Part shown: piece by piece, positions 1 to 64,000 of the stretch
Layout of the letters: each line of letters opens with the position of its first letter
How positions within the stretch are numbered: the first letter of the stretch is position 1
Assembly: GCF_010668395.1 (NCBI RefSeq)
Contig: NZ_WUEY01000001.1
Span: 558,001-622,000 of the forward strand
DNA length: 64,000 nucleotides
Reading direction: 5' to 3'
Source: Martinezella lusitana
GTDB lineage: Bacteria; Pseudomonadota; Alphaproteobacteria; Rhizobiales; Rhizobiaceae
Position numbers and translations under genes: made by a program
The notes under the pieces: generated by a model
Database searches by the model: none
Told to the model about the DNA's origin: nothing
Seen by the model: the letters and a program-made list of their open reading frames with translations, nothing else

Positions 1-1113
1 CGCATGGCCGGTGCGGCGATCCTCTGCGTCGATATCGATGCGGAGCGCGCCAGGAAGCGCCAGGAAATCGGCTATCTGCAGGAAATCGCCCCGGATCTCG
101 ATTCCGCGCTGGCGATGATCGATGCGGCCGTCAAGGAAAAGCGGGCGCTTTCCATCGGCCTCGTCGGCAATGCCGCCGAAATCTACCCCGAGATTGCCCG
201 ACGCGGCATCGTGCCCGATATCGTCACAGACCAAACCTCGGCCCACGATCTCGTCTATGGCTATGTGCCGAAGGGCATGAACCTGCAACAGGTCAGGGAT
301 CTCCGCGAGGACGGCCAGGGCCAGCTCATGGCCGCCAGCCGCGCCTCGATCGTCGAGCATGTGAAGGCCATGCTGGACTTCCAGAAGAAGGGTTCGGAAG
401 TCTTCGACAACGGCAACCTCATCCGCACCCAGGCGAAGGAAGGCGGCGTCGCCAACGCCTTCGATATACCGATCTTCACCGAAGCCTATCTGCGGCCGCT
501 CTTCTGCCGCGCCATCGGCCCGTTCCGCTGGATGGCTCTCTCGGGCGAGGAAAGCGATATCGCCCGCATCGACGATCTGCTGCTGGAGATGTTCCCCGAC
601 AACAAGATCATCACCAACTGGATCCGCCTCGCCCGCCAGCATGTGCCTTTCGAGGGGCTGCCGGCGCGTATCGCATGGCTCGGCCATGGCGAGCGCACGG
701 CGCTGGCCCGCCGCGTCAACGAGCTAGTGGCGGCCGGCGAGCTTAAAGGCCCGATCGCGTTTTCGCGCGACCACCTCGATGCCGGCGCCATGGCGCATCC
801 GAACATCATGACCGAAGGCATGAAGGACGGCTCCGACGCCATCGCCGACTGGCCGCTGATCGACGCCATGATGCTCTGCTCGTCGATGGCCGATCTCGTC
901 GTCGTTCATTCCGGCGGTGGCGGCTATGCCGGCTACATGACGAGCTGCGGCGTCACCGTGGTCGCCGACGGCACGCGAGCCGCCGACGAACGGCTCGACC
1001 ATGCGCTCACCAACGACACCGCGCTCGGCGTCATGCGCTATGCCGACGCCGGCTATGAGGAGGCGCTGGATGAAGTTGCGAAAAAAGACGTGCCCTATAT
1101 CCGTTTGGGATAG
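1..1113 (+). CDS. hutU: Urocanate hydratase (urocanase), C-terminal part
   Basis: This is the second enzyme of histidine degradation, hydrating urocanate to imidazolone propionate in the cytoplasm with tightly bound NAD+. The frame is open from base 1, so the gene starts upstream. About 370 residues remain of a family length near 555, covering the NAD-binding region and the C-terminal domain. The Gly-rich HSGGGGYAGYM stretch near the end and the SRDHLDAGAMAHPN stretch are typical of urocanases. The ATG at base 4 is an internal Met, not the start. Other hut genes are presumably to the left. Identity is secure. Confidence 0.95.
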   Translation, partial: RMAGAAILCVDIDAERARKRQEIGYLQEIAPDLDSALAMIDAAVKEKRALSIGLVGNAAEIYPEIARRGIVPDIVTDQTSAHDLVYGYVPKGMNLQQVRDLREDGQGQLMAASRASIVEHVKAMLDFQKKGSEVFDNGNLIRTQAKEGGVANAFDIPIFTEAYLRPLFCRAIGPFRWMALSGEESDIARIDDLLLEMFPDNKIITNWIRLARQHVPFEGLPARIAWLGHGERTALARRVNELVAAGELKGPIAFSRDHLDAGAMAHPNIMTEGMKDGSDAIADWPLIDAMMLCSSMADLVVVHSGGGGYAGYMTSCGVTVVADGTRAADERLDHALTNDTALGVMRYADAGYEEALDEVAKKDVPYIRLG

Positions 1114-1181
1114 GCGCATCTGTTATTCGCGACATCGAAAGACTATGGTCCCGGGCAATTCGTAACGACCTGTTTTACATG

Positions 1182-1223
1182 CAATTCCGGACGGAAAACC
1201 GCTACACGCCTTTCCTGGAATTG
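1182..1223. repeat. Rhizobial palindromic repeat, copy 1
   Basis: This is a 42-base imperfect palindrome. The outer arms are CAATTCC and GGAATTG, and the inner arms are GGAAAA and TTTCC around an ACCGC core. It lies between hutU and the methyltransferase gene and ends just before that gene's ribosome binding site. Similar copies are at 6644, 21870 and 41328, and a related type is at 35538. Confidence 0.75.
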
Positions 1224-1239
1224 CTTTGGAGAATTGCCC

Positions 1240-1914
1240 GTGATCCCCTGGACCTTGCTCGACACTGCGAAAATCCCCGGTGGCGGCGAGCTGCGCCTGA
1301 AGCAGCGCGGCCAGGAATTTTCCATCATGCTCGGCACCAACGAGCTGATGAACAGCCGGCTGAGCGGCTCGGAGCGCGCGCTTGCGACGCTTTCCTGCGA
1401 GAAGATCAACGGCCGGAAGGCTCCGCATATCCTGATCGGCGGCCTCGGCATGGGCTTTACCTTGCGTGCGGCGCTCGGCGAACTCGCTACGGACGCCAAG
1501 GTGACGGTTGCGGAACTGGTTCCTGCCGTCGTCGCATGGGCGCGCGGGCCGATGGCAACGCTCTTTGATGGCTGCCTTGATGATCCGCGCGTTGCCATCC
1601 ACGAAGGCGATGTCCGGCCGCTCATCCGTGGGAACAAGGCGACCTACGACGCCATCCTGCTCGACGTCGACAACGGTCCCGACGGCATCACGTCGGAGGC
1701 CAATGACGGCCTCTACGATTATCAGGGCTTGAAGGCGGCGCGCGATGCACTGCGCCCCGGCGGTGTGCTGGCGGTGTGGTCGTCAGGACCCGACGAGCGT
1801 TTCACGAAACGCCTGCGCGACAGTGGCTTTGCCGCCGAGGTGGTCCATACGCGCGCCAACGGCAAGACGGGCGCGCGTCACGTCATCTGGCTCGCCACAA
1901 AGTCGGGATCATAA
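1240..1914 (+). CDS. Spermidine synthase-like class I methyltransferase fold protein
   Basis: The product has about 224 residues with a Rossmann methyltransferase fold. A GGLGMGFTLRAAL nucleotide-binding loop lies near residue 67, an acidic AELVP strand end follows, and ILLDVDNGP forms the motif IV strand. The layout matches short spermidine/spermine synthase-like proteins, but the polyamine substrate residues cannot be confirmed by eye, so the substrate is open. An upstream TTG at 1234 is possible. The GTG at 1240 is preferred because GGAG sits 8 bases before it. It stands alone after a repeat and before vapBC. Confidence 0.75.
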   Translation: MIPWTLLDTAKIPGGGELRLKQRGQEFSIMLGTNELMNSRLSGSERALATLSCEKINGRKAPHILIGGLGMGFTLRAALGELATDAKVTVAELVPAVVAWARGPMATLFDGCLDDPRVAIHEGDVRPLIRGNKATYDAILLDVDNGPDGITSEANDGLYDYQGLKAARDALRPGGVLAVWSSGPDERFTKRLRDSGFAAEVVHTRANGKTGARHVIWLATKSGS

Positions 1915-1979
1915 CGCCTCGAATTGAAATCACTGCTCCCTTGCTATATATCAATGTCATATCTCAAGGGAGTCATGGC

Positions 1980-2222
1980 ATGGACACTGCAAAGATTTTC
2001 TGGTCCGGCCGCTCGCAGGCCGTGCGCTTACCGAAGGAGTTCCGCCTCGATGGCGAGGAAGTGCGCATCCGCCGGCAGGGGAAGGCAATCATTCTGGAGC
2101 CGATCGCCGAGGATTGGGATTGGCTGGAAGCTGTTACAGGGCCGGTCGATCGAGACTTCGTAGAAGCCACCGAGGAGGAGCCGGCCGAGCAGCAACACCT
2201 TGAGCTGGATATCTTCAAGTGA
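1980..2222 (+). CDS. vapB: VapB-type antitoxin
   Basis: The product has 80 residues. The N-terminal half (KIFWSGRSQAVRLPKEFRL) is the swapped-hairpin AbrB-type DNA-binding domain of VapB antitoxins, and the acidic C-terminal tail (EATEEEPAEQQ) would wrap the toxin. It neutralises the downstream PIN toxin and probably represses its own promoter. The ATG at 1980 follows an AAGGGAG ribosome binding site. The stop codon overlaps the toxin start, giving translational coupling. Confidence 0.88.
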   Translation: MDTAKIFWSGRSQAVRLPKEFRLDGEEVRIRRQGKAIILEPIAEDWDWLEAVTGPVDRDFVEATEEEPAEQQHLELDIFK

Positions 2223-2623
2223 AGTACCTGCTCGACAGCAATGCCGTTATCGCTTTGATGAAGGGACATACCGGCTTCGTGAACGAGCTTCGCAGACACA
2301 AGCCGCAGGATTTCGCGGTTCCCTCTATCGTCATCCACGAATTATTCTATGGGGCCTATAAAGGACAGCGTACTGCCGAAAACCTTGCGCGCGTGGAAGC
2401 TCTGCAATTCGAGACGCTGGATTTCGATAGAGAAGATGCCCGCAGGGCTGGCGAGATTCGCGCATCTCTTGCTTCTCTCGGCACGCCGATCGGCGCCTAT
2501 GACGTTCTGATCGCGGGACAAGCTGTCGCCCGCGATCTGATCCTGATTACGCGGAATGTCAGAGAGTTCGAGCTCGTTCACCGGTTGCGTTTCGAAGACT
2601 GGGAGTCGCTGCCGGACGGCTAA
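2219..2623 (+). CDS. vapC: VapC-type PIN-domain ribonuclease toxin
   Basis: The product has 134 residues, the usual size for VapC. The acidic PIN-domain residues are visible: Asp in YLLDSNAVIALM near residue 6, Glu in VIHELFYGAYKG near residue 41, and Asp in GAYDVLIAGQA near residue 97. VapC toxins are Mg-dependent RNases, often cleaving initiator tRNA or rRNA loops. The particular target here is unknown. The start is GTG at 2219, overlapping the vapB stop codon by four bases (GTGA). The active-site residues look intact, so the toxin is probably functional. Confidence 0.9.
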   Translation: MKYLLDSNAVIALMKGHTGFVNELRRHKPQDFAVPSIVIHELFYGAYKGQRTAENLARVEALQFETLDFDREDARRAGEIRASLASLGTPIGAYDVLIAGQAVARDLILITRNVREFELVHRLRFEDWESLPDG

Positions 2624-3033
2624 AGATACCGTGTTTCCTCCGGCGCACGATCGAAGCGGTCGTCGCGGCCGTCGAAATAGCCGATGGGAAGGGTGGCAAG
2701 CTCCTCGTCGCTGGCATCGTCCAGGCAGCTGATGCTGATCGCATAGAACTTGCCGCCGAGCGCCGGATTTTCACCCCAGTTGAAGGAACTGATGCCGCAA
2801 TTCCTGCAGAAGAGATGATGCAGGATGCGCGTGCCGAACTGATATTCGCCAATGTTGTCTTCACCCGAGGTCAGGCGGAAATCGGCCGGTGTGGCAACTG
2901 CCAGCCAGTTGCGCTTCTTCTTGCAGATCGAGCAATTGCATTTGAAGGTGCCGCCCTGCAGGTCGAGATCGGCTTCGTAAGCGACGGCGCCGCAATGGCA
3001 GCTTCCATGATAAGTCTTCTTCATCTCGCTCAT
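2620..3033 (-). CDS. GFA / CENP-V family zinc-binding protein
   Basis: The product has 137 residues with the cysteine set of the glutathione-dependent formaldehyde-activating (GFA) fold: SCHCGAV near residue 11, CNCSICKK near residue 32 and FCRNCG near residue 75. These Cys bind two zinc ions. The family name does not establish a formaldehyde reaction, so the substrate is unknown. Its ATG overlaps the stop codon of the AHSA1 gene (ATGA), placing it last in an arsR-AHSA1-GFA operon. It converges on vapC, whose end it overlaps by four bases. Confidence 0.85.
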   Translation of the reverse strand: MSEMKKTYHGSCHCGAVAYEADLDLQGGTFKCNCSICKKKRNWLAVATPADFRLTSGEDNIGEYQFGTRILHHLFCRNCGISSFNWGENPALGGKFYAISISCLDDASDEELATLPIGYFDGRDDRFDRAPEETRYL

Positions 3034-3512
3034 CCTTCCCTTGAGGAGGCTTCCGCATAGGCGGCATATTTGTCGAGGGCCTGTTCCCAGCCGCCGGTCT
3101 GCAGCTTCAGTTCGGTATCGTCGGGTAGTTCGACCTTGCGGAAGACGAGGCGCGTCTTCTCGCCGAGCTCATGGAATTCCACGGTGACCCGCATCGGATG
3201 CTCCGGCCTGCCCTCCGGGTTTTCCCAGGCGAAGGAAAAGACGAGGCGCTCGGGCGGGATGATCTCCAGATAGCGTCCGTGGCTCCAATACTCCCTGCCT
3301 TCCGGCGTGAGGATGCAGTGCCGCCAGGTGCCGCCTTCGCGCAGATCCACCGAAACGGACGGCGCCGTCATGTTCTGCGGCCCCCACCAGCGCATCAGGT
3401 GCTCCGGCTCCGTCCAAAGGCGAAACAGCAAGGCGCGGGGCGCTGCAATCTCGCGGGTCAGCACGATTTCGCGCGGCAGGCGCATGTTGCGATCGTCATT
3501 TGCTTGGCTCAT
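3030..3512 (-). CDS. SRPBCC/AHSA1 domain protein
   Basis: This 160-residue protein has the Bet v1-like AHSA1 fold: an N-terminal REIAAPRALLFRLWTEPEHLMRWWGP stretch in two parts, a LREGGTWRHC strand and a C-terminal amphipathic helix. Such proteins have a hydrophobic ligand cavity and are usually paired with an ArsR regulator, as here. Ligand and function are unknown. The frame is open further upstream, but the ATG at 3512 has a GGGAGAG site just before it. It overlaps the end of the arsR gene by 17 bases, so translation is probably coupled. Confidence 0.85.
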   Translation of the reverse strand: MSQANDDRNMRLPREIVLTREIAAPRALLFRLWTEPEHLMRWWGPQNMTAPSVSVDLREGGTWRHCILTPEGREYWSHGRYLEIIPPERLVFSFAWENPEGRPEHPMRVTVEFHELGEKTRLVFRKVELPDDTELKLQTGGWEQALDKYAAYAEASSREG

Positions 3513-3837
3513 CCATCTCTCCCTTTTGCAATAGCGCCGCGTAGTCTTCCAGACGATCGAGATTGTCGTTCCAGAACTGGCGATAGCTTTCGAGCCAGTC
3601 ATCCACCTGCCGGAGCGGCTTGGGTTCCAACCGACAGGGCCGCCACTGCGCCTCCCTGCCCTTTGAAATCAAACCGGCCTTCTCCAGCACCTTGAGGTGC
3701 TTGGATACGGCGACCAGCGACATGTCGAAGGGTTCGGCAAGCTCGGAGACGGACGCCTCGCCGCCCGCCAGCCGCGCCAGGATCGCTCGACGGGTCGGAT
3801 CGGCCAGGGCCGAGAGGGTCATGCTCAATGCGTCCAT
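3496..3837 (-). CDS. ArsR family transcriptional regulator
   Basis: The product has 113 residues with a winged helix. Residues 10-60 contain ALADPTRRAILARL, VSELAEPFDMSLVAVSKHLKVLE and a basic wing. No paired cysteine metal motif is visible, which fits the ArsR subgroup that precedes AHSA1 proteins and senses something other than arsenic. It is the first gene of the operon running left through AHSA1 and GFA. A perfect palindrome lies 17 bases upstream of its start codon, suggesting autorepression. Confidence 0.88.
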   Translation of the reverse strand: MDALSMTLSALADPTRRAILARLAGGEASVSELAEPFDMSLVAVSKHLKVLEKAGLISKGREAQWRPCRLEPKPLRQVDDWLESYRQFWNDNLDRLEDYAALLQKGEMDEPSK

Positions 3838-3854
3838 GCGAATAACAAACCATG

Positions 3855-3868
3855 AAGTTAATTAACTT
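3855..3868. promoter_or_regulatory. Candidate ArsR operator (14-bp perfect palindrome)
   Basis: AAGTTAATTAACTT is a perfect palindrome just upstream of the arsR start codon, in the AT-rich stretch expected to hold the promoter. ArsR dimers bind such dyads. Assignment to this regulator is inferred from position. Confidence 0.5.
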
Positions 3869-3962
3869 ACTGGTTAAGTACAGATCGATGGGCTGCATGT
3901 CAAGAAGCCTGTTCGGGGCCAAGCCTTAAAAGGGCGCGATCTGGCAGCGGGACGGTGTGGTC

Positions 3963-4349
3963 TCAGGAGACAATGTTGGAGACTTCGATCAGATTGCTGT
4001 CCGGATCGCGGAAATAGACCGAGAGAATGGGGCCGGTCGCGCCGGTGCGGCGGACAGGGCCTTCCTCGATCGCGACACCCTCGGCCCGCAGATGGGCGAC
4101 GATACCGTCCAGCGGCGTGCTACTGATAAAGCAAAGATCGGCCGAGCCCGGCGTCGGCCGCTCGGCCTTGGGCTCGAACTCATGCCCGGCGCGATGCAGA
4201 TTGATCTTCTGATTGCCGAAGGTGAGAGCCTTGCGGCCTTCGCCGAAGGTTTCGATGCCCATGCCGAGAACGCGGGCGTAGAAATCGCAGCTCTCGTCGA
4301 TGCTCGCAACCGTGAGCACGAGATGATCGAGACGGTCGATGCGGATCAT
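3963..4349 (-). CDS. VOC (glyoxalase/bleomycin-resistance) family protein
   Basis: The product has 128 residues with the paired beta-alpha-beta-beta-beta VOC fold: [24 protein letters not shown] at the N-terminus (given in part) and [12 protein letters not shown] at the C-terminus. His and Glu positions compatible with a metal site are present (DHL, NLIEV). The substrate cannot be told. The longer frame begins at 4409, but the ATG at 4349 has a GGAGG site in front and gives the standard VOC start. It lies 14 bases downstream of the MFS gene on the same strand. Confidence 0.85.
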
Positions 4350-4363
4350 GGCGGCCTCCGGCC

Positions 4364-5659
4364 TCAACGACGCGCCAGCCGGGCAACGGCAAGGGCGCTG
4401 ACGAGACACAGTGCCAGCATGACGAGGATGAAGGCAACCACGGCATTCCAGCCATCGGCGAGCCAGAAATAGCCGCCGACCGAGCCGGCAATGCTGGAGC
4501 CGAGATAATAGGCGAGCAGATAGAGCGAGGAGGCATGGCCCTTGAAGCCATGGGCCAGCCGTCCGACCAGCGCGCTGGCGACGGAATGGGTCATGAAGAA
4601 GCCGATCGTCACCAGAACGATGCCGAGAATGATGAGCGGCAGGGAACTGGAAAGCGTCACCGCCGCGCCAAGCGCCGCGATCAGCACACCCACCGGCAAC
4701 ACGACGAAATGGCCGATGCGATCGCCGAGGAGACCGGCGGCCCAGGAAGCGACGATACCGAAAAGATAGGCGGTAAAGATCAGGCCAAGCTCGCTCTGGC
4801 TGAGGTCATAGGGATCGGCAACGAGACGGAAGCCGGCATAGTTATAGACCGTGACGAAGGAGCCCATGACGAGAAAGCCGATGGCAAACAGCAGAGGCAG
4901 CGCCGCATTGCCGAAATGGCCGCCCCAGGCCTTCGCATGGAAGGCGGCATCGAAGCCCTTGCGCGGGGTAAAGTTGCGCGACGGCGGCAGAAGATAGAGG
5001 AAGCCGATGGCGGCGATCAGGCCGAGAATGCCGACGGCGGCCAGCGCCGGCCGCCAGCTTAAGGATTCGGCGATCGTGCCCGTCACGACACGCCCGGCCA
5101 TGCCGCCGAAGGCATTGCCGGCGATATAGAGACCCATGGCGCCGCCAAGGCCGCGCGGCTCGATCTCCTCGGCCAGATAGGTCATGGCAACGGCCGGCAC
5201 GCCGCCCAAAAGGAATCCTTCGAGCGCGCGGACGACGAGCAGCATGTGCCAGCTCGGCGACACCGAGCAGACGAGCGTACAGATGGCCGCGCCCAGCAGC
5301 GAGATGAACATCAGGCTGCGGCGGCCGAGACTTTCGGAAACGGCGGCCGCCCCGAAGATCGCAAAAGCCAGGAAGCCGGTCGAAAGCGAGAGCGACAGCG
5401 AACTTGCGGCGGGCGTAACACCGAAATCCTCGGCGAAGATCGGCATCAGCGGCTGCACGCAATAGAGCAGCGAGAAGGTGGCAAAGCCCGAGAGGAACAG
5501 CGCTATGGTCGCGCGGCGAAAGGCAGGCGTGCCGCGCGTGAGGAACTGGCGAGGCTCGGCCGGCGGCTCGTTCCTGACGAGCGTCAGTTCGGGACGGGAG
5601 GGGACTTCGGAAGCAGTGGTTTGCTGCTTGCTGGCGGCGCGGAACATCGGGGCATCCAA
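4364..5659 (-). CDS. MFS transporter (YnfM-like exporter)
   Basis: The protein has 431 residues with 12 predicted membrane segments after a roughly 45-residue hydrophilic N-terminus. The GRRSLM stretch in the first cytoplasmic loop and GDRIGHF in the second half are the MFS loop motifs. The overall pattern resembles E. coli YnfM, an inner-membrane drug or metabolite exporter, whose gene is also divergent from a LysR gene. The substrate is unknown. It is probably regulated by the divergent LysR gene at 5745. Confidence 0.85.
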
Positions 5660-5699
5660 CCTTTCTTGCCTTGAAATCTAGTCAGGTCAGCCTCATTAG

Positions 5700-5712
5700 T
5701 CCAATATATGGA
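5700..5712. promoter_or_regulatory. Candidate LysR-type operator between the MFS and LysR genes
   Basis: TCCAATATATGGA is a dyad with arms TCCA/TGGA and an AT-rich centre, lying in the 85-base gap between the divergent MFS and LysR genes. LysR-type regulators commonly bind T-N11-A dyads in such gaps. The site is inferred from position and symmetry. Confidence 0.35.
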
Positions 5713-5744
5713 ACAGGCGATCTTGATAGCTTTTGGAGATAGCG

Positions 5745-6620
5745 ATGGAGCTGCGTCATATCCGCTATTTTCTGGCGCTTGCGGAAGAAGGAAATTTCAC
5801 CCGTGCCGCCGCCAATCTCGGTATCGGCCAGCCGCCGCTCAGCCAACAGATCCGTGATCTGGAAAACGAGGTGGGCGCGCAACTGTTTCACCGCGTACCG
5901 CACGGAGCGGAGCTGACGGCGGCCGGCGAGGCCTTTCTCGCCGAGGCAAGAACCGCCGTCGATGCCGCGGAAAAGGCAAAACTGGCCGCCCAGCGCGCCA
6001 ATCACGGCGAGATCGGCCGCCTGTCGCTCGGCTTCACTGCGTCCTCCGCCTTCAACACCATCGTCACGGCGACCATCCGCGAGTTTCGCGGTCACTGGCC
6101 CGAAGTGCGGCTTTCACTCACCGAGATGAACACCAATGCGCTGATGGAACAGCTGGTGCGCGGCGAGATCGACGCAGCCTTCATCCGGCCCGGCCTGGAA
6201 GATCCGCGCGACGTGCGCCTGAAGCGCTTTGCCGACGAGCCGATGCTGATAGCGCTGCCGGCGCATCATGCGTTGGCGAAGAAGGAGCGCGTGCCGATCG
6301 CGGCATTGGCCGGCGAGCCCTTCATTCTCTTCCCGCGCATGGTCGGGCTCAGCCTCTATGACGATATCGTCGGGGCTTGCCGCGACGCGGGCTTCGAGCT
6401 CGTGGTGACGCAGGAGGCGCCGCAGATCCCCTCCGTCGTCAATCTCGTCGCAGCCAATCTCGGCGTTTCCATCGTTCCGGCGTCCATCGCGCAGATCAAG
6501 CTCGACGGCGTGGCCTATCGGCCGATCGACGGGCCGCCGGTCGTGGCGCGTCTCGGCCTTGCCAGCCTCAAGGCGCAGCGGTCGCCCGTCATCGCCAATC
6601 TGATGAGCCTCATTGCGTAG
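5745..6620 (+). CDS. LysR family transcriptional regulator
   Basis: The protein has 291 residues. Residues 1-60 form the LysR helix-turn-helix (MELRHIRYFLALAEEGNFT, AAANLGIGQPPLSQQI), followed by a linker helix and the two-lobed periplasmic-binding-like effector domain. The sequence start resembles regulators of the YnfL/BenM type. The ATG at 5745 is chosen over TTG 5733 because the TTG lies inside the TTGGAG ribosome binding site. Divergence from the MFS gene suggests it controls that exporter. Confidence 0.88.
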   Translation: MELRHIRYFLALAEEGNFTRAAANLGIGQPPLSQQIRDLENEVGAQLFHRVPHGAELTAAGEAFLAEARTAVDAAEKAKLAAQRANHGEIGRLSLGFTASSAFNTIVTATIREFRGHWPEVRLSLTEMNTNALMEQLVRGEIDAAFIRPGLEDPRDVRLKRFADEPMLIALPAHHALAKKERVPIAALAGEPFILFPRMVGLSLYDDIVGACRDAGFELVVTQEAPQIPSVVNLVAANLGVSIVPASIAQIKLDGVAYRPIDGPPVVARLGLASLKAQRSPVIANLMSLIA

Positions 6621-6643
6621 TCGCACAGCTATCCGTTTTCACG

Positions 6644-6684
6644 CAATTCCGGGCGCAAACCATGTCACGCTTTTGCTGGAATTA
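6644..6684. repeat. Rhizobial palindromic repeat, copy 2
   Basis: CAATTCC and GGAATTA outer arms flank GCAAA and TTTGC inner arms. Compared with copies 1 and 4 (GGAAA/TTTCC), both inner arms change together so pairing is kept. It lies between two convergent LysR genes and overlaps the stop codon of the second. It may act as a transcript-end hairpin. Confidence 0.65.
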
Positions 6685-7584
6685 CGCCCGCTCCCAATAG
6701 GGCGGGTCGCCGAATGCCTTCTTCAGATGGTCGGCGATGGCTCTGAGCTTTGCGGAGGGATTGCGCCCCTCGGGATGGGCCATGAAGATGAACTCCGGCT
6801 CCGGCCGGTAGCCGACATCGATCTCGACAAGCCGCCCTTCCCTCACCGAAGGCCCCGCGATGAAGGCCGGCAGCAATGCGATCCCCAGACCGGCAAGGGC
6901 CGCGTCGTGAATGACATCGCCATTGTTGACGCCGAATGCCAGTTTCCCCCTGATGACGACGGCGCCGTCCGGCCCCTGGAACCGCCAATCCGCCACGCCG
7001 CGATTGGTGTAGAAAATACCGCGATGGTTCTCGAGATCGGATAGGGAAGCGGGCATGCCGTGGCGGCTCAGATAATCCGACGATGCCACAAGAAAGCGGC
7101 GGCTGCGGGCGAGCTTCCATGCGACAAGGCGCGAGTCGGCAATCAGGCCATGACGGATGATCGCATCATAGCCATCCGATGCGGCATCGACGCGACGATC
7201 GTCGAGATCGAGCGTCAGTTCGATATCCGGATGATCGGCGAGAAACGGATAGAGGGCAGGCCCGAGATGCATGCGGCCGAAGGTGACGGGTGCCGCAATG
7301 CGCAGCGGCCCCATCAGCGTGCCGCGCCGCTCGGCGAGATCGGCTGCGGCCTCGCGAACCTCCTGCGCGATACGGATTGCCCGCTCCAGAAACGCCGTGC
7401 CATCTTCCGTCAGGGTCAGCTTGCGGGTGGTGCGATGCAGCAGGATAGCCCCCAGCGTCTTTTCCAGTTCCGACAGCCGCTCGCTGACGACGGATTTCGA
7501 CAGGCGTAGCCGTCGCGCCGCCTCGCTGATCGATCCCGCCTCGGCGACGGCCACGAAAGCGACAATCCCGTCAATCTTCAACAT
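6682..7584 (-). CDS. LysR family transcriptional regulator
   Basis: The protein has 300 residues. The helix-turn-helix is at about residues 18-40 (SISEAARRLRLSKSVVSERL) and the effector-binding domain follows. It resembles the DsdC/AaeR-like group with an FVAVAEAGS start. A GTG at 7620 would extend it by 12 residues. The ATG at 7584 is preferred because GGAG lies 11 bases upstream. It is divergent from the SDR gene at 7709 and is probably its regulator. Confidence 0.86.
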   Translation of the reverse strand: MLKIDGIVAFVAVAEAGSISEAARRLRLSKSVVSERLSELEKTLGAILLHRTTRKLTLTEDGTAFLERAIRIAQEVREAAADLAERRGTLMGPLRIAAPVTFGRMHLGPALYPFLADHPDIELTLDLDDRRVDAASDGYDAIIRHGLIADSRLVAWKLARSRRFLVASSDYLSRHGMPASLSDLENHRGIFYTNRGVADWRFQGPDGAVVIRGKLAFGVNNGDVIHDAALAGLGIALLPAFIAGPSVREGRLVEIDVGYRPEPEFIFMAHPEGRNPSAKLRAIADHLKKAFGDPPYWERA

Positions 7585-7637
7585 CGTTCGGAAACTCCGA
7601 ATTCGAATTCCATCATTCACAGACTAATCCGAACGAT
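7583..7637. promoter_or_regulatory. Operator region with 10-bp inverted repeat and central palindrome
   Basis: ATCGTTCGGA (7583-7592) is repeated inverted as TCCGAACGAT (7628-7637), and a perfect palindrome GAATTCGAATTC sits between them at 7599-7610. The left arm covers the LysR start codon. The layout suits autoregulation and control of the divergent SDR gene by the LysR protein. Binding is inferred. Confidence 0.45.
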
Positions 7638-7708
7638 GAATTCAGGCCATATGTTTCTCAACGGAAACAACGGAGGCACCGTCCTCCCAACCCTTGAGGA
7701 ACAAGATC

Positions 7709-8458
7709 ATGTCACGCCTGCAGAACAAGACCGCACTCATCACCGGCGGCACCAGCGGCATCGGCCTGGAAACGGCCCGCCAATTCATCGCCGAGGGCGC
7801 GCGCGTCGCAGTCACCGGCAGCAGCGCCGCCGGCATCGAAGCCGCCCGCAAGGAGCTTGGCGACAAGGCGCTCGTCATCCAGGCCGACGCCGGCAATGCA
7901 GAAGGCCAGAAGGCCGTGGCGGAAGCCGTCAAGAAAGCCTTCGGCCATCTCGACATTCTCTTCGTCAATGCCGGCATTGCGGAGTTCGGCCCGCTCGAAC
8001 AATGGAGTGAGGCCGCGTTCGACAAGTCCATCGCCGTCAACGTGAAAGGCCCGTTCTTCCTGGTTCAGGCCCTGCTGCCCATCCTCTCCAATCCGGCCTC
8101 GATCGTTCTCAACACCTCGATCAACGCCCATGTCGGCATGCCGAATTCGAGCGTCTACGCACTGACCAAGGGTGCCTTGCTGACGCTCGCCAAGACGCTT
8201 TCGGGTGAGTTGATCGGACGCGGTATTCGCGTCAACGCGGTCAGCCCCGGCCCGATCGCAACGCCGCTCCACAGCAAGTTCGGTCTTTCGGAAGCCGATG
8301 CCAAGGCGATGGGCGCCCAGATCCAGAGCCAGATCCCTGCCGGCCGTTTTGGCAATTCGAGCGAGGTCGCCAAGGCAATCGTCTTCCTCGCCTCCGATGA
8401 ATCCACCTTCACCGTCGGCAGCGAACTGATTATCGACGGCGGCATGAGCACGCTCTAA
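7709..8458 (+). CDS. SDR family oxidoreductase
   Basis: The 249-residue protein is a classical short-chain dehydrogenase/reductase. It has the TGGTSGIG coenzyme loop at residues 12-19, NAG near residue 90, and the catalytic Tyr150-x-x-x-Lys154 pair in YALTK. The residue pattern after the second strand (TGSSAAG) leans towards NADP use. The substrate is unknown. The start is ATG 7709 after GAGGA; the upstream TTG is part of that site. It is probably controlled by the divergent LysR gene. Confidence 0.9.
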   Translation: MSRLQNKTALITGGTSGIGLETARQFIAEGARVAVTGSSAAGIEAARKELGDKALVIQADAGNAEGQKAVAEAVKKAFGHLDILFVNAGIAEFGPLEQWSEAAFDKSIAVNVKGPFFLVQALLPILSNPASIVLNTSINAHVGMPNSSVYALTKGALLTLAKTLSGELIGRGIRVNAVSPGPIATPLHSKFGLSEADAKAMGAQIQSQIPAGRFGNSSEVAKAIVFLASDESTFTVGSELIIDGGMSTL

Positions 8459-8502
8459 GCACAAAGCTTGCCCGCAAGCGTGAGCGCCGTTGCGGAACGA
8501 TC

Positions 8503-8536
8503 TTTCAGGGAGGAGAGAGGCCCCTCCTCCCTGAAA
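8503..8536. terminator. Bidirectional terminator hairpin
   Basis: A 13-bp perfect inverted repeat (TTTCAGGGAGGAG / CTCCTCCCTGAAA) with an 8-base loop lies between the convergent SDR and SnoaL-like genes. A long U-run is missing, but stem strength and position support termination from both sides. Confidence 0.7.
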
Positions 8537-8546
8537 CAATGGGCAC

Positions 8547-9002
8547 TCAGAACATCGTATTGTTGTTCTTCGATGTCTCGGGGATCGGCTGCACCGAGTC
8601 CCAATGCTCCTGGATCTTGTTGTCCTCGACGCGGAAGATATCGACGATGGCGCTGCCACGGTCGCCCGGCTGGCGAACGGCATGGACGCGCAGGATCACG
8701 TAGTCGCCATCGACCATCACGCGCTTGATCTCGCTCTTCGACTGCGGATAATTCTTCTTCAGGTATTCGATGAAGCCGCGCAGCCCTTCGGGGCCATCGG
8801 CCGCCATCGGATTGTGCTGGGTGTATTTGCCGAGATATTTGGAGGCCGCGTCGAAATCCTTGTCGTTCAGCGCCTTCTGGTAGAAATCCAGAACGATCTC
8901 CTTGTTCTTCTGCTCTTGCGGCGAATAGGCGCGCTCGGCAAAAGCCGGCATGGCGGCGGCCATGATTGGCAGGGCGATCATCGCGACTTTCATCAGTTTC
9001 AA
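8547..9002 (-). CDS. Exported SnoaL/NTF2-like protein
   Basis: The 151-residue protein has an N-terminal signal peptide ending near AAMPAFA and a mature domain of the SnoaL-like NTF2 fold (KEIVLDFYQKALNDKDF, YTQHNPMAADGPEGL, HWDSVQPIPE). Its pattern resembles secreted ester-cyclase-like or predicted SnoaL aldol-condensation proteins. No reaction is established. A TTG start at 9002 is chosen because GGAG lies 7 bases upstream; the ATG at 8993 lacks a good site. It converges on the SDR gene. Confidence 0.75.
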   Translation of the reverse strand: MKLMKVAMIALPIMAAAMPAFAERAYSPQEQKNKEIVLDFYQKALNDKDFDAASKYLGKYTQHNPMAADGPEGLRGFIEYLKKNYPQSKSEIKRVMVDGDYVILRVHAVRQPGDRGSAIVDIFRVEDNKIQEHWDSVQPIPETSKNNNTMF

Positions 9003-9229
9003 GGCGTTACTCCTTCGATTGTTAACGTGTTCACTTTTGTCGAGACCGAAGGTTCCCGCAAATGACAAGTAGTTGATGCCGATGTGATGAGCCCATGGAA
9101 ATACCGGCGCGACGGGCCATTTGTGCTGTACGCAACGACACGCCGGCCGCGAAGGACACATGCCGCGATTGCCTATTATCCGCCAAAGGCTTAGGCTTGC
9201 GGCCAAAAGTACAGGCGACGGGTTCAGGC

Positions 9230-10441
9230 ATGGTTCTCGCAGGCAAGCGCATCCTTCTCATCATCTCCGGTGGCATCGCGGCCTATAAGAGCCTCGATCT
9301 CATCCGCCGGCTGCGCGAGCGCGGCGCGAGCGTGCGGCCCGTCATGACGGCTGGCGCGCAGCAGTTCATCACGCCGCTTGCCGTCGGCGCGCTTGCCGCC
9401 GATCATGTGTTCACCGATCTGTTTTCACGGCAGGACGAGCAGGATGTCGGCCATATCCGGCTGGCGCGAGACTGCGACCTGGTTCTGATCGCGCCGGCAA
9501 CGGCCGACCTGCTCGCCAAGATGGCAAACGGGCTGGCCGACGATCTCGCCTCGACCATATTGCTCGCCACGGATCGGCCCGTTCTGGCGGCACCGGCCAT
9601 GAACCCGAAAATGTGGGCGCATCCGGCAACCAGGCGGAACATCGAGACGCTGCGCGGCGATGGCATTGCCTTCATCGGGCCGATGAAAGGCGAAATGGCC
9701 GAAAGTGGCGAGGCCGGCGCGGGCCGCATGGCCGAACCGCTCGACATCGTCGCCGCCGCCGAATTGCGGCTGGATGACGGCGCCAAGCCGCTTGCCGGCA
9801 AGAAGGCCATCGTCACCTCTGGGCCGACGCACGAGCCGATCGACCCCGTGCGCTACATCGCCAACCGCTCGTCGGGACGGCAGGGCCATGCCATCGCGGC
9901 CGCACTTGCGGCCCTCGGCGCCGACGTCACCCTCGTTTCCGGTCCCGTCACAATACCCGATCCGGCCGGCCTGAATGTCGTCCATGTCGAACGGGCGGAC
10001 GAAATGCGCGACGCCGTGCTTGCGGCCCTTCCGGCTGATATCGCCGTGATGGTGGCTGCGGTTGCCGACTGGCGCGTCGCCTCCGCATCGGACCAGAAGA
10101 TCAAGAAACATCCGGGCGAGTCGATCCCGACGCTGGCGCTCACGGAAAACCCGGACATATTGAAAACCGTCGGCCATCATACGCAACGGCCGAAGCTCGT
10201 CGTCGGCTTTGCCGCCGAAACGCAGGATGTCGAGAGCAATGCCCGCGCGAAGCTGGAGCGCAAGGGCGCCGACTTCATCGTCGCCAATGACGTCTCACCC
10301 GCGACCGGCATCATGGGCGGTACGCGAAACCGCGTGAAGATCATCAGCCATCACGGCGTCGAGCAGTGGCCCGACCTCGACAAGGATGAAGTGGCGGTAC
10401 GGCTCGCCGCCCTCATCGCCGAGCAATTCAAGCAGGGATAG
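9230..10441 (+). CDS. coaBC: Bifunctional phosphopantothenoylcysteine decarboxylase / phosphopantothenate-cysteine ligase
   Basis: CoaBC catalyses two successive steps of coenzyme A synthesis: ligation of cysteine to 4'-phosphopantothenate, then FMN-dependent decarboxylation. The 403 residues match the family length. The N-terminal flavoprotein domain shows GGIAAYKSLDLIRRL and the PAMNPKMW motif. The C-terminal synthetase shows TSGPTHEPIDPVRYIANRSS in the nucleotide site (given in part as TSGPTHEPIDPVR). The frame extends to 9095, but ATG 9230 gives the standard MVLAGKRILLIISGG start. It is an essential housekeeping gene. Confidence 0.95.
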   Translation: MVLAGKRILLIISGGIAAYKSLDLIRRLRERGASVRPVMTAGAQQFITPLAVGALAADHVFTDLFSRQDEQDVGHIRLARDCDLVLIAPATADLLAKMANGLADDLASTILLATDRPVLAAPAMNPKMWAHPATRRNIETLRGDGIAFIGPMKGEMAESGEAGAGRMAEPLDIVAAAELRLDDGAKPLAGKKAIVTSGPTHEPIDPVRYIANRSSGRQGHAIAAALAALGADVTLVSGPVTIPDPAGLNVVHVERADEMRDAVLAALPADIAVMVAAVADWRVASASDQKIKKHPGESIPTLALTENPDILKTVGHHTQRPKLVVGFAAETQDVESNARAKLERKGADFIVANDVSPATGIMGGTRNRVKIISHHGVEQWPDLDKDEVAVRLAALIAEQFKQG

Positions 10442-11243
10442 CGGTTGCCGGCTGGCGCTCGACGCGCGCACGCTCCTCCGGCTGGAAGGGCGAGACATGG
10501 ACGCCGGTGTCGTCGATCATGACGGCGCTGCCATCGGGAATTTCGCGCCAGGCATCGACGTCGTCGTTCAACGGTTCGGAAACCAGGCAATTGCCTGACC
10601 CGACGGGCGAGGCATAGAGCGTCGGCGCCTTGCGGTCTGTCGCGTATCGTATGGCGTAGAGCGACTTGCCGTCGGAAAAGGCGGCGGTGAAGCGCACCAG
10701 CACCGATCCGGTCAGATGGAGCGAAAGACCTTCGACGAAGCCGATGGTTTCCGCCATAGCGGCAATCGGATTGGCCGCCATGCCGAATTGCAGAGCGAGC
10801 AGGAAAAGAAGTTCCGAATCGGTCGTGCCACTGCGGGCATGGAAGAGCCCGTCGTCGAGCATGGCTTCCATCGGTCGGCGCAGGCGGTCGAAATTGGAAA
10901 TCTGGCCATTGTGCTGGAACGACCAGTTCTCGAAGACGAAGGGATGGCAGTTGTCGCGTCGCGTGCCGCCGCCGGTGGCCGCGCGGACATGGGCGAGGAA
11001 GAGCGGCGAGCGGATCTGCCGCGCCAGGCTCTTGAGATTGCAGTCGGACCAGGCCGGCAGGATATCGCGATAGCGGCCGGGCTCCGGCCGGTCGCCGTAC
11101 CAGGCGATGCCGAAGCCGTCGCCGTTGGTCGCCGTCTTGGCGCGCGTGGCGCAATGGGATTGCTCGATCAGGGAGTGGGCGGGCGAAGACACGAGCTCCT
11201 CCAGATAGAGGGGGTCTCCACGATAGGCTGCCCAGCGACACAT
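10428..11243 (-). CDS. Class II glutamine amidotransferase (YafJ-like)
   Basis: The 271-residue protein begins Met-Cys-Arg-Trp. After Met removal, Cys becomes the N-terminal nucleophile of class II amidotransferases. Gly-Asp-Gly-Phe-Gly near residue 41, HVRAATGG near residue 85 and HNGQISNF near residue 110 are the glutamine-site motifs. There is no synthetase domain, so the acceptor is unknown; the family includes E. coli YafJ and EgtC-like proteins. The start at 11243 is fixed by the catalytic Cys2. It overlaps the coaBC end by 14 bases on the opposite strand. Confidence 0.88.
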   Translation of the reverse strand: MCRWAAYRGDPLYLEELVSSPAHSLIEQSHCATRAKTATNGDGFGIAWYGDRPEPGRYRDILPAWSDCNLKSLARQIRSPLFLAHVRAATGGGTRRDNCHPFVFENWSFQHNGQISNFDRLRRPMEAMLDDGLFHARSGTTDSELLFLLALQFGMAANPIAAMAETIGFVEGLSLHLTGSVLVRFTAAFSDGKSLYAIRYATDRKAPTLYASPVGSGNCLVSEPLNDDVDAWREIPDGSAVMIDDTGVHVSPFQPEERARVERQPATAIPA

Positions 11244-11510
11244 GCGTCTTTCACTCCGATTTCCCGCTGTCTTCCAGTCCCGCGGGAGAATGGCAAATCT
11301 TGGACGATTGTTTATGCGGAATGGGTAATAAAGTCTTAATTTTCCATCCCGCAGCGCGCAAAATGACAGATATGCGACGCTTCGTCCGATCACGTTTGAC
11401 ATCGCAGTATTTTCTTCGTGAGCCCGCAAGGACAGGGCCTTGCGCACAGATATGGCAAAGCCGAGCATTTCGCTGCGACAAGAAGTGTGAAACTTCCTGA
11501 CGTCGAAGCT
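11244..11510. other. Intergenic region upstream of the amidotransferase gene
   Basis: No gene is supported here. The AT-rich stretch 11290-11350 is the likely promoter region of the leftward amidotransferase gene. Short frames on both strands lack ribosome binding sites and recognisable products. Confidence 0.4.
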
Positions 11511-11538
11511 CTTGCATCGAGTCGAATTTGAGCTACGT
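11511..11538 (+). promoter_or_regulatory. Candidate sigma-70 promoter of the structured RNA
   Basis: CTTGCA at 11511 and CTACGT at 11533 are separated by 16 bases and resemble the alphaproteobacterial CTTGAC / CTATAT pattern. They would start a transcript about 20-30 bases before the AAGGAAGGTG element. Weak evidence on its own. Confidence 0.3.
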
Positions 11539-11576
11539 TTATCTTGTCTGAAACGTAACGAAAGGAAGGTGATCCA

Positions 11577-11651
11577 ATGTCTAGTGAGATTTCGGTCTTT
11601 GTATACGGCATGGAAATGGTCGTGAACGTTGCGAGGCAGCCCTCGCTCTGA
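11577..11651 (+). CDS. 24-residue ORF inside the structured RNA
   Basis: ATG 11577 follows an AAGGAAGGTG ribosome binding site with good spacing and runs to TGA 11649-11651. The peptide begins MSSEISVFVYGM and ends NVARQPSL. The binding site is complementary to CACCTTCC just after the stop codon, so translation may be blocked by folding and relieved by an event that opens the helix. The ORF is too short to class by family and may be a leader peptide, or chance within an RNA gene. Confidence 0.4.
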   Translation: MSSEISVFVYGMEMVVNVARQPSL

Positions 11652-11708
11652 TCAACACCTTCCCGAAGCGTTTACCGCTTCAGGCCAGTTACGGGCCAAA
11701 ACTCATGG

Positions 11709-11733
11709 GGGGTCGCTTAAGGCGGCCCCTTTT
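11709..11733 (+). terminator. Intrinsic terminator of the structured RNA
   Basis: GGGGTCGC and GCGGCCCC form an 8-bp stem with a 5-base loop, followed by TTTT. It separates the structured RNA from otsB. Confidence 0.7.
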
Positions 11734-11854
11734 GCATTCCTAGAGTCCGTGGCCGCCAATATGCCGGCGGCTCCAGAGGAGCGCCGCTCATCCTCTCCAT
11801 GGCAATTTCGTTTTTTTCCTTGCCGAACGGGAAGAGCGCCTTAACTACCCCTGC

Positions 11855-12649
11855 ATGTCTTCTCAGGAAAAGCCCGAGCAGGGTGACGCCAAACCGAGGC
11901 CGCTGAACGAACCGGCACTCACGGCACTCTCCTTGTATCCCCAGGATTGGGCCCTGTTCCTCGATATCGACGGGACCCTGCTCGATCTTGCCGAACGGCC
12001 GGAGGCGATCGTCGTACCCGACTATCTGCCCGGCGCGCTTCATGCGCTCTCCCGCCAGCTCGGCGGCGCCCTGGCTCTGGTGACCGGTCGCGCCATCGAG
12101 TTCGTCGATCCGCTCTTTGCCCCTTTCCGCTTTCCCGTCGCCGGCCTGCATGGCGCGGAGCGGCGCGATGCGGGCGGAAGACTGCGGCGCGCGCATGTTC
12201 CACCCGCCTTCCAGGAGATGAAGCAGGTCATCCGGCGCGAAGCTCTGGCCTGGCCCGGCGCCATCGTCGAGGACAAGGGGGCCGCGGTCGCGGTCCACTT
12301 TCGGCATGCGCCCGCAAACGAGGCCGAAATCGGCGAAGCCATGCAGCGCCATCTGGAGGACGCGGGGCCCGACTGGAGCCTTCAGCGCGGCAAGATGGTG
12401 ATTGAAATCTGCCCTGCCCACGCCAGCAAGGGACATGCCGTCGAGGCATTCCTTGCCGAAGCGCCCTTCGAGGGGCGACGTCCGATCGCAATCGGCGACG
12501 ACGTGACCGACGAGACGATGTTCGCCGCCGCCAACCGTCTCGGGGGCCAATCCGTGCGCATCGGCGATGCCAATGGAAAAACGCTGGCGCGTGCATCCAT
12601 TGGCTCGCCTGCGCGTTTAAGAGACGTGCTGGGAACGCTCGTCAAGTAA
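11855..12649 (+). CDS. otsB: Trehalose-6-phosphate phosphatase
   Basis: OtsB removes phosphate from trehalose-6-phosphate to give trehalose, an osmoprotectant. The 264-residue protein is a HAD phosphatase: FLDIDGTLLDL near residue 35 holds the nucleophile Asp, LVTGR near residue 75 is motif II, and the C-terminal AIGDDVTDETMF is motif IV. It lies about 50 bases before otsA, so the two are probably cotranscribed. No clear ribosome binding site precedes ATG 11855, which is unusual and leaves the exact start slightly open. Confidence 0.93.
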   Translation: MSSQEKPEQGDAKPRPLNEPALTALSLYPQDWALFLDIDGTLLDLAERPEAIVVPDYLPGALHALSRQLGGALALVTGRAIEFVDPLFAPFRFPVAGLHGAERRDAGGRLRRAHVPPAFQEMKQVIRREALAWPGAIVEDKGAAVAVHFRHAPANEAEIGEAMQRHLEDAGPDWSLQRGKMVIEICPAHASKGHAVEAFLAEAPFEGRRPIAIGDDVTDETMFAAANRLGGQSVRIGDANGKTLARASIGSPARLRDVLGTLVK

Positions 12650-12698
12650 TCCGTCGATCAGTTCAGCGCCCGCCCAGCCTTCTCGAAAGGAAGAATCC

Positions 12699-14075
12699 GT
12701 GAGTCGTCTCATCATTGTTTCCAATCGCGTTTCCGTGCCCGATCACAAGGGCGCTGCAGCCGCCGGCGGCCTTGCCGTGGCGCTGCAGGCCGCCCTTGCC
12801 GAGCGTGGCGGCATCTGGATGGGCTGGTCCGGCAAATCCAGCGGCGAGGCCGAACCGGAGCCGCTGGAGATGACGCAGGACGGCAATATCACCTACGCCC
12901 TGACCGACCTGACGCAGACCGATGTCGAAGAATACTATCAGGGCTTTGCCAACCGCGTGCTCTGGCCGATCTGCCACTACAGGCTCGACCTTGCCGAATA
13001 TGCGCGCAAGGAAATGACCGGCTATTTCCGCGTCAACCGCTTTTTTGCCCATCGGCTCGCGCCATTGATCGAGCCGGACGACATCATCTGGGTGCATGAC
13101 TATCATCTCATTCCGCTGGCGGCGGAACTGCGGCAGATGGGACTGAAGAACCGGATCGGCTTCTTCCTGCACATTCCCTGGCCGCCGGCCGACGTCGTGC
13201 GGGCCATGCCGGTGCATGAGGAAATCATGCGCGGCCTTTCCTCCTATGATCTGCTCGGCTTCCAGACCGACCATGACCTTGAGAACTTCGCGGGTTGCCT
13301 GAAGCGCGAGGGCATGGGCATCGAGAAGAGCCCCGGACATTTCAGTGCTCACGGCCACGATTTCCGCGGCGGCGCCTATTCGATCGGCATCGAAACGGCG
13401 GCCTTCGCCGCCTTCGCCCGCAAGGCCGCATCGCACAGCATGGTTCACAAGGCGCGGAAGAGCATCGAGGGCCGCGACCTCATTCTCGGCGTCGACCGGC
13501 TCGACTACTCCAAGGGCATCACGCAGCGCATCGACGCCTTCGAGCGTTTCATCACCAACAACCCCGCCCACCAGCGCAGCGTCACCTATCTGCAGATCAC
13601 CCCGAAATCGCGCTCGGAAGTGCCGGAATACGAGGCCATGCAGCATGCCGTCGCCGAGCAGGCCGGCCGGGTCAACGGCGCCATCGGCACGGTCGACTGG
13701 GTGCCGATCCGCTATATCAACCGCTCGATCAGCCGGCCGATCCTGGCCGGTCTCTACAGGCTCGCCAAGGTTGGCCTGGTGACGCCGCTGCGCGACGGCA
13801 TGAACCTCGTCGCCAAGGAATATGTCGCGGCGCAGGATCCGGACGATCCCGGCGTGCTGGTGCTGTCGCAGTTTGCCGGCGCGGCGCGCAAGCTGCACGG
13901 CGCCCTGCTGGTCAATCCCTATGACGTCGATGGGACCGCCAACGCGTTGGCCCGCGCCGTCAACATGCCGCTGCAGGAGCGGCAGGAACGCTGGCGCGGC
14001 ATGATGGACTATCTGCTGGAGCACGACGTCCTGCACTGGTGCGAGACGTTTCTCGCAGATCTCACGGCGAAGTAG
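12699..14075 (+). CDS. otsA: Alpha,alpha-trehalose-phosphate synthase (UDP-forming)
   Basis: OtsA joins UDP-glucose and glucose-6-phosphate into trehalose-6-phosphate in the cytoplasm. The 458-residue GT20 protein shows the [11 protein letters not shown] motif near residue 130, [10 protein letters not shown] soon after, [11 protein letters not shown] near residue 264, and [15 protein letters not shown] (catalytic loop) near residue 365. The start is GTG 12699 after AAAGGAAG. The N-terminal glycine loop is [11 protein letters not shown]. It ends 14 bases inside the opposite LysR gene. Confidence 0.95.
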
Positions 14076-14988
14076 GCGATTGCGGCCGGGCGATGGCCGC
14101 TTCCGCCAACAGCCATTGAGCCAGGCGCTCCGCGTGCGGGCTCGGCGCTGCCGGCGGCAGGAGCCAGTAGCCGCGCTCCGGTGCCTCCAGCATCGGACCT
14201 GCCGTCACCAGCGTACGTGCCGTGAGAAGCGAATCGACGAGCCCCATCCAGCCGAGCGCCACGCCTTGCTCGCCGAGCGCTGCCTGCACGACCAGGGAAT
14301 AGGTATTGAAGCGCAGGTCGCCATGGCCGGCATAGCTGTCGCGGGCAATGCCGAATGTCCCAAGATAGCTTTCCCAGTCGAACCACGGCGACGACATCTC
14401 GGAATCGAGATGGATGAGCGTGGCGCGCGCCAGCTGCGATGGGTCGATGAACGGGCCATGGCGCTCGGCAAAACCCCTGGTGCAGATCGGCACGACCTTT
14501 TCCGGCAACAGCAACGTTGCTCCTGGACCGAATTCGTCTCGCGCCCCGAAGAAAACGGCAATGTCGCCGCCTTCCGGCGCGCCACGATCCAGCCGTTGCG
14601 TGGCGACGATCTGGATATCCACTTCCGGATGGAGCAGCCGGAACGCATGCATGCGGGGGATTAGCCAGAGAGCGGAGAAGGCATAGTCCGTTCTGAGTCG
14701 GACCGAGGGGCGCGCCGCCTCGACGCGGAAGCTGCGCACCAGCGTATCGACGCCCCCGACCGCCTTCTCGACGATCTCGAACAGGCGCCGGCCCTCCGGC
14801 GAGAGCTGGACGCCGCGATGCTGGCGGCGAAACAGGGGCACGCCCATCTGCTCTTCGATGCGGCGGATCTGATAACTGACGGCCGGTTGGGTCAAGCCGA
14901 GCGCCGATGCGGCGGCAGACAGGCTGCCGGAGCGACCCACCTCCAGAAAGATCCGCAGCCAGCCAAGATCGACAACACGTTCAGCCAT
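14062..14988 (-). CDS. LysR family regulator, choline-sulfate utilisation type
   Basis: The 308-residue LysR protein has a helix-turn-helix near residues 20-45 (SLSAAASALGLTQPAVSYQI). It lies divergent from betC, the arrangement of the putative choline-sulfate utilisation regulators. It is inferred to sense choline or choline-O-sulfate and activate betC. No effector data can be read from sequence. Its 3' end overlaps otsA by 14 bases. Confidence 0.82.
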   Translation of the reverse strand: MAERVVDLGWLRIFLEVGRSGSLSAAASALGLTQPAVSYQIRRIEEQMGVPLFRRQHRGVQLSPEGRRLFEIVEKAVGGVDTLVRSFRVEAARPSVRLRTDYAFSALWLIPRMHAFRLLHPEVDIQIVATQRLDRGAPEGGDIAVFFGARDEFGPGATLLLPEKVVPICTRGFAERHGPFIDPSQLARATLIHLDSEMSSPWFDWESYLGTFGIARDSYAGHGDLRFNTYSLVVQAALGEQGVALGWMGLVDSLLTARTLVTAGPMLEAPERGYWLLPPAAPSPHAERLAQWLLAEAAIARPQSPTSP

Positions 14989-15087
14989 AAAATTTCCTTT
15001 TGGCAGCCATCGAAAAATGCCTGCTTCACAGCGCGAACTCTAGTGATGTTCAATAAAATAATGCAATAGCAAGAGGGGGCTTTCATC

Positions 15088-15216
15088 ATGCGCATGTCTG
15101 CAATGGGTCCGCTGGCCGACGGCGACGGCCGCAAGACCATCCGCATGCCGGACGCCTTGACGCCCTGGCCCGCCGGCGTCACCACTATGCACGGCAAAGC
15201 CGCCATCGACCTCTGA
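15088..15216 (+). CDS. Candidate 42-residue small protein upstream of betC
   Basis: ATG 15088 follows a strong AGAGGGGG ribosome binding site, and the frame closes with TGA 20 bases before betC. The peptide (starts MRMSAMGPLADGD) has no signal or membrane segment and resembles no family known to me. It could be a leader peptide of betC, a remnant, or non-coding. Confidence 0.3.
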   Translation: MRMSAMGPLADGDGRKTIRMPDALTPWPAGVTTMHGKAAIDL

Positions 15217-15236
15217 TCTCCAAGGAAAACCATCCC

Positions 15237-16751
15237 ATGTCCCGCCCGAATATCCTCATCCTCATGGTCGATCAGTTCAACGGGACGCTGTTTCCCGACG
15301 GCCCGGCCGATTTCCTGCATGCGCCGGTCCTGAAGGCTCTGGCGAAGCGCTCGGTACGCTTTGCCAACAGCTATACGGCAAGCCCGCTCTGCGCGCCGGC
15401 GCGGGCCTCCTTCATGTCCGGACAGCTGCCGAGCCGCACGCGCGTCTACGACAACGCGGCGGAATTCTCCTCCGACATCCCGACCTTCGCCCATCACCTG
15501 CGCGCCGCCGGCTACCAGACGGCGCTGTCGGGCAAGATGCATTTCGTCGGCCCGGACCAGCTGCACGGCTTCGAGGAGCGGCTGACGACCGACATCTATC
15601 CCGCCGATTTCGGCTGGACGCCCGACTATACGAAGCCTGGCGAGCGCATCGACTGGTGGTATCACAATCTCGGCTCGGTGACCGGGGCCGGCACCGCCGA
15701 GATCACCAACCAGATGGAATATGACGACGAGGTCGCCTATCACGCCGTCCGCAAGCTTTACGATCTTTCCCGCGGGCAGGACGAGCGGCCCTGGTGCCTG
15801 ACGGTCAGCTTCACGCATCCGCACGACCCTTATGTCGCACGCCGCCGCTTCTGGGATCTCTATGAGGATTGCCCGGCGCTCGACCCGCAGGTTGGCGAAA
15901 TTCCCTTCGATCAGCAGGACCCGCATTCGCAACGGCTGATGAAAGCGTGCGATCACACCGCCTTCGATATCACCCCGGAGCAGATCCGCCGGGCACGGCG
16001 CGGCTATTTCGCCAATATCTCCTATGTCGACGAAAAGATCGGCGAGATTCTCGAAACGCTCGAGCGCGGCCGCATGGCCGACAACACCATCATCCTCTTC
16101 GTTTCGGACCATGGCGACATGCTCGGCGAGCGCGGCCTCTGGTTCAAGATGAACTTCTTCGAAGGCTCCGCCCGCGTGCCGCTGATGATATCGGCCCCCG
16201 GCTGGCAGCCGAAGCGGATCGACCAGCCGGTCTCGACGCTCGACGTGACGCCGACGCTGGCGGCGCTTGCCGGCATCGACATCGCATCGCTGCGACGCTG
16301 GACCGACGGCGAGGATTTGGGGCCTCTGGCTCTCGGCACAGGAAGCCGCAGCCCGGTGCCGATGGAATACGCCGCCGAAGGCTCCGAAGCGCCGCTCGTG
16401 GGCCTGCGCGACGGCCGTTACAAGCTGACCCTTTGCGAGAAGGACCCGCCCATGCTCTTCGACATCGAACAGGATCCGAAGGAGCTGACCAATCTGGCTG
16501 GCGACCCGGCCCATGCCGAAACCCTGCGCCGGCTGACGGCGCAGGCCAAGGAGCGCTGGAACCTCGAAAGCTTCGACGCCGCCGTGCGCGAGAGCCAGGC
16601 GCGGCGGTGGGTCGTCTACACGGCCCTGCGCAACGGTGCCTACTATCCCTGGGACTATCAGCCGCTGCAGAAAGCCTCGGAGCGGTACATGCGCAACCAC
16701 ATGGACCTCAACGTGCTGGAGGAGAACCAGCGTTTTCCGCGAGGCGAATAG
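15237..16751 (+). CDS. betC: Choline sulfatase
   Basis: BetC hydrolyses choline-O-sulfate to choline and sulfate in the cytoplasm, feeding glycine betaine synthesis or choline catabolism. The 504-residue protein has the sulfatase signature CAPARASFMSGQ near residue 54, where Cys is converted to formylglycine; NILILMVDQFNG with the first metal Asp near residue 11; and VSDHGDMLGERG near residue 291. The C-terminal tail is typical of choline sulfatases. It stands alone here rather than in a betICBA operon. Confidence 0.93.
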   Translation: MSRPNILILMVDQFNGTLFPDGPADFLHAPVLKALAKRSVRFANSYTASPLCAPARASFMSGQLPSRTRVYDNAAEFSSDIPTFAHHLRAAGYQTALSGKMHFVGPDQLHGFEERLTTDIYPADFGWTPDYTKPGERIDWWYHNLGSVTGAGTAEITNQMEYDDEVAYHAVRKLYDLSRGQDERPWCLTVSFTHPHDPYVARRRFWDLYEDCPALDPQVGEIPFDQQDPHSQRLMKACDHTAFDITPEQIRRARRGYFANISYVDEKIGEILETLERGRMADNTIILFVSDHGDMLGERGLWFKMNFFEGSARVPLMISAPGWQPKRIDQPVSTLDVTPTLAALAGIDIASLRRWTDGEDLGPLALGTGSRSPVPMEYAAEGSEAPLVGLRDGRYKLTLCEKDPPMLFDIEQDPKELTNLAGDPAHAETLRRLTAQAKERWNLESFDAAVRESQARRWVVYTALRNGAYYPWDYQPLQKASERYMRNHMDLNVLEENQRFPRGE

Positions 16752-16825
16752 CGGCGAACAGGATTTCGGTAGCCCATCGCCGGTTGAGGCGGTATTGTCG
16801 CGCCGGTCACAAGGGAGAAATATCC

Positions 16826-17035
16826 ATGAAAATCAGCGCAAGAAACCGCCTCAAGGGCAAGGTCGTCGAAATCACCAAGGGTGCGACGACCGCGCATGTC
16901 CGCATCGACATCGGAAACGGCTCGATCGTCACCTCCTCGATCACCAACGAGGCGGTGGACGAACTCGGCCTGACGGTCGGCGCCTCCGCCTATGCCGTCA
17001 TCAAGGCGTCCGACGTCATGGTTGCGGTCGACTGA
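16826..17035 (+). CDS. Molbindin (Mop/TOBE domain) molybdate-binding protein
   Basis: The 69-residue single Mop domain (MKISARNRLKGKVVEI, GSIVTSSITNEAVDELGL, VIKASDVMVAVD) binds molybdate or tungstate at subunit interfaces of a hexamer and is thought to buffer the oxyanion in the cytoplasm. AAGGGAG lies in front of the start. Length and sequence match stand-alone molbindins. It is near an orphan ABC binding protein with a Mo-box-like site, suggesting a small molybdate-related group. Confidence 0.9.
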   Translation: MKISARNRLKGKVVEITKGATTAHVRIDIGNGSIVTSSITNEAVDELGLTVGASAYAVIKASDVMVAVD

Positions 17036-17092
17036 TCTTCGAGCGGGCATGATCCCTGTCGAGGGAGTGCCCGGAGCAATCCTCGAATTGCC

Positions 17093-17617
17093 CTATGCCT
17101 TCTGGCAATAATGCGCCGTGTCGCCGTCGCCGGTCTGGAAATCCCCGGACTGCGGCGGCGCGATCGGCTTGAACAGCGTGCGGTCCGGCTTGAGATCGAG
17201 CAACGGCGTACCGTCCAGGCAATCGAGGCCTCGGACGAGCAATACATTCCCCTCGACGGCTTCCAGCTTGACGATGGATGTGCCGATGGGGTTGGGCCGC
17301 ACCGGCGACCGCAGCGAGAATGTGCCGTGTACCTTGCCGTTGCGGGCCGGGCTCTGCAGCACGAGATCCCGGCGGGAGCGGTCCAGCCAATAAAGAATCT
17401 CCAGCCGCTCGAAAGCCTCGACCCCAGTCAATGCCAGGACCCAGGGATCAAAAATCTCGATGCGGCAGATCGGGCCGTCATGCCGGCCCTGGCGCGGCGT
17501 TTCCATGCGCGAGGTCCAGGGCGTCGAGATACGGCCGATGAAGACAAGGCCGGCATCCGAAGCCGAGGGCGGCTCGACCGCCACTTCGTTTTCGCGAATT
17601 TCGTTTTCCCGAACCAT
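17093..17617 (-). CDS. trmO: tRNA (N6-threonylcarbamoyladenosine37-N6)-methyltransferase TrmO family
   Basis: TrmO-family (YaeB/TsaA) enzymes methylate t6A37 in some threonine tRNAs using S-adenosylmethionine. The 174-residue protein shows the family core: RPNPIGTSIVKLEAVEG around residue 105, LDCLDGTPLLDLKP and the GRISTPW strand. It lacks the C-terminal extension of E. coli TrmO, as do many alphaproteobacterial members, so the substrate may differ. AAGGAAGG precedes the ATG. It lies 23 bases after the ABC binding protein gene on the same strand. Confidence 0.78.
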   Translation of the reverse strand: MVRENEIRENEVAVEPPSASDAGLVFIGRISTPWTSRMETPRQGRHDGPICRIEIFDPWVLALTGVEAFERLEILYWLDRSRRDLVLQSPARNGKVHGTFSLRSPVRPNPIGTSIVKLEAVEGNVLLVRGLDCLDGTPLLDLKPDRTLFKPIAPPQSGDFQTGDGDTAHYCQKA

Positions 17618-17640
17618 GAGTGCCTTCCTTGTCAGCGCGG

Positions 17641-18666
17641 TTACTTCATGCCCTTCAGCAGTGCCGCCAGCTGATCATCGGTCAGATCGACCTGATAGAA
17701 CAGCTTGTAGAATTCCTTCACATCCTCGGCGAAATCGCTGCGGAAGAGCTTTGGATAGAGCAGCTTCTCCATCCAGCGCACGCCGAGCAGCCGGTTGACG
17801 CCGGGCGGAGAATCGAACCAGCCGAAGGGCAGCGACGGCGGCACGAAGATCTTGCCGTCCTTGACGGCCTTGATGCCTGCCCATTGCGGATCGCTCCTCA
17901 CCGAGGCGGCGAAAGCGGGGCTATCGGCAATGATGATATCCGGGTTCCAGCCGACGACCTGCTGCGGCGTCACCTTCGTCAGCCCGCCCTTGCCGGCTGC
18001 AGCGGCGACGTTCATCGTGCCGACGGCATCGAGGATTTCCAGATTGATCGAGCCGGAAAGGCCCGTTTCCAGCCCGTCGGCACCACGGCCGTAATAGACG
18101 CGCGGACGCGGATCGTTCGGCAGGGTCGCCAGCTTGTCGTTCAGATCCTTGATTGCCGAATCGGCATAATCCGCAAGTTTGTTGGCGCGGTCCTCGACAC
18201 CGATCAGCGCGCCGACGTCGCGAAGCGTATCGGCGGTGCGGGCAAAGCTGCCATCGACAAGAACGTAAGGAATATGCGTTTCGGCCTGAACCTTGTCGGC
18301 CAAAGCCTTGTAGGTGGGATCGACCGTGCCGGCATCGAGGATGATATCGGGCTTGGCATCCGTGACCGCCTGCGAACCGATCGTTCCGTCCTTGCCGGTC
18401 AGGCGTCCGATGGTCGGCAGCGCCCGCACCCACGGCATCAGATAGGCCTTGGCGGCATCGTCGGGAGCATGGACCCAGCCCACAAGCTTTTCGGGCGCCA
18501 GCACATAGACCAGCACGGTGGCGGGCGGGCCGGCGACCAATATGCGGTTGATCTTGTCCGGCACCGACACCGTGCGTCCCGCCGCATCGGTGATGATTCG
18601 CGCCTCGGTCGATACCGGCAGAAGCCCGGCGAACGCCAGAGCAAGAACCGCAAGAAATTTCATCAT
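17641..18666 (-). CDS. ABC transporter substrate-binding protein, class III (iron chelate/molybdate type)
   Basis: The 341-residue periplasmic protein has a signal peptide (about 20 residues) and the two-domain BtuF/FhuD-like fold with a long linking helix. ITDAAGRTVSVPDKINRI and later LPNDPRPRVYYGRGADG-like segments are typical. The family carries ferric siderophores, heme, cobalamin or molybdate (MolA type). No permease or ATPase gene is adjacent, so it is an orphan. A Mo-box-like sequence upstream and the nearby molbindin favour molybdate. It may share the upstream prfC transcript. Confidence 0.78.
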   Translation of the reverse strand: MMKFLAVLALAFAGLLPVSTEARIITDAAGRTVSVPDKINRILVAGPPATVLVYVLAPEKLVGWVHAPDDAAKAYLMPWVRALPTIGRLTGKDGTIGSQAVTDAKPDIILDAGTVDPTYKALADKVQAETHIPYVLVDGSFARTADTLRDVGALIGVEDRANKLADYADSAIKDLNDKLATLPNDPRPRVYYGRGADGLETGLSGSINLEILDAVGTMNVAAAAGKGGLTKVTPQQVVGWNPDIIIADSPAFAASVRSDPQWAGIKAVKDGKIFVPPSLPFGWFDSPPGVNRLLGVRWMEKLLYPKLFRSDFAEDVKEFYKLFYQVDLTDDQLAALLKGMK

Positions 18667-18715
18667 GAAAGCCGCCCGCTATCACCCAATGGATCTCGGG
18701 GTGGCACTATGGCAT

Positions 18716-18741
18716 AGCGCTATATTGGATGGAACATCACG
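18716..18741 (-). promoter_or_regulatory. Candidate ModE-type (Mo-box-like) site
   Basis: TATATTG (18721-18727) and ACATCACG (18734-18741) are 6 bases apart, preceded by an ATAGCGCTAT palindrome at 18714-18723. From memory this resembles the E. coli modA operator (TATATTG-N6-ACATAACG). It lies about 50 bases upstream of the binding protein gene. The assignment is tentative. Confidence 0.35.
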
Positions 18742-18777
18742 AAGGCACTATTCCGAAACGAAACGTAGCCGAAACGA

Positions 18778-20361
18778 TCACGCCGCCTTGACGGCGTGAT
18801 ATTCCTTGATCGCGACCATCTTGATAGCCGGATAACGTTCCGCCTCGTAGCGCAGCGAGAAGCCGTCCTGCGCGAGGAAGACCGGATCGCCGTCAAGGTC
18901 GCGGGCGATATCGCCGCGCCGGGCGGTGACGAACTTTTCGAGGTCGGCGGTCTGATCGGCCGAAATCCAGCGGCAAACGGAGAAGCGCGACATTTCGAAG
19001 GAAACCGGCAGGCCGTATTCGGCCATCAGCCGCTCCTTCAGCACGTCGAGCTGGAGGGCGCCGACCACGCCGACGATGGCGGGCGAGCCGTCTTCCGGCG
19101 AAAACAGCTGCACGACGCCCTCTTCCGCCATCTGCTGCAAAGCTTCCTTGAGCTTCTTCGCCTTCATGGCATCCTCGAGCCGCACGCGGCGGAGAATTTC
19201 CGGCGAGAAGTTCGGCACACCCTGGAAGACGAGCGATTCGCCTTCGGTCAGCGTGTCGCCGATGCGCAGCGTACCGTGGTTCGGAATGCCGACAACGTCG
19301 CCGGCATAGGCGGTATCGGCAAGCTGGCGCTGCGAGGCGAAGAAGAACTGCGGCGCGGTCAGGCCGAGCTGCTTGCCGGTGCGCGACAGCCGCGCCTTCA
19401 TGCCGCGCTCCAGCTTGCCGGAGCAGATGCGCGCGAAAGCGATGCGGTCGCGATGGTTCGGGTCCATGTTGGCCTGGATCTTGAAAACGAAGGCCGTCAT
19501 CTTGTCGTCGGTGGCGTGAACAGTCCTGACATCGGCGACCTGGTCACGCGGCGGCGGCGCGAATTCGCCGAGCGCGTTGATGAGATCGCGGACGCCGAAG
19601 TTGCGCAGCGCGGAACCGAAGAAGACCGGCGTCATATGACCTTCGAGGAAGGACTCCCTGTCGAAGGGACGGCAGGCCTCGATCGCAAGCTCCGTCTCGT
19701 CGATGAAGGCCTTGCGCTCGTTTTCCGGCAGCCTGTCGGCAACGCTCTGCGGGCCATTCACCGGCGTCGCGTTGACCTCGGTGTCGGAGCCGCGAACGGT
19801 ATTGGAGGCCAGATGATAGGAGCCGCAGAAGGTCTTGGAACGGCCGATCGGCCAGGTAATCGGCGCGGTGTCGAGCGCCAGCTTCTCTTCCACCTCATCG
19901 AGGATCTCGAAAGGATCACGGCTTTCGCGGTCCATCTTGTTGATGAAGGTGATGATCGGGATATCGCGCATGCGGCAGACTTCGAACAGTTTCAGCGTCC
20001 GCGGCTCGATGCCCTTGGCGGCGTCGATGACCATGACGGCGGCGTCGACAGCCGTCAGCGTGCGATAGGTGTCGTCGGCGAAGTCTTCGTGGCCGGGCGT
20101 GTCGAGAATGTTGAAGACGTTGCCTTCATATTCGAAGGTCATGACCGAAGTCACGACCGAGATGCCGCGCTCGCGCTCGATCTTCATCCAGTCGGAGCGC
20201 GTCTGCATGCGATCCTTCTTCGCCTTGACCTCGCCGGCAAGCTGAATGGCGCCACCGAACAGCAGCAGCTTTTCGGTGAGCGTCGTCTTGCCCGCATCCG
20301 GGTGGGCGATAATAGCAAATGTACGGCGGCGGGAAACCGCCTCGGCGAGACTTTCGGCCAT
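18778..20361 (-). CDS. prfC: Peptide chain release factor 3
   Basis: RF3 is a translational GTPase that recycles RF1 and RF2 from the ribosome. The 527-residue protein has the P-loop AHPDAGKTTLTEKLL near residue 20, GISVVTSVMTF (G2), DTPGHEDFADDTYR (G3) near residue 87 and FINKMDRESRDP (NKMD, G4) near residue 141. The length matches the family and no defect is seen. The start at 20361 follows AGGA at moderate spacing. It is upstream of the ABC binding protein gene on the same strand with a 111-base gap. Confidence 0.96.
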   Translation of the reverse strand: MAESLAEAVSRRRTFAIIAHPDAGKTTLTEKLLLFGGAIQLAGEVKAKKDRMQTRSDWMKIERERGISVVTSVMTFEYEGNVFNILDTPGHEDFADDTYRTLTAVDAAVMVIDAAKGIEPRTLKLFEVCRMRDIPIITFINKMDRESRDPFEILDEVEEKLALDTAPITWPIGRSKTFCGSYHLASNTVRGSDTEVNATPVNGPQSVADRLPENERKAFIDETELAIEACRPFDRESFLEGHMTPVFFGSALRNFGVRDLINALGEFAPPPRDQVADVRTVHATDDKMTAFVFKIQANMDPNHRDRIAFARICSGKLERGMKARLSRTGKQLGLTAPQFFFASQRQLADTAYAGDVVGIPNHGTLRIGDTLTEGESLVFQGVPNFSPEILRRVRLEDAMKAKKLKEALQQMAEEGVVQLFSPEDGSPAIVGVVGALQLDVLKERLMAEYGLPVSFEMSRFSVCRWISADQTADLEKFVTARRGDIARDLDGDPVFLAQDGFSLRYEAERYPAIKMVAIKEYHAVKAA

Positions 20362-20451
20362 GCATGTGAATCCTGTGAATTGCGGCCGTATCTAGCGATT
20401 TAAACACTCAATTGCAATTGACTCCGGCGTTCGGGCGCAAACTATTGAAGC

Positions 20452-20922
20452 ATGACCATTCACACCGATCCGCGACCGCCCCTGAATCTCATCCGCCTGC
20501 CGCATGGCGAAGGATTAGAGCTGCCCGCCTACCAGACCAGGGGCGCTGCCGGCATGGACCTGTGCGCCGCAGTCGACGACGATGCGCCGCTGACGATCCT
20601 TCCCGGCAAGCGGGATCTCGTTCCCACCGGCTTCATCTTCGAGGTTCCGGAGGGCTACGAAGCGCAGATCCGTCCACGCTCCGGCCTCGCCTTCAAGCAC
20701 GGCGTCACCTGCCTGAATTCGCCCGGCACGATCGACAGCGACTATCGCGGCGAAGTAAAGGTGCTGCTGATCAACCTCGGTGAGGAACCGTTCGAGATCA
20801 CCCGCGGCATGCGCATCGCGCAGATGGTCGTCGCCCCTTCAATTCAGGTCCGCATCTTCGAGACGACCGAGGCAAGCGAGACCAAGCGTGGAGCAGGCGG
20901 TTTTGGCTCGACCGGCGTGTGA
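20452..20922 (+). CDS. dut: Deoxyuridine 5'-triphosphate nucleotidohydrolase
   Basis: dUTPase hydrolyses dUTP to dUMP and pyrophosphate, keeping uracil out of DNA and supplying dTMP synthesis. The 156 residues show all five motifs of the trimeric enzyme: [32 protein letters not shown] with the catalytic Asp, a [10 protein letters not shown] strand and the C-terminal [10 protein letters not shown] arm. It is followed by an overlapping GNAT gene. Confidence 0.97.
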
Positions 20923-21815
20923 TGCCGGGGCTTGTCCAAGCGCATGAGCTGACCCTGCGCCAGGATTATTTCGGCGACTCCGCTGCATGGAAGGGCCTTG
21001 TCGACCTGCTGCAGGACACGTTCTCGATCGACGTCGCCATTCAGGATCGATTTGGCGGTCCGGATCCCACCAGCATGCCGTTCGGCTATTTCGATGGCGA
21101 CGGCCGCTGCGTCGCCAATTTCAGCGCCTTTTCAATGCCACTGATCGTCAACGGCCGCGTCATCAAGGCGGCAGGCTATCAATCCGGCGCTGTGCGGCCG
21201 GAGTGGCGCGGACGCGGCCTTTACCGCGACCTCATGCAGCGCGCCTTTGCGCGAACCGCAACCGAGGGCTACGAGCTCGATATCCTGCTCACCGACAAGC
21301 CTGCATTGTATGAGCGCTACGGCTTTCGCAGCCTGCCGCAGCATGTCTTCGTCGCGCGGATGCCAACCCTGCAGAAATCCGGCTCAACCGCCCGGCAGCT
21401 CTCCTTGGAGGCGCCGGACGATCTGCGCCTGGTCCGGGCACTGCTGCAAAACCGGCAGCCGGTCTCCGCCCAATTTGCCGTTGTCAGGCAGATGGAAATG
21501 TTTCTGCTGAACGCCTGCTTCAATTCCGCGATCCGCCTGACCGCACTCTCGGACAACGCGGTCATTGCATGGACGTTCGATGGCGAGACCTTGTGGCTTC
21601 TCGATATAGCGGGAACGACTATTCCGCCCCTGGCGACCATCCTGTCCGCGCTCGATGTCGAACCCGATCGTATCGAGATCTGCTTTTCGCCGGATCGACT
21701 GGATTGCGACGTATCGCTGCAGCCCTATGAAGGTTACACGGTGCTGATGGCGCGCGGCAAAGCGGCGGACGAGATCGCCGGGCCGCTCATGCTGTCGCCG
21801 ATGGCGGAATTCTAG
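20922..21815 (+). CDS. GNAT family N-acetyltransferase
   Basis: The 297-residue protein has an N-terminal GNAT domain with the acetyl-CoA loop in VRPEWRGRGLYRDLMQRAF (residues near 90-110) and PALYERYGFRS further on. A C-terminal region of about 130 residues, SCP2-like or of unknown fold, follows; this architecture recalls Eis-like acetyltransferases, though shorter. The substrate is unknown. ATG 20922 overlaps the dut stop codon by one base (TGATG); a GTG one codon earlier is also possible. It is translationally coupled to dut. Confidence 0.8.
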   Translation: MPGLVQAHELTLRQDYFGDSAAWKGLVDLLQDTFSIDVAIQDRFGGPDPTSMPFGYFDGDGRCVANFSAFSMPLIVNGRVIKAAGYQSGAVRPEWRGRGLYRDLMQRAFARTATEGYELDILLTDKPALYERYGFRSLPQHVFVARMPTLQKSGSTARQLSLEAPDDLRLVRALLQNRQPVSAQFAVVRQMEMFLLNACFNSAIRLTALSDNAVIAWTFDGETLWLLDIAGTTIPPLATILSALDVEPDRIEICFSPDRLDCDVSLQPYEGYTVLMARGKAADEIAGPLMLSPMAEF

Positions 21816-21869
21816 GGCCGCCTGGCGGCTCATGGATTTGCTTCACGACTCCAGGCCGTTGTTTTCAAG

Positions 21870-21911
21870 CAATTCCAGACGGAAAACCGCTGTGCATTTT
21901 TCCTGAAACTG
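21870..21911. repeat. Rhizobial palindromic repeat, copy 3 (degenerate)
   Basis: The left half (CAATTCC-AGACGGAAAA) matches the family, but the right outer arm has decayed (TGAAACTG). It lies between the convergent GNAT and Lrp genes. The inner GGAAAA/TTTTCC pairing remains. Confidence 0.55.
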
Positions 21912-21913
21912 CG

Positions 21914-22378
21914 CTAACGCGACAGCGGCGGCAGCCGGCGCTTGACCGGTGTCGCCTTTATCATCGACGTATTCGTCTCGGCGCGCTCGGTGATCTTGTC
22001 CAAAATGCCATCGAGTTCGCCCATGGAGCGCACCACCAGGCGGCCGATGAAGCAATCGTCGCCCGTGACCTTATCGCATTCGATGAATTCCGGCGTCTCC
22101 TGAATGATCCGCTCGACGACATGAAGCTGGCCGGGCAGAGGGCGGACGCGAACGATCGCCTGCAGGGGATAACCGATCGCCTCGGGCGCAATATCGACCG
22201 TAAAGCCGGAGATGATGCCGCGCTCTTCCAGCCGGCGGAGCCGTTCCGCCGCGCTCGGCGACGACAGGCCCGCCGCTTCCGCCAGTTCCTTCAGCGATAT
22301 TCTGGCATTGCGCGCCAATGCCTCCAGCATCCTTTGATCGATCTCATCCAGCCCCAGGGGCGCATTAGGGACACCCAT
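21914..22378 (-). CDS. Lrp/AsnC family transcriptional regulator
   Basis: The 154-residue protein has the N-terminal helix-turn-helix (LDEIDQRMLEALARNARISL, then AAGLSSPSAAERLRRLEERG) and a C-terminal RAM domain with the GDDCFIGRLVV core. Lrp-type proteins bind amino acids and form octamers. Divergence from the EamA exporter gene and an 11-bp inverted repeat between them suggest it controls that exporter, probably in response to an amino acid. Confidence 0.9.
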   Translation of the reverse strand: MGVPNAPLGLDEIDQRMLEALARNARISLKELAEAAGLSSPSAAERLRRLEERGIISGFTVDIAPEAIGYPLQAIVRVRPLPGQLHVVERIIQETPEFIECDKVTGDDCFIGRLVVRSMGELDGILDKITERAETNTSMIKATPVKRRLPPLSR

Positions 22379-22406
22379 ATTTCAACCTCATTTAATTAGG
22401 TCGCAA

Positions 22407-22460
22407 AATCATATTGCCTCACTAAACCTATATCACTGCATATGACGCCGCAATATGATT
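22407..22460. promoter_or_regulatory. Paired Lrp-type sites: 11-bp perfect inverted repeat
   Basis: AATCATATTGC at 22407-22417 is repeated inverted as GCAATATGATT at 22450-22460, centres 43 bases apart (about four helical turns). A TGCATATGA element sits between. Spacing on one face of the helix suits an Lrp octamer bending DNA. It supports the EamA start at 22487 rather than 22442. Confidence 0.5.
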
Positions 22461-22486
22461 GGCTTCGACGGATGGGAGCCAAGGCA

Positions 22487-23401
22487 ATGAACGAGACAAG
22501 ACGCGGCACGGTGGAAATGACCGCGGCGATGCTGATTTCAGGCACGATCGGCTGGTTCGTGCTGATGTCGGGACAGGCCGTGACAGGCGTTGTCTTCTGG
22601 CGCTGCTTCTTCGGCGCGCTGACGCTGCTCGTCGTTTGTGCGGCCATGGGCGTGCTGCGCCCCGGCATCCTCAACATCAGGACATTCTCCATCGCGGTCG
22701 GCGGCGGCATTGCCATCGTCCTCAACTGGCTGCTGCTTTTCGCAGCCTATTCGCACGCCTCCATCTCCATCGCCACGACCGTCTACAATACGCAGCCTTT
22801 CATGCTGCTGGGGCTCGGCGCGCTGTTCCTCGGCGAGCGGATCACTCTCACCAAGCTCTTCTGGCTGGGTCTTGCCTTTGCCGGCATGGCGGTCATCGTG
22901 GAAGGCAAACCGGCCGAGGCGGCGGGCGCCGGAAGCTATGCGACCGGCATCCTGCTTTCGCTCGGCGCCGCCTTCTTCTATGCGCTGGCGGCCATAGCCG
23001 CGAAGTGGCTGAAGGGCACGCCGCCGCATCTGATCGCGCTCATCCAGGTTTCGACGGGCATCCTGATGCTCGCGCCCTTTACCAATTTCTCGGCGGCCCC
23101 GCAGGATGCCGGCGGGTGGTCGATCCTCGTCACCATGGGCGTCGTGCATACGGGCCTGATGTATGTGCTGCTCTACGGCGCCATCCAGAAGCTGCCGACG
23201 CATCTGACCGGCGCGCTGTCCTTCATCTATCCGATCGCCGCCATCGTGGTCGATCGCTTGGCCTTCGGCCATGTGCTCGGCATCGCGCAGATCGCCGGCG
23301 CCGTCATCATCCTGGCGGCCGCGGCGGGGATGAATCTCGGCTGGACGATCTCGCTGCCCCGGCATAAGAACGGCCATCTTTCCAAGGGAACCGCCGAATG
23401 A
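22487..23401 (+). CDS. EamA/DMT family transporter
   Basis: The 304-residue inner-membrane protein has ten predicted membrane segments in two EamA repeats (NWLLLFAAYSHASISIATTVY in the first half, given in part; TGLMYVLLYGAIQKLP in the second). Family members export amino acids or metabolites such as cysteine pathway intermediates and threonine. ATG 22487 has GGGAG 8 bases upstream and lies beyond the operator. Its stop codon overlaps the NIPSNAP gene (ATGA). It is probably controlled by the divergent Lrp gene. Confidence 0.87.
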   Translation: MNETRRGTVEMTAAMLISGTIGWFVLMSGQAVTGVVFWRCFFGALTLLVVCAAMGVLRPGILNIRTFSIAVGGGIAIVLNWLLLFAAYSHASISIATTVYNTQPFMLLGLGALFLGERITLTKLFWLGLAFAGMAVIVEGKPAEAAGAGSYATGILLSLGAAFFYALAAIAAKWLKGTPPHLIALIQVSTGILMLAPFTNFSAAPQDAGGWSILVTMGVVHTGLMYVLLYGAIQKLPTHLTGALSFIYPIAAIVVDRLAFGHVLGIAQIAGAVIILAAAAGMNLGWTISLPRHKNGHLSKGTAE

Positions 23402-23700
23402 TCACCTGCTACCTGCGTTATGTCATCGACCCCTACAAGCTTGCCGAGTTCGAGCACTACGCCAAGCTCTGGATTCCGCTGGTCAACCGGCTGGGCGGCA
23501 CGCATCACGGCTATTTCCTGCCGCATGAAGGCGCCAACAACATCGCATTGGCGCTCTTCAGCTTTCCAAGCCTTGCCGCCTATGAAGACTATCGAAAGAA
23601 AATGGCCGACGATGCGGAATGCCGCGCCGCGTTTGCCTATGGCGAGGAGACGCGCTGCATCGTGAGCTACGAACGCAGCTTCATGCGGCCGGTCTTCTGA
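23398..23700 (+). CDS. NIPSNAP family protein
   Basis: This 100-residue protein has one NIPSNAP (dimeric ferredoxin-like alpha/beta barrel) domain: MITCYLRYVIDPYKLAEFEHY (given in part), LGGTHHGYFLPHEGANN and AYEDYRKKMADDAE. The function of the family in bacteria is unknown. The start overlaps the EamA stop by four bases, so the two are cotranslated, suggesting a shared role in handling the exported metabolite. Confidence 0.85.
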   Translation: MITCYLRYVIDPYKLAEFEHYAKLWIPLVNRLGGTHHGYFLPHEGANNIALALFSFPSLAAYEDYRKKMADDAECRAAFAYGEETRCIVSYERSFMRPVF

Positions 23701-23703
23701 AAC

Positions 23704-24339
23704 CTACTTGGCCGGGTTCGGACAGGCCTCGGACCGGCCGTCGAGACCTTCGGCCATCCTTTCGAACGTCGCTCCCGACCCGGCTTTGCTACCGCCGATA
23801 CGCAGCACATAGAGGCTGTCGAAATCCTTGCCATGCCACTTCGGCACCGCCTTGGCATCGCCGCCATTCTCGCTCATCAGCTGGCGGGCGAGATCGACGA
23901 TCTGCTTGTGCTCCCAGGCGACGAAGATCAGCTTGCCGGCATAATCCGGCTTCTTCAGCTCGGCTTTCAGATCATCGATGTCGTCGTAGCCAAAGCTGGT
24001 ATCGACCGGCAGCCCCAGCGCGATGGCTGTGGGTTCGATGGTCGCAAGCGGGCGGATGTAGTCGTAGGAAACCCCGGAATCCTTCTTTCGCTTCGATGGA
24101 TCCGGCGCGAAAATAGCCGCCGGGCTGCCGAACAGCCGCGTCAGCACCGGCGGCAGGGCCAGAGCGCGATTGAGGCCCTGGCAGCTGAGCTGACCGAGCC
24201 CTGCTTCCGGCTTCTCTCCATGGCGCAGGAAAACGATCGTGCGCGCACCGGTTTCAGCCGCCGAAGCGATCGGCGCCAGGCTCGAAAGGGAGGCGAATGC
24301 CAGAAGGCTGGCGGCGAGCGCCTGCGAAACGCTTCCCAT
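23704..24339 (-). CDS. Exported histidine phosphatase family protein
   Basis: The 211-residue protein begins with a signal peptide (ASLLAFASLSSLAPIASAAE) and has the FLRHGEKPE motif near residue 39, whose His is the phospho-acceptor in the branch-1/2 histidine phosphatase fold. EHKQIVDLA near residue 145 may hold the second His. The substrate is unknown and is probably periplasmic. ATG 24339 overlaps the stop codon of the upstream LysE gene (TGATG). It is last in an isochorismatase-LysE-phosphatase run and converges on the NIPSNAP gene. Confidence 0.75.
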   Translation of the reverse strand: MGSVSQALAASLLAFASLSSLAPIASAAETGARTIVFLRHGEKPEAGLGQLSCQGLNRALALPPVLTRLFGSPAAIFAPDPSKRKKDSGVSYDYIRPLATIEPTAIALGLPVDTSFGYDDIDDLKAELKKPDYAGKLIFVAWEHKQIVDLARQLMSENGGDAKAVPKWHGKDFDSLYVLRIGGSKAGSGATFERMAEGLDGRSEACPNPAK

Positions 24340-24971
24340 CAACGCTGCGCCTCGAAAGCCATGCGGACGGCAAGCCCGGCCAGCACCGTGCCCATCAGCC
24401 AGCGCTGCACCAGCGCGAAGGACGGCCGGCGCACGAAAAACAGCGCGACGGAACCGGCCGTCAGCGCAAAAATCGCATTGAAGGTCAGGCTCACGGCGAT
24501 ATGGACGAAGCCGAAGATGACGGACTGCGTGAAAACGCTGCCGGCGGCAGGATCGATGAACTGCGGCAGCAGTGAGAGATAAAGCACGGCGACCTTCGGA
24601 TTGAGCAGGCTGGTGACGAGCCCCATGGAGAAGAGCCGGCGCTTGCTGTCCTTCGGCAGCTCGCGCACCTGGAAGGCGGAACGGCCGCCAGGCTTCAGCG
24701 CATTCCAGGCCAGCCAGGCCAGATAGGCGGCACCCGCCAGCCGCAAGGCGTCATAGGCGAAGGGCACGGCGAGGACGAAGGCGGTGATGCCGAGGGCAGC
24801 CGACAGCATGTAGAAGACGAAGCCGCAGGCGACGCCGCCGAGAGAAATCAGCCCGGCCGCGGGACCCTGCGAGATCGATCGCGACACCAGATAGATCATG
24901 TTCGGGCCGGGTGTCAGCACCATGCCGAGTGCGATCAGGGCGAAGGCGATCATGCTGGTCAGATGCGGCAT
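24339..24971 (-). CDS. LysE/RhtB family amino acid exporter
   Basis: The 210-residue protein has six membrane segments and the family signature LTPGPNMIYLVSRSISQG near residue 20, plus SLLNPKVAVLYLSLLPQF near residue 120. Family members export lysine, threonine or homoserine lactone-like compounds; the substrate is unknown. The start at 24971 has GGAGG in front, making the longer frame unlikely. It lies 22 bases after the isochorismatase gene. Confidence 0.87.
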   Translation of the reverse strand: MPHLTSMIAFALIALGMVLTPGPNMIYLVSRSISQGPAAGLISLGGVACGFVFYMLSAALGITAFVLAVPFAYDALRLAGAAYLAWLAWNALKPGGRSAFQVRELPKDSKRRLFSMGLVTSLLNPKVAVLYLSLLPQFIDPAAGSVFTQSVIFGFVHIAVSLTFNAIFALTAGSVALFFVRRPSFALVQRWLMGTVLAGLAVRMAFEAQR

Positions 24972-24993
24972 AAAGCCTCCGGCGGCGGGAAGA

Positions 24994-25551
24994 TCAGAAC
25001 GCAATCTCGCTGGAAACAGCGATCCTGATTTCATGGGGCCCGGCATCGAAACCGTCAAGCAGCATATTGTGATGGGTGACAATCTCCTCGAAGCTCAGCC
25101 TGCCCATGTCGGCCGTGGTGTGCCCGTCGGAAATCAGCGTCACGTCGAAACCGAGCGAAACGGCGCGGCGCACGGTCGTATCGACGCAGAATTGCGTCAT
25201 GCAGCCACCGACGAAAAGATGGGTGACACCGCGGGCCCGCAGCCGCGCCTCCAGATCCGTCTCGAAGAAGGAATCGCAGCTCGTCTTGTGCACCACGACA
25301 TCGCCGGCCTCGGGCGCGATTTCCCGGCGGAGCTGCCAGCCTTCGCTGCGCTTGACCAGACGGTGCCCCGGATTGCCGTCATGCTGGACGATGAAGGCCG
25401 GAACCCCGGCGGCGCGGGCGCTGTGCTTCAGCGCCGCGAGCTTGGCAACGACCGTCTCCAGCGCGGCATCGATCGCCGGCTGGCGATCCGGCGTGCCGAG
25501 GCCCGTCAGGATAGAGTTCTGAAGATCGATCAGGAGCAATGCAGAAGTCAT
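24994..25551 (-). CDS. Isochorismatase-like cysteine hydrolase
   Basis: The 185-residue protein has the isochorismatase fold with the Asp-Lys-Cys triad: Asp in LLLIDLQNSIL near residue 9, Lys in VVHKTSCDSFF near residue 90, and Cys in GGCMTQFCVDTTVR near residue 123. Members hydrolyse amides or vinyl ethers, such as nicotinamide and N-carbamoyl compounds. The substrate here is undetermined. The start at 25551 follows AAGGA. It leads the operon with the LysE exporter and histidine phosphatase genes. Confidence 0.87.
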   Translation of the reverse strand: MTSALLLIDLQNSILTGLGTPDRQPAIDAALETVVAKLAALKHSARAAGVPAFIVQHDGNPGHRLVKRSEGWQLRREIAPEAGDVVVHKTSCDSFFETDLEARLRARGVTHLFVGGCMTQFCVDTTVRRAVSLGFDVTLISDGHTTADMGRLSFEEIVTHHNMLLDGFDAGPHEIRIAVSSEIAF

Positions 25552-25680
25552 GATATCCTTGGGCAAAGCAGTTTCGACGCGCCGTTAACACCTTGGTAAT
25601 ATGTTCCCGGTGCCGGCGCAATCGCTTGAAAACGCAAAGGTGGTGCGATAGAGCAAGCACCATCTGTGGAGGAATTCTTC

Positions 25681-26298
25681 ATGACGCTCGCGACGCTGCT
25701 CGCCTATTGCGGCGCCCTCTTCATCGCAGCCGCCATTCCCGGCCCAGGCGTCACGGCAATTGTGGCGCGCGCCCTTGGCTCCGGCTTTCGCGAGACCTTC
25801 TTCATGGGCCTCGGCCTCGTGCTCGGCGACACCATCTATCTGACGGCCGTCATCCTCGGCCTTGCCTTCGTGGCGCAGGCCTTTACCGAAGTGTTTATCG
25901 TCATCAAGATCGCCGGCGCGCTCTATCTCGGCTATATCGCCTGGAAGCTCTGGACCGCGGGTTTGCTGGCGGCCGATATCGCCGCGAAGAAATCGAAGAG
26001 CGCCGGCATGTCCTTTCTCTCCGGCCTGCTGGTAACGCTCGGCAACCCCAAAACCATGCTTTTCTATGTCGCGCTCGTGCCGACGCTGATCGATATCGGC
26101 AGCATCGGCCTGCGCGAATATGCCACCCTGGTGGCGGCGACCTTCGTCATTCTCCTGATCGTTCTTGTCCCCTATATGCTGCTCGCCGCCCGGGCTCGAA
26201 CCTTGCTCAAGAAGCCGAAAGCGCTGCAGATCCTGAACCGGGTCGCGGCCAGCATCCTCGCCGCCACGGCCGCCTTCATCGCGGCGCGCGCGGCCTGA
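25681..26298 (+). CDS. LysE/RhtB family exporter
   Basis: The 205-residue protein has six membrane segments, with AAAIPGPGVTAIVARALGSG near residue 15 and VTLGNPKTMLFYVALVPT near residue 115. It belongs to the same family as the exporter at 24339 but is clearly divergent from it. The substrate is unknown. ATG 25681 follows GGAGG; a GTG at 25666 is possible but lies upstream of that site. It is divergent from the isochorismatase operon. Confidence 0.86.
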   Translation: MTLATLLAYCGALFIAAAIPGPGVTAIVARALGSGFRETFFMGLGLVLGDTIYLTAVILGLAFVAQAFTEVFIVIKIAGALYLGYIAWKLWTAGLLAADIAAKKSKSAGMSFLSGLLVTLGNPKTMLFYVALVPTLIDIGSIGLREYATLVAATFVILLIVLVPYMLLAARARTLLKKPKALQILNRVAASILAATAAFIAARAA

Positions 26299-26305
26299 AA
26301 AAAAC

Positions 26306-26359
26306 TTCCCCAAAGCAGCCTTTCGAGAGATTCTTTTCTCACGCGCTGCAAGTGGGGAA
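26306..26359. terminator. Candidate hairpin between lysE-type and cysK genes
   Basis: TTCCCC-AAA-GCAGC (26306-26319) can pair with GCTGC-AAGT-GGGGAA (26345-26359) around a T-rich loop. It could end the exporter transcript or fold in the cysK leader. No U-run follows. Confidence 0.35.
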
Positions 26360-26434
26360 TGTGCGTGCACTCTGGTTTCCGCAAGCATTTGATCCTATTG
26401 TCACCGCACAATTCAAATGTAGGGAGAGCTACCC

Positions 26435-27403
<969 letters not shown>

Positions 27404-27428
27404 GGCTGCCGACCACCGATTTGACTTG

Positions 27429-27455
27429 GAAAGGGGTGCTGCGGCGCCCCTTTTT
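27429..27455 (+). terminator. Intrinsic terminator of cysK
   Basis: GGGGTGC / GCGCCCC form a 7-bp stem with a TGCG loop, flanked by an A-tract and TTTTT. Confidence 0.8.
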
Positions 27456-27469
27456 CATTCGGGCGCGGT

Positions 27470-27922
27470 TCAGGTCCGACGATAGCTCAAACCGTGGCTG
27501 GCGCAGAAGCCTTTCGGATCGAACCTGCTCCAGACCCCGCCCCAGGGAAACACAAGTCCGCCGTCCGTCAACTCGGTCTGGAACATGGCGACCAGAATGC
27601 GGCGCACGAATTTGATCTCCTGGTTGATCGCCTGCTGCGTCGGCCAGCCCTCCTCCATGGTCGCGCCCGGCAGGGAGACACCCCAATGGGCGCTGACCAG
27701 TTTCCGCTCGTAAAGGCACAGCGAAAGTCCGGCGGGCTGTTTTCCGAAGGTCAGGCCACGAAGCTGCAGCCACTCGTAGCCGTTCTGCAGATCGCGCGAG
27801 CCGCCCAGCCATTGCGAAGCGAGCGCCTCGATATTCGATTTTTCGTGTAACGCCACGAGGCGAAGCCTGTCACCGATACATATCGCGCCACTGGCGGGAT
27901 CGATGGTCAGTTCTGCAGTCAT
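27470..27922 (-). CDS. Conserved hypothetical protein of unknown function
   Basis: This 150-residue soluble protein has no signal or membrane segment. It has a beta-rich N-terminus (ELTIDPASGAICIGDRLRL) and a Trp- and Gly-rich C-terminal half (SAHWGVSLPGATMEEGW, LVFPWGGVWSRFDPKG). No family was recognised. The start at 27922 is the first Met consistent with this frame but lacks a clear ribosome binding site. It lies just after comM on the same strand and converges on cysK. Confidence 0.65.
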   Translation of the reverse strand: MTAELTIDPASGAICIGDRLRLVALHEKSNIEALASQWLGGSRDLQNGYEWLQLRGLTFGKQPAGLSLCLYERKLVSAHWGVSLPGATMEEGWPTQQAINQEIKFVRRILVAMFQTELTDGGLVFPWGGVWSRFDPKGFCASHGLSYRRT

Positions 27923-27964
27923 GCGGTGAGCGGCGTTCCGATTCGATCGACAGCCTCGCAAGCT

Positions 27965-27984
27965 TGCCGGCTCTGGTGCCGGCA
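27965..27984. terminator. Candidate hairpin downstream of comM
   Basis: TGCCGGC and GCCGGCA form a 7-bp stem around TCTGGT between comM and the hypothetical gene. No U-run follows, so a terminator role is only likely. Confidence 0.4.
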
Positions 27985-28015
27985 GGCAAGCCGGAGACCT
28001 GACGATGGATAGAGT

Positions 28016-29548
28016 TCAGGCATGCGCAGCCAAGCGTTCGCCGGCTACGCGGTAGGAAATGGCTTCGGCAAGATGGATGCGCCCGACCGTCGGCTTGTCG
28101 TCCAAATCGGCAAGGGTGCGCGCCACCTTGAGAATGCGGTGATAGCCTCGGGCGGAGAACTTCATCTTCTCGGCCGCGTCCCGCAGCAATTGCAGGCCGG
28201 CGGCATCCGGCTCGGCGATGGTTTCGATCATCGCGGTCGAGCAGCGGGCGTTGGTGGTGATGTCCTTCATGCCGGCGCTTTCGAAACGCTCGCGCTGCCT
28301 TTCGCGGGCACGGGCGACGCGCAGAGCCACATCGGCGCTCTTTTCCGCCGTGGCTGGCCGGATGAGGTCGGCGGCGGATACGGCCGGCACGTCGATGCGG
28401 ATATCGATGCGATCCAGCAAGGGACCGGAAATGCGGCCCTGATAGTCGGAGGCGCAGCGTGGCCCGCGGGCGCAGGTATGACCCGGTTCGCCGGCCATGC
28501 CGCAGCGGCACGGGTTCATCGCCGCCACGAGCTGGATGCCGGCCGGGTAGGAAACGCGGTGGTTTGCCCTGGCGATAACGCATTCGCCTGTTTCCAGCGG
28601 CTGGCGCAGCGCATCGAGCGCCTGCGGCGAAAACTCGGGCAGTTCGTCGAGAAACAGAATGCCGTGATGGGCGAGCGAAGCTTCTCCCGGCCTGGCACGC
28701 AGGCCGCCGCCGACCAAGGCTGCCATGGTGGCGGAGTGATGCGGTGCGCGATAGGGGCGCCGATCAGAGAGTTTGCCGCCGGAAAGCTGGCCGGCAATCG
28801 AATGGATCATCGACACCTCCAGCAGTTCGTTGGTCGACAAGGGCGGCAGGATCGACGGCAGGCGCGAGGCGAGCATCGACTTGCCGGAACCGGGCGGTCC
28901 GACGAAAAGCAGATTGTGACCACCGGCCGCCGCCACTTCCAAGGCCCGCTTGGCGCTTTCCTGCCCCTTGATATCGGCAAGATCCGGCAAATTGGCGGCA
29001 TTGGCGCGGACTGATGGCTCCGGCCGTGACAGGACCTGCGTGCCGCGAAAATGATTGGCGAGCGCAATCAGGCTGCGCGGCGCCAGAATATCGATCTCCT
29101 TGCCGGCCCAGGCGGCTTCCGGCCCGCTTTCGGCCGGGCAGATCAACCCCTTGCCCATGGCATTGGCGGCAATCGCCGCAGGCAGCGCTCCGGCAACGGG
29201 CGCGATCGTGCCGTCGAGATTGAGTTCGCCGATGACGGTGTAGGACGACAAAGCATCGGCGGGAATCGCGCCGAGTGCCGCCATCAGGCCGAGCGCGATC
29301 GCAAGATCGAAATGACTGCCTTCCTTGGGCAGATCCGCCGGCGCGAGATTGACCGTGACTTTCTTCGGCGGCAAGGCGAGACCGGAGGCATGAAGCGCTG
29401 CCTGAACCCGCTCCCGGCTTTCGGCAACAGCCTTGTCCGGCAGGCCGACGATATGCATCAGCACCTTGCCGGGTGCGATCATCACCTGCACTTCGACGGG
29501 CACGCCCTCAATGCCTTGAAACGCAACCGTGCTGACGCGCGCTACCAT
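28016..29548 (-). CDS. comM: YifB/ComM family Mg-chelatase-like AAA+ ATPase
   Basis: ComM is a hexameric helicase promoting branch migration during natural transformation; in species not known to take up DNA its role is unclear. The 510-residue protein has an N-terminal Lon-like S5-fold domain, the Walker A motif VGPPGSGKSMLASRLP near residue 216, the Walker B GILFLDELPEF near residue 296, and a Cys-rich insertion NPCRCGMAGEPGHTCARGPRC (given here as the short zinc-like C-x-C...C...C pattern near residue 345). The C-terminal Mg-chelatase lid is complete. Confidence 0.92.
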   Translation of the reverse strand: MVARVSTVAFQGIEGVPVEVQVMIAPGKVLMHIVGLPDKAVAESRERVQAALHASGLALPPKKVTVNLAPADLPKEGSHFDLAIALGLMAALGAIPADALSSYTVIGELNLDGTIAPVAGALPAAIAANAMGKGLICPAESGPEAAWAGKEIDILAPRSLIALANHFRGTQVLSRPEPSVRANAANLPDLADIKGQESAKRALEVAAAGGHNLLFVGPPGSGKSMLASRLPSILPPLSTNELLEVSMIHSIAGQLSGGKLSDRRPYRAPHHSATMAALVGGGLRARPGEASLAHHGILFLDELPEFSPQALDALRQPLETGECVIARANHRVSYPAGIQLVAAMNPCRCGMAGEPGHTCARGPRCASDYQGRISGPLLDRIDIRIDVPAVSAADLIRPATAEKSADVALRVARARERQRERFESAGMKDITTNARCSTAMIETIAEPDAAGLQLLRDAAEKMKFSARGYHRILKVARTLADLDDKPTVGRIHLAEAISYRVAGERLAAHA

Positions 29549-29684
29549 CCCGTACCCTCATCCAACGCGTTTGCCGCTATTAATTCTTCACAGCAGACCA
29601 TGGGTTGCAACGTGGCAGAAAAAATGAAATGAAACAAGAACAATAAAAGAACAAAGGGGCGATTTTCACATTTGGGAGCAAATT

Positions 29685-30086
29685 ATGAGACTTGCGATAT
29701 CGCTATCCCTTCCGATGGCCGTCTTTCTCGGCGGCTGCCAGTCGATCGATGGCGCGGATAATCTGGAAAAGGGCATCCCCTATCAATTGAGCGCCAAGGA
29801 AACGGCTGCGGTGGAAAAGGGTTTGCGCCAACAGCTTCCTTACGAAGGCCTTCTGCTTTTTGGGCCTATGGCGGCTTCCAAGAACAGCAAGGGCCATGTC
29901 AGCGTCTGCGGCACCATCACCGCCATGGGCGGCTATGGCGGCATCGCAAACAAGCGGCCTTACGTCGGCATGATGGTCAACGTGAAGCCGCTTTTCGGCT
30001 TCGTGCCGATCGTCATCGCGGACGACAGTGCGACGGGGCAGTCAGCGGTAATCCTGACCTGCCGCCGCATGGGCATAGTGATATGA
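29685..30086 (+). CDS. Small predicted lipoprotein, unknown function
   Basis: The 133-residue protein has a signal peptide ending in the lipobox LGGC at residues 15-18, so it should be lipidated and anchored in the envelope. The mature part has a pair of Cys (VSVCGTIT, ILTCRRMG) that might form a disulfide and a Gly-rich AMGGYGGIANKRPYVGM segment. No family was recognised. It is transcribed towards gshB, with a GGCGAG/CTCGCC hairpin between the gene ends. Confidence 0.75.
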   Translation: MRLAISLSLPMAVFLGGCQSIDGADNLEKGIPYQLSAKETAAVEKGLRQQLPYEGLLLFGPMAASKNSKGHVSVCGTITAMGGYGGIANKRPYVGMMVNVKPLFGFVPIVIADDSATGQSAVILTCRRMGIVI

Positions 30087-30141
30087 TTTGGGTTACGGCG
30101 AGAGCAAACGACCCCTCGCCGATCTATAGCGAAGACAGCCT

Positions 30142-31089
30142 TCAGGCTCGCTTGGACTCGATCGCATCCCAGAGCAGACTTGCGATGTCGGCGCCGCCGA
30201 AGCGCTTGACTTCGCGAATGCCGGTCGGTGACGTCACGTTGATCTCGGTCATGTAGTCGCCGATGACGTCGATGCCGACAAGCAGGAAGCCGCGCTCCTT
30301 CAGGGCCGGACCGATGCGGGCGCAGATTTCCTGCTCGCGCGCCGTCAGCTCGGTGGCTTCCGCACGGCCGCCGACATGCATGTTGGAGCGGGCATCATGT
30401 TCGGCCGGCACGCGGTTGATCGCGCCGACGGCCTTGCCATCGACGAGGATGATGCGCTTGTCGCCCTTGCGCACGTCAGGCAGATATTGCTGGGCAATGA
30501 AGGGCTCGCGGAAGAGCTGGCCGAACATTTCGAGCAGGGACGAGAGATTGCGGTCGTCGCGCGTCGAATGGAAGACGCCGGCGCCGCCATTGCCGTAGAG
30601 CGGCTTCAGGATGATATCGCCCATCTCCTCGCGGAAGCGGCGGATTTCGCCGGCATCGCGGGTAATCAGCGTCTTCGGCATCAGATCGGCGAATTCGGTG
30701 ACGAAGATCTTTTCCGGCGAATTGCGCACCCAGGCCGGATCGTTGACGACAAGCGTCTTCGGGTGGATGCGCTCCAGAAGGTGCGTCGAGGTGATGTAGG
30801 CCATGTCGAAGGGCGGGTCCTGACGCAGCAGCACCACATCCATGGTCGAGAGATCGACGCGCTCGGGCTCGCCGAGTTCGAAGTGGTCGCCCTTGACGTC
30901 GCGCAGGATCATCGGCTCGACGGAGGCATAGACCTTGCCGTCGCGCATGCTCAGCCGCTCCGGCGTATAGTGGAAGAGCTTGTAGCCGCGGTTCTGGGCC
31001 TCGAGGCTCATGGCGAAAGTCGAGTCGCCCGCAATGTTGATGCCCCGGACATGGTCCATCTGGACCGCAACATTCTTGATACCAGCCAT
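30142..31089 (-). CDS. gshB: Glutathione synthetase
   Basis: GshB ligates glycine to gamma-glutamylcysteine with ATP, the last step of glutathione synthesis. The 315-residue ATP-grasp protein shows [17 protein letters not shown] at the N-terminus, [13 protein letters not shown] near residue 83, [14 protein letters not shown] near residue 160 and [21 protein letters not shown] at the C-terminus (given in part). The start at 31089 follows GAGGG. In rhizobia the gene commonly lies downstream of rsmI and yraN, as here. Confidence 0.95.
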
Positions 31090-31182
31090 AGTCAGCCCTC
31101 GCTCGAATTTGCGGACAGATGTAGGTCGGCCCGCCTTCAAACGCAACGGCTATTCAACAGCGTCCGCGGGGCCATGCCGCAC

Positions 31183-31689
31183 TCAGGCGGCGAGACCCTG
31201 GCTGCCGCTGCCCTGTCGGACAAGATCGCGCAGGCGATAAGCGATGGTCAGAGGCTTCGGGAAAGGCTTGCGGCAGAAGGCGACCTTGCGCAGGTAGCGA
31301 TCGATGCGCCATGTCGCCCAGGTGCCCCCGGCGAAATAGGCGACGTCGCCGGCGCTGAGCGTGCGTTCGACACCGTCTTCCGTGGTGATATGCACCTCGC
31401 CTTCGAGGATCATCACCGTTTCGTCCCAGCCGAAATACCAGCGAAACTCGCCCGCCGTGCAATCCCATAGCGCGGTCATCGCGGCATCGTCCTGCCCGCG
31501 CGAATGCTCGGCGATGCGGGCAACAGGATCGCCTGACAGGATCCAGGACGGTTCGATAGGCGACGGCTTCATTTCCATTTCGTCGCTGGCGCCGGCCACG
31601 AAGCTTTTCGACTGCGGCATCGCGACGACGACCGGGACGGCACGCGCGGCAAAGGCCGCCATGCTCGCCAACATTACTTTCAAGACCAT
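31183..31689 (-). CDS. Cupin domain protein
   Basis: The 168-residue protein has a single cupin barrel of the type found in ureidoglycine aminohydrolase-like proteins: ALWDCTAGEFRWYFGWDETVM (given in part), EGEVHITTEDGVERTL, SAGDVAYFAGGTWATW. The usual metal-binding His residues are mostly replaced, so it may be a binding rather than a catalytic protein. The N-terminus is hydrophobic (VLKVMLASMAAFAARAVPVVV) and could be a membrane anchor or signal. The start at 31689 follows GGGGGA. It is between gshB and an EEP gene on the same strand. Confidence 0.72.
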   Translation of the reverse strand: MVLKVMLASMAAFAARAVPVVVAMPQSKSFVAGASDEMEMKPSPIEPSWILSGDPVARIAEHSRGQDDAAMTALWDCTAGEFRWYFGWDETVMILEGEVHITTEDGVERTLSAGDVAYFAGGTWATWRIDRYLRKVAFCRKPFPKPLTIAYRLRDLVRQGSGSQGLAA

Positions 31690-31785
31690 GCAATCCCCCA
31701 ATTCCATGCGCGTCTGCGATCTCATCGCATGGAAGGGGTAACGGCACGGTTCATGAAATCCGGCGCATTTTAACGATTGCAAAAA

Positions 31786-32781
31786 TCAGGCGGAAAAACC
31801 GTCGATTGTGCAGACGACCATGTCGTGATCCGACAGCGGCTCGTCCTCTTCATTCAGAGAGGAAACGAGGTGGCTTTCGCCGATCTTCAAGCCGCGGCTC
31901 ACAAACCAGTCGAGCTTCATGGCGCGATCGGGAAAGCGCGTGATCAGGCTCGGGCGCGTGCTCGTCTGATCGAGCGGGCCGCCGTGGCATTCGAAGCCGC
32001 GGCCCTCGGCCATCGCAAACAGCGTATCGGTCGAGAAATCGCCGCCCGTGTGGTTGCCGGTATTGAGGTCGCCGCCGATCAGGATCGGCAGACCCGGCGC
32101 GAAGGCTTCCACAGCGTCGATCAATGCCGACATCTGCCGCTCGCGATAGGCAGCGGTCGCAACGCTCTCAAGGTGAACCGAGACGGCAACGAAAGGACCG
32201 GCTTCGGTCTCGACGATGGCGCCGACGGCGCAACGATCGCCGATGCGCGGCTGTTCGTTGCTGTCGTTGAACCAGACAGCGTTGCCCGGCAGACGGAAAA
32301 GGAAAGCATCTCTCAGCGCAACGGAGGCCATGAGCGCATTGCCGTGAAAGCCCTTTTCGTTGAAATCGTCGCGGCAGAAGGAATGCTCGATTTCCGAACC
32401 GAGACTCAGCTCGAGGAACTCGACGCCATAGGCATAGTTCATATCGAGCTCGGCGGCGATGACGGCAGTCGGATCGCGCTGCTCGGTGCGGGCCATGCCT
32501 TCATCCATTTCCGACAGCAGCACCAGCGGCGCAGCGGTCGCGCGCAGCTTGGAGGCACTTTCCTCGGGGAACAGGCAGCGCTCGAGATTCCAGGCAGCGA
32601 CCGTGAAGGGGAAGGTCAAGGCCTCCGTCTTGGCTTCGGCCCCGCCGATGCGCACCGTATTCATGCAGGCGAGCGCCGCCAGCGTCTCGGCATGAATGGC
32701 CGGGGTCTTTTCAAGCGAAACGAAGCTTTTGCGCTCGTCCTGCGAGGGAATGGCGAAGGCGGAAACGGTATTGCGGATCAT
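31786..32781 (-). CDS. Endonuclease/exonuclease/phosphatase (EEP) fold protein
   Basis: The 331-residue protein has the EEP/DNase I-like fold motifs in order: AAWNLERCLFPEE near residue 62, VLLSEMDEGM near residue 88, VSVHLESVATAAYRERQ near residue 199, IGGDLNTGNH near residue 235 and PLSDHDMVVC near the end. These supply metal and catalytic residues. The substrate (nucleic acid, sphingolipid or inositol phosphate) is unknown. No signal peptide is seen. It lies downstream of yraN in the rsmI-gshB stretch. Confidence 0.83.
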   Translation of the reverse strand: MIRNTVSAFAIPSQDERKSFVSLEKTPAIHAETLAALACMNTVRIGGAEAKTEALTFPFTVAAWNLERCLFPEESASKLRATAAPLVLLSEMDEGMARTEQRDPTAVIAAELDMNYAYGVEFLELSLGSEIEHSFCRDDFNEKGFHGNALMASVALRDAFLFRLPGNAVWFNDSNEQPRIGDRCAVGAIVETEAGPFVAVSVHLESVATAAYRERQMSALIDAVEAFAPGLPILIGGDLNTGNHTGGDFSTDTLFAMAEGRGFECHGGPLDQTSTRPSLITRFPDRAMKLDWFVSRGLKIGESHLVSSLNEEDEPLSDHDMVVCTIDGFSA

Positions 32782-32883
32782 GATGCGGCCTGTCGAAACG
32801 AGATTATGAGCGCCGGTGGAAAAATCGTAAGCGCGGGTCGCCCGGCAATAGGCTGATTTTGTGACGGCCCTGTAACGCCGCGC

Positions 32884-33264
32884 TCAAAACGCGTCCGGAA
32901 AATGCCGCGGCCAGCGGCCGGGCAGCATGGCGACGATGTCATAGCGTTGCGACAGGCGGGCAAAGTCCGGTTGCCGGGCGAGCCACAGGTCGCTGGCGGC
33001 ACGAATGCGTCTCTGCGAGGAAAAGGAAACGGCGTCGATCGCCTCCTGCGCATCCCGTCGCGATTTGACTTCCACGAAGACGGCGAGATCGCCCTTGCGG
33101 GCGACGATATCGATTTCGCCGAGCTTTGTGCGATGGCGGATGGCCAGTATGCGGTAGCCTTTGAACATCAGGAAGGCCGCGGCGAGATATTCGGCGACAT
33201 GGCCACGCCGCCATGCCTTTTGCCGCTTCAGCCTTGCGCCCGCGTCAGGCTTCGTATCAGCCAT
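32884..33264 (-). CDS. yraN: YraN family (UPF0102) nuclease-fold protein
   Basis: The 126-residue protein has the restriction-endonuclease-like core of the YraN family: GHVAEYLAAAFLMFKGYRIL near residue 20, KLGEIDIVARKGDLAVFVEVK near residue 48 (given in part as LGEIDIVARKGDL and VFVEVKSR), matching the E-x(n)-D-x(n)-ExK nuclease pattern. Its role is not established; a Holliday junction resolvase role has been suggested. Its start overlaps the rsmI end by 8 bases, the usual arrangement. Confidence 0.9.
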   Translation of the reverse strand: MADTKPDAGARLKRQKAWRRGHVAEYLAAAFLMFKGYRILAIRHRTKLGEIDIVARKGDLAVFVEVKSRRDAQEAIDAVSFSSQRRIRAASDLWLARQPDFARLSQRYDIVAMLPGRWPRHFPDAF

Positions 33265-34165
33265 GGCGCTCCTTCATGTCGAGCAGGCGCTGGTAAAGCT
33301 CCTTGCGTGGCAGACCGGTCAGGCGCGCGGCTTCGGCTGCGGCCTTGGCGGTCGGCATCGTCCCCGCAAGATCGGCCAGAACAGCGTCGACATCGGCCTC
33401 GGTTGCAACGCTTTCCGCCGGCTGGCCGACGAGCCAGACGATCTCGCCCTTCACATTGTCAACGGCGTCATAGAACGCGGCGAGTTCGGAAAGCGTGCCG
33501 CGGCGGAACTCCTCGAAGGTCTTCGTCAGCTCGCGGCAGACGGCGCCGGCTCGCTCGCCGCCAAGCACATCGGCGGCGGCGGCAAGCGTGGCGGCGATGC
33601 GATGCGGCGATTCAAAGAAGATGAGGGTTGCGGGGATGCCCGCGAGCTCGGCCAGCCTGTCGCGCCGGCCCTTGTCCTTGGCGGGCAGGAAACCGGCGAA
33701 AAAGAAGGCGTCGTTCGGCAACCCGGAACCGACGAGGGCTGCCAGCGGTGCCGAAGCGCCGGGAATGGGAACGACCTTGTATCCCGCCTCGATCGCCTGC
33801 GTCGCCAGCCGGTAGCCGGGATCGGAGACGAGCGGCGTGCCGGCATCCGACACCAGCGCCACCGAACGGCCGGCTTCCAGCGCCTGCAGCAGCCGAGGGC
33901 CTGCCTCGTCGGCATTGTGCTCATGATAGGCATAGGGCTTGTTCTGGATGCCGTAGCGATCGAGCAGGACGCGGGTGACGCGGGTGTCCTCGCAGGCGAG
34001 AACGTCCGCACCGGCCAGCGTCTCCAGCGCCCTCAAGGTGATGTCGCCGAGATTGCCGATCGGCGTGGCGACGAGGTAGAGAGCCGGTTCGAGGGGACGG
34101 GCCGGAATCTGGTTGTTATGCAGACGGAAGCTGCGCGCCCCGCCGCTGGATTGGTCTTCGTTCAT
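33257..34165 (-). CDS. rsmI: 16S rRNA (cytidine1402-2'-O)-methyltransferase
   Basis: RsmI methylates the 2'-hydroxyl of C1402 in 16S rRNA using S-adenosylmethionine. The 302-residue tetrapyrrole-methylase-fold protein has LYLVATPIGNLGDITLRAL near residue 29, DTRVTRVLLDRYGI, VALVSDAGTPLVSDPGYRL near residue 103 and GFLPAKDKGRR near residue 160. The C-terminal helical extension (PRKELYQRLLDMK) is typical. It overlaps yraN and is divergent from dnaN. Confidence 0.95.
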   Translation of the reverse strand: MNEDQSSGGARSFRLHNNQIPARPLEPALYLVATPIGNLGDITLRALETLAGADVLACEDTRVTRVLLDRYGIQNKPYAYHEHNADEAGPRLLQALEAGRSVALVSDAGTPLVSDPGYRLATQAIEAGYKVVPIPGASAPLAALVGSGLPNDAFFFAGFLPAKDKGRRDRLAELAGIPATLIFFESPHRIAATLAAAADVLGGERAGAVCRELTKTFEEFRRGTLSELAAFYDAVDNVKGEIVWLVGQPAESVATEADVDAVLADLAGTMPTAKAAAEAARLTGLPRKELYQRLLDMKERHG

Positions 34166-34417
34166 GCCGGTCCTGAATTCACTTCGGATTCACCGCCTTT
34201 ATGGGCGAGGCACGGGCCGACGGCAAGAGCGGCGCAATTCCTGTGGAGCATTGTCACCCAAATGTCGAATTGCCGCTTGGCAAATCGCCTAAGCCTCTTG
34301 CATTCGGATGGAGAAGTCTGCCAAGTTGCCCGTCCAATCTTTCGGGCCTCGTCCGAAAACATGTCGCTCGGGCGCCTCGGGCCGCCCGGCAAGTCACGGT
34401 CGAAAGCGGTAGCATCC

Positions 34418-35536
34418 ATGCGTATTACAATTGAGCGGTCGAACCTCCTGAAATCGCTGAACCACGTCCACCGCGTGGTCGAGCGTCGCAACACGATCCC
34501 GATCCTGTCCAACGTGCTGCTGAAGGCCGATGGCACGAGCCTCGACATGAAGGCGACCGACCTCGACCTCGAAATCACCGAGGCGACGCCCGCCAATGTC
34601 GAGCAGGCCGGCGCCACCACCGTACCGGCGCATCTGCTCTACGACATCGTGCGCAAGCTGTCCGACGGATCGGAAGTGCTGCTTGCCACGAACACGGACG
34701 GCAGCTCGATGACGGTTGCTTCGGGCCGCTCCAAGTTCTCGCTGCAGTGCCTGCCGGAATCGGATTTCCCGGATCTCACCGCCGGCAGCTTCAGCCATTC
34801 CTTCAAGCTGAAGGCGGCGGATCTGAAGATGCTGATCGACCGCACGCAGTTTGCGATTTCCACCGAGGAAACGCGCTATTATCTCAACGGCATCTTCTTC
34901 CACACGATCGAAAGCGATGGCGACCTGAAGCTGCGCGCCGTCGCCACGGACGGGCATCGCCTCGCCCGCGCCGACGTCAGCGCGCCTGCGGGCTCCGAAG
35001 GCATGCCTGGCATCATCATCCCGCGCAAGACGGTGGGTGAACTGCAGAAGCTGGTGGATTCGCCGGATACGATCGTGACCGTCGAGGTTTCCGATGCGAA
35101 GATTCGCCTGACGATCGGCTCCATCGTCATGACCTCGAAGCTGATCGACGGGACGTTCCCGGACTATCAGCGCGTCATCCCGACCAACAACGACAAGGAA
35201 ATGCGGGTCGATTGCCAGACGTTCGCGCAGGCCGTCGACCGCGTATCGACGATCTCGTCGGAGCGCGGACGCGCCGTGAAGCTGGCTCTGTCGGACGGGC
35301 AGCTGCTGCTGACGGTCAACAACCCGGATTCGGGCAGCGCAACGGAAGAAGTCGCCGTCGGCTACGAGATGGATCCGATGGAAATCGGGTTCAATGCCAA
35401 GTACCTGCTCGACATCACCGCGCAGCTCTCCGGCGATGCGGCCGTGTTCCTGCTGGCGGATGCCGGCTCGCCGACGCTTATCCGCGACACGGCCGGCGAC
35501 GATGCCCTTTATGTCCTGATGCCGATGCGCGTCTAA
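34418..35536 (+). CDS. dnaN: DNA polymerase III subunit beta (sliding clamp)
   Basis: The beta clamp encircles DNA and tethers polymerase III. The 372-residue product matches the family and shows three successive clamp folds, beginning MRITIERSNLLKSLNHVHRV, with AVATDGHRLA near residue 176 and the C-terminal end ALYVLMPMRV. The frame is open far upstream to 33161, but ATG 34418 gives the standard start. The 250-base gap to rsmI should contain its promoter. Downstream is an array of hairpins. Confidence 0.97.
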   Translation: MRITIERSNLLKSLNHVHRVVERRNTIPILSNVLLKADGTSLDMKATDLDLEITEATPANVEQAGATTVPAHLLYDIVRKLSDGSEVLLATNTDGSSMTVASGRSKFSLQCLPESDFPDLTAGSFSHSFKLKAADLKMLIDRTQFAISTEETRYYLNGIFFHTIESDGDLKLRAVATDGHRLARADVSAPAGSEGMPGIIIPRKTVGELQKLVDSPDTIVTVEVSDAKIRLTIGSIVMTSKLIDGTFPDYQRVIPTNNDKEMRVDCQTFAQAVDRVSTISSERGRAVKLALSDGQLLLTVNNPDSGSATEEVAVGYEMDPMEIGFNAKYLLDITAQLSGDAAVFLLADAGSPTLIRDTAGDDALYVLMPMRV

Positions 35537-35537
35537 A

Positions 35538-35581
35538 GCATGATGCCGAAAAGCGTGAGCGGTTTTCGGACGGCATCATGC
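35538..35581. repeat. Palindromic repeat, second type
   Basis: GCATGATGCCGAAAA and TTTTCGG-A-CGGCATCATGC form a long imperfect palindrome around GCGTGAGCGG, starting two bases after the dnaN stop codon. The AAAAGCGTGAGCGGTTTTC core resembles the core of the CAATTCC repeat in reverse, suggesting a related subfamily. Confidence 0.7.
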
Positions 35582-35598
35582 TCTACTTTATTGATTTG

Positions 35599-35645
35599 AG
35601 AGCCGGATGATTTCAGGTCGGGCAGACTTGAAATCATCCGGCTCT
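35599..35645. repeat. 17-bp perfect inverted repeat
   Basis: AGAGCCGGATGATTTCA (35599-35615) and TGAAATCATCCGGCTCT (35629-35645) are exact complements around a 13-base loop. It sits between the dnaN-proximal repeat and the dnaN terminator and would form a very stable hairpin in RNA. Confidence 0.8.
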
Positions 35646-35654
35646 GGCGAAACC

Positions 35655-35697
35655 AAAGCGCCCTTTCATGCGTTAATTCAACGCGAGGGCGCTTTTA
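35655..35697 (+). terminator. Intrinsic terminator after dnaN
   Basis: AAAGCGCCCT / AGGGCGCTTT form a 10-bp outer stem, GCGTT/AACGC an inner stem, and TTTTATTT follows. Confidence 0.8.
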
Positions 35698-35807
35698 TTT
35701 GGTCCTTTGTCGATTGCGACATTTTCTCTTGTTATTGCGTCATCACATTGCAAGATCTTAGAGAAGCGATATGTAAGTCGCGACCGTAACATCTGGTGGG
35801 GGAAAGC

Positions 35808-36401
35808 ATGGCGCTGCGTCTCAAGGAACGGCTAGGCAAGAAATTCGACGAAGAGATCCGTTTCTTCAAGGGCATGATGCAGGGACCGAAGACGGTTGGG
35901 TCGATCGTTCCCACCTCGTCCATAACGGCCCGCAAGATGGCGAGCGTCATCAACATGCAATCCGGCCTGCCGGTGCTGGAGCTCGGGCCGGGAACGGGAG
36001 CGATCACCAAGGCGATCCTGGCGCGCGGCGTCGAACCGCAAAATCTGGTCGCCATCGAATATTCCACCGATTTTTACAATCACCTCGGCAAGCTTTACCC
36101 CGGCGTCCACTTCATCAACGGCGACGCCTTCGATCTCGACAAGACGCTCGGCGTGCTGCGCGGGCAGACGTTCGATTCCGTCATCTCCGGCATCCCCCTC
36201 CTTAATTTCCCGATGAAAGCGCGCGTGGCACTGCTGGAAAGCCTGCTGGACCGTATGCCGCCCGGCCGGCCGGTCGTGCAGATTTCCTACGGCCCGGTTT
36301 CGCCGATCATCGCCCGGCCGGATCGCTACCATATCCGCCACTTCGATTTCATTGTCCGCAATATTCCGCCGGCCCAGCTCTGGGTCTACAGCCGCGGCTG
36401 A
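35808..36401 (+). CDS. pmtA: Phospholipid N-methyltransferase (PmtA, rhizobial type)
   Basis: PmtA converts phosphatidylethanolamine to phosphatidylcholine by three S-adenosylmethionine-dependent methylations at the inner membrane. The 197-residue protein has an amphipathic N-terminal helix (RLKERLGKKFDEEIRFFKG) thought to bind membranes, and the methyltransferase loop VLELGPGTGAITKAI near residue 54. Length and sequence start match Sinorhizobium/Agrobacterium PmtA. ATG 35808 follows GGGGGAAAGC; a GTG at 35796 is less likely. Confidence 0.92.
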   Translation: MALRLKERLGKKFDEEIRFFKGMMQGPKTVGSIVPTSSITARKMASVINMQSGLPVLELGPGTGAITKAILARGVEPQNLVAIEYSTDFYNHLGKLYPGVHFINGDAFDLDKTLGVLRGQTFDSVISGIPLLNFPMKARVALLESLLDRMPPGRPVVQISYGPVSPIIARPDRYHIRHFDFIVRNIPPAQLWVYSRG

Positions 36402-36409
36402 GACAATCC

Positions 36410-36997
36410 ATGTACGCTCTTTATATTACGCACCCGCAGGTGCGCATCGATCCGGACGTCCCCGTGCCGGAATGGGGGCTTTCCGAGATCGGCGCCGCAA
36501 GGGCGCGCGTGGCCGCCTTGACCCCATGGGCGCGCCAGCTTGGCCTGATCGTATCGAGCGGCGAGCGCAAGGCGATAGAGACGGCGGAAATCCTGGCGGC
36601 CACGAGCGGCACGCCGATCGACGTCATCGAGGCCATGCACGAAAACGACCGCAGCGCCACGGGCTTCCTGGCCCCGCCGGAATTCGAGAAGGCGGCGGAC
36701 TGGTTCTTTGCCAACCCGCATGAAAGCTTCAAGGGCTGGGAACGCGCCATCGACGCACAGGCAAGGATCGTTTCCCATGTCGAGGCCGTGCTCTCGCGAC
36801 ACGATCCCGAAACGCCGATCGCCTTCGTCGGCCATGGCGGCGTCGGCACGCTCTTGAAGTGCCATCTTGAGGGAAAGCCGATCGCGCGGCAGGGCGATCA
36901 ACCGCCCGGCGGCGGCAATCTTTTCTGTTTCGATCTTGCGAAGCGTGCCGTCTCATGCGACTGGACACCCATGGAAGACTGGATGGGATGGGCTTGA
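36410..36997 (+). CDS. Histidine phosphatase superfamily protein with altered RHG motif
   Basis: This 195-residue protein follows the phosphoglycerate-mutase-like pattern: [13 protein letters not shown] near residue 22, [15 protein letters not shown] near residue 48, [11 protein letters not shown] near residue 75 and [16 protein letters not shown] near residue 132. The usual Arg-His-Gly start is replaced by Thr-His-Pro ([10 protein letters not shown]), keeping the nucleophile His but losing the phosphate-binding Arg. The second His is kept. It lies 8 bases after pmtA and just before pyrF. The substrate is unknown. Confidence 0.82.
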
Positions 36998-36998
36998 T

Positions 36999-37691
36999 AT
37001 GACCGCACGCGACCGCTTGATCGTTGGACTGGATGTTCCAAACCTTCAGGAGGCCGAAAAAGTGGTCGGCGCCCTCGGTGACGATATCCTCTATTACAAG
37101 ATCGGCTATCAGCTCGCCTTTGCCGGCGGCCTGGAGTTCGCCCGCGATCTCGCCGCCAGCGGCAAGAAGATCTTTCTCGACATGAAGCTGCTCGACATCG
37201 ACAATACCGTGGCCTCAGGCGTGGAGAACATCGTCAAGATGGGCATGTCGATGCTGACGCTGCACGCCTATCCGAAAGCGATGAAAGCGGCTGTCGAAGC
37301 CGCCAAGGGGTCGGACCTCTGCCTGCTCGGCGTCACCGTGCTGACGTCGATGGACGAAGGCGACCTGATCGCCGCCGGCTATGAATACGATCCGCATACG
37401 CTGGTGCTGCGCCGGGCCGAACAGGCGCATCTTGCCGGCATGGGCGGCATCGTCTGCTCGGCGGAGGAATCCGCCGCGGTCCGCAAGATCATCGGCCCCG
37501 ACATGGCGCTGGTGACCCCCGGCATCCGGCCGGCCGGCAGCGACAAGGGCGACCAGAAGCGGGTGATGACGCCCGCCGCCGCCATCAAAGCCGGCTCCAG
37601 CCATCTCGTCGTCGCCCGGCCGATCGTCAAGGCAGCCGATCCGAGACAAGCCGCACGCGCCATCCTCGCCGAGATGGACGCCGCACTCTAA
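36999..37691 (+). CDS. pyrF: Orotidine 5'-phosphate decarboxylase
   Basis: PyrF decarboxylates OMP to UMP, the last step of pyrimidine synthesis. The 230-residue TIM barrel shows [14 protein letters not shown], the catalytic [18 protein letters not shown] near residue 54 (Asp-x-Lys-x-x-Asp), [12 protein letters not shown] and TPGIRPAG near residue 170. ATG 36999 lies one base past the preceding stop codon, so the two genes are coupled. Confidence 0.95.
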
Positions 37692-37718
37692 AACGACCAC
37701 AACAGCAGGGAGGCAGAT

Positions 37719-38006
37719 ATGGCAAAGGGATATTGGATCGCGCGCGTGGATGTCCGCGACCCGGAGCGCTACAAGGACTACGTTGCCGCCGCCAAGCCGG
37801 CCTTCGAGAAATACGGCGCGAACTTCCTCGCCCGGGGCGGTGCGTTCACGCCGCTCGAGGGACAGGCGCGCGGCCGTAACGTCGTCATCGAGTTTCCGTC
37901 GCTGCAGCACGCCGTCGATTGCTACAACTCGCCGGAATACCAGATCGCCGCCAAAATCCGCCAGCAGGTGGCCGACGCGGAAATGGTCGTCGTCGAGGGG
38001 GTTTGA
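37719..38006 (+). CDS. DUF1330 domain protein
   Basis: The 95-residue protein has the dimeric alpha/beta barrel DUF1330 fold: GYWIARVDVRDPERYKDYVA, FLARGGAFTPLEGQARGRN and VIEFPSLQHAVDCYNSPEYQ. Function is unknown; such proteins may bind small ligands or act as stress factors. The start follows GGGAGG. It lies 27 bases after pyrF and is probably cotranscribed. Confidence 0.87.
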   Translation: MAKGYWIARVDVRDPERYKDYVAAAKPAFEKYGANFLARGGAFTPLEGQARGRNVVIEFPSLQHAVDCYNSPEYQIAAKIRQQVADAEMVVVEGV

Positions 38007-38118
38007 ACCCTTCGAAAACGCGACGCTGCAACGCAGCGCGATAGCACTTCACCTCGGCGCGCGGATCGGCTAAGACGAAACCAGATCAGCCCAATCAAAG
38101 CCTTTCGAGGAGCCTGCC

Positions 38119-39099
38119 ATGACCCTGTCCAACCTCCCGCCGCTCGTGACCGTGTTTGGGGGATCAGGTTTCATCGGGCGGCACGTCGTGCGTTCGCTCG
38201 CCAAGCGCGGTTATCGCATCCGTGTCGCCGTACGCCGTCCCGATCTTGCCGGTTTTCTGCAACCGCTCGGCAATCTCGGCCAGATTTCGATCGTTCAGGC
38301 CAATGTGCGCTACCGCAACTCCATCGACCGCGCCGTTGAAGGGGCGCAGCACGTCGTCAACTGCGTCGGCATCCTGACCGCAAGCGGTCGCAACACCTTC
38401 GAAGCCGTGCAGGAATTCGGCGCCAGGGCCATCGCGGAAGCCGCACGCGGCGTCGGCGCGTCGCTGACGCATATTTCGGCGCTCGGCGCCGATGCCAATT
38501 CCCCTTCGACCTATGCCCGCACCAAGGCCCGCGCCGAAGCGGCGATCCACTCGATCAAGCCGGATGCCATCATCCTGCGCCCCTCGATCGTCTTCGGACC
38601 GGAAGACGAGTTCTTCAACAAGTTTGCCGACATGTCCCGCACGGCGCCGTTCCTGCCGCTGATCGGCGGCGGCAACACGAAGTTCCAGCCCGTCTATGTC
38701 GAAGACATCGCCGAGGCGGTTGCGCGCAGCGTCGACGGCAAGCTGAAGGCCGGCACGACCTATGAGCTCGGCGGCCCGGAAGTGCTGTCCTTCCGCGAAT
38801 GTCTCGAGACCACGCTTTCGGTCATCAACCGCAAGAAGGCGCTCGTCTCCATTCCTTTCGGCCTTGCCTCGCTGATCGGCTCCATTGCTTCGCTGGTGCC
38901 TCTCGTCAAGCGGCCGATCACCGCGGACCAGGTCACCCTGCTGAAGAGCGACAACGTCGTTTCCAAGCAGGCGGAAGCCGAAGGACGCACCCTGAAGGGC
39001 ATCGGCCTGCTGCCGACACTGCTCGTCTCGGTGCTGCCGTCCTATCTCGTGCGCTATCGCCCGCAGGGTCAGTTCACCGGCTCGGGCAAGGCCGCATAA
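38119..39099 (+). CDS. NDUFA9-like NAD(P)-binding complex I accessory-type protein
   Basis: The 326-residue protein is an atypical SDR/epimerase. VTVFGGSGFIGRHVVRSLAKRG near residue 10 (given in part) is the nucleotide loop, SALGADANSPSTYARTKA keeps Tyr and Lys, and ILRPSIVFGPEDEFFNKFA is typical of the NDUFA9 group. In alphaproteobacteria related proteins associate with NADH:quinone oxidoreductase; whether this one does is inference. The start follows GAGGAG. A strong terminator lies downstream. Confidence 0.85.
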   Translation: MTLSNLPPLVTVFGGSGFIGRHVVRSLAKRGYRIRVAVRRPDLAGFLQPLGNLGQISIVQANVRYRNSIDRAVEGAQHVVNCVGILTASGRNTFEAVQEFGARAIAEAARGVGASLTHISALGADANSPSTYARTKARAEAAIHSIKPDAIILRPSIVFGPEDEFFNKFADMSRTAPFLPLIGGGNTKFQPVYVEDIAEAVARSVDGKLKAGTTYELGGPEVLSFRECLETTLSVINRKKALVSIPFGLASLIGSIASLVPLVKRPITADQVTLLKSDNVVSKQAEAEGRTLKGIGLLPTLLVSVLPSYLVRYRPQGQFTGSGKAA

Positions 39100-39123
39100 C
39101 GATTCGGTCGCTTGCGCAGACCA

Positions 39124-39157
39124 GACGCCGCCCGGCCCTGCCGAGCGGCGTTTTTTA
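39124..39157 (+). terminator. Intrinsic terminator after the NDUFA9-like gene
   Basis: ACGCCGC / GCGGCGT form a 7-bp stem around a GC-rich loop, followed by TTTTTT. Confidence 0.8.
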
Positions 39158-39387
39158 TTGCTTCTCGGGAACGGGAATGGCGCTTCAAGACGCTGGCAAA
39201 GCCCCGCCATTCACAGCTCAGCGTTGCTCAAAAGACGCACTGCGGAAATAGTAGCATTAACGTCAAATTTAATATGAACATTTATTGCTATTGCTCATTC
39301 CACTGACTAACACAGCCGCGCGTCTCAGGCTTGGACAATGAACCGGTCCGCGGCGCGCTTCACACTTCTGCGGAAAGGCATTCTTCG

Positions 39388-39552
39388 ATGGGCAAGTCTA
39401 TCGCGCTTTTGTTTGCGTGCGCGGCACTGGTGATTCTCGCTGGCTCTTTTGTAGCCCGCGGCAGCATCGCCTCGGTAAAGGGCGAATGTGCGCCGACCTA
39501 TGGCGTCGACCCCTGCACGACCGGCTCTATCGACGCTTCCTCCTCGAATTGA
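39388..39552 (+). CDS. 54-residue small exported or membrane protein
   Basis: The peptide has a hydrophobic N-terminal segment (KSIALLFACAALVILAGSFV) that could be a membrane anchor or signal, and a short tail with two Cys (GECAPTYGVDPCTTGS) that might form a disulfide. GAAAGG precedes ATG 39388. A terminator 13 bases after the stop codon supports a separate transcript. No family was recognised. Confidence 0.6.
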   Translation: MGKSIALLFACAALVILAGSFVARGSIASVKGECAPTYGVDPCTTGSIDASSSN

Positions 39553-39564
39553 TCGAGCATGAAA

Positions 39565-39586
39565 AAGGCCGGTTTTCACCGGCCTT
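39565..39586. terminator. Hairpin terminator between the small gene and uppP
   Basis: AAGGCCGG / CCGGCCTT form an 8-bp perfect stem with a TTTTCA loop. The A-run to the left and T residues to the right suit termination from either side. Confidence 0.75.
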
Positions 39587-39637
39587 CATTCTATCGGCGA
39601 TTGCGACGTTAAGCACGTCGCATCAGGGCGATCCGCG

Positions 39638-40435
39638 TCAGCCGAAATAAAGTGCGATCAGGCCGACCGTGCCGACGGCAATACGCCACCACGCAAAGGG
39701 GGCGTAGCCACGACGGGACACAAAGTCGAGCAACGCGCGCACCACTAGCAATGCCGAGATGAAAGCCATGACGAAGCCGATGACGATCAGCAGGCCCTGA
39801 TCCATGCTGAGGTCGTGACGGCTCTTCCAGAGATCCAGCGCAAAGGCGCCCGCCATCGTCGGCATGGCGAGGAAGAAGGAGAACTCGGCAGCCGAGCGCT
39901 TGTCGGCTCCGAGCAGCAGGGCGCCGACGATGGTGGAGCCGGAACGCGACGTTCCGGGGATCATCGCCAGGCACTGGAAGAAGCCGATCTTGATCGCCAT
40001 CGGCCAGGAGAATTCATAGGCGCTGGTATATTTCGGCTTGAACTGGATCCTGTCGATGACGAGCAGGACGATGCCGCCGAGGATCAGCGAGACACAGATG
40101 ACCTTCGGCGAATCGAACAGCACCGTCTTGATGAAATCATGCGCCAGCGCGCCGATCACGGCAGCCGGCAGGAAGCCGAACAGGACAGCCAGAACGAAGT
40201 GGCGAGCCTTGACGCTGACGGGGAGCGCCTTGGCGATCTGAACGAGGCGATTGAAATAGACAAGCAGGATGGCGAGAATCGCACCGAGCTGGATCAGAAC
40301 GTCGAAAGTGGCGGCTTCCTTGAAGCCGAGAAAATGTCCGAGCAATATCAGATGGCCGGTGGAAGAGACGGGAATGAACTCCGTAAGCCCCTCCACAAGG
40401 CCCAAAACCAGCGCGATAATAATTTGTTCAGCCAT
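39638..40435 (-). CDS. uppP: Undecaprenyl-diphosphatase
   Basis: UppP (BacA) recycles the cell-wall lipid carrier by hydrolysing undecaprenyl pyrophosphate, and confers some bacitracin resistance. The 265-residue inner-membrane protein has about eight membrane segments, the [20 protein letters not shown] motif near residue 12 and the [16 protein letters not shown] phosphatase motif near residue 162. Sequence and length are canonical. It is unrelated to the symbiosis transporter also named BacA. It is divergent from the GST gene. Confidence 0.95.
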
Positions 40436-40585
40436 ATCGTGTCCTTTGTCAAACGGCAGGGCGGCCCGATTCGCTTGTGCAAACTAGGCCAAGATCCTAT
40501 AGCTTCAACCGATGACAAATGACTAGGGCCGCAGAATAGCGACCCCAAAAACTCCGTAACACCCATCAGAAACACCCGAGTACCA

Positions 40586-41278
40586 ATGCCGACGCTGTAT
40601 CACCACCCGATGTCATCTTCCTCACGGTTCGTTCGTCTGATCCTGACCGAGTACGGTTATCAGACGGAACTGATAGAGGAGCAGACCTGGGAGAAGCGCC
40701 GCGACTTCCTGGCGCTCAATCCCGCCGGAACCCTGCCTGTCTACGTTGACGACAGCATGCGGGCTCTCTGTGGTGCGACTGTCATCTCCGAATATCTCGA
40801 CGAAACGCACGGGGTCCTGAAGCGCGACCGCCGGCTTCTGGCCGAAGATCCGTTCCAGCGCGCCGAAATCCGCCGGCTGACAGAATGGTTCATGCAGAAG
40901 ATGGAACAGGACGTGACGCGGCCTCTGACGCGCGAGCGTGTCTTCAAGCTGCAGATGACCGCCGACCAGGGCGGCGGCGCGCCCGATTCCAAGGTGATGC
41001 GCATGGCGCGCAGCAATATCCGCCAGCACATGAAGTATCTCTCCTGGCTGGCGGGCTCGCGGCAGTGGCTTGCCGGCGAGCGGCTGAGCTATGCCGATCT
41101 CGCGGCGGCGGCTTCGATTTCCGTGCTCGACTATCTCGGCGAGATCGACTGGACGGAATCGCCGATCGCCAAGGAGTGGTATCAGCGCCTGAAATCGCGC
41201 CCCTCCTTCCGGCCGATCCTGGCGGAGCGCGTGCGTGGCGTCACGCCGGTTTCGCACTACGCCGATCTGGATTTCTAG
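40586..41278 (+). CDS. Glutathione S-transferase family protein
   Basis: The 230-residue protein has a thioredoxin-fold N-terminal domain (TLYHHPMSSSSRFVRLILTE, FLALNPAGTLPVYVDD, ATVISEYLDETHG) and an alpha-helical C-terminal domain (RLSYADLAAAASISVLDYLG). The SSSS stretch supplies a possible Ser catalytic residue. Substrate unknown. Glutathione is made by gshB in this window. A terminator and a palindromic repeat follow. Confidence 0.87.
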   Translation: MPTLYHHPMSSSSRFVRLILTEYGYQTELIEEQTWEKRRDFLALNPAGTLPVYVDDSMRALCGATVISEYLDETHGVLKRDRRLLAEDPFQRAEIRRLTEWFMQKMEQDVTRPLTRERVFKLQMTADQGGGAPDSKVMRMARSNIRQHMKYLSWLAGSRQWLAGERLSYADLAAAASISVLDYLGEIDWTESPIAKEWYQRLKSRPSFRPILAERVRGVTPVSHYADLDF

Positions 41279-41323
41279 AGCGCGTTCGCTTCTTCGAACA
41301 GCGAAAGCGCTCTATCTTTTTTT
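41277..41323 (+). terminator. Intrinsic terminator after the GST gene
   Basis: AGAGCGCGTTCGCT and AGCGAAAGCGCTCT pair with one mismatch around a 9-base loop, followed by seven T residues. The left arm overlaps the GST stop codon. Confidence 0.8.
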
Positions 41324-41327
41324 CACA

Positions 41328-41370
41328 CAATTCCGGACGGAAAACCGCTAACGCACTTTTCCTGGAATTG
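41328..41370. repeat. Rhizobial palindromic repeat, copy 4
   Basis: CAATTCC / GGAATTG outer arms and GGAAAA / TTTTCC inner arms flank an ACCGCTAACG core. It lies directly after the GST terminator and 18 bases before queG. It is the best-preserved copy with copy 1. Confidence 0.75.
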
Positions 41371-41388
41371 CTCTGACGAGGGCTCGAT

Positions 41389-42546
41389 ATGCCCGATGAT
41401 CATGAAGCGGAAAAAGCTCTGAAGCGACGACATACGTTGACCGCCTTCCTGCGCGAGGAAGCGCGCGCTCAGGGCTTCGATCTCTGTCGCATCACGAGGC
41501 CGGACGCCATTCCCGAGGCCGCCGTCCGGCTCGGCCAGTTTCTCGACCATGACTATCACGGCACCATGAGCTGGATGGAGGAGACGCGCGACCGCAGAGG
41601 CGATCCGCGCGTGCTCTGGAGCGAAACCCGCTCCATCGTCGTCTTCGGCCTCAATTACGGTCCTGACGAAGATCCGCGCGGCATCCTGGAGAAGAAGGAC
41701 AAGGCGGCGATATCCGTCTATGCGCGAAACCGCGACTATCACGACGTCATCAAGGGGCGGCTGAAGGAGATCGCCACCCGTTTCGCGGCGCGCTCGAAGG
41801 AAGACGTCAAGGTCTTCGTCGATACGGCGCCGGTGATGGAGAAGCCGCTGGCGGGTGCCGCAGGCCTCGGCTGGCAGGGCAAACATACGAACCTCGTCAG
41901 CCGCGCCTTCGGATCCTGGCTCTTTCTCGGCTCGATGTTCACGACGGCGGATCTCGAGCCGGATCAGCCGGAGATCGACCATTGCGGCTCCTGCCGGGCC
42001 TGTCTCGACGCCTGCCCGACGTCGGCCTTCCCCGCCCCCTATCAGCTCGATGCGCGCCGCTGCATTTCCTATCTGACCATCGAGCACAAGGGGCCGATCG
42101 ATCCGCAGCTCCGGCCGCTGATCGGCAACCGCATCTACGGCTGCGACGATTGCCTTGCCGCCTGCCCCTGGAACAAGTTCGCAAGCGCCGCCTCGGAAAT
42201 GAAGCTGGTCGCGCGGGAGGATCTCAAGGAGCCGTCGATCGCCTTTCTGCTTGATCTCGACGATGCGACGTTCCGCACTTTCTTCAGCGGCTCACCGGTC
42301 AAGCGCATCGGGCGCGACCGCTTCATTCGCAACGTGCTGATCGCGGCCGGCAATTCCGGCGACCGGTCCCTTGTGGAAAGAAGCCGCGAACTGGCGGGAG
42401 ATCCCTCGCCTGTCGTGCGCGGCATGGCCGTCTGGGCGCTGTCGCGGCTGATGACGGCTGGCGAGTTCCGAGCATTTGCGGCACAAAGGCATGAGGAAGC
42501 GGACGAAGGGGTTCGCGCGGAATGGACATTGGCGGGAGTTCTATAA
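41389..42546 (+). CDS. queG: Epoxyqueuosine reductase
   Basis: QueG reduces epoxyqueuosine to queuosine in tRNA anticodons using cobalamin and two 4Fe-4S clusters. The 385-residue protein has the N-terminal cobalamin-binding domain ([35 protein letters not shown]), two cluster motifs ([13 protein letters not shown] near residue 203 and [10 protein letters not shown] near residue 253), and a C-terminal HEAT-like segment. The stop codon overlaps the next start (TAATG), so the SDR gene is coupled. Confidence 0.95.
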
Positions 42547-43418
42547 TGCATGTGATGATTTTCGGCTGCGGCTATTCGGGAACAGCCATCGCCAAGGCTT
42601 TCGCCGGCTCCGGCATTCGCATCACGGGAACGACCCGCTCGGCCGACAAGGCGGAATTGCTGAGGAAGGAAGGCATCGAATCCTTCGTCTTCGACGGCGA
42701 GACGCTCGATCCGGCTTTGGCCGCGGCGATGACATCGGCAACGCATCTGGTGCAATCGATCGCGCCGGGCAAGTCCGGCGATCCGCTGCTGCGGCTGGCG
42801 CAGCTCAATCTGCGGGCGCTGATGCCGAAGCTGGAATGGATCTGCTACCTCTCGACCGTCGGCGTCTATGGCGACCACAAGGGCGCCTGGATCAGCGAGC
42901 AGACGTCGCTGCATCCGATCGCCGATCGCTCGGTCGAGCGGGTCGAGGCTGAGGACGGCTGGCTGCGCGTCGGCATCAGGCTCGATCTTCCCGTCGCCGT
43001 GCTGCGGCTTTCCGGCATTTACGGCCCGGGCCGAAACGCCTTCTGCAATCTGGAAAAGGGAACGGCCCGCCGGCTCATCAAGGCGAACCAGGTGTTCAAC
43101 CGCATCCGTGTCGAGGATATCGGCGGCTGCGCCCGTTTCCTGTCCGATCGCAGGCTCGGCGGCATATATAATGTCACCGATGACGAGCCCGCTCCGCCGC
43201 AGGATGTCGTCACCGAAGCCGCCCGTCTGATGGGCATCGAGCCTCCGCCCGAGCAACCTTTCGAAACCGCGGAGCTCACCCCAATGGCACGCTCCTTCTA
43301 CGGCGAGAACAAGCGCGTTTCGAACGCGAAATTGCGGGCGCTCGGCTTCCCCTTCCGCTACCCTGAGTACCCGATGTCGCTTGCCGAACTCTGGTCCTCA
43401 GGGCGGTGGCGCGGCTGA
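42546..43418 (+). CDS. NAD-dependent epimerase/dehydratase-like protein
   Basis: The 290-residue extended-SDR protein has the IFGCGYSGTAIAKAFAGSG nucleotide loop near residue 5, and a YLSTVGVYGDHKGAW segment with Tyr near the active site. The canonical Lys pair is less clear, so it is probably atypical. The family is the YeeZ-like group. ATG 42546 overlaps the queG stop codon by one base after GGGAG. The substrate is unknown. Confidence 0.82.
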   Translation: MHVMIFGCGYSGTAIAKAFAGSGIRITGTTRSADKAELLRKEGIESFVFDGETLDPALAAAMTSATHLVQSIAPGKSGDPLLRLAQLNLRALMPKLEWICYLSTVGVYGDHKGAWISEQTSLHPIADRSVERVEAEDGWLRVGIRLDLPVAVLRLSGIYGPGRNAFCNLEKGTARRLIKANQVFNRIRVEDIGGCARFLSDRRLGGIYNVTDDEPAPPQDVVTEAARLMGIEPPPEQPFETAELTPMARSFYGENKRVSNAKLRALGFPFRYPEYPMSLAELWSSGRWRG

Positions 43419-43816
43419 CAAAGCGGCATCCACGCCAAGCGAAATCGCACGAAAATTCCTACTTAACCGGATGCCCTAGTTCATTTTACTCCGCATTTAA
43501 GGTTAACGACCTCTAAATTTGCACAAATGCGGCAGCAATTATGGCAAAGCTGGAAAATTATTTTCCCGGTTTTTGTGATCCTTCGCGTTGCCTCGTGCCG
43601 GTGAGAAAAATCGTTCCATTTTTAACTGATTTTATTAGGTTTTTTCCACAATCAAGCAAACTCGCTGATTAGCCATAGTATTTGCACCGGATCACAAATG
43701 TTACAGACTGTAACATTCCGTGATTAAGCGTGGCACTTTTTCGCCATTTTTGGCCCGATTTAAGCCTCCGCCGCCTACCCAAGGCGCAAGTTCAATAGCT
43801 TGAGGGAAAAATCGGT
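43419..43816. other. AT-rich regulatory gap before the RlpA-like gene
   Basis: This 398-base gap is much AT-richer than its surroundings. It holds the 21-base dyad at 43697-43717. A 43-codon frame beginning at 43541 lacks a ribosome binding site and is not accepted. Confidence 0.5.
43691..43724. promoter_or_regulatory. Strong operator-like dyad upstream of the RlpA-like gene
   Basis: AATGTTACAG and CTGTAACATT form a perfect 10+1+10 inverted repeat at 43697-43717, and flanking ATCAC (43691-43695) and GTGAT (43720-43724) extend it. It is about 100 bases before the start codon. The binding protein is not identifiable from sequence. The half-site TGTTACAG is the feature to search for. Confidence 0.6.
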
Positions 43817-44185
43817 TTGAAGAAAATCGCACGTTCTTTGGCGATCGCCGCAACTATATCCGCCTCCTTTGCTGTCGTTTCGACGCCGGCGTCTGCATCC
43901 GCTGGCTGCGGAGGTGCTTCATGGTACGGAGGAAGCTCCCGAACTGCTTCAGGGGAACGTATGAGTTCCGGAAATCTTACTGCAGCCCATCGTTCGCTTG
44001 CCTTCGGCACGCGTCTGAGGGTCACCAACAAGCATAACGGCCGCAGCGTCGTCGTTCGCATCAACGACCGTGGTCCTTTCATTCGCGGACGCGTTCTCGA
44101 CCTCTCCCGCGCCGCCGCACAGAACATCGGCATGGTCGCCTCCGGTACGGCCAGCGTCTGTTACGAGGTCATCGCCTCGAAGTAA
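43817..44185 (+). CDS. RlpA-like double-psi beta-barrel exported protein
   Basis: The 122-residue protein has a signal peptide (KKIARSLAIAATISASFAVV) and a double-psi beta-barrel: GGASWYGGSSRTASGERM, NLTAAHRSLAFGTRLRV, VVVRINDRGPFIRGRVLDLS. The ND-RGPF and VLDLS residues match RlpA, a septal lytic transglycosylase acting on denuded glycan strands. It lacks the SPOR domain of E. coli RlpA and no lipobox is evident. The start is TTG 43817. An unusual dyad lies upstream. Confidence 0.88.
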   Translation: MKKIARSLAIAATISASFAVVSTPASASAGCGGASWYGGSSRTASGERMSSGNLTAAHRSLAFGTRLRVTNKHNGRSVVVRINDRGPFIRGRVLDLSRAAAQNIGMVASGTASVCYEVIASK

Positions 44186-44392
44186 CGGCCGACCGGCCGG
44201 AACGACCGGCAAATCGGCATGACGCTTGCTCTCTCCGTCAATCGCGGCTACCACGCGGTTGAGACGTCTCAACAATCCGCCGCCATGTGCTTTATTCGAG
44301 CGGATTGATGAGCTGTCAGCGATTTTTGTAGGGCGCGGACTTCCTGGTACACCGAATGGGTTCGGGGTCATGCGCAAGCGGGAGAGTGGTGA

Positions 44393-45682
44393 ATGCGTCT
44401 GGGCGGCCGATTGCAGGGGGCCATCGAAGTTCTTGCCGATATTGAAGCGCGCAAGCGACCGGTGGCCGATGCCCTGAAGGATTGGGGCCTTGCCCATCGC
44501 TTCGCCGGTTCCGGCGACAGGGCCGCGATCGGCAACATCGTTTATGACGCCCTGCGCATGCGACTTTCCCATGCTTGGCTGATGGGAGACGACAGTCCGT
44601 CCGCGCTTGCCCATGCCGTCCTCTTTCGCCAATGGGGCCTGACGCCCGAGGCGCTGGCTGCCGAACTCGACGGCGATAAATTCGCCCCCGAAGCGCCGAG
44701 CGCCGAAGCACTGGCCGCCTTTGCCGCCCGCAAGCTCAAAGACGCGCCGCGTTATGTCCAGGGCGATATCCCCGAATGGGTCGAGCCTTCCTTCCAACAT
44801 GCATTCGGCGATGGCTGGCTTTCCGAAGCGCAGGCCCTCTCCGAACGCCCGACGCTCGACCTTCGCGCCAATGCCTTGAAAGCCGACCGCGCCAAAGTCG
44901 TAAAGGCGTTGGAGCGCGCGGGCGCGCAGGCCTCTAAAATCGCCCGTTTCGGCATCCGCATCCCCGCCGGAGAAGGCGCATCCCGTCTTCCTAACGTCAC
45001 TGCCGAACTTTCGTTCCAGAAGGGCTGGTTCGAAGTACAGGACGAGGGCTCGCAGATCGTCGCCGATCTCGTGCTGCCCGAGGAGGGCGATCAGGTTCTC
45101 GACTATTGCGCCGGCGGCGGCGGCAAGACGCTCGCCATGTCGGCTGCCATGCACAATAAGGGCCAGGTTCACGCCTATGACAGCGACCGGCGGCGGCTGG
45201 CGCCGATCATCGAGCGGCTGAAGCGTGCGGGCACCCGAAATGTCCAGGTCCATGACGAACGCAACGGCCTGCTTCAGCTGCGTGGCAGGTTCGACAAGGT
45301 GCTGGTCGATGCGCCCTGCACCGGCACCGGCACCTGGCGGCGTCGGCCCGACACGAAATGGCGGCTGACGCAGAAGAACCTCGACGAGCGCACCAGCCAG
45401 CAGCAGGAAGCCTTGGCGCAGGCCGGCGAATTCGTCCGGCCGGGCGGCGCGCTGCTTTACGTCACCTGCTCGGTTCTGCCGGAAGAGAACGAAGTGCAGG
45501 TGAACCGCTTTGCCGCGCAAAATCCGGACTTCGAGATCACCGAAACCCTGAGCTCCTGGGAAAAGCTGTTCGGCAAGGACGCGCCGCTGCCCCGCTCCTC
45601 GGACGGCAAGACCATTACGCTGACGCCGGCCTCCACCGATACGGATGGCTTCTTCTTCTGCCGCCTGCAGCGCAGAAGATAG
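44393..45682 (+). CDS. RsmB/NOP family RNA (cytosine-5) methyltransferase
   Basis: The 429-residue protein has an N-terminal NusB-like/RsmB helical region and a C-terminal methyltransferase domain: VLDYCAGGGGKTLAMSAAM near residue 236, VLVDAPCTGTGTWRRRPD near residue 303 with the motif IV Cys, and LLYVTCSVLPEENE near residue 354 with the catalytic motif VI Cys. It methylates cytosine in rRNA or tRNA; which site is not known. No strong ribosome binding site precedes ATG 44393 beyond GGGAGAG. Confidence 0.9.
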   Translation: MRLGGRLQGAIEVLADIEARKRPVADALKDWGLAHRFAGSGDRAAIGNIVYDALRMRLSHAWLMGDDSPSALAHAVLFRQWGLTPEALAAELDGDKFAPEAPSAEALAAFAARKLKDAPRYVQGDIPEWVEPSFQHAFGDGWLSEAQALSERPTLDLRANALKADRAKVVKALERAGAQASKIARFGIRIPAGEGASRLPNVTAELSFQKGWFEVQDEGSQIVADLVLPEEGDQVLDYCAGGGGKTLAMSAAMHNKGQVHAYDSDRRRLAPIIERLKRAGTRNVQVHDERNGLLQLRGRFDKVLVDAPCTGTGTWRRRPDTKWRLTQKNLDERTSQQQEALAQAGEFVRPGGALLYVTCSVLPEENEVQVNRFAAQNPDFEITETLSSWEKLFGKDAPLPRSSDGKTITLTPASTDTDGFFFCRLQRRR

Positions 45683-45707
45683 GGCGGAATCCATTCGCCC
45701 GCCTTTT
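45682..45707 (+). terminator. Terminator after the RsmB-like gene
   Basis: GGGCG-(G)-AAT and ATTCGCCC pair around CC, followed by GCCTTTTT. Confidence 0.6.
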
Positions 45708-45775
45708 TGATCTGCATTCCTGCTTTTTCAAGCAAAACCGTTCCGCTCCCAAGGTCAAAGCCAATAACTCCGTGT

Positions 45776-45792
45776 CTTATAATTATTCTAAA
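45776..45792. promoter_or_regulatory. Candidate Irr (iron control element) site
   Basis: CTTATAATTATTCTAAA differs at two of the fourteen defined positions from the rhizobial iron-control element as I recall it (TTTAGAA-N3-TTCTAAA). It lies about 87 bases upstream of the first imelysin gene, near a TTGACA element at 45802 that may be the promoter. Confidence 0.5.
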
Positions 45793-45878
45793 CTAGAGCA
45801 TTTGACACAAGTTTGTTTTTCATACATGACACAAAATGCCAAGTTTTGACGGTGCCCCGGCTGTCATAGGAGAGGAAC

Positions 45879-47168
45879 ATGAAACTGAAGATCAATATTG
45901 GCGCCGCGCTTGCGGTGGCCGTTGTCACGTCTGCCGCATACAGCCTGCCGGCTCTCGCAGCCGCTCCTGAGCCGGCCGCCGTCATCAAGCATTACGCCGA
46001 GCTGGCACACGCCAAATATCAGGACTCGCTGACGACGGCGAAGGCACTCGACAAGGCCATCGACGCTTTGCTCGCCAACCCCAGCGACAAGACGCTGAAG
46101 GCGGCGCGCGCAGCCTGGATCAAGGCCCGCGTTCCCTATGCGCAGACGGAAGCCTACCGCTTCGGCAACTCGATCGTCGACGACTGGGAAGGCAAGGTAA
46201 ACTCCTGGCCGCTGGATGAAGGCCTGATCGACTATGTCGACGCCTCCTACGGCACCGAAAGCGACGAGAATGCGCTCTACGTCGCCAACGTCATCGCCAA
46301 CAAGACGATCAAGATCAACGGCAAGGATGTCGATGCCTCGCATCTGACTCCGGAATTCCTGTCGGGCACGCTGCATCAGGCGGGCGGTGTCGAAGCCAAC
46401 GTCGCGACCGGCTATCACGCCATCGAATTCCTGCTGTGGGGCCAGGACCTGCACGGCACCGGACCGGGCGCCGGCGAACGCCCCGCCACGGACTACGATC
46501 TGAAGAATTGCACGCACGGCAATTGCGACCGCCGCGCCGAATATCTGAGGTCCGCCTCGACGCTCCTCGTTTCCGACCTGCAGGACATGACCGACAAGTG
46601 GGCGCCGGAAGGCGAAGCCACCAAGCATATCGAAGCTGATCCGAAGGCCGGCCTTACCGCCATCCTGACCGGCATGGGCTCGCTCTCCTACGGCGAACTC
46701 GCCGGCGAACGCATGAAGCTCGGCCTGCTGCTGCACGATCCGGAAGAAGAGCAGGATTGCTTCTCCGACAATACCTATAACGAGCACAATGGCGACGCCA
46801 TCGGCATCGCCGCCTCCTACACCGGCAACTACACCCGCATCGACGGCACGAAGCTGAAGGGCCCGTCGCTGCACGATCTGGTCAAGGCCAAGGATCCGGC
46901 GCTCGACAAGGAAATGGAAGGCAAGCTCAACACCACGCTTGCAGCCATGAAGGCCCTGGTGCATCGCGGCGAGACGGTCGAAAAATACGACCAGATGATC
47001 GGCGAAGGCAACAAGGAAGGCAACGCCACCGTGCAGAAGGCCATCGACGGCCTGCTCGACCAGACGAAGAGCATCCAGCGCGTCATCGCTGCGCTCGATC
47101 TCGGCACGATCAAGCTCGAAGGTTCGGACAGCCTGGACAATCCGAACGCCGTCTTCACGAAGAAGTAA
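45879..47168 (+). CDS. Imelysin family periplasmic protein (IrpA/IcmP-like)
   Basis: The 429-residue protein has a signal peptide (INIGAALAVAVVTSAAYSL, cleavage near ALAA) and an imelysin domain. The family GxHxxE motif is intact as GYHAIEFLLWGQD at residues 178-183, a putative metal site. Imelysins are periplasmic or outer-membrane-linked and iron-regulated; despite early peptidase annotation, iron handling is the likelier role. It is first of four genes with the di-heme cytochrome, second imelysin and DUF1513 genes. Confidence 0.9.
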   Translation: MKLKINIGAALAVAVVTSAAYSLPALAAAPEPAAVIKHYAELAHAKYQDSLTTAKALDKAIDALLANPSDKTLKAARAAWIKARVPYAQTEAYRFGNSIVDDWEGKVNSWPLDEGLIDYVDASYGTESDENALYVANVIANKTIKINGKDVDASHLTPEFLSGTLHQAGGVEANVATGYHAIEFLLWGQDLHGTGPGAGERPATDYDLKNCTHGNCDRRAEYLRSASTLLVSDLQDMTDKWAPEGEATKHIEADPKAGLTAILTGMGSLSYGELAGERMKLGLLLHDPEEEQDCFSDNTYNEHNGDAIGIAASYTGNYTRIDGTKLKGPSLHDLVKAKDPALDKEMEGKLNTTLAAMKALVHRGETVEKYDQMIGEGNKEGNATVQKAIDGLLDQTKSIQRVIAALDLGTIKLEGSDSLDNPNAVFTKK

Positions 47169-47213
47169 TGAGGGAGAGCGGCAGCGCGACAGAGCGCTGC
47201 CGCCCCGATACCC

Positions 47214-48773
47214 ATGATGCATATCCCGGCCAACCGTGCCCTTTTGCCCGCCATCGCTGCGGGTTTTTTGGTTTTTTCCATCACCCTCGCCGTCGCCGGT
47301 ATCCTCGATTTTCCGGCCGTCCGCACTGACCTCTCTCCCGAACAGTTGAAGCGGGTCAGCGACGTTACCCGCGCAACGACGAATTTCTCCAAGGCCGAGC
47401 CTTATGAGACGATGCAGGGCGGTGCGGCCACCTCGATCGATCCCGTCAATCGCGATATTTTCTCCCGGCCTTCCGCCAATCTGAGCGATGAAGGCGGGCA
47501 GGATTTTCATCTCGGCAACGCCCTCTTCCGCAAGCTCTGGGTCTCGGCTCCCTCGTCCACCCAGGCATCCGACGGGCTCGGCCCGTTGTTCAATGCCCGT
47601 TCCTGCCAGAGCTGCCATATCCGCGACGGCCGCGGCCACCCGCCGGAGGCTGGCGGGGCGGTTGCGACCTCGATGGTATTGCGTCTGGCTCGTACGGCCG
47701 TCACTGCGGACGAGGAACAGGCCGTCAAGGATTTTCATGTGCTGAATTTCCCTGATCCGACCTACGGCGTGCAGCTGCAGGATCTTGCCGTGCCCGGCCT
47801 TGCCGCCGAAGGCAAGGTGACGGTCGGCTATAGCGAGGAAGCGGTGACGCTTGCCGGTGGAGAGACCGTGACGCTGCGCAGGCCCAGCTACGGCATATCC
47901 GATCTTGCCTATGGGCCACTGGATCCGGCCACCACGCTTTCGCCGCGTATCGCGCCGCCCATGATCGGCCTCGGCCTGATCGAAGCCATTCCGGATGCCG
48001 ATATCCTGGCCAACGCGGACCCGGATGGCAAGAAAGGCACCGGCATCCGTGGCCGCCCCGCCATCGTTCGCGACCATCGCACCGGCCAGATCGCACTCGG
48101 CCGCTTCGGCTGGAAAGCGCAGAATGCGACCGTGCGCGACCAGGTGGCCGATGCCTTCTCGGTGGATATCGGCATTTCGACACCCGACCGGCCGAATGCT
48201 CACGGCGACTGCACCCCGAACGAAGCACACTGCCTCGCCATGCCGACCGGCGTGCAGAAGCGTCTGGGCGACACGGAAGCACCGGACCCGATCCTGCCTC
48301 TCGTCACCTTCTATTCCGAAAACCTCGCCGTACCGGCTCGCCGTAAGGCTAGCCTTCCCGCCGTGCTGCACGGCAAGGAGATGTTCTACCGCTCCGGCTG
48401 CGCGGCCTGCCACACCCCGAAATTCGTCACCCGCGACGGCATGAAGGACAAGGACGGCAAGGATTCGCCGCAGGCGTTCCAGCTGATCTGGCCCTATTCC
48501 GATTTTCTGCTCCACGACATGGGCGAAGGTCTCTCGGATGGGCAGCAGGTGGGCGTGGCATCCGGTCGCGATTGGCGCACGCCGCCGCTCTGGGGTATAG
48601 GCCTGACACAGACCGTCAGCGGCCAGCAGGCCTATCTGCATGACGGCCGCGCCCGCACATTGACCGAAGCCATCCTCTGGCATGGAGGAGAGGCTGAAAA
48701 AGCCCGCAACGCATTCGCCGACCTTTCGAAGGACGATCGGCAAGCCCTCATCAACTTTCTGGAGTCACTCTGA
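47214..48773 (+). CDS. Di-heme oxidoreductase (DUF1111, thiol-oxidoreductase-like) c-type cytochrome
   Basis: The 519-residue exported protein has an N-terminal membrane or signal segment (LLPAIAAGFLVFSITLAVAG) and two c-heme sites, CQSCH at residues 131-135 and CAACH at 396-400. This is the DUF1111 family, distantly related to the MauG/cytochrome c peroxidase group. The reaction is not established; electron transfer to or from iron bound by imelysins is plausible. The stop codon overlaps the second imelysin start (TGATG). Confidence 0.88.
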   Translation: MMHIPANRALLPAIAAGFLVFSITLAVAGILDFPAVRTDLSPEQLKRVSDVTRATTNFSKAEPYETMQGGAATSIDPVNRDIFSRPSANLSDEGGQDFHLGNALFRKLWVSAPSSTQASDGLGPLFNARSCQSCHIRDGRGHPPEAGGAVATSMVLRLARTAVTADEEQAVKDFHVLNFPDPTYGVQLQDLAVPGLAAEGKVTVGYSEEAVTLAGGETVTLRRPSYGISDLAYGPLDPATTLSPRIAPPMIGLGLIEAIPDADILANADPDGKKGTGIRGRPAIVRDHRTGQIALGRFGWKAQNATVRDQVADAFSVDIGISTPDRPNAHGDCTPNEAHCLAMPTGVQKRLGDTEAPDPILPLVTFYSENLAVPARRKASLPAVLHGKEMFYRSGCAACHTPKFVTRDGMKDKDGKDSPQAFQLIWPYSDFLLHDMGEGLSDGQQVGVASGRDWRTPPLWGIGLTQTVSGQQAYLHDGRARTLTEAILWHGGEAEKARNAFADLSKDDRQALINFLESL

Positions 48774-49882
48774 TGCACCACTGGAAACGCCTTGCTGCCA
48801 GCCTTCTCCTCACCGTTGCGGCCTTGCCTGCCCATGCCGAGGACGCGACGACCAACGGCGCCGGCCTGAACGAGGCGGCGGTGCCGGCCACGCTGCAGAA
48901 GGCGGTGGATGACGTCATTCGTCCCGGCTATCGCGCCATGCACGATTCCGCCTCGAAGCTGACGGTGGCGATGAAGGCGCTTTGCGCCGATCCCACGGAC
49001 GCCACGCTTGCAGGCGCCAAATCGGCGTTCGGCGACACGGTGAAGAGCTGGTCGCGCATCGAAATCGTCGATACCGGCCCGATCATCGAAAAGAACCGTT
49101 TCGAGCACATCCTGTTCTACCCCGACCGCAAGGGCGTCGGCCTCAAGCAGGTACAGGCGCTGATCGCCAAGGCGGACGAGCAGGACACGACCGTCGAGGC
49201 CGTTGCCGGCAAGAGCGTGGCGCTCATGAGCATGACGGCGCTGGAATACGTGCTCTACGGCAACGGTTCGGATGTGCTCGGCAAGGACAAGCAGGGCTTC
49301 CGGTGCCGCTATGGCGCGGCCGTCGCCGGCAATATCGAAAACACGGCCAAGGAAATCGCCGACGAATGGGATGCGCCCGACGGCGTGCAGAAATCCTGGA
49401 AATTCCCCGGCAAGTCCAGCAACGATTTCATGGACAACAAGGAAGCCGTCACGGCGCTGCTCGGCATCCTCGTGCATGGGGCGGCCAATGTGCGCGACCA
49501 GCGGCTGGAAACCTTCTACAAGGGCGATCCGGCCGCGGCACGGCCGAAGATGGCGATCTACTGGCGCTCGGCAAACACCTGGACGTCGTTCACCGGCAAT
49601 GTCGAGGGCCTGAAGACGCTCTGGGAAAAGGCCGATATGGCAAGCCTGCTGCCGGCGGACAAGCGTGCTACCGCCACCAAGATCGATGGATTGCTGAACG
49701 AGCTTGCGACAATCGCGCCGACGATCAATCCGGATATCGAGGCTGCGATCGGCAGCGACGCGGAACGCGCCAAGATCGACAAGCTGCTTTCCGTCAGCCG
49801 CGACCTCGCCACCAGCTTCAGCGATGAATATGGCGGCGCCATCGGGCTTTCGGCCGGCTTCTCCTTCGCGGACGGAGACTAA
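48773..49882 (+). CDS. Second imelysin family protein with degenerate metal motif
   Basis: This 369-residue exported protein has a signal peptide (RLAASLLLTVAALPAHAED) and an imelysin-like helical domain. The motif region reads SMTALEYVLYG around residues 153-163. The Glu is kept (Glu158), but the His and leading Gly of GxHxxE are replaced by Thr and Ser. It may be a structural or partner subunit. It is coupled to the cytochrome gene and followed after five bases by the DUF1513 gene. Confidence 0.87.
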   Translation: MHHWKRLAASLLLTVAALPAHAEDATTNGAGLNEAAVPATLQKAVDDVIRPGYRAMHDSASKLTVAMKALCADPTDATLAGAKSAFGDTVKSWSRIEIVDTGPIIEKNRFEHILFYPDRKGVGLKQVQALIAKADEQDTTVEAVAGKSVALMSMTALEYVLYGNGSDVLGKDKQGFRCRYGAAVAGNIENTAKEIADEWDAPDGVQKSWKFPGKSSNDFMDNKEAVTALLGILVHGAANVRDQRLETFYKGDPAAARPKMAIYWRSANTWTSFTGNVEGLKTLWEKADMASLLPADKRATATKIDGLLNELATIAPTINPDIEAAIGSDAERAKIDKLLSVSRDLATSFSDEYGGAIGLSAGFSFADGD

Positions 49883-49887
49883 GCGCC

Positions 49888-50973
49888 ATGCGCAGCGGCC
49901 TCATCGATCGGAGAGCTTTCGTCAAGGCTGCGGGGCTGACCTTCCTTGCGGCCCTGAGGCCCGGCGCATTGATGGCGCTGGAGCGGGCGGATGCCGTCTA
50001 TGCTTCCGGCATCCGCGCCGCCGACGGCTCGTTTGCCGTGGCGACGGTGACAGAACAGGGCCGCATCGTCGACCAGGTCGCCCTGCCCGCCCGCGCCCAT
50101 GGCATGGCTTTTTCGAAGGCGACCGGCAAGACCGTTGCCTTCGCCCGCCGGCCCGGCACCTATGCCATGATCTTCGATCCGTGGAACAAGGCCGAGCCGA
50201 TCGTCATCTCTGCCAAAGAGGGGCGGCATTTCTACGGGCACGGCACGTTTTCGCCCGACGGCAGGCTGCTCTACTCCAGTGAGAACGATTTCGACAACAA
50301 TCGCGGCATTATCGGGCTTTACGATGCCCGCAACCGCTTTGCCCGTATCGGCGAATACGAGACCTATGGCGTCGGCCCGCACGACATGACGGTCTCCGAC
50401 GACGGCAGGCTCCTGATCGTCGCCAACGGCGGCATCGAGACGCATCCGGATTTCGGCCGCACCAAGCTCAACCTCGACCATATGCAGCCGTCGCTGACGC
50501 TGATCGACGCGGCGAGCGGCCAGCTGATCGAGAAACACACGCTGCCGCCGCAATATGCCCGGGTCTCGACCCGCCATGTCGATATCGATGCAAGCGGCCG
50601 GGTGTGGTTTGCCTGCCAGTACGAAGGCCACCGCAACGACCTGCCGCCGCTTGTCGGCCACTTCGCGAAGGGCGAGGACCTGACCTTCGTCACCCTGCCC
50701 GACGATACGACGCGAGCGCTCGGAAACTATGTGGGCGCCATTGCCGTCAATCGCGCCGAAAACCTCGTCGGCGTCACCTCGCCGGTCGAGGGGACGTCGG
50801 TGACGCTCGATGCGGCGACGGGCAAGGTGCTGAAGGTGGAGAGCATCGCCGATGCGGCAGGCATCGCCCAGGCCCGCCAAGGCTTCGCCGTTTCGTCCTA
50901 TGACGGCGATTTCCTGGGAGAGCACAGCGACGTCGCCTGGGACCAGCACATCGTCCGCATCGCCCGAAGCTGA
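49888..50973 (+). CDS. DUF1513 family protein, predicted Tat-exported
   Basis: The 361-residue protein has an N-terminal DRRAFVKAAG twin-arginine motif followed by a hydrophobic stretch, suggesting Tat export in folded form. The rest reads as a seven-bladed propeller-like fold with repeated strands such as GHGTFSPDGRLLYSSENDFD and GPHDMTVSDDGRLLIVANGG. DUF1513 has no defined biochemical role. As last gene of the imelysin operon it may be a periplasmic partner. Confidence 0.85.
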   Translation: MRSGLIDRRAFVKAAGLTFLAALRPGALMALERADAVYASGIRAADGSFAVATVTEQGRIVDQVALPARAHGMAFSKATGKTVAFARRPGTYAMIFDPWNKAEPIVISAKEGRHFYGHGTFSPDGRLLYSSENDFDNNRGIIGLYDARNRFARIGEYETYGVGPHDMTVSDDGRLLIVANGGIETHPDFGRTKLNLDHMQPSLTLIDAASGQLIEKHTLPPQYARVSTRHVDIDASGRVWFACQYEGHRNDLPPLVGHFAKGEDLTFVTLPDDTTRALGNYVGAIAVNRAENLVGVTSPVEGTSVTLDAATGKVLKVESIADAAGIAQARQGFAVSSYDGDFLGEHSDVAWDQHIVRIARS

Positions 50974-51088
50974 TCCGACTGCGGTCCAAAGCGCATCGCG
51001 ATCTCAAGGATTCGCTTCCCGCGCTTCGGGTTCTTGATCGTTAGCATGTCGGTGCCACAAAACCGCTGAACGTTTTGCGCGACCTGCT

Positions 51089-51769
51089 TCAGGCAAGCTT
51101 GCTGGCTTCGATGAAGCGCCGCAATGCCGTCGCCGCATTCAGCATGTGTGCCCGCATGCGCCGCGACGCCATCTCGCCGTCGCCCTCGGCGATTGCCTGC
51201 ATGATGGCCTCATGCTCCGCTCGGGATCGATCGAGGCGCTGCTCCTGCTGCAGTTGCGCGCGGCGGAAGGCTGTCAGGCGGCTGCGGATCGCGATTGCCT
51301 GTTCGGCCAGAAAGCTGTTGTGGGTGGCGTGATAGATCGCCTCGTGGAAAGCACGGTTGAACGTATCGTAGGCATCGAAATCACCCTTTTTTACAAGCGT
51401 TTCTGAAGCATCGTGCAGTTCGATCAGATGGCTGCGCTCGAGCGGCGTCATGCGATAGGTGGCAAGCCTGGCGCACATCGCTTCGATTTCGGCAACCGTT
51501 TCGAACATGTCCATGATGCGCTCAGGCGTCATGCGGGCGACGACGACCCCACGCCGCGCCCGTACTTCGACAAGGCCGCTTGCCGCCAGTTGCCGCAACG
51601 CCTCGCGGACAGGAGTGCGCGAGGCGCCAAAGCGATCGGCAAGCTGCTGCTCGTCCAGCGCCGCGCCCGCCTCCAGCCTCCCGGTCGCGATCTCGTCCGC
51701 CAGGGCGTTGCGGATTCGATCGGAGAGCAAACCGCGATCCTCGATCGTGTCATCCAATCCATCCGTCAT
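51089..51769 (-). CDS. GntR family regulator (FCD subfamily)
   Basis: The 226-residue protein has a winged helix-turn-helix (LSDRIRNALADEIATGRL, LADRFGASRTPVREALRQLA) and a helical FCD effector domain with metal-type residues (EAMCARLATYRM, FNRAFHEAIYHATHN). FCD regulators respond to small carboxylates or sugars. It is divergent from an alpha/beta hydrolase gene across a 329-base gap holding repeated TGCAT motifs, so it may control that gene and itself. Confidence 0.9.
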   Translation of the reverse strand: MTDGLDDTIEDRGLLSDRIRNALADEIATGRLEAGAALDEQQLADRFGASRTPVREALRQLAASGLVEVRARRGVVVARMTPERIMDMFETVAEIEAMCARLATYRMTPLERSHLIELHDASETLVKKGDFDAYDTFNRAFHEAIYHATHNSFLAEQAIAIRSRLTAFRRAQLQQEQRLDRSRAEHEAIMQAIAEGDGEMASRRMRAHMLNAATALRRFIEASKLA

Positions 51770-52098
51770 CCAAGATCTCCGTTATCCGTTGCCTGCTGTA
51801 TGCAGCCACAATCTCATTTGCCGATTTTGCATGCAAATCCGCCATCACGCAACCGTTACGCATCCAATAATTGACTCTATCCGATATAAAGAATACAAAG
51901 CCCGTCATTGAGGCTGCTTTTGCATACACAAGGCGGCCTGGATGACAAATCGGAATGCAAAACGGGGCATGTTTGATCCGGGCAAGGTCGGGCAGGTGCC
52001 TATCCGAGAAATACGACAACGGCAGGAAGCTCAGCGTCCCGGCATCCGGGCGAACGGTCTCCTGCCGTCTCCTCCCTTTCAAAACAAGGAACACGACG
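51770..52098. promoter_or_regulatory. Divergent promoter region with repeated TGCAT motifs
   Basis: The gap contains TGTATGCA (51797-51804), the palindrome TTTGCATGCAAA (51826-51837) and TGCATACA (51921-51928, the exact inverse of the first). These are candidate sites for the adjacent GntR protein. No gene was found; the upstream extension of the hydrolase frame lacks a ribosome binding site. Confidence 0.4.
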
Positions 52099-52896
52099 AT
52101 GATGATAACCCGACGGAATTTCTCGACCGCCATTGTTGCGGGCGCGGCCGCCTCCCTCATGTCCACCCACAGCATGGCAGCCAGCAGCCCGGCCGCCGGC
52201 TCGGCAGCCTCAGCCCCGCCAAAGGCCCGCAACGTCGTCCTTGCGCATGGTCTTTTCGCAGACGGCTCCTGCTGGACGGACGTCATTGCGCGGCTGCAGG
52301 CAAAGGGGATGAATTGCACGGCGGTACAGAATCCGCTGACGACGCTGCCCGAGGCCGTGGCGGCAACCCAGCGCGTTCTCGACCGGCAAGACGGACCGAC
52401 CGTCCTCGTCGGCCATTCCTTCTCCGGCATGATCGTCACCGAGGCCGGCGTTCATCCGAAGGTTTCCTCGCTCGTCTATGTCGCGGCCCGCGCACCGGAT
52501 GCAGGTGAGGATTATACCGCGCTCGCCAAGACATATCCGACGCCGCCGGCATCGGCAGGGATCGTCTTCGACGGCGACGAGGGGCGGCTGACGGAGGAAG
52601 CCTTCCTGCGCGACTTCGCCGGCGACCTGCCCAAAGCCAAGGCAGAGGTGCTTTACGCCGTGCAGCAGCCCTTCCAGAAGGCCCTGCTGACCGGCAAGAC
52701 GACCCAGGCCGCCTGGCGCAGCAAGCCCAGCTGGTATGCGGTCTCCACCGAGGACAGGACGATCAATCCGGATCTGGAACGCTTCATGGCCAAACGCATG
52801 GGCGCCAGGACCATCGAAGTAAAGGCCAGCCATCTCTCGCTGATCTCGCATCCCGATAGGATCGCCCAACTGATCCTGGAAGCCGCCGGGCATTGA
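52099..52896 (+). CDS. Tat-exported alpha/beta hydrolase
   Basis: The 265-residue protein has an ITRRNFSTAIVAGAAASL twin-arginine signal and an alpha/beta hydrolase domain. VVLAHGLFADGS near residue 47 forms the oxyanion region, VGHSFSGMIVTEAG near residue 113 holds the nucleophile Ser, and KASHLSLISHP near the C-terminus holds the His. Related proteins are annotated as esterases or EstC-like hydrolases. ATG 52099 follows AAGGA. It is probably regulated by the divergent GntR protein. Confidence 0.85.
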   Translation: MMITRRNFSTAIVAGAAASLMSTHSMAASSPAAGSAASAPPKARNVVLAHGLFADGSCWTDVIARLQAKGMNCTAVQNPLTTLPEAVAATQRVLDRQDGPTVLVGHSFSGMIVTEAGVHPKVSSLVYVAARAPDAGEDYTALAKTYPTPPASAGIVFDGDEGRLTEEAFLRDFAGDLPKAKAEVLYAVQQPFQKALLTGKTTQAAWRSKPSWYAVSTEDRTINPDLERFMAKRMGARTIEVKASHLSLISHPDRIAQLILEAAGH

Positions 52897-52912
52897 CCGA
52901 TATCCCGCCGGC

Positions 52913-53989
52913 CTAGCTTTTCCTGGCAAATTCCGCCTGTTCGGCGATGACTGCGACGGTGGCGGCCTTGGCGGCCGCGCGCAGCCAGTCCGGGCCGCGC
53001 GCATCGAGATCGGCAAGAATGCCGGGAACGAGCGAGGCGTCGTTGACATGGCAATTGCCGATTTCGAAACCCATCAGATCCAGCATATCGGGCGACAGGA
53101 GCACGTCGGCATCGCCCAGGACCTCGATCTTGCGGCTGTTCGGCGACAGGCGGCGAACCAGCAAGGTTCCATCCACCTTGTAGCGCGGATCGGGCGAACG
53201 CGCCCGGCCCGTCGCGATGATCCCCGTCCGGATCGTCTGGTCCGACGGATCATGCTTGAGCGACCAGCCCGACTGCAGGAGCGCCTTCACCTCGCGCAGG
53301 ACCGGGCCGCCACGCCATTCGACATAGGCGACGAAGCGCGGACGGCCGAGGCTGCCGGTGCCGGCCAGGCGCGGTTTCGGCTCGAACGTCGTCGCCGGAT
53401 CCGGCAGAGCCTTGTGCAACGCCTTGAGATAGCGATTGGCCACGGGATCAGTTGCAGGCGGCAGGGTGCGATATTTTTCCCAGAAAGCCTTGCGCTCGGC
53501 ATTCGGCAGCAGCACGGCGTTGCGCAGCCACTTATAGTCGCGCTCCAGAATGACGGGAGACGGCTGCTGCAAGCCTCGGCGATAACCCGCCAGGATGGCA
53601 TCGGCAACGGCGCGCGGCGTAGGGCCGCCATCGGCGCGTGCCAGGACAGCGCTGGTCGTGAGACGAACGAGATCGAGCGCATAGGGCATGACGGCCGCCT
53701 CGTCGAAATCATTGGCGCCCCAGACGAGCCGCCCCTCCTCATCGCGCCAGGTGCCGAAATTTTCGAGATGCGTGTCGCCGATCGCCAATAGCCGCGGGGC
53801 GGTCTTGAGGTCGGGGCAGATGTCGAGAATGATTTCAGCCCAGCGCCAGTAGGTTCCGCGCAGAAAGGAGAAGCTGTCGCGCTTCATCAGCTTGTGTTTT
53901 TTTATCAGGCCGGCCTCGACCAGATCCGCACCAAGCTGCGCCCGCATCCAGGTCTCGTAGGCCGCTACCGATTGCAGGATCGTCGTCAT
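52913..53989 (-). CDS. DUF2252 family protein
   Basis: The 358-residue protein belongs to DUF2252, a kinase-like fold family of unknown function. IGDTHLENFGTWRDEEGRL near residue 65 and GANDFDEAAVMPYALDLVRL (here given as the D-x-D-E cluster near residue 85) resemble the catalytic and metal loops of APH-like kinases. The start at 53989 follows GAGGTG. It converges on the hydrolase gene and is divergent from the thioesterase gene. The substrate is unknown. Confidence 0.82.
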   Translation of the reverse strand: MTTILQSVAAYETWMRAQLGADLVEAGLIKKHKLMKRDSFSFLRGTYWRWAEIILDICPDLKTAPRLLAIGDTHLENFGTWRDEEGRLVWGANDFDEAAVMPYALDLVRLTTSAVLARADGGPTPRAVADAILAGYRRGLQQPSPVILERDYKWLRNAVLLPNAERKAFWEKYRTLPPATDPVANRYLKALHKALPDPATTFEPKPRLAGTGSLGRPRFVAYVEWRGGPVLREVKALLQSGWSLKHDPSDQTIRTGIIATGRARSPDPRYKVDGTLLVRRLSPNSRKIEVLGDADVLLSPDMLDLMGFEIGNCHVNDASLVPGILADLDARGPDWLRAAAKAATVAVIAEQAEFARKS

Positions 53990-54152
53990 TCCGGCACCTC
54001 GTCGTGGGATCTGTCGTTTCGGATAACATGGCACCGCCATTGAGGAAATTCGATGTCGGCAAACGAGGCCGCGGAGCATCGCCTTTTCCACCGGATAACC
54101 CTTGTCCAAAGCGCCTCTCCGTGCCAATTTCGCACCCGCGAAAGGGGATGGC

Positions 54153-54614
54153 ATGACAGGGGCAAGCGAGACGGGGACCAGCGGCGATTTCAGGACCCGC
54201 ATCAAGACGAGCTTCGACCGGCAGGCGGCGATGGCGACGATCGGCGCGGAGTTGACGCGCGTCGAGCATGGTACGGTCGAGATCGAGCTGCCGTTCGACG
54301 TGAAGCTGACGCAGCAGCATGGCATCCTGCATGCAGGCATCATCGCCGCGGCGCTGGATTCGGCCTGCGGGTTTGCCGCCTACAGCGTCATCGATCCCTC
54401 CGCATCCATCCTCACCATCGAATTCAAGATCAACCTGATGTCGCCGGGGCGCGGCGAACGCTTCCTGTTTCGCGGCGACGTCACCAAGCCCGGCACGACG
54501 ATCATCGTCGCCGACGGCCGCGGCTACGCCATCGGCGACGGACCGGCCAAGCTGATTGCCTCGATGACGGGAACGATGATGGTCATCCGGGGCAGAGAGG
54601 GAATTAGCGGATGA
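54153..54614 (+). CDS. PaaI-type hotdog-fold thioesterase
   Basis: The 153-residue protein has the hotdog domain: LPFDVKLTQQHGILHAGIIAAALDSACG near residues 50-75 (the QQHGILHAG loop is typical of PaaI/YdiI thioesterases) and IEFKINLMSPGRGE. It would hydrolyse an acyl-CoA; the substrate is unknown. ATG 54153 follows AAAGGGG. The stop codon overlaps the nucleosidase start (ATGA). Confidence 0.85.
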   Translation: MTGASETGTSGDFRTRIKTSFDRQAAMATIGAELTRVEHGTVEIELPFDVKLTQQHGILHAGIIAAALDSACGFAAYSVIDPSASILTIEFKINLMSPGRGERFLFRGDVTKPGTTIIVADGRGYAIGDGPAKLIASMTGTMMVIRGREGISG

Positions 54615-55252
54615 AATTCGAACTGAAGCGCGTATCGGGCAAATCGATCCTGTTCGTAATGGCGGCCGAGGCCGAATACGGGCCCTTCCTGCGCTCGCGC
54701 ATCGATCCGCTGATGACGGGCGTCGGCCCCGTGGAAGCATCGATCGCGCTCACCCGCGCCCTGGCCCACCTCGAAGCGCAGGACGACCTGCCCGATCTCG
54801 TGGTGTCGCTCGGCTCGGCAGGCTCTTCCAGGCTGGAACAGACGGAAGTCTATCAGGTCACCTCCGTTTCCTATCGCGACATGGACGCCTCGCCGCTGGG
54901 CTTCGAAAGGGGCCGCACGCCCTTCCTCGACCTGCCGGCGACGATCGAGCTGCCGCTGCGCATCCCCACCATTGCCGAGGGCAGCCTTTCGACGGGCGCC
55001 AACATCGTGTCCGGCTCGGATGCCTACGAGCGCATCGGCACCGACATGGTCGACATGGAAACCTTCGCGGTGCTGCGCGCCTGCCAGATCTACGGCCTGC
55101 CGCTCATCGGACTGCGCGGCATTTCCGACGGTCAGGTCGAACTGCAGCGCATTTCCGACTGGACGGAATATCTGCATGTGATCGACCGCAAACTGTCCTA
55201 CGCCGTCGACGGGCTGTTTACGGCGCTGGAAGACGGCGTATTCTGGTTCTGA
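54611..55252 (+). CDS. 5'-methylthioadenosine/S-adenosylhomocysteine nucleosidase-type protein
   Basis: The 213-residue protein has the purine nucleoside phosphorylase/MTAN fold: SILFVMAAEAEYGPFL near residue 12 (catalytic Glu), LVVSLGSAGSSRLEQTEVYQV near residue 60 and DMVDMETFAVLRACQ near residue 150 with the purine-binding Glu, then LRGISDGQ with the Asp that protonates the base. It probably cleaves methylthioadenosine or S-adenosylhomocysteine. It is coupled to the thioesterase gene and followed by guaA. Confidence 0.85.
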   Translation: MKFELKRVSGKSILFVMAAEAEYGPFLRSRIDPLMTGVGPVEASIALTRALAHLEAQDDLPDLVVSLGSAGSSRLEQTEVYQVTSVSYRDMDASPLGFERGRTPFLDLPATIELPLRIPTIAEGSLSTGANIVSGSDAYERIGTDMVDMETFAVLRACQIYGLPLIGLRGISDGQVELQRISDWTEYLHVIDRKLSYAVDGLFTALEDGVFWF

Positions 55253-55355
55253 TCGACCCGGAAGCACGAGAATCGAGGACAATCGGGACAATAAAATCGG
55301 CTCCGGCCTGATTTGCCCGATTGCCAGGGAAAGCGCTTTTCATTAAAGGCTCGCC

Positions 55356-56918
55356 ATGACCCAGACAGCACATCCAGACACCGTTCTCATCGTCGATTTT
55401 GGCAGCCAGGTGACGCAGCTCATCGCGCGACGTGTGCGCGAAGCAGGCGTCTACTGTGAAATCGTTCCCTTCCAATCCGCCGAAGCCGGCTTCAAGCGGC
55501 TGCAGCCGAAGGCCGTGATCCTTTCGGGCAGCCCGGCCTCGACCGTGGACGAAGGCTCGCCGCGCGCGCCGCAGATCGTCTTCGACAGCGGCATCCCGGT
55601 GTTCGGCATCTGCTACGGCCAGCAGACGATGTGCATGCAGCTCGGCGGCAAGGTCGAGAGCGGCCATCACCGCGAATTCGGCCGCGCCTTCCTGGAAGTC
55701 GACAAGGATTGCGCCCTCTTCGAAGGGCTGTGGTCGAACGGTTCGCGCCATCAGGTGTGGATGAGCCACGGCGACCGCGTGACCGCGCTGCCCGAAGGCT
55801 TCGAAGTGGTCGCCACCTCCTCGAACGCGCCCTACGCCTTCATCGCCGACGAGAAGCGCAAATATTACGGCGTGCAGTTCCATCCGGAAGTCGTGCATAC
55901 GCCCGATGGCGCCAAGCTGATCGGCAACTTCATTCATAACATCGCCGGCATCAAGGGCGACTGGTCGATGTCGGCCTATCGCGCCAAGGCCGTGCAGGCG
56001 ATCCGCGACCAGGTCGGCGACAAGCGCGTCATCTGCGCGCTCTCCGGCGGCGTCGACTCTTCCGTCGCCGCGCTGCTGATCCACGAGGCCGTCGGCGACC
56101 AGCTGACCTGCATCCTCGTCGACCACGGCCTGATGCGCAAGGACGAGGCGGCCAACGTCGTCGCCATGTTCCGCGAGCACTACAACCTGCATCTGCTGCA
56201 TGTGGACGCTTCGGACCGCTTCATCGGCGAGCTGGAGGGTGTTTCCGACCCCGAGACCAAGCGCAAGATCATCGGCCGGCTCTTCATCGAGACCTTCGAG
56301 GAAGAGGCCAAGAAGCTCGGCGGCGCCGACTTCCTCGGCCAGGGCACGCTCTATCCCGACGTGATCGAGAGCGTTTCCTTCACCGGCGGCCCCTCGGTCA
56401 CCATCAAGTCGCACCACAATGTCGGCGGCCTGCCGGAGCGCATGAAGATGCAGCTCGTCGAGCCGCTGCGCGAACTTTTCAAGGACGAAGTGCGCGCGCT
56501 CGGCAAGGAGCTCGGCCTGCCCGACAGCTTCATCGGCCGCCACCCCTTCCCCGGCCCCGGCCTCGCGATCCGCTGCCCCGGCGGCATCACCCGCGAAAAG
56601 CTGGAGATCCTGCGCGAAGCCGACGCCATCTATCTCGACGAAATCCGCAAGGCGGGCCTCTACGACGCCATCTGGCAGGCATTCGCCGTATTGCTGCCGG
56701 TCCAGACCGTCGGCGTCATGGGCGACGGCCGCACCTACGAATTCGTCTGCGCGCTACGCGCCGTCACTTCCGTCGACGGCATGACGGCGGATTTCTATCA
56801 CTACGACATGGAATTCCTCGGCCGCGCCGCAACCCGCATCATCAACGAAGTCCGCGGCATCAACCGCGTGGTCTACGACGTCACGTCGAAGCCGCCCGGC
56901 ACGATCGAGTGGGAATAA
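55356..56918 (+). CDS. guaA: GMP synthase (glutamine-hydrolysing)
   Basis: GuaA aminates XMP to GMP with glutamine and ATP. The 520-residue protein has an N-terminal class I amidotransferase ([12 protein letters not shown] with the nucleophile Cys near residue 86, FHPEVVHTP), an ATP pyrophosphatase domain with the P-loop [14 protein letters not shown] near residue 230, and a C-terminal dimerisation domain ending in PPGTIEWE. It is complete and canonical. Two hairpins follow the stop codon. Confidence 0.97.
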
Positions 56919-56933
56919 GGGCGAACCGCCCTT
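56917..56933 (+). terminator. Hairpin at the guaA stop codon
   Basis: AAGGGCG-AAC-CGCCCTT is a 7-bp stem with a 3-base loop overlapping the stop codon. Confidence 0.55.
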
Positions 56934-56947
56934 TCCGGACAGGAGAA

Positions 56948-56979
56948 GGGCCTGATCGAGAATTCCGCAAATCAGGCCC
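56948..56979. terminator. Hairpin between convergent guaA and the exported-protein gene
   Basis: GGGCCTGAT / ATCAGGCCC form a 9-bp perfect stem with a 14-base loop between two convergent genes, suiting termination from both sides. Confidence 0.6.
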
Positions 56980-57010
56980 CTCAGGAAATTACGACGGCGG
57001 AATTGCGCCC

Positions 57011-57451
57011 TTACTTCACCGTGACGCTCAAGCCGCTGATATCGGCATTGACCTGAAGACCGACCTGCTTGCCCGTGAGTTCGAGCTGGGCACCCTTGTC
57101 ATTGGTCATGACAATCATCTGAGCACCCTTGCCAATCGCGCCGCCACCGCCGGCAGCGCCGTATACGCCGCTGACATCCCGGGCGCGGCGAATATTGCGC
57201 ACGGTACCGTGGAAGTATGTCTTGGAGGCTCCAAAGGCGAGACCGCCCGAGATGCCGCCGATCGAGATGGGATATTTGCGGCCATGGAAGGTCAGCGTGC
57301 CCTCGCCTCCGGAGCCGCCAACGAAGAAGGCCGCCTTGTAGACGGAGAAGCGGATCGTGCCGCTATCGGCATGCGCGGCGCCGGCAAAGCCAATTCCCGC
57401 GGCGGCGATGGCGGCAACCGCGACTGAACGAAATCCAGACGAAATCTTCAT
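57011..57451 (-). CDS. Exported beta-rich protein resembling the EipA/DUF1134 family
   Basis: The 146-residue protein has a signal peptide (ending near AGAAHADSG) and a beta-rich, Gly-rich mature domain: TIRFSVYKAAFFVGGSGGEG, YPISIGGISGGLAFGASKTY, GVYGAAGGGGAIGKGAQ. The pattern recalls DUF1134 (EipA), a small periplasmic envelope-integrity protein of Brucella and relatives, but I cannot confirm this by eye. The start at 57451 follows GAGGG. It converges on guaA. Confidence 0.65.
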   Translation of the reverse strand: MKISSGFRSVAVAAIAAAGIGFAGAAHADSGTIRFSVYKAAFFVGGSGGEGTLTFHGRKYPISIGGISGGLAFGASKTYFHGTVRNIRRARDVSGVYGAAGGGGAIGKGAQMIVMTNDKGAQLELTGKQVGLQVNADISGLSVTVK

Positions 57452-57686
57452 GATGATATATCCCTCAACAGCGCCGCTTCCCCAGCCGGCCGGGCACGAC
57501 GTCACCGTCGTAACAAAGTCATATATAAACAATCTCGCACGCGATTAGTTCCAAAGCACGACAATAACAAAGTGCTGGAACAGGTCAAAATAATCGAGTG
57601 GCTTGAGGGGCCTTATCGGCTAACCTCTGCGCGGACAGCGCTACGCCGCGTCGGCTCTCGCCTCCGCTTCCGCCGGAAGTCTCCAT

Positions 57687-58268
57687 ATGCAAGATGATGC
57701 CAGAGCCGAAAGTATGGACGCCCAATGCGAAACGGCCGCACCGGCCGGTGGATTGTCCGAGATTCTTGCCCCTCGCCTCTCGGTGGTTTTCTGCGGATTG
57801 AATCCCGCGCTCACGGCACATCGGGACGGCCATAACTTCTCGAACCGCAGCAATCGCTTCTGGCGGGTACTGCATCTTGCCGGCTTCACCCCTCGCCTGC
57901 TGCGGGCGGAGGAAGAACTGGAGATGCTGCAATACGGCCTTGGCCTGACATCGGCCGTCTCCCGTCCGACGAAAAGTGCCAGCGAGCTGAAAAGGAGCGA
58001 CTATATTGCCGCCGCCCCTGTGCTTGAAGACAAGATCCGAAGGCTTGCGCCAGGCCACCTGGCGTTTCTGGGCAAGGCGGCCTATACGGCCATCAGCCTT
58101 CGGGCCGATATCGAATGGGGCAGGCAACCGGATGACTTTGCCGGCGCGTCGGTCTGGATGCTACCGAACCCAAGCGGCCTCAACAGGGCTTTCGACCTGG
58201 CGAAACTGACCGAGCATTATCGCGAAATGAAGCTGGCGATCGATCGTGCGGCGGCCTCCACCGGATAG
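57687..58268 (+). CDS. mug: G/U mismatch-specific uracil-DNA glycosylase
   Basis: Mug excises uracil and ethenocytosine from mismatches with guanine. The 193-residue protein shows the CGLNPALTAHRDGHNFSNRS region near residue 36 (GLNP motif with catalytic Asn), and the C-terminal MLPNPSGLNRAFDLAKL loop (NPSGLN). The residues before 25 are variable. ATG 57687 follows GGAAG. Size and motifs match the family. Confidence 0.9.
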   Translation: MQDDARAESMDAQCETAAPAGGLSEILAPRLSVVFCGLNPALTAHRDGHNFSNRSNRFWRVLHLAGFTPRLLRAEEELEMLQYGLGLTSAVSRPTKSASELKRSDYIAAAPVLEDKIRRLAPGHLAFLGKAAYTAISLRADIEWGRQPDDFAGASVWMLPNPSGLNRAFDLAKLTEHYREMKLAIDRAAASTG

Positions 58269-58296
58269 CCGGGATGCGCAACGGACAAACTGCCGG

Positions 58297-58851
58297 TCAG
58301 CCGCGGCCCAATTCGCCAAATGCCTGTTCGAGCATCGGCCGTCCTTCGGCGAACTCCGTCTCGGGCTCCACCTCGCCGGAATTCGCCTCGATGCGGGCAC
58401 GCGACAGGGTGAAGCCGGGCATGGTTTCGACCGGTTTCATCTTCAATCCGGTCAACACCTGATGAAGCTGGGCGGCGCATTTGTTGCCGCCATGGCCGCC
58501 ATAGGTCACGATCATGGCCGGCTTGCCGGCCCACTCCCGATAGAGATGGTCAAGGGCATTCTTCAGCACGGCCGGATAGCCCCAATTATATTGCGGGCTG
58601 ACGAAGACAATGGCGTCGCCGCTGGCGATCTTTTCGCTCCAGGCCTTGGTGAGACCGGTGCGATAGTCCCCCGTTGCCGGGATGCTCGGCTCGCCGTCCA
58701 TCGGTAAGGGCCAGTCGCGGAGATCGACAATCTCGAACTCGGCCCGCAGCATCGCGCGGCCGATCGACGTCACCCATTCGGCAACAGCGGGGCATATGCG
58801 GTTCGGCCTGACACTGCCGACGATGACAAGAATTCTGGATGGTACAGGCAT
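58297..58851 (-). CDS. NADPH-dependent FMN reductase (flavodoxin-like)
   Basis: The 184-residue flavodoxin-fold protein has the phosphate loop VGSVRPNRICPAVAEW near residue 11, FVSPQYNWGYPAVLKNALDHL near residue 79 and VTYGGHGGNKCAAQL near residue 108. Proteins of this type reduce flavins, quinones or azo dyes. The start at 58851 follows AGAGAG. It is divergent from a MarR gene across a 59-base gap holding an operator-like dyad, so it is probably repressed by it. Confidence 0.88.
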   Translation of the reverse strand: MPVPSRILVIVGSVRPNRICPAVAEWVTSIGRAMLRAEFEIVDLRDWPLPMDGEPSIPATGDYRTGLTKAWSEKIASGDAIVFVSPQYNWGYPAVLKNALDHLYREWAGKPAMIVTYGGHGGNKCAAQLHQVLTGLKMKPVETMPGFTLSRARIEANSGEVEPETEFAEGRPMLEQAFGELGRG

Positions 58852-58869
58852 GGCGCGCTCTCTATTTAT

Positions 58870-58882
58870 GTGTATAATACAC
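58870..58882. promoter_or_regulatory. Candidate MarR operator
   Basis: GTGTAT-A-ATACAC is a 6+1+6 perfect dyad in the gap between the FMN reductase and MarR genes, likely overlapping the promoters of both. Typical MarR position. Confidence 0.55.
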
Positions 58883-58910
58883 TTAAATCGAAAAGGCGGG
58901 ATCTGTAAAG

Positions 58911-59393
58911 GTGCAAAATACACATATTCTCGATGAGCTGGCCGGCGGCCTGCTCGACATCGTCAATTTCCTGAACGCGCCGCAACGCGACGAAGCTCTT
59001 TTGCGCGCGGCGGGCGTGCAGCTCGACCGCGCCCTGTTTCCATTGCTCGCGAGGCTGGGGATGCAAGGACCGCTCGGCGTTGCCGAACTCTCCGAGCAGG
59101 TGGGACGCGATTATACGACGGTCAGCCGCCAGCTGGCGCGGCTGGAAAGCCTCGGGCTCGTCACCCGCAACGCCGACATCGAAGATCGGCGCCGATCGAT
59201 CGCGGAGATTACCGACGAGGGCAGCATACGCTTCAGGGCGGTGCGCGCGGCACGCAGGCGGGCCTTGACCCAGGCGCTTGCCGACTGGACCGATGACGAC
59301 CGGCAATCGCTCACGCGGCTCGTCCGCCGCTTCGCCGATGCGCTCGGCGAGCTGCCGCTGATGGAGGGCGATAGCGACCCTGGTTCGGCCTGA
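58911..59393 (+). CDS. MarR family transcriptional regulator
   Basis: The 160-residue protein has a winged helix (LGVAELSEQVGRDYTTVSRQLARLESLGL, wing ADIEDRRRSIAEIT) between dimerisation helices. The start is GTG 58911. It probably represses itself and the divergent reductase gene and is relieved by a redox-active or phenolic compound. The effector is unknown. Confidence 0.9.
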   Translation: MQNTHILDELAGGLLDIVNFLNAPQRDEALLRAAGVQLDRALFPLLARLGMQGPLGVAELSEQVGRDYTTVSRQLARLESLGLVTRNADIEDRRRSIAEITDEGSIRFRAVRAARRRALTQALADWTDDDRQSLTRLVRRFADALGELPLMEGDSDPGSA

Positions 59394-59399
59394 TGTCGC

Positions 59400-59906
59400 T
59401 TATCGCGCCTGATCGGCCGATTGCGCGGCAACGCTCATGTAGCGCGACAGCAGATGCAGGTTGCGACCGAGCGACATGCCAATGAAGCCGGCCCAGATCG
59501 CGGCGGCAAGCGGCGGGACGACGGGGGCTGAAAACCAGACGGCATGCATCGCCGCTGCGGCATGCAACAGGAATTCAAAGGCAAAGGATGCAAGGATGAT
59601 GACCAGCATCATGATATCGCCGGGCAGCGAGAGCGATCTCTTCACCCTGTCGACCTCCAGCTTCCAGGCGCCGACATGCCGCCAGCCGATTGCCACGCCG
59701 ATACCGAGCCCGATGAGCGCGAAAAGCAGATCGAGCGAACTTGCCTCCGAGAAGAGCCCGTCAAAGCCGCGTGCGCCCAGAACCGCCATCAGGACCGGCA
59801 TGACGGCAAGGCGTTCGACGCGGATCGTGCGCGGCCGGCAACGCGACACGCCGATCCATAACAGCAGCAGGAACAACGCATAGACATAGACGGGAATATG
59901 GGTCAT
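59400..59906 (-). CDS. Membrane protein of unknown function
   Basis: The 168-residue protein has about four to five hydrophobic segments (VYALFLLLLWIGVSR, LLFALIGLGIGVAIGW, MLVIILASFAFEFLLHAAAA, PLAAAIWAGFIGMSLGRN). An RPRTIRVERLAVMPVLMAVL segment is basic and cytoplasmic by charge. No characterised family was recognised. It is divergent from a TetR gene across an 83-base gap with a dyad, so it may be under its control. Confidence 0.75.
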   Translation of the reverse strand: MTHIPVYVYALFLLLLWIGVSRCRPRTIRVERLAVMPVLMAVLGARGFDGLFSEASSLDLLFALIGLGIGVAIGWRHVGAWKLEVDRVKRSLSLPGDIMMLVIILASFAFEFLLHAAAAMHAVWFSAPVVPPLAAAIWAGFIGMSLGRNLHLLSRYMSVAAQSADQAR

Positions 59907-59956
59907 CGCCGGAGCTCCGTGACGGCAGGATTGCGGGCGGGGAAGAAATAGCCCAT

Positions 59957-59977
59957 AATCTTAACGACGTAAAGATT
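59957..59977. promoter_or_regulatory. Candidate TetR operator
   Basis: AATCTTAACG-A-CGTAAAGATT is a 10+1+10 dyad with one mismatch, located between the divergent membrane-protein and TetR genes and just before the TetR ribosome binding site (GGAG). Confidence 0.55.
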
Positions 59978-59989
59978 GGAGACGATCGA

Positions 59990-60604
59990 TTGACCAGCAA
60001 CGAGGCCGGCCCTCCCTCGCGCTACCATCACGGGGATTTACGCAACGCCTTGCTCGCGGCGGGCCGTACCCTGCTGGAGGAGGGCGGACCGACGGCACTC
60101 AGCATGAGGGAGATCGCACGCCGCGTCGGCGTTTCCGCGCCGGCCGCCTATCATCATTTTTCCGGGCTGGACGATATTGCCGTGGCGCTTGCCGAGCGCG
60201 GCTTTGCCGAATTGGCGGAACGCCTCCAGGCCGCGCCCAGCAACGCCAAGGGCCAGCTGGCACCGGCAGGCATGGCCTATGTCGCCTTTGCCCGGAAAAA
60301 TCCGGGGCTGTACCGCCTGATGTTCGGCGAGGGCTTCCATACCGCCTTCGCCGCCGACGACAGGATACGCTCGCTGCGCTCGGCCGCATACGAGGTTCTC
60401 AAGGCTGGTCTTTCGAAGCGCCTGCCGCCCGACGAGATCGGCACGGCGGCGCTTTTTCTCTGGTCCTTGACCCATGGGCTGGCGCTGCTGATGATCGATG
60501 GCCAATTTGATCCGGGTGCGGACCCCGATGCATTGGTCGCCGCGGTTCTACGGCTATCCGGCAAAGGGCTTCCGACCTCCGCGGGCTCGAGGGATCATGC
60601 ATAG
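59990..60604 (+). CDS. TetR/AcrR family regulator with WHG domain
   Basis: The 204-residue protein has a TetR helix-turn-helix (RYHHGDLRNALLAAGRTLLE, SMREIARRVGVSAPAAYHHF) and a C-terminal WHG ligand-binding domain (FARKNPGLYRLMFGEGF, LWSLTHGLALLMIDGQF). The start is TTG 59990 after GGAG. It probably represses the divergent membrane-protein gene. The ligand is unknown. Confidence 0.88.
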   Translation: MTSNEAGPPSRYHHGDLRNALLAAGRTLLEEGGPTALSMREIARRVGVSAPAAYHHFSGLDDIAVALAERGFAELAERLQAAPSNAKGQLAPAGMAYVAFARKNPGLYRLMFGEGFHTAFAADDRIRSLRSAAYEVLKAGLSKRLPPDEIGTAALFLWSLTHGLALLMIDGQFDPGADPDALVAAVLRLSGKGLPTSAGSRDHA

Positions 60605-60705
60605 CGGCTCTAGGATCGGCATGCCCCGCATGATAGCTATCCTCGGCCAACCGCACGGAATGGTGGCGCGAGCTTTCCTTTCAACAGAACGCAAAGTCGA
60701 AGAGC

Positions 60706-61080
60706 ATGTACACAGTCAAAGATTTCTCCGGCCGAAAGGTCGTCATCGGCGATGACAGCGGCCCGCTTCTGGCCAGCGAAAGGGACGTGAACGATTGGAT
60801 CAGCGCGGCGTGGGATGCGGATGCCAAGCTTGTGGTCGTTCCGACATCGCGGCTGAACGAGGAATTTTTCCAGCTCTCGACCCGCATCGCCGGCGCAATC
60901 ATCCAGAAATTCGTCAACTATCGCTCTCAGCTCGTCATCCTCGGCGATATCTCGCAATGGGTCGCGGGCAGCAACGCGTTGCGCGATTTCGTCTATGAAT
61001 CGAACAAGGGGCGCGAGGTCTGGTTTCTGCCGGATATGGATGCTCTGGCTCAGCGCCTTCAGCCGACCGCCCAAAGCTAG
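60706..61080 (+). CDS. DUF4180 domain protein
   Basis: The 124-residue protein is a single DUF4180 domain: ISAAWDADAKLVVVPTSRL, FFQLSTRIAGAIIQKFVNYR, LVILGDISQWVAGSNALRDF. The fold and role are not characterised. No signal peptide. It is followed 18 bases later by a GNAT gene, possibly in one transcript. Confidence 0.83.
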   Translation: MYTVKDFSGRKVVIGDDSGPLLASERDVNDWISAAWDADAKLVVVPTSRLNEEFFQLSTRIAGAIIQKFVNYRSQLVILGDISQWVAGSNALRDFVYESNKGREVWFLPDMDALAQRLQPTAQS

Positions 61081-61098
61081 CTCCGGAGGTTTGACTTC

Positions 61099-61650
61099 AT
61101 GGAACCAACGCTCTCGCCGCCGCGACTGGAAACAGAGCGGCTCATCCTGACCGGCCATACGCTTGATGACTTCGTACCGCTTGCCGGCATGTGGAGCGAT
61201 CCGCTGGTCGTAAAGCATATTTTCGGCAACGTCGTCTCCACCTCCAGGGAATCATGGATGCGGATGCTGTCCTATCACGGCCTTTGGCCGTTGCTCGGAC
61301 ATGGCTACTGGGCGGTGCGCGAGAAATCTTCCGGCCGGTATGCCGGCGATCTCGGCTTTGCCGATTTTCATCGGGTCATGGAACCGCCGATCAAGGGCAT
61401 TCCGGAAGCCGGCTGGGCGCTGGCGACATGGGCTCACGGCAAGGGCTTTGCCACCGAAGCGCTGGGAGCCGCCGTTGCCTGGCTCGACGATCAGCCTCGA
61501 TTTGACCGCAGCGTCTGTCTCATCTCGCCCGGCAATACGGCTTCGATCCGCGTCGCCGAAAAGGCCGGCTATCGCGATCCGAAGCCGGTCCGTCTCAACG
61601 ACAAGGACACGCTGCTGTTTTCCCGCGCCCGTCAGGCGCGGAAAGAATAG
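61099..61650 (+). CDS. GNAT family acetyltransferase (RimJ/RimL type)
   Basis: The 183-residue protein has the RimJ/RimL-type GNAT fold: RLETERLILTGHTLDDFVPL, a GWALATWAHGKGFATEALGAA acetyl-CoA loop near residue 100 (given in part), and NTASIRVAEKAGYR near residue 147. The substrate is an amine on a protein or small molecule, not determined. The start follows CCGGAGG. Confidence 0.87.
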   Translation: MEPTLSPPRLETERLILTGHTLDDFVPLAGMWSDPLVVKHIFGNVVSTSRESWMRMLSYHGLWPLLGHGYWAVREKSSGRYAGDLGFADFHRVMEPPIKGIPEAGWALATWAHGKGFATEALGAAVAWLDDQPRFDRSVCLISPGNTASIRVAEKAGYRDPKPVRLNDKDTLLFSRARQARKE

Positions 61651-61688
61651 GGCGAGCGGCCGAGACCCTTCGCCCTTGATTTCATGAT

Positions 61689-62252
61689 CTAAAACGCCAG
61701 CGACTGCTGTACCGGCTTCGGCGGCGCCAGCTGAACGCCTTCCAGCTCCAGCATGCGCGCCTTGGCGTTCGAGCCACCGGGCGCGGAAAAGCCGCCGATC
61801 TTGCCGCCGGCCGCCAGCACGCGATGGCAGGGGATGATCAGCGCCACCGGATTTTTGGCCATGGCCTGCCCGACATCGCGGGCGGCTTCCGGCCCGGCAC
61901 CGAGCTGCTTGGCCAGGCTTCCATAGGTGGTGGTATGGCCCCAGCCGACCTGCCGGGCGGCATCGTAGATCTGCCTGAAGAACGCATCCTGCTCGCCGAG
62001 ATCGAGCGCGACGCCGGAAAAGTCGATCTCCTCGCCCGCGAAATAACGCTTCACCTGGGCGATCACCTCTGCGACCGCCGGGGTCGGCGTGCCGGGCTGC
62101 GCATCCGGCAGCCGGCGCAGAAGCAGGCGCTCGGTCGCTCCCGCATCCTTGGTCGGCAATTGAAAGCGCAGGATGCCGACATCGCTCCAGGCGATGCCGC
62201 AGAAACCGCCGGCGGTTTCGAAGATCGAATAATTCTGCCTTGTCTCGTTCAT
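61689..62252 (-). CDS. ogt: Methylated-DNA-protein-cysteine S-methyltransferase
   Basis: Ogt repairs O6-methylguanine and O4-methylthymine in DNA by transferring the alkyl group to its own Cys. The 187-residue protein has the active-site loop NPVALIIPCHRVLAAGGKIGG near residue 137 (PCHRV) and the helix-turn-helix TTTYGSLAKQLG. The start at 62252 follows GGGAG. There is no Ada regulatory domain, so this is the constitutive type. Confidence 0.94.
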   Translation of the reverse strand: MNETRQNYSIFETAGGFCGIAWSDVGILRFQLPTKDAGATERLLLRRLPDAQPGTPTPAVAEVIAQVKRYFAGEEIDFSGVALDLGEQDAFFRQIYDAARQVGWGHTTTYGSLAKQLGAGPEAARDVGQAMAKNPVALIIPCHRVLAAGGKIGGFSAPGGSNAKARMLELEGVQLAPPKPVQQSLAF

Positions 62253-62338
62253 GACGAAAGCTCCCGTGTTTCCACTTGTCATGAAAATCGTCCCGGAGAG
62301 CGTCGAATTCAACCCGATTCTTGCGAAGATCGAACGTT

Positions 62339-62380
62339 GCCACCGTCTTTGCCACAACGAAATCGCGCAAAGACGGTGGC
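62339..62380. repeat. 14-bp perfect inverted repeat
   Basis: GCCACCGTCTTTGC and GCAAAGACGGTGGC are exact complements around a 14-base loop, between ogt and the small lipoprotein gene. It lies just downstream of the lipoprotein stop codon and may be its terminator. No U-run follows. Confidence 0.7.
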
Positions 62381-62391
62381 GAGCACGTCTA

Positions 62392-62529
62392 TCAATACCC
62401 GCCGCCGGACGGAGGAGAACTCTGCGTCATGCCGCTGCCGGAACTGCCGCCACCGGACGTGGAGCAAGACGCGACCCCAAGGCCGATAAGAGCGAGAACA
62501 ACGGCCGAAAAGAAAATTTTGGCACACAT
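62392..62529 (-). CDS. 45-residue small lipoprotein
   Basis: The peptide begins MCAKIFFSAVVLALIGLGVA and has a lipobox VASC at residues 19-22, followed by a Gly/Ser-rich tail (STSGGGSSGSGMTQSS, ending GGGY). AAGGA lies 10 bases upstream of ATG 62529. Size and layout resemble entericidin-like small lipoproteins, but the mature sequence differs, so no function is assigned. A strong inverted repeat follows the stop codon. Confidence 0.6.
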   Translation of the reverse strand: MCAKIFFSAVVLALIGLGVASCSTSGGGSSGSGMTQSSPPSGGGY

Positions 62530-62701
62530 GGATGGTCATTCCTTTTTGAGAGAGAACGGCTACGAAACCCCAACTTGGAATGAACAGATCAGGCCGGACT
62601 TTTATTCGGTCGCTCTTTTCAAAATGAGGATCGCCGGTCGCAGCCGCTCTCAGCTGCTATTTGTTCTTGTTTTGTTCTTGATCTGACTGCTGTCTCGTCG
62701 T

Positions 62702-63382
62702 ATGATTTCCGGATCGGGAAAATGGAAGGAGGCAGAGCGGGCAAGCTTTGAGCGATCCATGAAGAACAGCGGGCAACTTTCACTCAATCTTGGAAATGGA
62801 TCGCGCAGCCGGACACCGCCGCCTCCGGGGCAAGAACCCGCCAATGGACTCTATTTTGCCATCCTGCCCGACCAGGAGACTGCCGCGCGCAGCTTTGAAC
62901 TCGCCGGAACGTTTCACCGCCAATACAGCTTTTCAACGAAGCCGCGGCGCAAGGATCTATTTCATATCACCCTCTATCAAATGCAAATCGATCCGGCGCG
63001 CGAATTGCCGGAGGACGTAGCGTTTGCGGCAATGGAAGCAGCGTCGACGATCAGAAAGCGATCGTTTCCAGTCCTGTTCGATCGGGCTGTAAGCTTCGGC
63101 AATAGAGACAATCGGCCGCTTGTCTTGTGGAACAAGGATGGAAACGCGGAGCTGAAAGCGCTTCATCGCGAACTGGATGAAGCCGTGGAACTGACAGGCT
63201 TCAAGAGAGGGCGCGAAAAGCTGGTCGAGCCGCATATGACGCTGCTTTATCGCGGGCACGTTGTTCCGGATATCTTGCTTGAGGAACCCGTTTCGTGGAC
63301 CGCCAGGGATTTCGTGCTGATCAATAGCCTCTACGGCAAGGCAACTCACGATCATCTTTGCTATTGGACGCTGCACGACTGA
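62702..63382 (+). CDS. 2'-5' RNA ligase/LigT-like (2H phosphoesterase) protein
   Basis: The 226-residue frame (ATG 62759 gives a 207-residue alternative) has the two HxTx motifs of the 2H phosphoesterase family: FHITLYQM near residue 96 and PHMTLLYRG near residue 178. LigT and ThpR proteins ligate or hydrolyse 2'-5' RNA bonds. The role here is unproven. No strong ribosome binding site marks either start, so the N-terminus is uncertain. Confidence 0.8.
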   Translation: MISGSGKWKEAERASFERSMKNSGQLSLNLGNGSRSRTPPPPGQEPANGLYFAILPDQETAARSFELAGTFHRQYSFSTKPRRKDLFHITLYQMQIDPARELPEDVAFAAMEAASTIRKRSFPVLFDRAVSFGNRDNRPLVLWNKDGNAELKALHRELDEAVELTGFKRGREKLVEPHMTLLYRGHVVPDILLEEPVSWTARDFVLINSLYGKATHDHLCYWTLHD

Positions 63383-63391
63383 ATGGGGCGC

Positions 63392-64000
63392 TCAAGCCTT
63401 TGGCTGATCGCCCGCCATCACCGCCGCAACGGCGTCATCGACGCTGAAGCTGCAGCGGCCGTTGACGTCGGCAATGCCGGCGACCGTCATGAGATCGCGG
63501 ACGCGGTCATGCACACGGGCAAACTGGACGCGCAGGCCCGTGCGCTGCATGGCGCCATCGAATTCCGTCAGGGCATCCATCGCCGTGCTGTCGATGTCGG
63601 AGCTTTCCTCCAGGCTGAGGATGACGGCCCGCAGCCCGGTTTCGCTGCGGCTGTCCGAAAGTATCTCGCCGAAGATCGTATCGGCATTGCCGAAGAACAG
63701 GGTTTCGCCGGGGCGCCAGATGGCGATGCCCGGTATCTCGGAGGCATTGTCGTGTCTGGCGATATCGACGAAGTCATGGCTGTTGTCCAGCCGGCCCAGA
63801 CGGGCGACATGCGGCGACGCCAGGCGATGCATCATGGCGGCGAGCGAGAGCGCGATCGCCAGCAGCATGCCGTTGAGGACGCCGAAGGCCAGCACGCCGA
63901 CAGCGGCGCCCAGCGCCACGTAGAAATCGCGATGCAGGCGGCGCAGACGCAGGATCGGGCTTGGATCGAGCGCATGAGTAAGGGCTGCGATAACAACGGC
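63392..64000 (-). CDS. SulP family anion transporter, C-terminal part with STAS domain
   Basis: The frame is open to the right edge, so the gene begins beyond the window. The portion seen has the last membrane segments (GAAVGVLAFGVLNGMLLAIA) and a STAS domain (IPGIAIWRPGETLFFGNADTI, LRAVILSLEESSDIDSTAMD, LRVQFARVHDRVRDLM). SulP proteins carry sulfate, bicarbonate or dicarboxylates; the specificity cannot be judged from this part. Confidence 0.88.
   Translation of the reverse strand, partial: AVVIAALTHALDPSPILRLRRLHRDFYVALGAAVGVLAFGVLNGMLLAIALSLAAMMHRLASPHVARLGRLDNSHDFVDIARHDNASEIPGIAIWRPGETLFFGNADTIFGEILSDSRSETGLRAVILSLEESSDIDSTAMDALTEFDGAMQRTGLRVQFARVHDRVRDLMTVAGIADVNGRCSFSVDDAVAAVMAGDQPKA

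Follow-up and report, generated by a model that had tools for sequence, protein, structure and literature searches.

A candidate translation-gated small RNA gene with a short open reading frame in Martinezella lusitana and other Alphaproteobacteria

Layout and predicted fold of the locus

The window analysed was a stretch of 64,000 nt from Martinezella lusitana (assembly GCF_010668395.1, contig NZ_WUEY01000001.1, positions 558,001 to 622,000), and all coordinates given below refer to it. A compact unit was located on its forward strand at 11511-11733, composed of a promoter-like end, a Shine-Dalgarno (SD) sequence, a 24-codon open reading frame (ORF), the sequence CACCTTCC after the stop codon, two hairpins and a terminator. 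Downstream, the stretch 11855-16751 carries otsB and otsA; next come a LysR gene, which matches TIGR03418 (choline-sulfate regulator), and a sulfatase-like ORF recognised by eye (15237-16751). This stretch is a possible osmoprotectant cluster.

The promoter-like element (11511-11539) consists of CTTGCA (11511-11516), a 16-nt spacer and CTACGTT (11533-11539), and its CTTG and TAC.TT columns are conserved in an alignment of 29 loci from the genus. It was not detected by a strict promoter scan of 11000-12300, for which the consensus was of the E. coli type; we take it to resemble an alphaproteobacterial sigma-70 promoter. An extended SD, GAAAGGAAGGTGATCCA, was identified at 11560-11576 from the sequence itself, its complementarity to the 16S rRNA tail and the Rhizobiaceae alignment. 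The ORF (11577-11651, ATG...TGA; MSSEISVFVYGMEMVVNVARQPSL) begins directly after it, with start, length and stop kept among relatives and an unconstrained peptide. Within the ORF, the segment 11631-11646 (encoding ARQPS) forms a hairpin, GCGAGG-CAGC-CCTCGC, which is a consensus helix of 45 Rhizobiaceae units.

The first-pass annotation had described an 8-bp pairing that encloses the SD and the ORF, and this was recovered in the nested fold of 11541-11735: GGAAGGTG (11564-11571), the 5′ arm of what we term the SD-closing helix, pairs with the anti-SD, 16S-tail-like CACCTTCC (11656-11663), all eight pairs having a probability of 0.98 or more. The hairpins and terminator noted 3′ of the ORF were likewise found, as GAAGCG-TTTAC-CGCTTC (11665-11681), GGCC-AGTTACG-GGCC (11683-11697) and an intrinsic terminator with a GGGGTCGC stem and TTTT tail (11707-11733), with the otsB start (11855) about 120 bases further on. 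The terminator was recognised from sequence, fold and compensatory A-U to G-C changes in its stem (9/45 Rhizobiaceae sequences), and was missed by a strict terminator scan of 11000-12300. A further, long-range helix (P1) was identified by covariation across 48 clusters, with its 5′ arm GTGAGATTT in codons 3-6 (11584-11592) and its 3′ arm AAAACTCAT directly 5′ of the terminator (11698-11706), the latter placed by covariation and fold analysis. Overall, the fold of 11511-11735 was more stable than 200 of 200 dinucleotide shuffles (z −3.0).

Part of the SD, AGGTGATCCA (11567-11576), can pair with the 16S 3′ tail UGGAUCACCU, the reverse complement of that tail being GAAAGGAGGTGATCCA. Among ten genomes queried, the tail could be read in one (G503, of the same order), as GGCTGGATCACCTCCTTTCT, and it is also contained in a 39-mer in the available part of the oligonucleotide table of a Sinorhizobium meliloti YbeY paper (PMC6943124). 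Neither the tail pattern nor RF00177 matched a 16S gene in the window's own genome or in two relatives. In the RF00177 control a 16S match was obtained in 9 of 14 control genomes and in none of G000, G001 and G018, from whose assemblies the rRNA seems to be missing or to have been withheld. The SD form of Rhizobiaceae has one extra A and its partner CACCTTCC a matching extra T, the Rhodobacterales-type partner being CCACCTCC.

Conservation and relation to known RNAs

One match each was obtained in 36 of 37 genomes of the genus, and a pattern search found a 23- or 24-codon ORF in 29 of the 30 genus loci first read; L030 escaped the ORF pattern yet carries the unit. Among Rhizobiaceae, 45 of 47 units were aligned, with L082 and L142 excluded for automatic ends that ran long. 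The SD arm was invariant in these 45 units and the post-stop CCTTCC formed an island of 91-100% column identity among flanking columns of mostly 33-78%. Of the six pairs of the consensus SD helix, five were kept in 45/45 sequences and the sixth in 41/45; the changes were G-U only and one-sided. Because the SD arm hardly varies, the SD helix lacks two-sided covariation, and it is its conservation in Rhizobiaceae (the CCTTCC island and the SD pairs) that raises it above chance. The compensatory changes that had been proposed as a check were found in a helix other than the one named, the named SD helix showing one-sided G-U changes only.

The family extends well beyond the genus. The 5′ motif AAAGGARGTGATCCANTGNC was present in 21 of 289 genomes of the class, its reversed pattern in none. 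Of the 396 order genomes, 148 contained the pattern AGGN{1,2}GGTGATCCANTGTC, that is, an SD complementary to the 16S tail followed by NTG-TC, and none contained its reverse; the pattern was single-copy in all matched order genomes but one. At the level of the phylum it matched 17 of 160 genomes, all 17 among the 52 from the class, and none of the 108 outside it. In 28 hand-picked genomes that lack the exact motif, a form with one or two mismatches, mostly ...GATCCGATGTC, occurred in 16 (reversed control, 2/28); an ORF and terminator were visible by eye at 15 of 17 such places, the exceptions being L213, the start of a longer frame, and L224, not a clear unit by eye. Two motif places were seen in G545 (exact motif) and G072 (with mismatches), nearly all other genomes having one.

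A motif scan of titled genomes gave at least 118 stretches, 80 of them listed, and the family among these listed matches spans Rhizobium, Sinorhizobium/Ensifer, Agrobacterium, Bradyrhizobium, Methylobacterium, Ruegeria and Brevundimonas. The listed matches also include contigs titled as SAR92 (L109), Nitrospinota (L123) and Gemmatimonadetes (L053) MAGs, which may reflect chance, mis-binning or transfer. A unit with a terminator was found at 163 of 167 loci, with the stop preceding the terminator in 161 of the 163 and a median start-to-terminator distance of 127 nt (10th-90th percentile, 107-138); the same unit finder, run at random positions with a narrower span, matched 15 of 192. Clusters used throughout share ancestry, and the clusterings differ between analyses (43, 29 and 48 clusters). 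At L102 (Azospirillum sp. B21), L135 and L150, a super-SD with a ATGTCTCATGG start precedes a frame of 57-59 codons whose N-terminal start is signal-peptide-like, possibly a start site captured by a small secreted protein.

No Rfam family reached its cut-off anywhere in the 64-kb window. The unit matched RF01867 (CC2171, a Caulobacter sRNA) at 25.7 bits (E 0.016), short of the gathering cut-off of 75 bits; of 11 genus loci, 8 scored 23-29 bits and 3 gave no match at E ≤ 0.5, and the cut-off was passed by 10 of 20 family loci from other genera. A Rhizobiaceae model (R1) was built from the 45 aligned units, L066 among them. At E ≤ 0.01 it aligned over its full length to 61 of 72 loci. All 10 RF01867-positive loci were recovered end to end, nine of them within the same threshold (E from 5e-8 to 0.005) and L058 just outside it, at 0.013. 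These scores are partly by construction because all searched loci had been chosen for the 5′ motif. Shared with RF01867 are the 5′ block CGAAAGG-AGGUGAUCCA-NUGUCU and the end terminator, and its consensus pairs CAUuGuC with GaCaAUG, the same long-range helix as P1; pairing of codons 3-5 with the pre-terminator bases was found in our family by covariation over 48 clusters. RF01867 is typed "Gene; sRNA", and no long SD:anti-SD helix is seen in its Rfam consensus as printed. The window unit is thus a diverged relative of RF01867 and not a member by Rfam's rule, so that the first-pass remark that no known family was recognised holds with respect to the cut-off and fails with respect to kinship.

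In the accessible literature, which includes few subscription papers, RF01867 appeared as no more than an annotation in PMC5596092 and as one of the Rfam 15 families with improved structure in the available part of PMC11701678; the 5′ motif sequence was not found in the literature searched, most subscription papers lying outside it. According to the available text of PMC5596092, RNA-seq of Mesorhizobium huakuii 7653R yielded a 215-nt product, MH_s33, for which the authors found a match to RF01867 and which is not among the candidates marked there for Northern blotting. A unit of the same build as the window's was seen in two genomes (L216, L217) of one genus of the same family, and may be compared with MH_s33, which, set beside the family by description, is likely an expressed relative of it. 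The available portion of PMC4117421 reports that two formerly predicted Caulobacter ncRNAs are actually translated.

Other known RNAs were also compared. The dual-function attenuator sRNA rnTrpL/RcsR1 of the rhizobium Sinorhizobium is likewise small and has a short ORF, of 14 residues; by the accessible accounts, however, it is leaderless, derived from the trp attenuator and encoded at a different locus, and it was rejected as the identity of the unit given its transcription from the trp attenuator RNA position. SmelC671 and SmelC023 (available part of PMC3927594) were considered as identities and set aside, no Rfam family being at its cut-off in the window, and an sR32 match at 14406-14488, below cut-off, was taken as chance. 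Extended SDs that pair with 16S rRNA close to the start have been described in Staphylococcus aureus (PMC13009471); as far as the available text goes, they occur there in many mRNAs, whereas here a single gene in each genome is concerned, and closing helices are predicted for it.

Two predicted helices over the start region

Covariation tied ORF codons 2-8 to the bases just 5′ of the terminator. Across 48 clusters the arms of P1 paired better with their own partners than with permuted ones (z −9.6; 0 of 20,000 permutations as good), and this held within types, for 24 MSS/N clusters (z −6.6, p ≤ 5e-5) and for 20 VSH clusters (z −3.4, p 5e-4). The short core alone gave z −6.7 (p 0.006 and 0.011 within the two main types), and in four clusters of other types the signal was p 0.04 for the helix and p 0.29, not significant, for the core alone. 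Examples of exchanged pairings are GUGAG/CUCAC, CAUUGUC/GACAAUG and CACCG/CGGUG. In the window, P1 comprises 5+3 pairs with one G-U and one mismatch; it is absent from the nested ensemble (probability 0), and imposing it takes 7.5 kcal/mol (cluster median, 5.4).

In a duplex test, the SD found a partner within the body of its own unit above shuffles at p < 0.05 in 14 of 42 clusters (Fisher 1.8e-11), and the best partner often resembled the 16S tail (TGGAGCAGCCT.C, CTGGATC...GCCTC). For the window alone, SD-to-body complementarity was within the shuffle range (p 0.13). Class-wide nested folding gave a mean SD pairing of 0.68, against 0.66 for shuffled bodies (p 0.36); because nested folds thus match shuffles, good support for SD closure is limited to Rhizobiaceae and to the duplex test. 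In 68 of 71 units the SD partner is located between the two P1 arms, so that the SD helix and P1 would cross; from sequence, we infer that they would form either a pseudoknot or two alternative states.

Readings of the unit

The results are consistent with a structured, ORF-bearing small RNA gene that has a predicted closed SD and is conserved among relatives, as the first-pass annotation had in part supposed. The reading we prefer, at about even confidence, is that this self-contained gene of an alphaproteobacterial family would encode an RNA that acts in trans and is gated by translation, two crossing helices being predicted to close its start.

An unlikely alternative is a sensor or buffer of ribosome supply, in which the near-perfect complement of the 16S tail would bind free 30S subunits and the RNA would report or soak up initiation capacity, with no pairing to a particular mRNA. 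The 16S complement is the feature common to the class-wide matches, the gene is single-copy in nearly all matched genomes and has no fixed neighbour, and of the six AGGTGATCCNNTG copies in the genome of the window, that of this unit alone reads AGGTGATCCAATG, all of which would suit such a job. One small transcript, however, is unlikely to titrate ribosomes unless it is very abundant, and P1 and the kept stop codon would require a further reason.

The treatment of start and stop codons bears on whether the ORF is used at all. Among 193 distinct units, starts were GTG (112), ATG (79) and TTG (2). In frame 0 the median stop position fell within 21-26 codons for 21 of 29 clusters and within 13-31 codons for 25 of them, while the other frames had a stop at 13-31 codons in 10/29 and 3/29 clusters. 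Openness of frame 0 was not above that of frame 2 (Wilcoxon p 0.42) and weakly above that of frame 1 (p 0.04), so the signal of the ORF is its tight stop position. Stops were recounted in units picked without an ORF-length filter, by an inner word or by GGAAGGTG. In this way 26/26 Rhodobacterales-type units (inner-word pick) ended after 18 codons (TAG 14, TAA 7, TGA 5), 48/48 units with GGAAGGTG after 23 or 24 codons (TGA 25, TAA 22, TAG 1) and, also without the length filter, 10/10 Bradyrhizobium-type units after 14 codons. This apparent selection on start and stop, read from sequence comparison, points to translation of the ORF. It makes distinctly improbable an ordinary base-pairing sRNA with an incidental start codon and ORF, whose CCTTCC/CACCTTCC segment would pair with the SDs of other mRNAs: such an RNA would fit the sRNA type given to RF01867, the anti-SD motifs known in rhizobial sRNAs from the available text of PMC7143759 and the unconstrained peptide (pN/pS about 1), but not the interchange of TAG, TGA and TAA at a fixed codon in the 26/26 and 48/48 units, nor the absence of CTG starts (0/193) and the tight stop position across clusters.

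Selection on the peptide was not detected in the three larger families, where pN/pS was 0.99 (46 Rhizobiaceae sequences), 1.03 (30 Rhodobacterales-type sequences) and 0.94 (29 VSH/VSN/VSD-type sequences, one from Rhizobiaceae), although the sets had been chosen by peptide features or length, which biases them toward likeness. Seven Bradyrhizobium-type sequences gave 1.30 on few changes, and shifted frames as a rule were not higher than frame 0. Conservation through amino-acid coding alone, which would have undercut the structural interpretation, is thus contradicted by a pN/pS of about 1. As ORF length and stop are kept all the same, what seems to count is that the ORF is translated, and not which peptide results. 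That the 23-24-residue peptide is the functional product therefore receives little credence from us; the kept start, stop and length and the similarity of peptides within the genus speak for it, while the pN/pS of 0.94-1.03, the unlikeness of peptides between families and the contribution of the pairing segments to what residue likeness there is speak against it.

The neighbouring genes vary. In 47 Rhizobiaceae loci including the window, the gene 3′ of the unit was otsB-otsA in 12, a GntR gene in 24 and neither in 11, and an EgtC-like gene lay 5′ of the unit in 35. A hit to the trehalose genes was also obtained at L012, outside the 47-locus set owing to an altered peptide end, and in Rhizobium sp. 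JAB6 (L126) nearly the same unit is followed by a trehalose-phosphatase gene. Neighbours identified at other loci include a queuosine precursor transporter, RNase R, a CysA-like ABC ATPase and a quinone oxidoreductase. At loci without otsBA and with GntR (e.g. L013, L016, L021, L026), a near-perfect palindrome, TCATAAAGTCATCAGATGACTTTATGA, was observed 3′ of the unit and is likely the operator of the adjoining GntR regulator. From the varied neighbours it follows that the unit is an independent gene, standing before otsBA in some Rhizobium by happenstance. A cis leader or thermosensor of otsBA, the link to trehalose synthesis proposed in the first-pass annotation, was accordingly rejected as scarcely credible: in the window otsB does begin some 120 bases 3′ of the unit, and otsBA is next in 12/47 Rhizobiaceae loci, but the position before otsBA is not conserved, with GntR or other genes in the remaining 35/47 and unrelated neighbours in other families, and the unit has promoter- and terminator-like ends of its own.

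For the preferred translation-gated RNA, the following sequence of events is proposed. Since the SD is predicted to be folded shut and the peptide drifts, the RNA likely works through being translated. Its start region would be closed by the crossing SD helix and P1, and would open when the 16S tail of a ribosome prevails over the tail copy carried by the RNA itself. A 30S subunit or translating ribosome would then break both helices, altering the fold, the stability or the segments exposed, so that translation, not the peptide, would set the fold of the RNA and with it the action in trans. The RNA would in the end affect other transcripts or the supply of ribosomes, a trans output being suggested because neighbours are not conserved and the peptide is without selection; ribosome supply and SD-bearing mRNAs would be the first candidate targets.

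More tentatively, and with less confidence than in gating by translation as such, the family may be a class-wide riboregulator that reads the ribosome itself. Bearing the complement of the 16S tail together with an internal copy of the tail itself, such an RNA would stage a contest at its start between the ribosome and its own mimic, with the crossing, covarying helix lying over the first codons. Translation of a meaningless ORF of fixed length would be the switch, and the refolded RNA would act in trans.

The comparison ties RF01867 to a family found across much of Alphaproteobacteria and offers a logic for it, in which an ORF would be kept for its translation, not its peptide, behind a start that matches the 16S tail over at least 10 bases. 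If this is true, the cell would couple RNA regulation to free ribosomes.
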